Positions 1 through 29,552 of a stretch of DNA of 29,552 bases are shown one piece after another. The DNA comes from a virus. Both the position numbers and the translations under genes were made by a program. How positions within the stretch are numbered: position 1 is the stretch's first letter; each line of letters begins with the position of its first letter. The stretch is from positions 1-29,552 of IMG/VR virus record IMGVR_UViG_3300013005_001883; one strand, 5' to 3'. The notes beneath the pieces were generated by a model. That model worked only from the letters and a program-made list of their open reading frames with translations. It did no database searches and was not told where the DNA came from.

Positions 1-594
1 GACGTAAGCATCTATTCTCCGCCTACATATCAGATGGGGAATGGGTATACTGCGAATAGACCGATAACGCATGTCGCGTTAACTGATTATCCTGTCGTAC
101 CCGGCCTCGATCCTTTTGAGACGTTGGCCGCTTCGCTTAAAGAGGTGATGGAGATGTCAATCAAAGACTTAGCTGCGAAGCTGAGCATGTCGATCCCAGC
201 TGAAGTTACCGATGATGACGCGATCTCTGAGCTCATCGTCGCCGAGGTAACAAAGCTCAGGTCCGCGGCCGCAGATGCGACCAAGCCGAACGATAAGACC
301 GCGGCTATGGAAGCGTCGATGACCAAGATGATGAAGGAACTTCGCTCTACCAAGATCGATGCACTCGTATTGGACTGCAAACTGACTCCTGCTGAGGCTA
401 CTCAGTGGAAGAAGACGTACTCTGAACCTACCACGGTTAGCTTCAGCGTCAATGACGGTTTTGACTCAGCGTTCTCTCTCGCGGCTCAACGGACTCCGAT
501 CGCTAAACTAGGCGAGAAGACCGCGTCGCAGTACAATTTCGATCCCGAAACCAATCCTCTGATGAAAGACGCAAAGCGTCGGGCTGGAGCGTAA
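1..594 (+). CDS. Prohead protease/scaffold protein, C-terminal part (partial at window edge)
   Basis: The reading frame is open to the left edge of the window, so the 5' end is missing. An ATG at 34 is in frame, but the eleven residues before it (DVSIYSPPTYQ) read through without a stop. The visible part has the segment ITHVALTDYPVVPGLDPF, typical of the end of the catalytic domain of Mu-type phage head maturation proteases. An alpha-helical, Lys/Glu/Ala-rich region follows (about residues 30-130 from the ATG), as expected for a scaffold fused to the protease. The catalytic residues lie outside the window. Decoration and major capsid genes follow directly, the usual order. Inference: it cleaves head proteins during capsid maturation. 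A separate scaffold protein is the main alternative. Confidence 0.6.
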   Translation, partial: DVSIYSPPTYQMGNGYTANRPITHVALTDYPVVPGLDPFETLAASLKEVMEMSIKDLAAKLSMSIPAEVTDDDAISELIVAEVTKLRSAAADATKPNDKTAAMEASMTKMMKELRSTKIDALVLDCKLTPAEATQWKKTYSEPTTVSFSVNDGFDSAFSLAAQRTPIAKLGEKTASQYNFDPETNPLMKDAKRRAGA

Positions 595-597
595 CAC

Positions 598-1032
598 GTG
601 CCAAGCACAACACAAAAAGCTAACATCGGCGACCTCATGATGAGCGAATATCATGAGTCGTACAACTTCGAAGCGCTGTTCCTGGCAGCCGCCGTTACGG
701 TGCCGGTGAATGCGGAAGTCCTCGGGTACCCAGTAGTGGTGTCTGGCACGACCGCCACCATCCAAACTGCGGCCCAGGTCACTGCGTTCACCGCTGCGTC
801 ATCGTGCAATGTCATTGCCGACGACACGCCAGCTGTCGCCGCATTTTCAGCGGTGGCTTCAACAGTCAAGTACCGCGTCTTGCGACGTGGCCCCGCCATC
901 GTTCATCGTTCAGGTCTCAGGACGGCTGATCCCGCAGCAGCCAACTACGATATGACCAAGTTCATCGCTGCGCTTCTCGTCGCCGGCATCGTTGTTGTCA
1001 ACGAAACCGGTCTGACCGCCACGATCTCTTAA
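598..1032 (+). CDS. Probable head decoration protein
   Basis: 144 residues starting at a GTG, with GGAG about 10 bases upstream overlapping the end of the preceding gene; the next in-frame ATG lies inside the conserved-looking start of the protein. The protein is small, rich in Ala, Val and Thr and predicted beta-rich. It has an early segment (GDLMMSEYHESYNFEA) and a later LRRGPAIVHRSGL segment resembling lambda gpD-type capsid-stabilising proteins. It sits between the protease/scaffold and the major capsid gene, the standard place for a decoration protein. No catalytic motif is visible. The family call rests mainly on position and fold-like features. Confidence 0.6.
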   Translation: MPSTTQKANIGDLMMSEYHESYNFEALFLAAAVTVPVNAEVLGYPVVVSGTTATIQTAAQVTAFTAASSCNVIADDTPAVAAFSAVASTVKYRVLRRGPAIVHRSGLRTADPAAANYDMTKFIAALLVAGIVVVNETGLTATIS

Positions 1033-1042
1033 GGAGGCTGCT

Positions 1043-2032
1043 TTGCTTGACATCTTCACCGGTGACGCCTTTGGCGTCATCTCATTAACGAGCTCGATGG
1101 AGATTCTTCCTGTGATGCCAACTCGACTGAGCGAGTTGGGTCTCTTTTCCGAAGAGGGGGTTAGCACCACCACTGTCGGGATTGAGTTCAGGAACGGATC
1201 GCTGTCGCTCATTCCAACCCAACCTCGAGGCACGATGCCCGAGTACGGGCGTGACGAAAAGCGTATCGTACGCACGTTCGCCATTCCTCACATCCCGAAG
1301 AACGGGTCCATCAAAGCTGAAGAGGTTCAAAACCTCCGAGCCTTTGGTAGCAATGATTCAACCCAAGCCGTAGCTGCGGTCGTGAACACCAAGCTAACTG
1401 GGTTGAAGCAAGACCACGAGTTCACCGCTGAATGGCACAAGATGGGTGCGCTTCGAGGTGTACTGTTGGACGCTGACGGCACAACCGTCATCTACAACAT
1501 CTTCAACGAGTTTGGCATCAGCGAGACTAACGTCAACTTTCCAATGGCGACCGCTAACGGTGTAGCAACTGCCGCACGCACCGTAGGTCGTAATATGCGA
1601 ACGGCGTTGGGCCAGTTGACGTACCGATCGCTTCGCGCACTCTGCAGCCCGTCGTTCTTTGAATCATTCATCAACAGCGTGGATGTGAAAGCAGCGTACG
1701 ATAAGTGGCAGGACGGTCAGTTCTTCCGTGATGAGCAGCGTAAAGGTTTCCTTTACCAAGGCATCTATTGGGAAGAGTTCGACGCTTCGGTCGGTGCGAC
1801 GCCGTACGTCCCGGTGAACAACTGTCGGTTCATTGCTGAAGGCGTACCTGGTCTCTTTAAGCGGTACAATGCGCCCGCTGACTTTATGGAGACCGTGAAC
1901 ACTGTCGGCAAGGCGTACTACGCGAAGCAAGAACCTCAGCGCTTTGGCAAGGGTGTAGACCTTCACACCCAGTCAAACCCGCTTCACATCTGCGTACGAC
2001 CGCAGACACTCATCCGAGGCACTGCAACCTAA
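1043..2032 (+). CDS. Major capsid protein, phage capsid E family
   Basis: 329 residues, close to the usual length of lambda gpE-like capsid proteins. The N-terminus (about 1-75) has the family pattern: DIFTGDAFGVISLTSSME, then TRLSELGLFSEEGVSTTTV, IEFRNGSLSLIPTQPRG. The central HEFTAEWHKMGALRG and the C-terminal part with YYAKQEP and LHTQSNPLHICVRPQTLIR, where the family often has 'E.QS.PL.', also fit. The start codon is TTG, only 5 bases after a perfect AAGGAGG (1031-1037), and no better ATG exists nearby. The protein forms the icosahedral head shell. The gene follows the decoration protein and precedes head-tail completion genes. Confidence 0.9.
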   Translation: MLDIFTGDAFGVISLTSSMEILPVMPTRLSELGLFSEEGVSTTTVGIEFRNGSLSLIPTQPRGTMPEYGRDEKRIVRTFAIPHIPKNGSIKAEEVQNLRAFGSNDSTQAVAAVVNTKLTGLKQDHEFTAEWHKMGALRGVLLDADGTTVIYNIFNEFGISETNVNFPMATANGVATAARTVGRNMRTALGQLTYRSLRALCSPSFFESFINSVDVKAAYDKWQDGQFFRDEQRKGFLYQGIYWEEFDASVGATPYVPVNNCRFIAEGVPGLFKRYNAPADFMETVNTVGKAYYAKQEPQRFGKGVDLHTQSNPLHICVRPQTLIRGTAT

Positions 2033-2033
2033 G

Positions 2034-2543
2034 ATGATTGAGACGAATGTCACAATCTCACTAGACAAGCTTAAGCTGTGGCGGAAGTCAATTCGGTCAC
2101 AGCTTAAGCAGTCTTCTGCCGGCCCTCTTACTGATGTCTTTAAACAGTGGGCCGTACGCTACCGTTCTTTCGCGCAAGAACGGTTTGATCGAGCAAGTAA
2201 GGGCGATGGTACGTGGGAGCCGCTGTCTCCATCTACGATAGCTCGCCGTAGAAAAGGCTCGTCGACAATTCTTCGCGACACGGGCACGTTGTTCGCGGCA
2301 CTAGCACCGATGTGGGCTGCGCAACCTGGCAGCATCAACGAACTCATAGACGGCGGTGTGAGAGTAGGCTTTGGAGGCTCGGCGTCTCACCCTGAAGGCT
2401 TCGCAACTATCGCACAGATCGCCAGCTACCATCAAACTGGCGGTGGTCGGCTACCTAAGCGTGAGATTATCGTACAACCAACGTCAGCTGTAATAAGCGC
2501 GTTTGCATCTGATCTTGAAAGGGCTCTAAAGAATGCTGAATGA
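2034..2543 (+). CDS. Head-tail completion protein, Mu gpG-like virion morphogenesis family
   Basis: 169 residues, starting one base after the capsid gene stop. The conserved core reads GDGTWEPLSPSTIARRRKGS, then TILRDTGTLFAAL, and later IASYHQTGGGRLPKREII. This is the pattern of the phage virion morphogenesis / tail completion family (Mu gpG, P2 gpS): a 'W.PLS..T...R' motif, 'L..TG.L', and a 'H..G.....P.R' motif. These proteins join head and tail or finish the tail end. The 3' end overlaps the next gene by 11 bases, suggesting translational coupling. Confidence 0.8.
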   Translation: MIETNVTISLDKLKLWRKSIRSQLKQSSAGPLTDVFKQWAVRYRSFAQERFDRASKGDGTWEPLSPSTIARRRKGSSTILRDTGTLFAALAPMWAAQPGSINELIDGGVRVGFGGSASHPEGFATIAQIASYHQTGGGRLPKREIIVQPTSAVISAFASDLERALKNAE

Positions 2544-3027
2544 AATCTACAACTTCATATTCAATCAGTTAAAGCGCACTGCACCGGACTTCATACGGGA
2601 TGGCAACATGCAAGCGATGACTGAGTCGGACTTCTCAGCCAAAAGAGCAGTGTCAACGTCTGACTTCCCTGAGATACAGATGGGGCTCGTTCGCGTAGTA
2701 GGCCCCCTGTCGTCTACGTCCTCACACTCTAAGTATGAACTCGAGTACGACATAAGCGTAGCGAGTGGTGACTTGACGCAAGAGCGTATTAACGACATAA
2801 TGTGGTGGCTCATGACCCGTGTTCAGTACCTCAACATGAATAGGGGTATATTCGACTATAAGAGTTCCCAGCCTATTACGTCCGTTACGTTTTCGGATAG
2901 CGTGGTAGGGCTAAAGGTAGAAGAAAAGATGCGAAGTATCGTCGGCTTTTCTTCAGTGTCTAAGATAAGGGTTTTAGTCAATGTACCGCATCATCTGTTC
3001 ATTCCTACTAATTGTGACAATGTGTAA
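2533..3027 (+). CDS. Probable tail terminator or neck protein
   Basis: 164 residues, no family motif that I recognise with confidence. The protein starts with a helix, has a beta-rich centre (VRVVGPLSSTSSHSKYELEYDISVAS is the kind of segment seen in minor tail or terminator proteins, shown here at about residues 54-80), and a C-terminal beta segment. It lies directly after the gpG-like gene and before the exported proteins. In many phages this slot holds the tail terminator that stops tube polymerisation. The call is therefore from position and size. It overlaps the upstream gene by 11 and the downstream gene by 47 bases. Confidence 0.45.
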   Translation: MLNEIYNFIFNQLKRTAPDFIRDGNMQAMTESDFSAKRAVSTSDFPEIQMGLVRVVGPLSSTSSHSKYELEYDISVASGDLTQERINDIMWWLMTRVQYLNMNRGIFDYKSSQPITSVTFSDSVVGLKVEEKMRSIVGFSSVSKIRVLVNVPHHLFIPTNCDNV

Positions 3028-3376
3028 CGGCGTCTTCGCGCAGGACAAGCCACCGCCCGAAAAGAAGTCGCCTGTCGTATTTCAAGACGAAGCAACACCG
3101 CAGTCACTCACGTCGTTTCGTCGCTCGCTGGTTCGAGCCGCTGAAGAAGCCCATGATTCCGGCGAGATCACGCGTGGAGAGCTGTTCAAGATCCGCATCT
3201 CGTCCCTCAGCCGCCCAGTTTTGAGGCAGATGCAACAAGCAGTTGCTGAACAGGCTGTACACGAAGGCAAAATCGTCGCAGGCTCACCGATGAGCGCAGT
3301 GAACTGGGACAACCTGCTCCAGTTTATTAAAGAGTTGCTACCAATCATCCTCGAAATCGTCAAGATGTTCTCCTAA
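2981..3376 (+). CDS. Small exported protein of unknown function with Sec signal peptide
   Basis: 131 residues. Residues 1-21 are a clear signal peptide: positive start (MYR), hydrophobic stretch (IICSFLLIVTM), then VFAQ, with likely cleavage after Ala20. The mature part is charged. A basic/Glu-rich helical region (about 45-95) precedes an amphipathic to hydrophobic C-terminal helix (LLQFIKELLPIILEIVKMF). There is no lipobox, so a classical o-spanin is not supported. It starts 47 bases inside the end of the previous gene. With the next exported protein, peptidase and holin candidate it may belong to a lysis or envelope-acting block. Function unknown. Confidence 0.7.
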   Translation: MYRIICSFLLIVTMCNGVFAQDKPPPEKKSPVVFQDEATPQSLTSFRRSLVRAAEEAHDSGEITRGELFKIRISSLSRPVLRQMQQAVAEQAVHEGKIVAGSPMSAVNWDNLLQFIKELLPIILEIVKMFS

Positions 3377-3377
3377 C

Positions 3378-4076
3378 ATGCGATCACTGCTCCTATTATT
3401 AACTTTGACGTCGTCGGCATTTGCACAGATCGAGACCTCCGTCTCGAAAGTGAAAGTGTTCGACGGCGTCGTTGGTGCTCGACCCGTCGGAAGTCTCCTC
3501 TTCATTGACGCTGTTAGCGAGCCTAAGCTTATTGATGCCGCCATCATTAAGATCGTAACCCCTGCAAAGTTTGTTAGGGTTCGCGCAAGATTCAAAGGTA
3601 CATTTGACCTCATGCCCTTACAGAAGATAAGTGAGACCGAGCATGCGCTCATTGGGCAAGGTCGTTTCGCTGTTGAGATCACGACGTTCGACCCTACGAT
3701 GGGGATTGATGATGCCGTTGTTGATGTGGAACTGCAAGAGCTGGAACCAGATCTTCCTGACAGTGGTAAGTTTGATGGCATTGCAGCTCGCGTTAGGTCT
3801 TGGTCGAAAGGCTTACCGAAAAATAAGGAGCTAGCGGCTTGCTATGCGGACGCGTCACGTCGTTTACTAGAAGAGCCCGCAATGACAATCAACATCGCGG
3901 CTGATCAAATAGTCGTCTGTAGAAACAAAGTGCTGCAAAATGGCATCCAGGGCTATACAAAGTTCATTGAGGAGCTAAACTCGGATCTTAAATCCCGTTG
4001 GAGTTCCGCCCCGTTCACCAAAACGCTAATGTCGGAATACTACCAAGAAGTTTCAAGAGGCCTGTCTAATGAATAA
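3378..4076 (+). CDS. Exported protein of unknown function with Sec signal peptide
   Basis: 232 residues. Residues 1-17 (MRSLLLLLTLTSSAFAQ) form a textbook Sec signal peptide with cleavage at AFA|Q. The mature region is beta-rich up to about residue 130 and then alpha-helical; it has a single conserved-looking cysteine pair region (AACYADASRR and VVCRNK). I do not recognise a family. It starts two bases after the stop of the other exported protein and overlaps the peptidase gene by 8 bases, so the three are probably co-translated. A periplasmic or envelope role during lysis or superinfection control is possible but unproven. Confidence 0.75.
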   Translation: MRSLLLLLTLTSSAFAQIETSVSKVKVFDGVVGARPVGSLLFIDAVSEPKLIDAAIIKIVTPAKFVRVRARFKGTFDLMPLQKISETEHALIGQGRFAVEITTFDPTMGIDDAVVDVELQELEPDLPDSGKFDGIAARVRSWSKGLPKNKELAACYADASRRLLEEPAMTINIAADQIVVCRNKVLQNGIQGYTKFIEELNSDLKSRWSSAPFTKTLMSEYYQEVSRGLSNE

Positions 4077-5082
4077 CTTTCAAGGCTGGGGTCCACCGGA
4101 CAATACATCTGTTGAAGACAGACTCACGCACGAGCGTCGAGGCTTCGATCGTCTGTACAGCGACATGCCTGTGTTAGCTGGAAAACGATCTGGAGCGCCG
4201 TTAACGAACCTAATGACTGAAAGATGGGAGCAGTTTCAGTCAGGCAAAGGGAGAGGTGCTGGTTCGTTCGACTTGACGCTCGTGCAGGAGTTTACTTGGG
4301 GCAAGGGCTTTGACTGGCTGCCTCAGATCATTGGGAGCTGCGTTGCTAGCAACACACTCCGTCCTTGGGTGACTCGATCCTGCTACCAGATCGGTATGCG
4401 GGGTGATGGGAGCGAGTTTCTTGGACGAAATGAATTCTCACCATTCAACTTATCATTCTATGCGCCGTTCTCATACGGTGAGGCACGCCGTCGGGCTAAC
4501 ATGAAAGGCGCAACATCGCGCGATGACGGGTTGTACTGCGAGGCTATGTACAACTCTCTCACAAAATGTGGAGTGCTACCGTGCAGCACGCCTGTGCTCA
4601 TTGATTTACTTAAGAGACTTAACGTCGCTGGCGAGCGTGACTTCCCAGAGCCTCAGAATGCTCAAGTGTACCGCCAGTTTGGCAACTGGCAGCATCTCGA
4701 TGAGCTGATCAAGTATTGCGACTTCAGGCTGCTTGAAACTCAAACACTAACAACTGCCGACGAGCTGTTAGCCGCGGGCAAAGAGTTTAAGCCCGCGTCT
4801 GTATGTAGCCCTGTCGCAATTCGTAAGATCGGGACGCATAAAGACGGTTTCGACATTCACGCCCGGGACCCTAACAACACGTGGATGCACTGCATGAGTT
4901 TCCAAGGATTCGTCTTGTCATCAGACGGCAAGGTGTTTCAGAAACTTTGCAACAAGTCATGGGGCCCTGAACGCGTATACAACGTACCCATCGAAGAAGT
5001 CGATGCCTGGTTCAAGCGTAAGATTCTTACCGTCCAGACCATCGGCGAAATCGATCTTCCCAAGTCAGTACCATTCACTTAA
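4069..5082 (+). CDS. Papain-like (C1 family) cysteine peptidase
   Basis: 337 residues. The order and spacing of motifs match the papain fold. A candidate oxyanion Gln86 precedes Cys91 in PQIIGSCVASN, His274 lies in TWMHCMSFQGF, and Asn295 lies in LCNKSWGP, the N-x-SWG signature of C1 peptidases. The Gln-Cys spacing is one residue shorter than in papain. No signal peptide or membrane segment is seen, so if it acts on the envelope it needs the neighbouring holin or the virion for delivery. It overlaps the upstream exported protein by 8 bases and the holin candidate by one (TAATG). Known C1 peptidases cut peptide bonds; use as an endolysin or virion peptidase is inference. Confidence 0.75.
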   Translation: MNNFQGWGPPDNTSVEDRLTHERRGFDRLYSDMPVLAGKRSGAPLTNLMTERWEQFQSGKGRGAGSFDLTLVQEFTWGKGFDWLPQIIGSCVASNTLRPWVTRSCYQIGMRGDGSEFLGRNEFSPFNLSFYAPFSYGEARRRANMKGATSRDDGLYCEAMYNSLTKCGVLPCSTPVLIDLLKRLNVAGERDFPEPQNAQVYRQFGNWQHLDELIKYCDFRLLETQTLTTADELLAAGKEFKPASVCSPVAIRKIGTHKDGFDIHARDPNNTWMHCMSFQGFVLSSDGKVFQKLCNKSWGPERVYNVPIEEVDAWFKRKILTVQTIGEIDLPKSVPFT

Positions 5083-5411
5083 TGGAGACCGTGGTGGATG
5101 TTAGAACAGGAGTTATCTTCTATGCCACAGTGTGGCTCATCGGGTTCACGACCGCATTTGTTCGCGTATTGCGCGATGACGATTATAAATCTCTTGTGCA
5201 CTGCATTAGTGTCAGTAGTGCATCTGGATTTTTCTGCTTCGCAGTCATTAGCATTACTGGCGATGATAACGTTAATGATATCAGTAGAAACTGGTATTGG
5301 CTGGGTGTTGCAGCACTTATGGGTTTAGCTGTTAAAGAGCAAGATGCGATCGCTCGAGCATTGCTCTCTAAGATCTTAAAGGTGTTTACCGATGACGACA
5401 TTAGGCCCTAA
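5082..5411 (+). CDS. Holin candidate with three membrane helices
   Basis: 109 residues. Hydrophobic segments at about 9-29, 40-58 and 70-84 suggest three membrane spans, with short charged loops (RVLRDDDYK and TGDDNVNDISRN). The C-terminal tail KEQDAIARALLSKILKVFTDDDIRP is charged and helical. This size and topology suit phage holins. Its start overlaps the stop of the papain-like peptidase (TAATG), the expected pairing of a lysis enzyme and its membrane pore. The first Met codons at 5082 and 5098 lie close together, and I chose 5082 because of the coupling. Holin assignment rests on topology and context only. Confidence 0.55.
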   Translation: METVVDVRTGVIFYATVWLIGFTTAFVRVLRDDDYKSLVHCISVSSASGFFCFAVISITGDDNVNDISRNWYWLGVAALMGLAVKEQDAIARALLSKILKVFTDDDIRP

Positions 5412-5757
5412 GCCAAAACGCGTAGACATATACGTTACCCGTGGCCTAACGTGGGCTAAGGGCCTACGCATTAGTCTTGAGAACGGTACGTATCTTGACC
5501 TTACAGGTCACGCGTTTGTCGGTGGCATCCGCAAGACAGCTTCATCGCCTTCGTTCTATCAATTCTCATTCTCACAGTTGTCGGCCACTACATTCAAGTG
5601 GGAACTACTTAGCAGCGTGTCAAGCTCGATGCCTGTAGGCTGCAATGAGTCCGATCCTGCTTCGAAGTACGTGTACGACATCATCTGGACTCGCCCAGGG
5701 AACGATCCCGTGTGCATCATGAAAGGCGTGGTTACACTTAACCCGAAGGTGACATGA
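5392..5757 (+). CDS. Small tail or baseplate-associated protein
   Basis: 121 residues, beta-rich, no membrane segment. It has the pattern VDIYVTRGLTWAKGLRISLENGTYLDLTGH within about residues 11-40. A 'G.TW...L.......DLTG..F...IR' layout recurs in small phage proteins encoded next to tail fibre genes. An AAAGG Shine-Dalgarno precedes the ATG, and the gene overlaps the holin candidate by 20 bases. It ends in an ATGA overlap with the next gene. I do not know its exact function; a structural or assembly role in the distal tail is the best guess. Confidence 0.5.
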   Translation: MTTLGPKPKRVDIYVTRGLTWAKGLRISLENGTYLDLTGHAFVGGIRKTASSPSFYQFSFSQLSATTFKWELLSSVSSSMPVGCNESDPASKYVYDIIWTRPGNDPVCIMKGVVTLNPKVT

Positions 5758-6131
5758 GCGACGTACTTGATGTACACATTATCGACGACTATGATGTTAT
5801 CGTAGAGCTGACTAATAGCGTCGTGTATGTTAGTTCGGCTTCAACCGGCGACTTCGTCAGCTATGCGCAAGAGCAGCAACTTACTTTGACGCAGCATCGT
5901 CAGGTACGTCGTAACCTTAACATGGGTTCAGCCCCGACATTGACTTATAACGTTAATGGGCGACTGACATCCATTGCGTATGCCGACGGTTCGTCTAAGA
6001 CATTCACGTACGACGTCAACAGTGTCTTAACTACGGTACAATTCACAGCCGGCTCACGAGTGTACACCAAGAGTTTATCGTACGCTGACGGGCGGCTTGC
6101 TAGTATCACAGAGACGATCATTGGAGTATAA
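5754..6131 (+). CDS. Small tail protein with RHS/YD-like repeats
   Basis: 125 residues. From about residue 63 on, the sequence shows three degenerate YD-type units: LTYNVNGRLTSIAYADGSSK, then TFTYDVNSVLTTV and LSYADGRLASIT. These resemble the 'Y(D/N)..G.L..I...DG' repeats of RHS/YD proteins and of short phage tail proteins that carry a few such units. The N-terminal 60 residues lack the repeat and may form the attachment domain. It begins with an ATGA overlap on the previous gene. A role in tail tip or host binding is plausible but inferred. Confidence 0.6.
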   Translation: MSDVLDVHIIDDYDVIVELTNSVVYVSSASTGDFVSYAQEQQLTLTQHRQVRRNLNMGSAPTLTYNVNGRLTSIAYADGSSKTFTYDVNSVLTTVQFTAGSRVYTKSLSYADGRLASITETIIGV

Positions 6132-6137
6132 TACGAT

Positions 6138-6353
6138 ATGGTAGACTCTACTCTCCCTGTTGTTCTTAACGTACTCGACGTGGTAATTGGCGCGCCCGAA
6201 TATGTCGTGGCGGTCCCGCTAGTGATCACGAGCCTTTTAGACTTCGTACAGTGCTGTAGACGTAACGAAGCAACTAAGCCAGACTGTGCCTTCTTGGGTG
6301 CCACTGTCTTGGGAATTGACCCTATGGAGATCGACAATGAAGTCAGCGGTTGA
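6138..6353 (+). CDS. Small hydrophobic protein of unknown function
   Basis: 71 residues beginning six bases after the preceding stop. A GGAG lies about 10 bases upstream of the ATG. The N-terminal half is hydrophobic (roughly residues 7-36, rich in Val and Leu), followed by a cysteine pair (CCRR) and an acidic tail. It might cross the membrane once, but the segment is interrupted by charged residues. Its 3' end overlaps the next gene by 17 bases, and the overlap contains the Shine-Dalgarno of that gene. It is short and unrecognised; I keep it because it fills the gap between two genes with a good ribosome binding site. Confidence 0.5.
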   Translation: MVDSTLPVVLNVLDVVIGAPEYVVAVPLVITSLLDFVQCCRRNEATKPDCAFLGATVLGIDPMEIDNEVSG

Positions 6354-8484
6354 GCAGGTGTTTAACGGGTCGATACCTCAAGTTGCGATCGGCAGCGCAT
6401 ACGACCCCTTAAAGATAAATAGAGGCAAACACACGGGTCAGTTTAACCTAGGCTCAGGACTGAGCGACAAGTTTATAGGGCCAGCACCCTTAGGTGTCGG
6501 GAATCTTGCAGAGACGTCGCTCGCCATACCTAGTGCGTTTATTCATCCTGTGAAGATAGTCAATGACCTCTTTTGGGTTTTTGGATCGGACGTAGCAACT
6601 GCAGGTGCCACTCGTCGTGTTCAACTTTGGACGTACGTACCCTCAACAGCAACGTACACGTTCGTAGGGGCCGTAACCTTGACGCTCCCGACAGCCACCG
6701 CTCACACAGTTCGCGGCTTACGCGCAGTGCTTACGAACTACTCCACTGGCACTGTGTCAGTTAGCGGCGCAAGCGTCACTGGGTTAGGCTCATCTTGGCT
6801 TACAGGTTTAAGCGTTGGCTCTAGGATCGGGTTCGGCTCTATTGACCCGAACCAGATCAGTACGTGGTTCCAGATATCCAACATCTCGAACGATACGTCA
6901 TTGACACTAACAGCTAATGCAGGCAGCTTCCCGGCAGGCACACCTTATGTGATACAGGACTTGATGATCGTCCAAGCGACCACGAACGCCACGGTTACTA
7001 ATGGTGGCATCTTCGTAACTAAAGGGCTTAGGTTTGAAGACTTTACTAACCCGGCAACGACGATCCCGGCAGCTACGACCGTAGACAAGATTAAAGCAGT
7101 GTACTGGCTTAGAGATGCTGCAACCGTTACGACAACGATAGCTGGCGGTTGTGCATTAGGCGACCTCGACTCCTTAACTCAACAGTACGCGTACGTACCG
7201 CACAACACAGCTAGCGTCGCGATTCATCGATATAACATCAGAGCTCCGCTTACGTTAGTCGCAGGCGGCGCTACGTTAACGGGATCTGACATACTTATCA
7301 CTGGGTCTCAAGCTGTCCCTGGTACGTTGTCGCAGGTCAATAACGGGAGAGTAGCCACACTTCAACACGGGCCCGGGTCAGGCGTACCTTCGTTGTACTT
7401 ACTAACGACAACCCGTGTACTTAGGGCACCTTTGAGCAGTATTACAGCGGGGAACACTTCATGGTTAGCTGATTCAATGTCTGAGGTCCCAACAGGCGGT
7501 GTGTCGACTAATTTAAGCTCCGGATCTTCGCCTTTTGCAGCCTTTGACATCGCAACCAGCATAGACAAGATTGTGATAGCAGTCGGCGGCGCAGTTCCCA
7601 CTGGTGCATTGTATGTTACCGACTATAATACTGGCGGCCTTCAATTAGACAGGCGAGCATCTTGCGCAACAGGTCAGGTACCGTCGTCTCTTAGGGACCT
7701 CGACAGCCCGATACACATTCATTACATCACGTCGTCCGTCCCATCGCTATGGGTTGAGGATGGTTGGTTATTCTGGGTGTATTCAACTGGGTCCACTACC
7801 ACGTTAAACGCCTTCACCGCGTACCCATTAGCAGCTGACATTGATTTTGAAGCTGACGTACCTAATCGCATCATATGCCCTAAGATGTCATTAGGGTCTA
7901 TCCCTTCAAAGCTATATCGTGTAGCGGTGAATGCAGTACAGAACCTCGGCAGCATCGCTCTCGGTGTCGCGCCTGATATGTTCAAGACCCACGTCAGGAC
8001 CTCTGGGATTGATACTAACACTGGCGTATGGGTCGATGTGCCTCCGAATGGTGACTTAAGTGGCTTGGATGCCAATGGCGACATTCAGTTCTCATTTACG
8101 TTTCGTACGGTCGGGACCGTAATGCTGCCGGCACGCATTCAGTCTCTCGCTCTGATCTATGAGACTGAAGACTCGCTGCCAAGTCAGTACCGGTGGAACT
8201 TCGGTGACTTTAACCAGACCTCGGGCACCTTCGCGTTTAAGCAGGCTGAACTTTTCAACATCGCGGTCCCGCTTCACACCATCAACATATACCGCGCTGA
8301 CACAAATGCGCTCGTCTTGACACAGACTAGCGCGGAGACCACTAATGGTACGTTCGAATACTTCAATGGATCGACCTGGGTCGTAGGCTTGGGCCTAGAC
8401 ATCATCGGCACGCGTCGTAGATTCGTCCCAACTGGATCGCTGCCCGGCGGCGTTGACCTTTATGCGAAGTTAACGGTGGCGTAA
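6337..8484 (+). CDS. Large tail or baseplate structural protein
   Basis: 715 residues from the ATG at 6337. An upstream in-frame ATG at 6286 exists, but GGAG at 6325-6328 supports 6337. The protein is Thr/Ser/Gly/Ala-rich and beta-strand rich throughout. About residues 135-205 hold the phage virion motif GTVSVSGASVTGLGSSWL, then VGSRIGFGS, then ISNDTSLTL. This 'insert' domain recurs in phage tail and fibre proteins. A C-terminal domain from about 560 looks like a separate beta sandwich. No enzymatic motif is seen. It ends in a TAATG overlap with the next tail gene. It is probably a tail fibre or baseplate component. Confidence 0.65.
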   Translation: MKSAVEQVFNGSIPQVAIGSAYDPLKINRGKHTGQFNLGSGLSDKFIGPAPLGVGNLAETSLAIPSAFIHPVKIVNDLFWVFGSDVATAGATRRVQLWTYVPSTATYTFVGAVTLTLPTATAHTVRGLRAVLTNYSTGTVSVSGASVTGLGSSWLTGLSVGSRIGFGSIDPNQISTWFQISNISNDTSLTLTANAGSFPAGTPYVIQDLMIVQATTNATVTNGGIFVTKGLRFEDFTNPATTIPAATTVDKIKAVYWLRDAATVTTTIAGGCALGDLDSLTQQYAYVPHNTASVAIHRYNIRAPLTLVAGGATLTGSDILITGSQAVPGTLSQVNNGRVATLQHGPGSGVPSLYLLTTTRVLRAPLSSITAGNTSWLADSMSEVPTGGVSTNLSSGSSPFAAFDIATSIDKIVIAVGGAVPTGALYVTDYNTGGLQLDRRASCATGQVPSSLRDLDSPIHIHYITSSVPSLWVEDGWLFWVYSTGSTTTLNAFTAYPLAADIDFEADVPNRIICPKMSLGSIPSKLYRVAVNAVQNLGSIALGVAPDMFKTHVRTSGIDTNTGVWVDVPPNGDLSGLDANGDIQFSFTFRTVGTVMLPARIQSLALIYETEDSLPSQYRWNFGDFNQTSGTFAFKQAELFNIAVPLHTINIYRADTNALVLTQTSAETTNGTFEYFNGSTWVVGLGLDIIGTRRRFVPTGSLPGGVDLYAKLTVA

Positions 8485-9908
8485 TGGCATTAGAAGCAGC
8501 CGGCGGTGTTGTCCTAATACGATTAGACGACATGCCTGGCATCGTGCAAGATATGCTAGTCGTGCGTCTCCCTGTGTACGGCGCACGGCTCCCAGTTTCC
8601 CTGCCGACAACATACATATTTCAAGCAGCTGACGGGCCGGTCATTATCAACCGATCCTCAAGCGCTCGAGCACGGCGGTTTATCCTTTGCAGGAGAAGCA
8701 CATTGTCATACTTAAGACAATCGACTAGTGTTACGGTTACTGTTGGCCCAGTGATAGACAGTTCTGGGAACGTTGTAACGACAGCTGTACGCGCTGACTT
8801 TAAAATTTCAAAGGCTGGCGTCACCTCTGTGCTGCCTGCTGCTTCTGTTGTTCATGACTCTAATGGTGTTTACAGCATAACATTGACGGGCAGTAACGTC
8901 GATACGCTTGGGCTCTTTGACATATTCATGGGCAACCCGTCTATGTCCATGAGTGTCGCTAGTTATCGAGTTTTGGCACCGGATAGCTTCGACACTATGA
9001 TGACATTGTTACCAGGTTCGCTGGACGCCGTGCTAAACGAAGCAGCATCTGCAGCAAGTGCTGCGGGATCAGCTGATATGAAGCTCAACAGTAAGCCATC
9101 ATTGGCTGCAATTGAAGAGTCAGCAGTCCTCGCTAAGCAGATTACGAGCGAGACCATTCAGACTTCTATACAGAACCTGACTGACAGATCCGCAAAGATA
9201 AACGTTTGGGGTACGTCGCTCTTGGAGATCCCAGACACTGGCTCAACGTCATATGCTTTCACGGTCGTGATAAAAGACGACGAAGACAGGCTAGTCGACC
9301 TTGACTCGATCCCGACTGTCATCGCGACAAATGCAGCAAACGCAAACCGCTCAACGAACCTGTCAGCGGTTACACTTCACTCGACTGGAGTTTACCGTTT
9401 CACGTACACAGTAGCTAACACTCACGTAGCTGAAAGCCTGCGCATCGCCGTGTCTGGTACCGTATCAGGCGAAGCGCGCTACTCTGAGTGGATAGGTGCT
9501 GTTGTGGATTACAACAGCATAACTCTTCTTCAGCAGATTCAACTCGACTTGGCAGCTAAACCGACATTGTCGCAGATGGAGTCGTCAGCACTCGCTAAAG
9601 AAAGCACAGTCGCGTTAGTGCCCACGACAACTCGTGACTTAGTGTATAGTGCGATGCCCGACGGTCCTTGGCCTGATGGTTCTTTCGGCGACCGCTTACT
9701 GATCTCGAACAATAACAATCGGTCTGTCGGCGTTACGGGAGCAGGATCTGGTCATGTCCACTGTGTTGTGCACGAGATTGTCGAGAATGCTTTCACTGGG
9801 CCAGCTATCGACGCTACAGCTGTCGTTAAGCTACAAAATGGATTGGCATTGCAGAGCACGCTTCTAATAGTCGATAAATGCACGAGTCTTATTCCCGCAT
9901 TGTTGTAG
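8484..9908 (+). CDS. Tail structural protein with two beta-sandwich-like regions
   Basis: 474 residues, coupled to the upstream gene by TAATG. About residues 80-170 form a beta domain containing DSNGVYSITLTGSNVDTLG, typical of phage minor tail proteins ('GYYSL.L...DT.TLG'). A second, similar module spans about 235-350 and contains HSTGVYRFTYTVANTHV. Each module is followed by a short helical segment of shared design: SKPSLAAIEESAVLAK near residue 205 and AKPTLSQMESSALAKES near 362, so the protein looks internally duplicated. The C-terminal part (WPDGSFGDRLLIS and VTGAGSGHVHCVV) is a third region. It is probably part of the tail tip or upper baseplate; exact role unknown. Confidence 0.6.
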   Translation: MALEAAGGVVLIRLDDMPGIVQDMLVVRLPVYGARLPVSLPTTYIFQAADGPVIINRSSSARARRFILCRRSTLSYLRQSTSVTVTVGPVIDSSGNVVTTAVRADFKISKAGVTSVLPAASVVHDSNGVYSITLTGSNVDTLGLFDIFMGNPSMSMSVASYRVLAPDSFDTMMTLLPGSLDAVLNEAASAASAAGSADMKLNSKPSLAAIEESAVLAKQITSETIQTSIQNLTDRSAKINVWGTSLLEIPDTGSTSYAFTVVIKDDEDRLVDLDSIPTVIATNAANANRSTNLSAVTLHSTGVYRFTYTVANTHVAESLRIAVSGTVSGEARYSEWIGAVVDYNSITLLQQIQLDLAAKPTLSQMESSALAKESTVALVPTTTRDLVYSAMPDGPWPDGSFGDRLLISNNNNRSVGVTGAGSGHVHCVVHEIVENAFTGPAIDATAVVKLQNGLALQSTLLIVDKCTSLIPALL

Positions 9909-9931
9909 GTATAACCATATAGGAGGACACC

Positions 9932-10783
9932 ATGGGAGTCTATACGGGCCATCTAGGGGCCATAAACGGCATATCAAACGTTAGGAATTGGACGATCGAA
10001 GATACGTCCGACCCAAAAACAGCTGTCACATCGGCTACTCGCCGAGGCACCGCCCGTAAAGGTGGTGTTAGGAGTTGGACGGGCACGTTCTCTCAATATG
10101 GAGCTAGCCCTTCTTACATGCCGGGTGACACGATCCCATTCGTAGGGTATCGTAACTCGGCTACCGACATACGCAACACTGCCGGTATTCGTAGTACTGG
10201 TGATGTTATCGTAGACAGTGTAGCGCTTGCTTGGAACTGGAACGCTAACGAGATTCTTAGCACAGTCACTAACTTTAGCGGCGACGGTGTTTTGACACAC
10301 GCTTCTGGTGCAGGAGTTCTTGACGCGACGGTTCCTGAGTTCCGAACCCCGTGCGGTACAAACGTAATGCTCAGCGAAGCTGTACTGCCTGACGTGCTCA
10401 CTGCTTCACTCACGTTCAGCATATCGAATCAGGCTGTCGTGAGTTCGTCAACCTACGACGCTGTCAGTGGTGCATGCTGGACGAAGCGGAAGCGAGGGTC
10501 TGCACTCGACTTCACGTTGGCAATCACACAGTACAATGAAGCAGGGATTGCGCCAGTCGCGATCAGCGATGACGCGATCGTTAAGCTCTTCGTTAACACT
10601 ACTGACTTCTGGGAACTTAAGTGGTGCCAGCTTCAAGGTGTCACTGGAGTTAGCGTTGACGTTGAGACCGGTGCTATCATTCAGCAGACTCTTAATCTTA
10701 ACTTCAATGGCGTTAGGAATGGTGCGCTAGGGCACATCCGAAGGCCTGGTTCTGCAACCGATTACTGGCCATCAACACCATGA
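9932..10783 (+). CDS. Probable major tail tube protein
   Basis: 283 residues. The ATG has the strongest ribosome binding site of the tail region (AGGAGG at 9921-9926), fitting a highly made protein. Early motifs (INGISNVRNWTIED, then ARKGGVRSWTGTFSQYGASP) and the beta-rich remainder resemble phage tail tube proteins: an N-terminal 'W.......' strand, a loop, and 'W.G.' strands. It is placed directly before the frameshifted tail chaperone and the tape measure, where the tube protein gene nearly always lies. It ends with an ATGA overlap with the chaperone gene. It forms the hollow tube of the tail. Confidence 0.75.
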   Translation: MGVYTGHLGAINGISNVRNWTIEDTSDPKTAVTSATRRGTARKGGVRSWTGTFSQYGASPSYMPGDTIPFVGYRNSATDIRNTAGIRSTGDVIVDSVALAWNWNANEILSTVTNFSGDGVLTHASGAGVLDATVPEFRTPCGTNVMLSEAVLPDVLTASLTFSISNQAVVSSSTYDAVSGACWTKRKRGSALDFTLAITQYNEAGIAPVAISDDAIVKLFVNTTDFWELKWCQLQGVTGVSVDVETGAIIQQTLNLNFNGVRNGALGHIRRPGSATDYWPSTP

Positions 10784-11283
10784 CGCACGCTCATATCACA
10801 GGCGCTTCATCACCTATTAAGCTGGGTGGGGTGGTGTACAACGTGTCTCCGCTCACCGACAAAGACATCGCCGAGCTAGACGCCTACGTACGTCATGTGC
10901 ACATCCAGACGGCCATAGACGCGTCAGCGAACCAGACATCGAGCATGATCGACAGATTAGTGAATGCCGCCGTCTACCAAGCGTCATCGATCACGTTCAT
11001 GTCACCTCAAGGCGCAGCTATCATTAAGAGCCAAGATGGTGTTGCGCGTATTCTTTGGCACGGCCTTAAGCATAATCATCCCGATCTCACACATGAGCGG
11101 GTTCGCCAGATGATGTACGATAAGACGACGATTGCTGAGGCAAATAGAGTCTTCAAAGAGCTTAATGTAGATCCGCTCGCGGAGGTAGCGGCCCGGGGAA
11201 AAGCGCTGGCGGCCGCTCAATCTCGCAGGAAGAAGTCTACCTCGAGATTATCAAAAGGTACAAGATCACGCCCAAAGAAATAG
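10780..11283 (+). CDS. Tail assembly chaperone, short (G-type) product
   Basis: 167 residues, the product of normal decoding. It starts with an ATGA overlap on the tail tube gene. The body is mostly helical with LGGVVYNVSPLTDKDIAELD near the start, a common opening of phage tail assembly chaperones ('G..Y.L.PLT..D..E.E'). After the slippery site (11196-11202) the last 26 codons encode a strongly basic tail rich in Arg, Lys and Ser. This is what one expects when the downstream sequence is really selected in another frame. By analogy with lambda gpG it binds the tape measure and recruits tail tube subunits. Confidence 0.8.
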   Translation: MTHAHITGASSPIKLGGVVYNVSPLTDKDIAELDAYVRHVHIQTAIDASANQTSSMIDRLVNAAVYQASSITFMSPQGAAIIKSQDGVARILWHGLKHNHPDLTHERVRQMMYDKTTIAEANRVFKELNVDPLAEVAARGKALAAAQSRRKKSTSRLSKGTRSRPKK

Positions 11284-11393
11284 CAGAGCTTACGCGCTAT
11301 CAACAGTACGCACTACTTGGCATGATAGAGCCCAAGCATAAAACATTTGACACGCTCGAGGACTATCACGAATGGCTAACGAAGCGGTCATAG
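10780..11393 (+). CDS. Tail assembly chaperone, -1 frameshift (GT-type) product
   Basis: Reading the slippery heptamer 11196-11202 with a -1 shift joins the first 141 codons to 63 codons in the -1 frame, giving a 204-residue protein ending at TAG 11391-11393. The extension holds a protein-like sequence with EEVYLEIIKRYKITPKEIAE, then LTRYQQYALLGM and EDYHEWLTK. It resembles the T part of other chaperones ('...PW.....L...QQ..L'). No separate start codon with a ribosome binding site serves this frame. The extension overlaps the tape measure start (11372) by 22 bases. Lambda gpGT works the same way: the T domain contacts tail tube protein. The frame join is inferred from sequence, not shown experimentally. 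Confidence 0.85.
11196..11202 (+). promoter_or_regulatory. -1 programmed frameshift slippery site GGGAAAA
   Basis: In the zero frame this is read G GGA AAA, a canonical X XXY YYZ heptamer and nearly the lambda site (G GGA AAG). Slipping back one base gives GGG AAA in the -1 frame. A GC-rich stretch with AGCG and CGCT arms follows at 11202-11217 and could form a short stimulatory hairpin, though lambda needs none. The position, about 85% through the G-type product and right before the tape measure, is the standard one. Confidence 0.85.
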
Positions 11394-13258
11394 ACATCAA
11401 GGCGAATAATCGCAAGCTTGAGTCAGATCTTGACGAGTCAGAAGCCCTAGTGAAGCAGTTCGCAGGTGGTGTCAAGATCGCACTTGCAGCTGTAGCTGGT
11501 GCATTTGTATTTGGTGCGGTAAAAGACACCATATCGGGTTGGATCAGCGACGCGTCCGGTGCCAGTGATGCGACTGCAAAGTTAGCAGCGGTTATCACCT
11601 CTACGGGAGGCGCCGCTGGCTACACCGCAGATCAGCTGGCGCAGATGGCCGACGAACTTGAAAAGACCACTGGGATTCAAGCTGAGTCAATCCAACAAGC
11701 TCAAGCGCTCTTGCTTACGTTCGATAACGTAAGAGGTGATCAGTTCCAAAAAGCGACTGATCTTGCAACTGACCTCGCTACAACGTTGGGAGTCGATGTC
11801 ACAGCCGCTGCGCGTATGGTCGGCAAGGCGCTCGACGATCCTGTTGATGCAGTCAACGCGCTCGCCCGAGCAGGTGTTGACTTCACCGACGAACAAAAGG
11901 AGATGATCCAGACGATGGCTGAGTCTGGAGACGTCCTCGGCGCGCAAGAGCTAATACTGTCAGCGCTTGAGGGTAAAGTAGGCGGTGTAGCTGAAGCGAT
12001 GGGTAAGACGTTCTCTGGGCAAGTCGCTATCTTAGGTGCGAAGTTCGGTGACCTCGGTGAGACAATTGGAGGGGCACTCATCCCTTACATCGAGGCGTTA
12101 CTGCCAGCAGCTGAGATCGCGATACAAGGCGCACAGGCTCTTCTTGATATCTTCGCAGAATTCGCTGGGGCTGGTGAAGACTTTCAGACTTCGTTCGCGG
12201 ACAGCATTGTCGAAGCTCTTCGGACAGTAGTCACGTTCGGTGTCGACACCTTCACGTATCTGATGGCAGTCTCAGAGACTTGGAGCATGCAGTCTGAGCG
12301 TGATACGCTCGCGGTGTACTTATCTTTCACTACTCTTTTCGAAGATCTCAAGCACTGGTTCACCGAGGCGATGCCGGCCTACTTGAAATGGTTCGGCGAA
12401 AACTGGACAAACATGTTCGATGACGTTGCGAATTACACGTCAACGGTTGTCTCGAACATGTGGACTAACCTAAAGAACTTCTTCAGTAACATTTGGAAGT
12501 GGCTGTCCGGTGAGGAGACTTCATTCGAGTGGAAGGGGTTAACTGAAGGTTTCGAAGCAACTACTAAAGCACTGCCCGAGATCGCAAAGCGCAACTTAAC
12601 AGACACGGAGACCTATCTTAAGGACTCCATAGCGCAAATGGACGATGATATCGCAGCAGTGTATGCACGTCGTAAGCAAGAAGGCGATGCGTTCATCGAG
12701 ACTATGTTTAAGCGTGACAAGAAAGTCAAAACTGACTTCGAAACCACAGAGTCGAAAGAGCGACGAAAGCTAGGTAAAGAAGAGAAACCCAAAGAGGACA
12801 AGTCCAAAGAAGATAAGTCCAAAGAAGCCAAGACTAAAGAGGACAAACCTAAAGAGCAAGCGCAACCTAAAGAACCAGTGATATCGGGAGGCCAAACAGT
12901 TGGTGTAGAGGAGCTTTACGACCGAATAAGCCAAGCATCTGCAAAGTCGCCCGAGGTTGATGTGAATGCGCAACAGCAGGCTATGGCTTTGATGCAGATG
13001 TTTAAGCCTATCACACAAGATCAACAAGTTGCAGCTGATAAGGAAAGGCAAGAAGATGAGAATCTCGAGATCGCGAATGTGAACGTACCTGCACCGCCGG
13101 AAGTACCAGTGATGCGCAAGGAGAATTTCGCTAGTAAGGAGACCGTAGACTACTCTAATGTTTTCACCTTGATGGTACAGAAGTTAGGTAATGTCGAGTA
13201 CGCAGTTGACCGTGTGGCAGTCGCAATTAAAGAGCTTGATGTAGGAGCTGTGATCTAA
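11372..13258 (+). CDS. Tape measure protein
   Basis: 628 residues, the usual location right after the frameshifted chaperone. The N-terminus is helical with a hydrophobic stretch (about 34-50: VKIALAAVAGAFVFGAV). Next comes the tape-measure domain: ATAKLAAVITSTGGAAGYTA, then LEKTTGIQAESIQQAQALLL and TTLGVDVTAAARMVGKALDD, which match phage TP901/lambda-type tape measure cores. A Trp-rich region (about 330-385) and a Lys/Glu-rich repeat (about 473-502) follow. With about 1.5 angstrom per residue, as known for tape measures, the tail would be near 90-95 nm. It is a scaffold for the tail tube and may enter the host during injection. It ends in TAATG with the next gene. Confidence 0.9.
   Translation: MANEAVIDIKANNRKLESDLDESEALVKQFAGGVKIALAAVAGAFVFGAVKDTISGWISDASGASDATAKLAAVITSTGGAAGYTADQLAQMADELEKTTGIQAESIQQAQALLLTFDNVRGDQFQKATDLATDLATTLGVDVTAAARMVGKALDDPVDAVNALARAGVDFTDEQKEMIQTMAESGDVLGAQELILSALEGKVGGVAEAMGKTFSGQVAILGAKFGDLGETIGGALIPYIEALLPAAEIAIQGAQALLDIFAEFAGAGEDFQTSFADSIVEALRTVVTFGVDTFTYLMAVSETWSMQSERDTLAVYLSFTTLFEDLKHWFTEAMPAYLKWFGENWTNMFDDVANYTSTVVSNMWTNLKNFFSNIWKWLSGEETSFEWKGLTEGFEATTKALPEIAKRNLTDTETYLKDSIAQMDDDIAAVYARRKQEGDAFIETMFKRDKKVKTDFETTESKERRKLGKEEKPKEDKSKEDKSKEAKTKEDKPKEQAQPKEPVISGGQTVGVEELYDRISQASAKSPEVDVNAQQQAMALMQMFKPITQDQQVAADKERQEDENLEIANVNVPAPPEVPVMRKENFASKETVDYSNVFTLMVQKLGNVEYAVDRVAVAIKELDVGAVI
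12788..12877 (+). repeat. Tandem 15-base repeat coding for Lys/Glu-rich pentapeptides in the tape measure
   Basis: Four consecutive 15-base units (12788-12847) encode PKEDK, SKEDK, SKEAK and TKEDK. They are followed by the longer or partial units PKEQAQ and PKEP. The DNA units share AAAGA cores with synonymous changes, so the repeat is probably old or selected at protein level. It forms a highly charged, likely helical or flexible linker between the Trp-rich region and the C-terminal part of the tape measure. Confidence 0.85.
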
Positions 13259-14016
13259 TGGGGCTTTACTCTAATGTTGTCGCATGTGAAGAAGTTCATG
13301 GCTCTAAGAAAGAGTCAGCCTCGCTAACTGGCTTTAACGCTTCAGTGTCACTCAAGTGTGCATATGCCGATAGGTACGACCTCGTGGACGACCTGATAAG
13401 CAATGCTAGATCCTGGCCCGACTTCGCACTCGCAAAGGCAAGGCAGGCTTCTATATCTCCAGTGTATGCCAAGTACACTACACCAGCTGGTCATCAAACC
13501 TGCGAGTACGAGGACGCTGTTGTCACTGTGACGTACAGCACAGAGGCGGATCGAGACTTGATCACTGAATCGATTGAACCCACAGCTGAGTTCAGAACGC
13601 TCGACCACCGTAATTATCGATGGTCGTCTGCTAATGGCCTGTTGCTTAATGAGAACGAGACACCCGGGCAGCTCATTCGTGGCCTTAACATCGTGCGAAC
13701 GCTACATAATGTACCCGCGGTGCCGGCTGCGCTCTTAACACTGCCAGGTACGGTGAACCTTGCAGCGTACACATCCGTCTTACTTGGGCTAACGTTTGCG
13801 CCTGAGACGCTGCTGTTCGGCATCCAACCTATCACGCGAAGTATAAAGCTAAGCGGCAGCACTGGGTATAATGTCACTGTGAAGATGTCGTATAAGGCAT
13901 CAACGTGGAACAGATTTTGGAATCAGAAGACAAACAGTTACGAACCTATCTATGAGTACGGTGGCGGCGTCGTTAAACCGTATGTCCCGCTCTCTTTTTC
14001 GGACTTCCTATTCTAA
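13258..14016 (+). CDS. Probable distal tail protein
   Basis: 252 residues, joined to the tape measure by TAATG. It is beta-rich with ISPVYAKYTTPAGHQTCEYED (shown in part at about residues 69-88), a segment with TLDHRNYRWSS, an ETLLFG motif near 183, and YNVTVKMSYKASTWNRFW near 205. The layout (a core strand pair, a capping domain, then 'Y.V...F.YK...WN') recurs in proteins encoded just after tape measures of environmental siphoviruses. By location it could be the distal tail (Dit-like) protein linking tube and tip. I cannot assign a named family with confidence. Confidence 0.5.
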   Translation: MGLYSNVVACEEVHGSKKESASLTGFNASVSLKCAYADRYDLVDDLISNARSWPDFALAKARQASISPVYAKYTTPAGHQTCEYEDAVVTVTYSTEADRDLITESIEPTAEFRTLDHRNYRWSSANGLLLNENETPGQLIRGLNIVRTLHNVPAVPAALLTLPGTVNLAAYTSVLLGLTFAPETLLFGIQPITRSIKLSGSTGYNVTVKMSYKASTWNRFWNQKTNSYEPIYEYGGGVVKPYVPLSFSDFLF

Positions 14017-14765
14017 TGTACGTCCCTGGAGATAAGGTCAAAAAAGAGCATCTCAATGCACTGATAGCGTTGCTTGGCGACGGCTTTTCAGGCGAAGGCT
14101 TCGTGTCGTCACAAGGAGATATTGTACAGAAGACTAGGCCCAAGCCAACTGATGATGTCGTTATCATTCCTCAGCAGGCGATGCCCCGCTACTCAGCGTA
14201 TGTTGTCACTAATAATAACGGGCTAGATCCTTTTGCGTACGATGCCGACACTAAGAAGCCTTTGATGAAGGTGACACGACTCGATGTGCAAAGCAGCGGT
14301 GACGCGTTGATGGTCACTAACGACGGCGTGGCGATTTCAGCAAACCAACGAGGGTATGGTCGCATCCTACGTGAAGGTGAATTTGCTTGGGTGCAAGCGG
14401 ACGAGAACTGCACAGGTCCATGCGGCATCGACCCGTCAACAGGCAAGCTAAAGCAAGGATGGCCTGGTTTCATATCTGGAGGTTTCGCTAACATTGATGG
14501 CGCATTATGCGCATACGTCACTAGGTATCGAAGCCTCCTTATCGGAAAGGCCGTATCCGGTGGCGGTGGCCAGTGGTCTCGTGTTAATGTAACTCTTTAC
14601 AAGACGAACGTCAACATAGGTCCTCTTCCCGCAGGATTAGCAGTTCCTCCACTGACGACTGCCGTCATACCGTCTATAAATCTTGCACCTAGCACAGTGC
14701 GTGTTGGTGGTACCTGTCTCTTGGTCCCTAATAATGGGCTTTACTTTTGTGTTGAGGTTTGCTAA
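14016..14765 (+). CDS. Tail tip-associated protein of unknown function
   Basis: 249 residues, start coupled by TAATG. The N-terminus (VPGDKVKKEHLNALIALL) is helical, followed by a Gly-rich loop and a beta-rich body containing VVTNNNGLDPFAYDADTKKP and a short cysteine loop (ENCTGPCGID near residue 130). The last residues (YFCVEVC) carry two more cysteines. No enzymatic motif is seen. Between the distal tail protein and the cysteine-rich protein it is probably part of the tail tip. Similar 'helix then GDPL..F.V.' proteins appear at this position in planctomycete-type phages, but I state that from memory with low certainty. Confidence 0.5.
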   Translation: MYVPGDKVKKEHLNALIALLGDGFSGEGFVSSQGDIVQKTRPKPTDDVVIIPQQAMPRYSAYVVTNNNGLDPFAYDADTKKPLMKVTRLDVQSSGDALMVTNDGVAISANQRGYGRILREGEFAWVQADENCTGPCGIDPSTGKLKQGWPGFISGGFANIDGALCAYVTRYRSLLIGKAVSGGGGQWSRVNVTLYKTNVNIGPLPAGLAVPPLTTAVIPSINLAPSTVRVGGTCLLVPNNGLYFCVEVC

Positions 14766-16129
14766 TGCCTTTAGGTAAGTGCTGTTGCTGTTGTCAAGAT
14801 GACCCTACTTGCCCGTGTGTATGTGTAACCAGGAACGCCTGTGAAACAACGCTAGTGATCACTGGGAATCACCCTGCAACCCTAAAGTTTCCTATAGAGT
14901 ACACTCGCAACCCAGAGTCGTTCCCTCCTCAGGTTGACTTCTGCGGCTTAGAGGGTTGTGCTCCAGTTAATAGGCTAGCGTCTAGTAATCACACACAGCT
15001 GCGGTCTTGGTCTGAACAGGATAAGTTCTGGGATGATGCGTCTGCCACTATTAAGGTCTGCTGTGGAGAGATAGACTGCGTCGGGTGCGGACCGTTAGCA
15101 TCCGCCGGTACACTTACGGCAAAGGCTGTTAAGACATCTTCAAGATGCTATAGGGCTGATCTTAGGTACTCTAGCTTAGAAGTGAAGATACGCCGTGATC
15201 GTAAAGAGATCGGCGGTATCTCTGTGTGCGGCATATCCGTTAGGGCGAACTTAACATTCAAAAGATACCTTACAGTCCAAGACCACACGTGTATATACTT
15301 TTCCGCTAGGCGAGTGCTCGGCGGTGCGCCTTGCGGCAGCATTAGCATACCTAGTGATGAGTTCATTACGTGTGGTTGGTGTGAAGTCAATAACGTAAAA
15401 GTTGGAAGCTTCTCGTCGCCCAACGTATCAGGTGCACCTTTCCCTTCTCCACCAGCTGGCTGTGACCCATTAACTGACGGCGAGTGGGATGATCCTGACC
15501 CGGAAGACATCCCGCCTTGGGATGGTTTTCCTTACAACTTCTTGTATGATAACGACAGGCAGCTGGAAACATTTTGCATTGTTAGAGAGAAGTTCATTCC
15601 AGGAGCAACTGACATCGGTTGCAATGCGTCCTTTACAGTTACACTAACGGCAGATGACACTATATCAGACGAAGAGCCAAACTTCCCAGAGCCGAACACG
15701 TGGCCCTGTTGTGGTAAGTCCGAGATAAGTCAATGGTACGGGTACTCATACTGCCAGGCTACACATGCTGACCCTTACGTATGTGGGGAGTACATTTGCC
15801 CTATTAACCCGTCGCCCGTTGTGGCTTGCCCATCATATAGCGGCTTTGGATTCTTTCAAGGGCGTAACTTAGACTGCCTAGGTGAGTTCGGGTCTAACTG
15901 GACGGTGGACCTTGCAGGGCTCATATCGAGTACAGGCAGTGCTCAGCAGTACTGTAACAGCAGTTTTGATCCTTTGCTCGGCGGATCCATCACTGTCGAT
16001 AGGTGCGCCTTCGCATGCGCAACGTCCAGGAACCGCGGATACACGCTTGATTATGACATCGTCAATCAGACCCTACTTTTCGGAGAGGCATTAGACTCAT
16101 GGCAGCTAACTCTAGAATGTCCGGATTGA
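14765..16129 (+). CDS. Cysteine-rich tail tip protein
   Basis: 454 residues from the ATG at 14765, which overlaps the previous stop (TAATG). A TTG two codons upstream is less likely. I count about 35 cysteines (close to 8%), including five in a row at residues 6-10 and paired or nearby cysteines throughout (CPCVC, KVCCGEIDC, CGWC, WPCCGK). Many Asp, Pro and Gly residues suggest an extended extracellular protein held by disulfides or metal. It lies at the end of the tail module and overlaps by 31 bases the gene for an Erv/ALR-like protein, a possible dedicated disulfide-forming partner. It is a likely receptor-binding or tail tip component; no named family recognised. Confidence 0.6.
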   Translation: MPLGKCCCCCQDDPTCPCVCVTRNACETTLVITGNHPATLKFPIEYTRNPESFPPQVDFCGLEGCAPVNRLASSNHTQLRSWSEQDKFWDDASATIKVCCGEIDCVGCGPLASAGTLTAKAVKTSSRCYRADLRYSSLEVKIRRDRKEIGGISVCGISVRANLTFKRYLTVQDHTCIYFSARRVLGGAPCGSISIPSDEFITCGWCEVNNVKVGSFSSPNVSGAPFPSPPAGCDPLTDGEWDDPDPEDIPPWDGFPYNFLYDNDRQLETFCIVREKFIPGATDIGCNASFTVTLTADDTISDEEPNFPEPNTWPCCGKSEISQWYGYSYCQATHADPYVCGEYICPINPSPVVACPSYSGFGFFQGRNLDCLGEFGSNWTVDLAGLISSTGSAQQYCNSSFDPLLGGSITVDRCAFACATSRNRGYTLDYDIVNQTLLFGEALDSWQLTLECPD

Positions 16130-16500
16130 TAGTGACTCGCTTTGTGAAGGGTGAACTTCGCAGACAAGAGCGTGTGCTGCAATCGGATGAGTATGTCGAT
16201 CGCACGGCTGAAAAAGGTAGGCTCGCATGGGCAGCTCTACATAAGCAGCATCGTTTGACGATGGAGTGGTTGAGAACTGTATGGAAGCCGATGATACCCA
16301 AGCTATGTGGGTGCGATGATAGCTTTGAAGAGTACCTTCGCGATAACCCTCCATCTTTTGAAAGCGAAGAGTCTGACTTCGTATGGGGCTGGAGGTTTCA
16401 TAATCACGTGAATAGTAAGCTGCTGTGCCACCCGATCTTGAGCTTACAAGACGCCGTCCAGCTATGGCGCCCTGATTTAGTGGTATCAGAAGAAATGTAG
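16099..16500 (+). CDS. Erv/ALR-like protein, possible FAD sulfhydryl oxidase
   Basis: 133 residues. The core matches the Erv1/ALR helical-bundle pattern. It has W44 and H48 (RLAWAALHK, as in 'W..LH'), then the cysteine motif PKLCGC followed by DDSFEEYLRDNPP (compare 'PC..C...F.EYL...PP'). Then comes FVWGWRFHNHVNSKLL (residues 94-109) for the FAD-contacting 'W....HN.VN..L', ending PILSLQDA. The redox pair here is C70-G-C72 (CxC) instead of the usual CxxC, a real departure. GGAGAGG at 16082-16088 supports the ATG at 16099 over a later ATG at 16117. Known members oxidise thiols to disulfides using FAD and oxygen. Activity on the adjacent cysteine-rich tail protein is inference. Confidence 0.6.
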   Translation: MAANSRMSGLIVTRFVKGELRRQERVLQSDEYVDRTAEKGRLAWAALHKQHRLTMEWLRTVWKPMIPKLCGCDDSFEEYLRDNPPSFESEESDFVWGWRFHNHVNSKLLCHPILSLQDAVQLWRPDLVVSEEM

Positions 16501-16612
16501 CGATATACTACAGCAAACCGAGATGCTCTATAATGCATCCTAAAATGGTACGATAACTATATCGAACAGTACTGTGAAAGTGCATTCTAGTGCGTACCAG
16601 GAACCCAGTTTT
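16501..16612. other. Convergent intergenic junction
   Basis: The 112 bases between the end of the rightward virion module and the end of the leftward polymerase gene hold no gene. They contain the repeat element described separately, a 10-base palindrome (ACAGTACTGT, 16566-16575), a CGATATA at 16501 inverted relative to TATATCG at 16558, and a GTTTTT tract at 16609-16613. No standard short-loop terminator is obvious for either strand. Confidence 0.7.
16546..16599. repeat. Element 1: long-range repeat with terminal inverted repeats at the convergent junction
   Basis: Two blocks are shared with the right control region. Block A (16547-16567) is GGTACGA, two variable bases, then ACTATATCGAAC. 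Block B (16579-16593) is AGTGCATTCTAGTGC. They are 11 bases apart here and 10 apart at 29483-29528, with 19 of 21 and 15 of 15 bases identical. Element 1 is also bounded by a perfect 7-base inverted repeat, TGGTACG (16546-16552) and CGTACCA (16593-16599). On the - strand this ends in TTTT, so a weak long-loop terminator is possible. Function unknown: protein binding site, origin part or terminator. Confidence 0.7.
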
Positions 16613-18436
16613 TCAGTAATAGACTGGTTTGCTATTGGAACTAGCATCTAGCCAGCTTTTTGTACTGGCTCCGATACCAACTCGAATAGGTATGCGTAAG
16701 TTGATCGAAGGCTTCTCAAGTATACGTGCGATGTCCTTTTGGGTGTCTTCAGTGTACTGCTCTTTAGGCATCGTGATGATAAGTTCGTCGTGCACGCTGC
16801 CAATGACTTCATATCCGGCTTCCATCAAGGCGACCATTCGCTCTTTCATAAGATCAGCTGCAGATGACTGATTCGCTGTGTTAAATGCTTTGCGAGCATG
16901 GTCGGCTGGCAGATGCCGTCGGCGACCATATAGGTTACGAACATACCCACGCTGCCTGCAGAGCATCTCGGCCTCGCGAGATGTTCTCTTAAGCCCAGGG
17001 AGCTTAGCGTGATATGTGTTATAGATGTCATTGCCCCGTGCTTTAGCTAGTCGATTAAACTCGCTCACGTCGGTCGTGTCGATGCTCTCGACGACATCAG
17101 GGTCTACGCTAAGGGCATTAATCAGCCTGGCCTTCCCGCCGCCGAAGGCCATCAAAAAGTTAACAGTCTTTGCAGGCTTACGTTTGATCCCGCACAAGTC
17201 AGCGACCCACATGTGATAGTCTTGGTCGGGGTTCTTGTTATACGCTTCAATCGCATCGGGGTCTTTGATGTAGTGAACGATCGTGCGGTACTCGATCTGG
17301 GAGTAATCACAGGATATCAATATGTGACCTTCACGCGGCTCGACAAGCTCCTTAGCCTCGGGCATCAGCTGTTGCATATTAGGCTTGCTGCAACTCATAC
17401 GGCCTGTACGAACGCTAGCGTTATACGACGGGTGTAACACACCATCAATGTTACGTTCGAGATACGTCGACAAGAACGTGCCGTTGAATGTTGCTAAGCG
17501 ACGGTACTCTAACATCAACTTAAGAACTTCAACAGGTGCGCCTGGGAAGGCCATGTAAGATCTTAAAGCGTGCTTGTCGAACGATGGTGAACCGTTGTCG
17601 GTGTAAGCTATGACCGGTAGCCCATGAGCATTGCAGATAACATCAAAGCAGTCCTCGTCAGAGTTAGCTCTAATGCTGTATCCGATTAGCGACTCGAGTT
17701 CGTCGTCTATGGTCGACATACGGTGTAACGTCTTCAGCTGCGTTAGCATCGTGTTCGTTACGTTGATGTTCATGCCTGATCGTTCAATGTGATACAGACA
17801 CATTGCGATTTTATCCTCAAGATCGCAGACAAACTTGCACTCAGCACTAATGTTATCTTGAAGATAACGATGCAGTTTACGAGTGACAAACACGTCATCA
17901 GTACCGTAAGATGCCATCACGTCAGCGGGTATCCATCCGAAATCCTTGTTATCTTTGAGATACGGTTTCATCACCTTTTCATGATGACTGATGTCGTGAC
18001 TGAGCCAGTCTCTTGACAAGAAGTCAAGGCCATAGCGCATACGGTCAGAGTTAAGAATCTTTGCGTGCGCTAAAGTATCTGTAACCTTGCAGTTAACCTC
18101 GACTCCAAGGTTATTGCTGAAGACGTGCATATCGTACTTGACGTTGTGATTAACCCACGTGCCGCATGAGTTCACGACTTCCTCGAGCCATTTATACACT
18201 GGCTCCCACGGGAGGTTGCCGCCGCGATGATGGCATACTGGGACGTACCATGCATCAGGGCAATCATCAACAGTAACACAAGCCCCTGCAATGTAGCAGT
18301 CCTTCCACACGTTCAGAGCGTCTAGCTTTGTGTTACCACTAGTCGTCTCGAAGTCAAGATATAGGTACTTCGCGCCAGCCAAACATGGCAGATCGTCGAG
18401 AGTCGTACATAGTCTTCCGCCGTTGGATAATCTCAT
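16613..18436 (-). CDS. Family A DNA polymerase with 3'-5' exonuclease domain
   Basis: 607 residues. Exonuclease motifs: DFE at 28-30, NHNVKYD (Asp102) and YGTDD (Tyr177, Asp181). Polymerase motif A is DYSQIEYR at 377-384, motif B is RKPAKTVNFLMAFGG at 419-433, and motif C is VHDE at 548-551. All catalytic residues are present; there is no 5'-3' exonuclease domain. In motif B the residue matching E. coli Phe762 is Phe427 (kept), while the residue matching Tyr766 is Phe431, a less common choice. This is the phage replicative polymerase. It is the last gene of the leftward operon and overlaps the dCMP deaminase gene by 83 bases; the ATG at 18436 has only a weak ribosome binding site. Confidence 0.95.
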   Translation of the reverse strand: MRLSNGGRLCTTLDDLPCLAGAKYLYLDFETTSGNTKLDALNVWKDCYIAGACVTVDDCPDAWYVPVCHHRGGNLPWEPVYKWLEEVVNSCGTWVNHNVKYDMHVFSNNLGVEVNCKVTDTLAHAKILNSDRMRYGLDFLSRDWLSHDISHHEKVMKPYLKDNKDFGWIPADVMASYGTDDVFVTRKLHRYLQDNISAECKFVCDLEDKIAMCLYHIERSGMNINVTNTMLTQLKTLHRMSTIDDELESLIGYSIRANSDEDCFDVICNAHGLPVIAYTDNGSPSFDKHALRSYMAFPGAPVEVLKLMLEYRRLATFNGTFLSTYLERNIDGVLHPSYNASVRTGRMSCSKPNMQQLMPEAKELVEPREGHILISCDYSQIEYRTIVHYIKDPDAIEAYNKNPDQDYHMWVADLCGIKRKPAKTVNFLMAFGGGKARLINALSVDPDVVESIDTTDVSEFNRLAKARGNDIYNTYHAKLPGLKRTSREAEMLCRQRGYVRNLYGRRRHLPADHARKAFNTANQSSAADLMKERMVALMEAGYEVIGSVHDELIITMPKEQYTEDTQKDIARILEKPSINLRIPIRVGIGASTKSWLDASSNSKPVYY

Positions 18437-18839
18437 AATGCGAACCTATCATGTGGAATTTCATAGTGTTACCACCTCTGTACTCTTTTAAGCAGAGAAC
18501 GTCAGTGATGTTAGGGGTGTTAAGTATGAGACCAGCACACGCTGCGCACGGCGAATATGTGCTGATCATATAGGATGGTGTGGTCTTATCGCTGAGCTTT
18601 AGTAGGGCATTCGTTTCAGCGTGCATACACCCGCATTGGCCAGGTTCAGCGCTGCACGATTCATTATCAACGCCACTCGCAGGTCCGTTGTAGCCGAATG
18701 CGAGTATCTCAGTAAGACCGTGATCGACAATAACAGCGCCAACCTGTAGCCGTTTGCACGTAGATAGTGCTGCGACGCTGTTTGCGAACGCTATTATAAC
18801 TTCAAGTTTCTCATGGTATCGCTCCAAGCCGTTACACAT
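18354..18839 (-). CDS. dCMP deaminase
   Basis: 161 residues. The zinc-dependent cytidine/dCMP deaminase signature is intact: H73-A-E75 in CMHAETNALL and P97-C98-AA-C101 in YSPCAACAGL, with CKRLQVGAVIVD earlier in the domain. An additional cysteine cluster (CSAEPGQCGC, 62-71) just before HAE is typical of deoxycytidylate deaminases of phage and bacteria. It converts dCMP to dUMP (some also act on 5-substituted dCMP). The ATG at 18839 has AGGAG at proper spacing. The gene overlaps the kinase gene by 46 bases and the polymerase by 83. It is part of the nucleotide module; see the dCMP-specific thymidylate-synthase homolog next to it. Confidence 0.92.
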   Translation of the reverse strand: MCNGLERYHEKLEVIIAFANSVAALSTCKRLQVGAVIVDHGLTEILAFGYNGPASGVDNESCSAEPGQCGCMHAETNALLKLSDKTTPSYMISTYSPCAACAGLILNTPNITDVLCLKEYRGGNTMKFHMIGSHYEIIQRRKTMYDSRRSAMFGWREVPIS

Positions 18840-19324
18840 GTTCGTCTCCTATTGTAAAGTTCGCATATCTTAGCGACTGTGTCGTCAGTGATATCTGGCC
18901 TGTCACTTGTCACATGCAGTTTGTAATCCGCGTAATGAGTCATCAACTTGAACGTATCATTCACGCGGAGAACCTCATCTATGGTGAAGATTTCGTCCTT
19001 CGATGCTGCATAGCGATCACGAATGATAGCCGGCTCTGCAGTGATGATAATCGTAAAAGCGTAGTACTTCAACAACAGTGTTGCATGAAGTATCTTGGGT
19101 TCTTTAATCTTGCAATCACGACTCTGTAGAGACACTGAGTACGCGATTTCACTAAGATGATATCGATCTCGAACAGCATTCACTGAAGCTAAGTGAATAT
19201 AGTCATCGTCGCTCCATGAGTCTGGCAGTGGACCCAGATGCTGGTACACCATGTTAAGCCTCTTGGCTAACTTGTGGGCCAGCGTTGTTTTCCCGACGCG
19301 ATCGGTGCCTTCTAAGATAAGCAT
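18794..19324 (-). CDS. Deoxynucleoside monophosphate kinase, thymidylate kinase-like
   Basis: 176 residues beginning MLILEGTDRVGKTT, a P-loop at residues 6-14 exactly at the start, as in dTMP kinases. D53-R54 in VRDRYHLSEIAYS matches the 'DR..(.)SE..Y' substrate-binding motif of phage thymidylate kinase-like proteins. RDRYAASKDE (102-111) is a probable lid region. It transfers phosphate from ATP to a dNMP. In T4 the monophosphate kinase handles 5-hydroxymethyl-dCMP as well as dTMP. Since this gene sits directly after a dCMP-modifying enzyme, a modified dCMP is a plausible substrate. It overlaps its upstream neighbour by 71 bases. Substrate choice cannot be read from sequence. Confidence 0.8.
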   Translation of the reverse strand: MLILEGTDRVGKTTLAHKLAKRLNMVYQHLGPLPDSWSDDDYIHLASVNAVRDRYHLSEIAYSVSLQSRDCKIKEPKILHATLLLKYYAFTIIITAEPAIIRDRYAASKDEIFTIDEVLRVNDTFKLMTHYADYKLHVTSDRPDITDDTVAKICELYNRRRTCVTAWSDTMRNLKL

Positions 19325-20195
19325 GCTCTAAAACCTCTGATTCAATAGGGACATCAAGAACGCATTGCAATAACGTACGAAGTGTGGAGTTGGTAACGAC
19401 AGACAAGTCTTCACGTATTTTGAGCTTACGGTACTGTACTTCGCACGCGCGCGCGAACTCGATCTCACTATAATGCGAAGATAAGAAAGACCTATGGTCC
19501 CACACGCCGACCATAGTTCCTAGCGGGTTAAATTGAACAGCCTCAATCGCTGCTTTTAAATTCTTCTCGTAAAGATGTAAGTCAGCGACTTGATGCTGGT
19601 ACCATCCAGGCTTTATACCAACACAAGATGCGACAAAGCGCTGTATTGAGGTGTTAACGAACACGTCATACGGCATGCCTAACCACGCATCGTTCGATCG
19701 CATCGTAGCGATCATGCACAGTTCATCGTTTATGATCATAAAGTCGTAAGCAAGTGTACACGGGCAGTCCTTAGCCCATGACGCGTTGGCAATATCGCTG
19801 CTTTCGTACAACGGCAACACAGCCCTACGCGTATTAGGTGCGTCTTTCAGTAAGCCGATCACATGCTTTACTGACTTTGTAATACGCGGGCCGTACGCAC
19901 CTAGCACTTTTCCATAATTAGCGAAGTTTGCGTACTGAGGAGCATAGTGCATTATCTGATCCAAGTCGCCGTTCGGGTGCGGGTTAAAGTACCAGAAGAA
20001 CTCGCCAGCTGCGTACCTAGGGTCGAGCTTACGATGCGGGTTCGTCAGCCAAGTCGCTGTAGTCGACGTCAAGCGTGCTGCGTAGCCGTGTGTGGCCAGT
20101 GTTCCGCCGATGCGACTTTGCGATGCTTGACCATGACTGAATAGGTTCGCCAGTACGTCGATCCACATTGAATCGATATCTCGGAAATGTTTCAT
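19254..20195 (-). CDS. Thymidylate-synthase-fold dCMP hydroxymethylase (or dCMP methylase) candidate
   Basis: 313 residues from the ATG at 20195, with AGGA nine bases upstream; a TTG two codons earlier lies too close to it. The fold is ThyA-type, and key residues keep E. coli numbers by chance: catalytic Cys146 (CPCTLAYDF), Arg166-Ser167 and Asp169 (MRSND), His207 and Tyr209 (ADLHLY). The residue equal to E. coli Asn177 is Asp177 (GMPYDVF, not PFN). In T4 dCMP hydroxymethylase and in engineered synthases this Asn-to-Asp change switches substrate from dUMP to dCMP. So dCMP is very likely the substrate. Transfer of hydroxymethyl versus methyl cannot be settled by eye. It overlaps the methyltransferase-like gene by 167 bases and the kinase by 71. 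Confidence 0.85.
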   Translation of the reverse strand: MKHFRDIDSMWIDVLANLFSHGQASQSRIGGTLATHGYAARLTSTTATWLTNPHRKLDPRYAAGEFFWYFNPHPNGDLDQIMHYAPQYANFANYGKVLGAYGPRITKSVKHVIGLLKDAPNTRRAVLPLYESSDIANASWAKDCPCTLAYDFMIINDELCMIATMRSNDAWLGMPYDVFVNTSIQRFVASCVGIKPGWYQHQVADLHLYEKNLKAAIEAVQFNPLGTMVGVWDHRSFLSSHYSEIEFARACEVQYRKLKIREDLSVVTNSTLRTLLQCVLDVPIESEVLEHAYLRRHRSRRENNAGPQVSQEA

Positions 20196-21288
20196 CTTCA
20201 AAATTCCTATGACGTGTTTGTAGGTAAGCAGTTAAATTGAACACCTTCTCAGTCTTACCTACTGATGAAGATGTCACCCAGCCATCACGATACTTGGCCT
20301 CCCAATCTTCTCCACCCCAAGCGTCGTTGAGGTAGTGATAGGCTTGTTCAGCGACCCACTCACCAACGCATGGGCAGACTCCTTTAGCGATCTGTGGTAC
20401 GGGATCATTACCTAATGGAACTATCGGTAGTCCCATTATAGTCGCAAGCTCCTCGTGTGTCAATCCCCGATGATGGTCAGGGTGAATAAACCTGCCAGCT
20501 GACGAGAAGATGGTAGGGCACGGTCGCTGCCACGAGAGTCGCTTTACGCAGTGCATGCTGAATGGCATCCCGCTGTTACGCATAAGCCAAGTATCCTGCA
20601 TGCGCTCGGGCAGATGATCGCAGTCGTACTGCGCTAGCATGTTGAGATCCCAACCATTAGGTAGTCGTGCCAAGCAATCTTGTTCGTCCGGCGACAGCTT
20701 CGTTAAAGACATGTCAGTTCGATCTCGCATATGCCAAATTGCGTCGTACAGCGTTGGGGCATATTCGGGCAAAGTCATAGGCGAGATGTTAAACGGCTTC
20801 GACCCATCGTAAGCAACGAAAAAGTATCGCTTACGATATTGAGCGTTGCCAAGACTGGCAGCATTCACGAATAAGTGGGCGACCCGATACCCTTGAGCTG
20901 CGACTTTTTGCACCAGCATATCAATGAGTGGTTTACCTGTTGAGTAAGCCTGTTGGACTGACTCCCAAGTAAAGATCGGGTACTTCCCAGTGCAGTAGTC
21001 CATAAACTCCCAGATGTCTCGAGTACACGCCGCGAATGGGCCGTGTATGGTGTCGTCATACCCAGCTGTCACTGTGCTAAAGCCTGTGCAACGAGGGTTT
21101 CCGAACGCAAAGTCAGCTGGGATGTCCGGCCAGTCTTTAGCCGATGAGTTGTGAATGTTTACATTGCACATCGCCTTAGCCGTCTCAACGCCGAACCCAT
21201 GAACCTCTAGGTGATCAGTGACATCAGCAACTTGCTGAACGCCATGAGAAAACCCGCCCGCGAATACGTGAATGCCAACAGCTTTCAT
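20029..21288 (-). CDS. C5-cytosine methyltransferase-like protein with altered catalytic motif
   Basis: 419 residues. Motif I is VGIHVFAGGFSHGV (4-17). Motif IV is GNPRCTGFS (63-71), motif VI is WESV (108-111), and motif VIII is QYRKRYFFVA (150-159). Motif IX is RPCPTIFS near 255, followed by GLTHEELATIMGLP, and a degenerate motif X is QIAKGVCPCVGEWVA (299-313). This is the full order of the DNA C5-methyltransferase fold. The conserved Pro before the catalytic Cys is Arg66 here (RC instead of PC), and motif VI has ESV, not ENV. It may methylate DNA cytosine, or use a different base. The last about 55 residues overlap the next gene by 167 bases. It begins in an ATGA overlap with the MazG-like gene. 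Confidence 0.75.
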   Translation of the reverse strand: MKAVGIHVFAGGFSHGVQQVADVTDHLEVHGFGVETAKAMCNVNIHNSSAKDWPDIPADFAFGNPRCTGFSTVTAGYDDTIHGPFAACTRDIWEFMDYCTGKYPIFTWESVQQAYSTGKPLIDMLVQKVAAQGYRVAHLFVNAASLGNAQYRKRYFFVAYDGSKPFNISPMTLPEYAPTLYDAIWHMRDRTDMSLTKLSPDEQDCLARLPNGWDLNMLAQYDCDHLPERMQDTWLMRNSGMPFSMHCVKRLSWQRPCPTIFSSAGRFIHPDHHRGLTHEELATIMGLPIVPLGNDPVPQIAKGVCPCVGEWVAEQAYHYLNDAWGGEDWEAKYRDGWVTSSSVGKTEKVFNLTAYLQTRHRNFEDETFPRYRFNVDRRTGEPIQSWSSIAKSHRRNTGHTRLRSTLDVDYSDLADEPAS

Positions 21289-21707
21289 AGTAACTTTTCC
21301 AAGTTAGGTGGTGTGTACCCGGTCTTATTCGAACATCGTTGATCCGATGGTGACTTGGTCATGTTGCTTTGATGAACTTCTTCAAAGGCCTCGGGCAATC
21401 GCAGCTCAAATACAGCTGCTGTCCCTAACGTGACATACGACAAGTCAGCAAGACCGTCTAATACCTCTACCTTGTTGCAGTCTGCGAGCCCACCGATGAC
21501 CTCTGCCAGCTCCTCCATCATCAGGTGCACTCTAAGCCATCGAACATCTTTGTCCCGGTTGTACGTCTTGAGCGCATCTTGCGCTTCACCATCAATGAGA
21601 TGTGACAGTTGGAGCATAGCCGGGTCGAAGTCTTTGGGCCAATCATGACGCGGAGTGATACCCATGCGATTGTGAAACGCTTTAACCTGCTCAAGCTGAT
21701 CTTTCAA
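21285..21707 (-). CDS. MazG-like nucleoside triphosphate pyrophosphohydrolase
   Basis: 140 residues, all-alpha NTP-PPase family. The metal ligands are seen as EELAE (65-69) and LDGLAD (83-88, Asp84 and Asp88), followed by YVTLGTAAVF. The C-terminal phrases EAFEEVHQSNMTK and KTGYTPPNL are typical of phage PRA-PH/MazG-like proteins. Start is TTG at 21707, in a TTGA overlap with the primase stop, with AAGGAG seven bases upstream. It splits NTP to NMP and pyrophosphate. Next to a dCMP-modifying enzyme it could act like T4 dCTPase, removing dCTP and supplying dCMP; the base preference is inference. Confidence 0.8.
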   Translation of the reverse strand: MKDQLEQVKAFHNRMGITPRHDWPKDFDPAMLQLSHLIDGEAQDALKTYNRDKDVRWLRVHLMMEELAEVIGGLADCNKVEVLDGLADLSYVTLGTAAVFELRLPEAFEEVHQSNMTKSPSDQRCSNKTGYTPPNLEKLL

Positions 21708-24490
21708 AATTCTACTCCTTCTGGGATGTGATCGGGCCTGTCTGGAATGTCGTCAAGGCCTTTGAGAAACGAAATGAAAGCGGACGTTTTAACATATGCA
21801 CGCTGCCTACGAGTTAACGCGTGCTTCCTAACGAGAACGCTTAGAAGTCCTTGTGCAGCCTGTCTGTCCCAAGCGCACCAATCCTGAATGTCTTGCAGCT
21901 CAATGTACATTCTTGACAGCAAGTTCTGGACAAAGTCTTTAGGGAACGGCGTAGTGATAATCGCTCGACGAACAGTGTCAGGGTCACTCAGCTTGCTCTG
22001 CGATTCTATCGACTGTGTCAAGTCGAGATAGCCGAATGCTCTACTTGAGTAGAGACCATCTAAGAAGTCATGCACATATTGAACGTGACAAGGCCTTACG
22101 AGGACAGACTCGCCTTGATTCGAGAATGTTCGAATAGCCAATGATGCTGCAAGACGCGCTAGCTTGTACCGCATAGAGCCTCTATCAACGATAGGTATGG
22201 TGTCCGTGAACTTGCCGCTCATCTTACTACTAAGCTCAAGAACGAGATCAGTGGTCTCTTGGTCAAAGATAATGTCAGACGCTGTCCAACCCCAAAGTAT
22301 CAGTCTACGACAGTCTTCAGATGTGTACTCTGGAGTATTCATCGGGATCTTGTCGTTAATAAGCGTTTGAGATACATCTGTGGCTGACACGAGTAGGCAC
22401 GCATCGAATCGACGAACATCTTCTAGGCTACCTATGAGCTCTTTAACCGCATCCACGCCGTAGCTGTAGTGATCGATCGGACTGTCAGATCGTGGATTAG
22501 ACAAAGCGATAAGACGAGTACGCGCGTGTGTACGTCGCTTTTCGATCTTAGGTATCTCTGCAACACCGCTTGATCTCATGTCAGTTAGTTTGCTGATGAC
22601 TTCAGTCGAAGTTCCTTTGAGTTCTTCAAGGATGACAAGTCGCTTGTCATGCGTAGGTATGACTCCCCAGCTAACGAACCATCGTGACCCCATTTGTTGA
22701 AGCCCGCCCAGGAGCCCAGCGACGGTTGCGTTCTTGCACTCGACTTTCTCGCCAAGACCGTAGTGCCGCTGTAGGTTCATGGTGGTCTCAGTCTTGCCTT
22801 GGGCTGAGTCGCCTAGGATGAGAACCTCAACCCAACCCTTGATCTTCTTTTGATCGAACGTAAGGAATAGCGGCGAGTGGTAGGCAAGGTCAACCATTAG
22901 ATGGATAGCCCTACGGCCATATATTCGGGTCACGTTGCGCTCTAGATCGTCATATAACGCATCCAACTTTTCCTTGAGACTACTATACGACCAATCCTTC
23001 GGCTGGAACTTATAGAGCGTATCTAAGTCCTTTAAACGATAGGAACTCAGGGCGTCCTGGCTGGTCTTGTACCTGCTGATAAGTAGAGTGGACTGTTGTG
23101 TTTGCGGATGAGGATACATTCGACCCATCATCTCATATGTTTCGTTAAGGTCAACACCTTTGCCGATACACACAGCTGGCTGCATCGACCTGTCGATTGA
23201 CCTATTAGTGATCTCAAGACGCGGGCTAATGCGGACGTCCTCTACGTTATAATAAGACGTCGGTTCGAACTCGCAGACTTGACATCGTTTAGGTATCTCG
23301 AGCTCCTCCTTTAAGGCTGGTGCTTGGTTTGCTTTGGGCCTAGCGACCATTTCCAATATGGCCGGCGATTCAGCATTGATCGAATACACGTGCGGTTCTT
23401 CGTTAAGGTACACTGGGCATACTGCGCACTCCTCTATGTCTCGAGTGCACTTAACTTTGACACTCGACGGTATGACGTACGGCGAGGTGTCGAGCGTAGA
23501 CACCGTGCATGTCATGACGACACGCTTGCCGGCATTATTTGCGTTGATGGCCTGTACAAGGTCAACTCGCCTTGGCTTTTCCATGACCTCATGGGCCTTC
23601 TTAGGCGCTGCAAAGTCGGTTGCTTCAGTGTAGACCCGATGAAGGTCGCCTCGTATAGCGATGAAGTCGTTTATGTCACCCTTAGGGAACTTGGCAGGGT
23701 CCAATGGAAGCAGTGCGCTACGAACCTTAGTGATACGTGAAAGGTGCTTGCATGTGTTAGTCTGGGACCTCTTGCCTTCTTCGTCAACATCAAAGCAAAC
23801 AGTAGTAGGCTTGTCTTTAAAGAAGCTCGTTAACCTAGGATCCCAGTTACTCTCACCGAGCGTGGATGTGACCACGCCGATCCCGTGAGGATTGAGATAT
23901 CTTGCAGCTACGATTGCTTTGACTTCGCCGCCGACAACCAAGAGCTCAGGGTACTTGAGCTGATCGATTGGGAACAGCCTGACCTTGCCTCGGCCTTTTA
24001 GGTTACGGAACTTGTCTTTGCCGGGCGCGCCGGGTAAGTACAACCTAAGGTTGACGAAGTAACCCGACTCATTCTTGATCGGGATCGTTACACGGCCATC
24101 CTTCGTTCCTAAGCGATACTTCCTAATGTCATCGTCAGTGACTCCCCGAGCGTACAGTTCTTGTAAGAGAGGCTTGGCAGCCCATATGTCTGAGTGGTAG
24201 TCTTCTATGACGTCCGCTTTTATAACGCGGTCAGTGTTGATGTCATAGCGAGTTGCGAGATCCTTCTTGACGTCGGCTCGATTACTCTTTAAGGCACCAG
24301 CCAGAAAGGTGATCACATCGCCTTTAGCTCCGCATCCTGCGGTGCAACATCTGAATCGTTGCTTCTCAACATTAATCGCACAGCTTGGAGATGAGTCATT
24401 ATGAAAAGGGCAGAGACAGCGAAGTTCGCTGTCTCCAGCCCAGTTGAATCCCCAGCCGATGCGTTCAAGCTCGGCAATTACGTTAATCAT
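21704..24490 (-). CDS. Primase-helicase: DnaG-type primase fused to MCM-like AAA+ helicase
   Basis: 928 residues. N-terminal primase zinc finger at about 25-60 (CPFH at 27-30, then CC at 48-49 and C53). The Toprim-type catalytic core at about 180-280 has GGEVKAIVAAR (Glu189), FDVDEEG (Asp234, Asp236) and GDINDF. A region at about 320-430 looks like an OB fold with a zinc ribbon (KCTRDIEECAVC and KRCQVCEFEP, then YYNVEDVRISPRLE as in MCM N-terminal domains). The AAA+ core has Walker A GDSAQGKT (560-567), Walker B RLVILEE (617-623), sensor 1 Asn665 in ALSNP, a possible arginine finger in VRRFD (692-696) and a sensor 2-like segment (773-786). It would prime and unwind phage DNA. Replacing the usual RecA-type helicase partner by an MCM type is unusual. 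Confidence 0.82.
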   Translation of the reverse strand: MINVIAELERIGWGFNWAGDSELRCLCPFHNDSSPSCAINVEKQRFRCCTAGCGAKGDVITFLAGALKSNRADVKKDLATRYDINTDRVIKADVIEDYHSDIWAAKPLLQELYARGVTDDDIRKYRLGTKDGRVTIPIKNESGYFVNLRLYLPGAPGKDKFRNLKGRGKVRLFPIDQLKYPELLVVGGEVKAIVAARYLNPHGIGVVTSTLGESNWDPRLTSFFKDKPTTVCFDVDEEGKRSQTNTCKHLSRITKVRSALLPLDPAKFPKGDINDFIAIRGDLHRVYTEATDFAAPKKAHEVMEKPRRVDLVQAINANNAGKRVVMTCTVSTLDTSPYVIPSSVKVKCTRDIEECAVCPVYLNEEPHVYSINAESPAILEMVARPKANQAPALKEELEIPKRCQVCEFEPTSYYNVEDVRISPRLEITNRSIDRSMQPAVCIGKGVDLNETYEMMGRMYPHPQTQQSTLLISRYKTSQDALSSYRLKDLDTLYKFQPKDWSYSSLKEKLDALYDDLERNVTRIYGRRAIHLMVDLAYHSPLFLTFDQKKIKGWVEVLILGDSAQGKTETTMNLQRHYGLGEKVECKNATVAGLLGGLQQMGSRWFVSWGVIPTHDKRLVILEELKGTSTEVISKLTDMRSSGVAEIPKIEKRRTHARTRLIALSNPRSDSPIDHYSYGVDAVKELIGSLEDVRRFDACLLVSATDVSQTLINDKIPMNTPEYTSEDCRRLILWGWTASDIIFDQETTDLVLELSSKMSGKFTDTIPIVDRGSMRYKLARLAASLAIRTFSNQGESVLVRPCHVQYVHDFLDGLYSSRAFGYLDLTQSIESQSKLSDPDTVRRAIITTPFPKDFVQNLLSRMYIELQDIQDWCAWDRQAAQGLLSVLVRKHALTRRQRAYVKTSAFISFLKGLDDIPDRPDHIPEGVEF

Positions 24491-25296
24491 TACAGCTCAG
24501 TGTTTTGAACTTGACCTTCAACAATGTCGTCCGCTTCATGATCCACACGCAGCGCTCTGTCTGCGTGAGCAGCCTTGAGCTCACGGTACTGGTACGAGGT
24601 GTATTCAAAAGTAGCTTTGTCAACGAATGCACCAACAGCCTCAGGTGGGTTCTCGACATCAATACCGTACCACTGGCCTTTATCGTTCTCACGATAACGA
24701 GTGCGGAATGCAAACTTGCAACCGTACATCGGCGCCATACGCATCTTGCAGAGTGCGGCGAAGTTTGACCCAGCTCGGTGTTCAGCTCGCGAGAACGACA
24801 TGACCGCCGGCAGCATGTTGAGTCCTTCAACGTGAATCAACACGACGAAGTTCAAATGCTCAACGTAGCGCATCATCTTCTCAGGCATCTCAGGGCAAGC
24901 CTCAAAGCGACGCTTTGCATCCCGTGCCTTAATGGCGACCGCGCTTGTAGGGTCAAACGACGACTCCCTGATCATCGGGAGATTGCCTTTGGCCTCAAGT
25001 GGATTCCACAAGCAGAACTCGGGAAAGAAAAACAACGGCGTGAAGATCACTGCCGAGCTTTCATTCTTTGGTCTGTTCTTTTCATCGATGTCGAGACTAA
25101 TGATGCGGATCATTTGCGGTACGAGGACAGCATCACCAGGGCTGAACTTGTCTTTGTACTCGCCACGAGACACTGGCTGGACGACTTTGATACGCGGTGG
25201 GACAATGAACTGCCCCATGCCCTCAGTGCCAGTGTCGATCATCGCCGGCTGAAGGTAGTCGGGAAGATTGTCATTTTTGATTATGAGAGAACTCAT
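24490..25296 (-). CDS. Replication-associated protein of unknown function
   Basis: 268 residues, placed directly before the primase-helicase gene with a TAATG overlap. It opens with LPDYLQPAMIDTGTEGMGQF followed by PPRIKVVQP and FSPGDAVLVP, a layout common in phage proteins encoded beside replication genes. The centre is beta-rich, the C-terminus acidic (EADDIVEGQ). The layout (beta core with acidic tail) would suit a single-stranded DNA-binding protein, which this module otherwise lacks, but I see no motif that proves it. An AAAGGA precedes the ATG. Confidence 0.55.
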   Translation of the reverse strand: MSSLIIKNDNLPDYLQPAMIDTGTEGMGQFIVPPRIKVVQPVSRGEYKDKFSPGDAVLVPQMIRIISLDIDEKNRPKNESSAVIFTPLFFFPEFCLWNPLEAKGNLPMIRESSFDPTSAVAIKARDAKRRFEACPEMPEKMMRYVEHLNFVVLIHVEGLNMLPAVMSFSRAEHRAGSNFAALCKMRMAPMYGCKFAFRTRYRENDKGQWYGIDVENPPEAVGAFVDKATFEYTSYQYRELKAAHADRALRVDHEADDIVEGQVQNTEL

Positions 25297-25817
25297 TCAG
25301 TTATTCCTTTTCTTGGACGAATTGTGACCCCGTATACGGGGTAGGTTTTGTTTGGGTCAACTCCAGGAGGGAGCTGACGACCATTCGTTAGTAGCTCAGT
25401 GACGTAGTCAACTAAGCCAGGCCAGTGCGGCCTCACTGCGTCAGTCGCTTGCAACTCTACAGTGATGCCCAGTGCTTTCATTAACTCTTCATACTCGACA
25501 CTTCCTTTCTTGGGAATTTGCGCAGCCATACGGATGCGCGGGGTGATGGTACAGTATGGCGTCCTGATTGGGTCAGAGTCGCCGGCTTGTGCCCACATCA
25601 TACACAACAGGCGCTCTGCCAGTTCGTACGTGTTTCGTGTTCTCTTCTCGACTTCGTCGAAGATCTCCATGATCTTCTTTAGAGCGTAAGCCATGTCTGC
25701 AAGTTCTTTGATGTCGCCTTCATTATGAAGGTTGGCAACTAGCTTATCGTGCCTATCCTTCCATTCACCTAGAACTGTCATTGCGAAGTTGAAGTACTCT
25801 TTGTTGTGCTCTTTCAT
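25293..25817 (-). CDS. Conserved phage-type protein of unknown function in the replication operon
   Basis: 174 residues from the ATG at 25817, with GAGG ten bases upstream; a TTG at 25823 is in frame but too close to that GAGG. The N-terminal half is strongly helical and charged (ELADMAYALKKIMEIFDEVE), the C-terminal half is mixed with RTPYCTITPRIRMAAQIPKK and a Pro-rich end. No catalytic motif found. It overlaps the upstream gene by 53 bases and the downstream gene by 4 (ATGA). Such proteins are commonly found beside phage SSB-like and primase genes; I cannot name a function. Confidence 0.6.
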   Translation of the reverse strand: MKEHNKEYFNFAMTVLGEWKDRHDKLVANLHNEGDIKELADMAYALKKIMEIFDEVEKRTRNTYELAERLLCMMWAQAGDSDPIRTPYCTITPRIRMAAQIPKKGSVEYEELMKALGITVELQATDAVRPHWPGLVDYVTELLTNGRQLPPGVDPNKTYPVYGVTIRPRKGITE

Positions 25818-26121
25818 CTCCAATAATCCTCATTACGTAATGTTGCTCAGCGGCATGAAAGAAAAGCACTTTAAGCCACTGATACTCTTGAACTAGGAAC
25901 GACGTTGCGAGCACTACTGGTACGCTAGTGCCTATGCATAGTAAGCTGTCTGTGTTGCGATCAAACCCTAAAGCCTTGATGCGCTTCATGAACTCTTCTC
26001 GGAAGCGAGAGTGGTCAAAGATGCTAGGTCTTGCGCCCGTGAAGACAACTGTCAACTTGCCGTAACGCGTTGCGTCACTGACGTCATAGTCTGTTGGGCT
26101 TATGATAAATACGCGGCTCAT
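25765..26121 (-). CDS. Small protein of unknown function
   Basis: 118 residues, alternating beta and alpha: VFIISPTDYDVSDATRYG, KLTVVFTGARPSIFDHSRF, then LLCIGTSVPVVLATSFLV and LKVLFFHAAEQHYVMRII. The N-terminal strand, a short acidic loop, and later 'D.LLC.G....' are similar to small alpha/beta proteins seen in many phage early regions, sometimes next to helicases. It begins with an ATGA overlap on the SNF2-type gene and runs 53 bases into the following gene. No active site recognised. Confidence 0.6.
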   Translation of the reverse strand: MSRVFIISPTDYDVSDATRYGKLTVVFTGARPSIFDHSRFREEFMKRIKALGFDRNTDSLLCIGTSVPVVLATSFLVQEYQWLKVLFFHAAEQHYVMRIIGDERAQQRVLQLRNDSSR

Positions 26122-27974
26122 ACTTGTGTCAGCACCGACGATCGGATGTCTCTTAGGATGTCTTTGATGTCAAGAGTTGATGCGGCATCGAGTCTCTTTT
26201 TAGCAACACGCGTTGCAATGACAGTGTCAATTGTGCTAGGAACTACCACTTCAGTGATACGAACAGGCACACGTGTACCTCGTCGATGAGCACGGTCTTC
26301 GCTCTGCTCGCGAAGGATGGCGCTCCAGTTCTGAGATATGTAAACGACGTGTGTGCAGTTGGTGTCAAGCCGTGATGGGTCATTTGGCGGGTAACCTAAG
26401 AGGTTCAATCCAGTACCGCCGGCTTGTGGATTGCCAATAAACCAACGGCAGGACGGATCCTCGTTAAAGCGCCTCTCGGCTTCAATACGATCTTCGAAAC
26501 TCGAGCCGCCATAGAATACCACAGGGCTCTCGCCAAGTGCTTCTAGACGCGATTTTATGGCTTGGATATCCTCTACCCAGTTGGACCAAATGATCGTTTT
26601 GTCGTTCGGGCCTTTCTCCTCAACTAACGATGCGATGTAGTCGGCTTTGACGTTCGTCTCGAATGGGATGACGCGACGAGGTGCAGTGACATCGCCGTTC
26701 TCATCGATAACTTGAGGGATGACGCGGAACGATGAGGTGATCTGACTGAGGCGAAGCAACTGTGTCAAGATGTTGTTGACCGCGACTGCCTCGTTCTCAG
26801 CATTCTCAAGTGTGTTCTCGATCTCTATGACAAGTTCGTCTCTGAGCTTAAGATAAGCTTCAGCCTGTGTAGGCATCATTTCAACTTCAGCGACATCGTA
26901 CAGCTTGTCAGGAAGATAAGGCAATGCTTCCTCCTTAGAGATGATGAATGAGTAGCGTGATAGCTTGTCTTTAAGAATCGGAAGGTTCTGGGCTTCTTCA
27001 AACGACAAGCCGTGCTGTGTTTGACGATACTTACCGAAGTACTTGCGGAAACTGTCGAATGAACGAAAGCCACTAGTACCAGGACCCATGAACTCGAAGA
27101 GAGTGTAAAGGTCGTTGACGTTGTTCGCGATCGGTGTACCCGTGAGAACAAGTCGCTTTTGAGCGTTACGACCGAGCTTCTGAGCGTATTCGTTACGCTT
27201 GGTTGTGTGAGCTTTGATGTAGTGTGCTTCGTCAAGAACAGCATAGTCGAAGTCAATCGCAGACAGTGCGTCCCAGGTTTGCTGCAACGTTTCGTAGTTG
27301 CATACGATGACTGAGATGGGCGACGGTGACTTGACCGCGTTGATAATCTGGGTGACACGAGTGATCACGCCACCTCTAAGTATGTGTACGTCACAGTCAG
27401 CGGTTGCGAACTTCTTAAACTCAGACGACCAGTTTGCGCGAACGTTGGGTGGGCATACGACGATGGCACGGTACTTAGGCTTAGCGCGGCGAGTGGCATC
27501 ATTGCAGATTGCAGCGATGGCAACTGCTGTCTTGCCAGTGCCTTGCTTCATGAACAAGCCATAGCCTGGAAGATTAAGAGCGTTGACAAGTCCAACTCGC
27601 TGGTAAGGCGAAAGACTACCGAAGTTGATGTCACCACCATTCGGTACTTCACCCTCTAGCTTAAAGCGCGCTACGCAGTCAGCTGAGAGGCGAGACTCTG
27701 CGATGACTGCAACCCAGTACTTGAAGACGATTTCAGCGTCCTCATCGAGTTCAAGCGTTACGCCGCTGTCGCGATGCTTTAAGAGTCGTTCAGCAACAAC
27801 ATCACTCGCTGCGGCTCGAATGTAGCCGTCATCGAGGCGCTTCATGTCAGGCAGCGTCTGCCATTCGGGGCGCGTCCCGTAGCGAATCGATCTTGACCCG
27901 TCGCTGCTTTGATAGAACTCGCGAAGATGGAAGAACGATCCATCCTCACTTAACGATACATGAATAATGTTCAT
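26118..27974 (-). CDS. SNF2-family DNA helicase/ATPase
   Basis: 618 residues from the ATG at 27974, chosen because GGAGATAACACA lies immediately upstream; the frame is open further (to 28070) but lacks such a site. Motifs: LSPYQRVGL (Q-type motif, 121-129), Walker A KQGTGKT (143-149), DEAH (248-251), LTGTP (277-281), then the C-terminal lobe with TIIWSNW (460-466), QAGGTGLNL (517-524) and EDRAHRRGT (559-567). This is a complete SNF2/RapA-like ATPase, about the size of phage single-subunit versions. It probably remodels or translocates on DNA during replication, recombination or transcription. It ends in an ATGA overlap with the next gene. Confidence 0.9.
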   Translation of the reverse strand: MNIIHVSLSEDGSFFHLREFYQSSDGSRSIRYGTRPEWQTLPDMKRLDDGYIRAAASDVVAERLLKHRDSGVTLELDEDAEIVFKYWVAVIAESRLSADCVARFKLEGEVPNGGDINFGSLSPYQRVGLVNALNLPGYGLFMKQGTGKTAVAIAAICNDATRRAKPKYRAIVVCPPNVRANWSSEFKKFATADCDVHILRGGVITRVTQIINAVKSPSPISVIVCNYETLQQTWDALSAIDFDYAVLDEAHYIKAHTTKRNEYAQKLGRNAQKRLVLTGTPIANNVNDLYTLFEFMGPGTSGFRSFDSFRKYFGKYRQTQHGLSFEEAQNLPILKDKLSRYSFIISKEEALPYLPDKLYDVAEVEMMPTQAEAYLKLRDELVIEIENTLENAENEAVAVNNILTQLLRLSQITSSFRVIPQVIDENGDVTAPRRVIPFETNVKADYIASLVEEKGPNDKTIIWSNWVEDIQAIKSRLEALGESPVVFYGGSSFEDRIEAERRFNEDPSCRWFIGNPQAGGTGLNLLGYPPNDPSRLDTNCTHVVYISQNWSAILREQSEDRAHRRGTRVPVRITEVVVPSTIDTVIATRVAKKRLDAASTLDIKDILRDIRSSVLTQV

Positions 27975-27986
27975 TGTGTTATCTCC
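27975..27986 (-). promoter_or_regulatory. Conserved leader/Shine-Dalgarno motif GGAGATAACACA before the SNF2 gene
   Basis: The 12-mer GGAGATAACACA directly precedes ATG 27974. The same 12-mer precedes the starts at 28879 and 29210. It contains the Shine-Dalgarno GGAG; the conserved ATAACACA suggests a common translation or regulatory context beyond the GGAG. Confidence 0.8.
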
Positions 27987-28000
27987 TGCAATGTCTATAC

Positions 28001-28270
28001 CTACTTGCGAGGTCCTTGGGGTTGATGTAAGTAATCTTCGATACACCAGAGCACGGTTCCCGTGGAACACTTGAGATGCTTGGCGACTATGTCAGCAGTT
28101 TGGTTATAGCAACTTTCATACATGGTGTCAATAGGCAATGAAAATGCTACACCGTACGCAGAACACATTGCGTGTTCCATCTCGATGGATCGCATGAGCG
28201 ACTTGTATGAATCGAGGCGCTTCATCACCCGCATTGCAGTGCGAGCGATCAGTTTACTTTGAGGTTGCAT
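28001..28270 (-). CDS. Small protein of unknown function
   Basis: 89 residues, mostly helical. It begins with a basic region (KLIARTAMRVMKRL) and ends with ADIVAKHLKCSTGTVLWCIED (last part of the protein, about 59-79), which has the spacing of a helix-turn-helix ('IA..L..S..TV...I'), a weak indication of DNA binding. It overlaps the upstream gene by 17 bases and is followed by a 26-base gap carrying the ribosome binding site of the SNF2 gene. Function unknown. Confidence 0.5.
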   Translation of the reverse strand: MQPQSKLIARTAMRVMKRLDSYKSLMRSIEMEHAMCSAYGVAFSLPIDTMYESCYNQTADIVAKHLKCSTGTVLWCIEDYLHQPQGPRK

Positions 28271-28520
28271 TCTCGAGGTCCTTGATTAAGCGGTTGAGTT
28301 TTCGGAGTTGCTTGCGGAGGTCTTTTTTCTCTTCGGGTAGGCCCATGTGTAGGGCTTCCCAGAGCACATGCCCTTCTTCTTTGAGTTCAGATACGACTTC
28401 CTTAGCGAGCAAGAGGATCTCTTCGTCAGTGAATCCTCGGATGTCTCGCTCGTCATCATCGGACCAGAGCTGCATCTTGTACTCGAGTTCACCTATGCTT
28501 AGTGCGCGATCGATCATCAT
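28254..28520 (-). CDS. Small charged protein of unknown function
   Basis: 88 residues, rich in Glu, Asp, Lys and Leu. The C-terminal third (EEKKDLRKQLRKLNRLIKDL) is a probable coiled coil. The start at 28520 is an ATGA overlap with the previous stop and has GGAGAGG a few bases upstream. No family recognised. Likely an early phage protein that binds a host or phage partner. Confidence 0.55.
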   Translation of the reverse strand: MMIDRALSIGELEYKMQLWSDDDERDIRGFTDEEILLLAKEVVSELKEEGHVLWEALHMGLPEEKKDLRKQLRKLNRLIKDLENATSK

Positions 28521-28879
28521 GTCCTCTCCGTGTAATACGCTACAACAGATTCACCTATCTTGCTAGCACGTTCTTCGGTAGGCGCCCAGCCAAACTCATT
28601 GACAATGCCAAAGTTGTCAGTCACGGTCCAGCACCATGAAGGTTCAGCAGTCTCTTCATACTCAACAGTCAGCTTATACTTTGTTGGGACGTGTCGCTGC
28701 GGAACAGCATCGACCGTGTGCAACCAGCGGGCTGCTTCGTAAACTGTCTTGCGTGGGTACAGCGATCGGTACTCACAGATGACCTGTGCTAGTGTCTTAC
28801 GATCGAGTTGATGGCTGTTCTGGGGTCCAGACCGCCAGGCTTCACTACGAATCTTTGGCCAAAGTTCTTGCCAGCGCAT
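28517..28879 (-). CDS. Small protein of unknown function, possible HicB-like fold in C-terminal half
   Basis: 120 residues from the ATG at 28879, immediately after GGAGATAACACA. The frame extends upstream to 28987, but that part lies in the ribozyme and the preceding gene. The N-terminal part is helical and basic; the C-terminal half (YKLTVEYEETAEPSWCWTVT, then a strand, then ERASKIGESVVAYYTE) has a beta-beta-beta-alpha order like HicB-type partial RNase H folds, a weak resemblance only. The cleaved hammerhead end would give its mRNA a new 5' end about 54 bases upstream of the start. Confidence 0.55.
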   Translation of the reverse strand: MRWQELWPKIRSEAWRSGPQNSHQLDRKTLAQVICEYRSLYPRKTVYEAARWLHTVDAVPQRHVPTKYKLTVEYEETAEPSWCWTVTDNFGIVNEFGWAPTEERASKIGESVVAYYTERT

Positions 28880-28891
28880 TGTGTTATCTCC
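28880..28891 (-). promoter_or_regulatory. Conserved leader/Shine-Dalgarno motif GGAGATAACACA
   Basis: Second copy of the 12-mer, directly before ATG 28879. Here it is preceded by CTT, as at 29212-29223 (CTTGGAGATAACACA, 15 shared bases). It fixes the start of the 120-residue protein and lies downstream of the hammerhead ribozyme. Confidence 0.8.
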
Positions 28892-28903
28892 AAGTAAGTG
28901 AAT

Positions 28904-28954
28904 GGACTCATCAGTGGCAGCACCAACTGCCAGACCGCCGCAGCGGTTTCGTCC
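28904..28954 (-). ncRNA. Type II hammerhead ribozyme
   Basis: Read on the - strand from 28954: GGAC (stem II, 3' arm), GAAA, CCGC, loop TGCG, GCGG, TC, then TGGCAG, loop TTGGTG, CTGCCA, then CTGATGA and GTCC (stem II, 5' arm). Stem III is ACCGC with GCGGT (5 pairs, including the A15.1-U16.1 pair), stem I is six perfect pairs, stem II four perfect pairs and is the open stem, which makes it type II. All core positions (CUGAUGA, GAA, cleavage C17, G10.1-C11.1) are present. Predicted cleavage is between 28933 and 28932. It begins four bases after the stop of the upstream gene, in the gap before the next ribosome binding site. Confidence 0.92.
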
Positions 28955-28958
28955 TGAG

Positions 28959-29210
28959 TTAGTCGGCTTCGGCAAACTTAAGGCCAAAGTCTTCCTCGAG
29001 CGTCGCTAGTACTTTCGACTGTGTAGGCCCGACAGCGAGAACAACTCCAAGCTCGTTGACTGCGAAGTTAATGCATCGCTTATGCTGAGTTGGGTACTGA
29101 TCGGGCACCTTGTCGAAACGAATCAGCGTGACTCCGATGTTTGAGGTCAAGTTAGTCAGAACAGTGGCAGTGTGGTCCGTGGTCAGCAGTGCTTTGAAAA
29201 GATCGGTCAT
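28959..29210 (-). CDS. Small protein of unknown function, first gene of the leftward operon
   Basis: 83 residues from the ATG at 29210, right after GGAGATAACACAG; an in-frame TTG at 29225 lies inside the Shine-Dalgarno and is unlikely. The protein has a beta-rich centre (IGVTLIRFDKVPDQYP and CINFAVNELGVVLAVGP) and an acidic C-terminal helix. No family recognised. As first gene behind the predicted early promoter it is probably expressed early. It is followed by the hammerhead ribozyme four bases after its stop. Confidence 0.6.
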   Translation of the reverse strand: MTDLFKALLTTDHTATVLTNLTSNIGVTLIRFDKVPDQYPTQHKRCINFAVNELGVVLAVGPTQSKVLATLEEDFGLKFAEAD

Positions 29211-29211
29211 C

Positions 29212-29223
29212 TGTGTTATCTCC
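29212..29223 (-). promoter_or_regulatory. Conserved leader/Shine-Dalgarno motif GGAGATAACACA
   Basis: Third copy of the 12-mer, here with one extra base (G) before the ATG at 29210. It sets the start of the first gene of the leftward operon. Confidence 0.75.
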
Positions 29224-29230
29224 AAGGTTC

Positions 29231-29253
29231 GTCGATTGCGAAGTGCGATCGAC
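29231..29253. repeat. Dyad in the leader of the leftward operon
   Basis: GTCGAT at 29231-29236 and ATCGAC at 29248-29253 are perfect inverted arms 11 bases apart. On the + strand the stem can extend by GC and wobble pairs. It lies just downstream of the predicted transcription start, so it could be an operator or a 5' hairpin of the leftward mRNA. Confidence 0.5.
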
Positions 29254-29262
29254 TATGCTAGA

Positions 29263-29291
29263 ATTATCGACTACCAAAGGCAAAATGTAAA
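29263..29291 (-). promoter_or_regulatory. Predicted sigma70-type promoter of the leftward operon
   Basis: On the - strand, TTTACA (29291-29286) is followed by exactly 17 bases and GATAAT (29268-29263). Each hexamer matches consensus at five of six positions. The predicted start is near 29256, giving a leader of about 46 bases to the first ATG (29210). No comparable promoter is seen inside the operon. Confidence 0.6.
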
Positions 29292-29309
29292 TACCATTTT
29301 GGCATTTTG
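29281..29309. repeat. AT-rich inverted and direct repeat, CATTTTG
   Basis: CAAAATG (29281-29287), a 7-base spacer, CATTTTG (29295-29301), one base, then CATTTTG again (29303-29309). An AT-rich stretch continues to about 29337. It overlaps the -35 box of the predicted leftward promoter, so it might bind a regulator, or form an easily melted origin segment. Confidence 0.55.
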
Positions 29310-29345
29310 TTCAAAATTTTTTGACCGTTATACTATAGCTCTTTG

Positions 29346-29385
29346 CCGATGAAACACGGCTCTAAAATGCACTAGCCTTCATCGG
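29346..29385 (+). terminator. Strong hairpin followed by T-run; possible rightward terminator or structured site
   Basis: CCGATGAA (29346-29353) pairs perfectly with TTCATCGG (29378-29385). Inside it, GGCT (29358-29361) pairs with AGCC (29374-29377), leaving a 12-base loop that holds an AATGCACT core. On the + strand GAAGAA and then TTTTT (29392-29396) follow, which would suit Rho-independent termination of rightward RNA. There is no known rightward gene to terminate here, so an origin or regulatory role is equally possible. Confidence 0.45.
29366..29373 (-). repeat. AGTGCATT core, copy 1 (inverted)
   Basis: AATGCACT on the + strand, located in the loop of the hairpin 29346-29385. The core recurs at 29465-29472 and 29514-29521 and in element 1 at 16579-16586. 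Confidence 0.55.
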
Positions 29386-29464
29386 GAAGAATTTTTCATT
29401 TTCTTTGCATTTGCTATTGACATCCATCTGGTGAACGCTAGAGATCTTAAAACGAATGCGTCCA

Positions 29465-29472
29465 AATGCACT
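29465..29472 (-). repeat. AGTGCATT core, copy 2 (inverted)
   Basis: AATGCACTTTC at 29465-29475 is the reverse complement of GAAAGTGCATT found in element 1 at 16576-16586, an 11-base match, so flanking bases are shared as well as the core. Confidence 0.6.
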
Positions 29473-29482
29473 TTCGGCAGTC

Positions 29483-29530
29483 GGTACGACTACTATATCG
29501 AACTCGGGAGAAGAGTGCATTCTAGTGCAT
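29483..29530 (+). repeat. Element 2: second copy of the long-range repeat
   Basis: Block A is 29483-29503 (GGTACGA, two bases, ACTATATCGAAC) and block B is 29514-29528 (AGTGCATTCTAGTGC), separated by 10 bases. The copy at 16547-16593 has the same order, orientation and nearly the same spacing. Block B contains AGTGC twice, five bases apart, and here the second copy also extends to AGTGCAT. The block A core TACGACTACTATA also resembles a single-subunit phage RNA polymerase promoter, discussed in the findings. Confidence 0.75.
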
Positions 29531-29552
29531 CGTCCAGTCGAACATTGCAGCC

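Follow-up and report, generated by a model that had tools for sequence, protein, structure and literature searches.

Introduction

Hammerhead ribozymes occur in some phage and bacterial genomes, as a first-pass annotation of the locus described here also pointed out; those of type II in bacteria and prophages, both isolated and in clusters, date from 2011 (Perreault et al., 2011, PMC3088659). Clustered prophage hammerheads process native polycistronic RNAs of about 2 kb in vitro and an Agrobacterium hammerhead array is active in E. coli, although 4 of the 18 hammerheads with a consensus sequence that were assayed in vitro showed no activity (PMC3088659). In haloviruses HF1 and HF2, the HHphage variant belongs to a polycistronic early region, where a helicase gene follows it, and a transcript 5' end maps no more than 3 nt from the cleavage site (PMC3088659). 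The function of bacterial and phage hammerheads is described as open (PMC6155905, PMC10085705). Among engineered systems, RiboJ-type insulators carry a ribozyme just upstream of a ribosome binding site, where it detaches the coding region and the leader hairpin stays (PMC6993053), and ribozyme-assisted polycistronic expression, as it is cited in PMC12819055, likewise detaches the coding region before the ribosome binding site (Liu et al., 2022).

Here, we describe a type II hammerhead in the window, by which we mean the whole 29,552 bp stretch that was analysed (IMG/VR record IMGVR_UViG_3300013005_001883), a fragment of an uncultured tailed phage with genes for major capsid protein E, a family A polymerase, a primase-helicase, an SNF2-type helicase, a cytosine methylase, thymidylate synthase and dCMP deaminase. 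The element shares with the type II hammerheads of Perreault et al. (2011; Rfam RF02276) its core, its open-stem II permutation, its site between phage genes and the frequent occurrence of several in a row, but it falls below RF02276 detection and loop I is short (5-6 nt), with U first and usually G last. Many type II hammerheads have a loop I-tail pseudoknot, whereas the window copy and the phage-wide set described below are without a clear one. Like HHphage, the window element precedes a helicase gene within a polycistronic early region; the HHphage core is a variant, whereas the window core is the consensus and sits between two small genes. As in the engineered systems, the ribozyme would detach a coding region just before the ribosome binding site, but those systems are built with other ribozymes, whereas the phage version is natural, of type II, and would leave the upstream message with a terminal hairpin as well.

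Results and Discussion

Read 5' to 3' on the minus strand from 28954 to 28904, the segments in Table 1 form a complete hammerhead, with C17 at base 28933 and the predicted cut at 28933/28932. Sequence and two alignments show the conserved sequence features of the class (CUGANGA and GAA-A core, A15.1-U16.1 pair, H17 that is not G) in the window copy, and fold and covariation place three helices round the core, with stem I (6 pairs) and stem III (5 pairs, A15.1-U16.1 included) closed by loops and stem II (4 pairs) open. The first-pass annotation, made from the letters alone, had called a type II hammerhead with these core elements, stems and cleavage C; the call is correct to the base, and by sequence, fold, covariation and an independent model the element is canonical and complete. 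No other hammerhead, type I, type III and relaxed cores included, was found by the relaxed finder in the whole window.

The element lies between the first two genes of a leftward early operon, as had been proposed, and the gene map identifies this as the replication-gene operon. Neither gene 1 nor gene 2 has a match in Pfam or PHROG, and no named relatives of gene 2 were found in cultured phages. Four nucleotides (CTCA) separate the gene 1 stop from the ribozyme, and 24 nt, with the Shine-Dalgarno within, separate the ribozyme from the gene 2 ATG; the earlier claim that the ribozyme sits between stop codon and Shine-Dalgarno thus stands, while its claim of an exact fill does not. The region yielded two promoter-like sites, compared with an expectation of 0.8 from shuffles.

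Table 1. Features of the hammerhead locus in the window, and promoter-bearing copies in related loci (L numbers denote individual loci)
Feature	Position	Strand	Evidence or remark
Promoter-like TTTACA-17-GATAAT upstream of gene 1	29263..29291	minus	10 of 12 matches
Gene 1, 83 aa from ATG, first of the leftward operon; stop TAA at 28959-28961	28959..29210	minus	homologues followed by a hammerhead in L002 and L107
Type II hammerhead ribozyme	28904..28954	minus	sequence, relaxed finder, independent covariance model, covariation in relatives
Stem II 5' strand GGAC	28951..28954	minus	pairs with 28904-28907; AGAC/GTCT compensatory change in one relative
Core G12-A13-A14 (GAA)	28948..28950	minus	invariant in alignments
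Stem III hairpin ACCGC-UGCG-GCGGU, A15.1-U16.1 at base	28934..28947	minus	both-side changes at three pairs in relatives
Stem I hairpin UGGCAG-UUGGUG-CUGCCA	28915..28932	minus	TGACAG/CTGTCA compensatory change in one relative; loop statistics
Core CUGAUGA (C3 to A9)	28908..28914	minus	invariant in alignments except N7
Stem II 3' strand GUCC	28904..28907	minus	sequence
CACU, possible partner of loop I GGUG (28921-28924), weak	28897..28900	minus	A-U, G-U and G-C versions at one position in relatives
Shine-Dalgarno GGAG of gene 2, inside leader TTGGAGATAACACA	28888..28891	minus	sequence, relatives
Gene 2, 120 aa, on the downstream cleavage product in the proposed scheme	28517..28879	minus	homologues preceded by a hammerhead in L004 and L136
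Group copies with embedded sigma-70-like promoter	L136 2763-2821, L136 3077-3133, L107 2145-2200, L138 3168-3224	plus	
Group copy with embedded sigma-70-like promoter	L136 930-987	minus	

With RNAfold, the 52-mer folds as a hammerhead at -24.1 kcal/mol (z -2.64). In an 81-nt context the minimum is a competing fold in which the upstream spacer pairs with the CUGAUGAGUC strand; in a 121-nt context the hammerhead draws level with the best fold (-33.7 for each). The competing fold, which would sequester the core with the upstream spacer, was rejected on this tie and because no such pairing stands out in the spacers of relatives. Pairing of loop I with the tail (GGUG:CACU) is possible, with one covarying position in relatives and a loop I that is itself strongly conserved across the phage-wide set; as a general feature this pseudoknot was discarded, since 207 copies show no enrichment over swapped tails.

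Most probably, the ribozyme serves as an mRNA punctuation mark, in which co-transcriptional self-cleavage would separate the messages of neighbouring small early genes and put a hairpin at each new end. Transcripts from the promoter-like site ahead of gene 1 would carry gene 1, the ribozyme and gene 2, followed by the replication genes. In vivo, this RNA would fold after the polymerase has passed and cut itself 3' of C17. The gene 1 mRNA would then finish with the stem III hairpin, its last bases GCGGUC bearing a 2',3'-cyclic phosphate. The mRNA of gene 2 and the replication genes would have a 5'-OH and, at its start, the stem I hairpin, some 40 nt ahead of the Shine-Dalgarno. Among the three circular permutations of the hammerhead, type II alone leaves each product with a closed hairpin of stem I or stem III. 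From the hairpin on each side of the cut we infer protection of both ends and independence of the small early genes: the closed hairpins should shield the new ends against 3' exonucleases and against decay that depends on a 5' phosphate, and the fate of the interchangeable small gene at the front would no longer be tied to that of the genes that follow, an arrangement that would suit a region of gene exchange. Effects on the stability or timing of the early mRNA may follow. Cleavage is predicted because of established hammerhead chemistry and the measured cleavage of comparable prophage arrays (PMC3088659). Covariation, the match to an independent covariance model, repeated use and fixed placement, all in silico, support an active and selected ribozyme and, with it, the view of the first-pass annotation that the early message would be split.

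The phage group of the window holds 12 further copies on three related contigs, all alignable with the window copy, and a fourth contig is of the same species and carries the same copy. Across the 13 group copies all 208 of 208 pair cells are standard; because the finder demands pairing, this figure is partly built in, and the fair evidence comes from double changes (16 cells, at 5 pairs, differ on both sides, and each of the three stems has compensatory changes) and from slid controls, which are 27-48% paired. None of 500 shuffles reached the covariation score of the 13 copies.

In relatives, both divergent operons open with one to three small genes that are each followed by a ribozyme, for example after each of the first two leftward-operon genes and each of the first three rightward-operon genes in contig 3300042879_002840, and none was found among the replication genes examined in relatives. 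The joints differ, with gene 1 and gene 2 on either side of the ribozyme in the window, gene 1 and gene Z in L002, gene 1 and gene Y in L107, and gene Y and gene 2 in L004; the two overlapping ends of contig 3300048593_000163 show gene Y as an extra gene that separates genes 1 and 2, with a ribozyme on each side. The place of the ribozyme is constant while the adjoining genes change. It is possible, if somewhat unlikely, that ribozyme and leader are kept mainly to make an inserted small gene an independent unit of transcription and translation, and the repeat may then be a recombination site. This would account for one ribozyme joining different genes in the window, L002, L107 and L004, for two near-identical copies in one genome, and for a homologous gene followed by a ribozyme that runs leftward in L136 and rightward in L138, but the covariation reflects selection on RNA structure and not only on DNA identity, and the sample is of about five genomes. 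Such a role complements cleavage rather than excluding it.

L107 and L004/L126 are the two ends of contig 3300048593_000163 and overlap in gene Y, which suggests that this genome is circular or circularly permuted, with gene Y between two near-identical hammerheads. Intergenic repeats precede the small leftward genes in L002 1-5400 (8 copies of a 142-nt repeat and 5 of a 300-nt repeat). Window positions 29250-29552 and contig 3300013004_002241 both end in sequence related to these repeats, and the assembly probably broke there in both.

A phage-wide set of 207 distinct type II copies was collected from 103 loci. The upstream stop codon ends between -12 and +1 nt relative to the ribozyme in 154 of the 196 copies with an upstream ORF, most commonly at -2, 0 and +1, and overlaps stem II by one base in 37; only 11 of the 196 lie deeper in the upstream frame. 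The next start codon follows at a median of 25 nt (IQR 19-31), and a control on the opposite strand gave no such peak. The genes on either side are small, with medians of about 96 and 105 aa, and one ribozyme follows the next at intervals of about 540 nt. Although loop I was left free in the search, its first base is U in 184 of 186 loops of 5 or 6 nt and its last base is mostly G, and the window loop UUGGUG matches the phage-wide pattern U-N-N-N-U-G.

This placement also bears on a second reading, which we regard as unlikely, in which a ribosome that has reached the gene 1 stop codon would sit on stem II and the GAAA (28948-28954) and block folding, so that mainly messages with an untranslated first gene would be cut and the ribozyme would be a switch rather than a constitutive cutter. 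The 4-nt distance in the window, the narrow range and one-base overlaps in the phage-wide set and the scarcity of copies deeper in the upstream frame are as it predicts; however, the dense packing of phage genes could by itself account for a ribozyme adjoining a stop codon and predicts the same spacing, and folding may outpace the first ribosome.

In the same loci, 231 type II, 6 type III and no type I motifs were counted, with none in shuffled sequence; the loci were picked for type II, yet 82 of the type II copies are not themselves matches to the search pattern. The type III hammerheads share loci with type II motifs and lie in L010 (4073-4126, plus strand), L036 (5509-5560, plus), L044 (7987-8042, plus) and on the minus strands of L045, L049 and L120. 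Long one-strand type II arrays, with nearly one copy per gene, are found in L102 (12 copies), L087 (9), L099 (8), and L080 and L110 (7 each), and their copies are mostly below the Rfam threshold. The cultured Xanthomonas phage Xp15 (NC_007024) also has a matching motif, at L084 396-456 (minus strand). In the 207 copies the first base 3' of stem II is A in 69%, and within the first 14 nt TCAG is enriched about 5-fold (51 copies, 34 loci); it could pair with the core CUGA or form a tertiary contact.

Five of the 13 group copies contain TTGACA (once TTTACA) followed, after exactly 17 bp, by TATAAC, TAAATT, TACAAT or TAGAAT; the -35 immediately precedes stem II, the -10 lies within stem III, and the pair is absent from the other 8 copies, that of the window included. 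As the -10 ends 9-10 nt ahead of the cut, transcription is predicted to start about 1-3 nt upstream of the cleavage site. The pattern is suggestive of a promoter-hammerhead fusion in five copies that are related to one another, and as a wide phenomenon the fusion was rejected, since a scan of viral contigs finds it only in the phage group of the window. A combined scheme, tentative and on balance improbable, would make the joint a gene-boundary code: at a fixed site, terminating ribosomes would gate the cut, and in those group copies that hold a TTGACA-17-TANAAT promoter, read-through and new transcripts would acquire almost the same 5' end.

The first-pass annotation had named the Rfam type II covariance score as a check, with a score below threshold to count against the element. 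The score is indeed below: Hammerhead_II (RF02276) leaves the window site unmatched at the gathering threshold (37 bits) and at E up to 10. The same model finds only 2 matches in 12 sister loci with more than 60 such motifs and is thus nearly blind to them, so the miss tells more about the model than about the site; we treat it as a limit of sensitivity, set Rfam aside as judge, and file the element under the hammerhead class rather than under the Rfam model, whose threshold it does not reach. An independent covariance model (R1), built from 20 unrelated phage loci with no member from the phage group of the window, scores the site at 53 bits (rough E 9e-18), against 12.6 bits for the next-best site in the window.

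A search pattern that fixed only the core, U16.1-C17 and stem II, and left stems I and III free, matched at least 120 stretches in public viral contigs, and a control pattern with two core bases changed matched none there. Among the distinct matches listed, 119 of 126 form both stems I and III with at least 5 pairs (mean 0.065, maximum 2, with shuffled interiors). The same pattern matched 22 stretches in 257 Gb of cellular genomes, which indicates that the elements are largely phage. It is very unlikely that the hairpins are purely structural, as end protection after a host RNase cut or as a translation leader, with self-cleavage irrelevant: stems I and III are ordinary stable hairpins that could serve in this way, but bases needed only for catalysis are invariant and the two-base core change abolished all database matches. 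A chance match, for which the shortness of the motif and the Rfam miss might speak, has practically no probability left and is excluded for the window hammerhead by the R1 match, covariation, recurrence and placement.

Conclusions

The window element is a further example of the known type II hammerheads. What looks new is the placement rule, from stop codon to Shine-Dalgarno, and the promoters in five sister copies; a search of the open-access literature, which is weak evidence of novelty, found no report of this placement, of a short conserved loop I at such scale or of a promoter fusion. The ribozymes of the phage set, short, near-canonical and numbering in the hundreds, hold fixed positions between small genes and are mostly missed by Rfam; the set makes a role for them testable. 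If cutting is co-transcriptional, many phages would set the mRNA boundaries of their operons by catalytic RNA, in place of separate promoters, terminators and host RNases, and these elements would be a natural counterpart of engineered ribozyme insulators.
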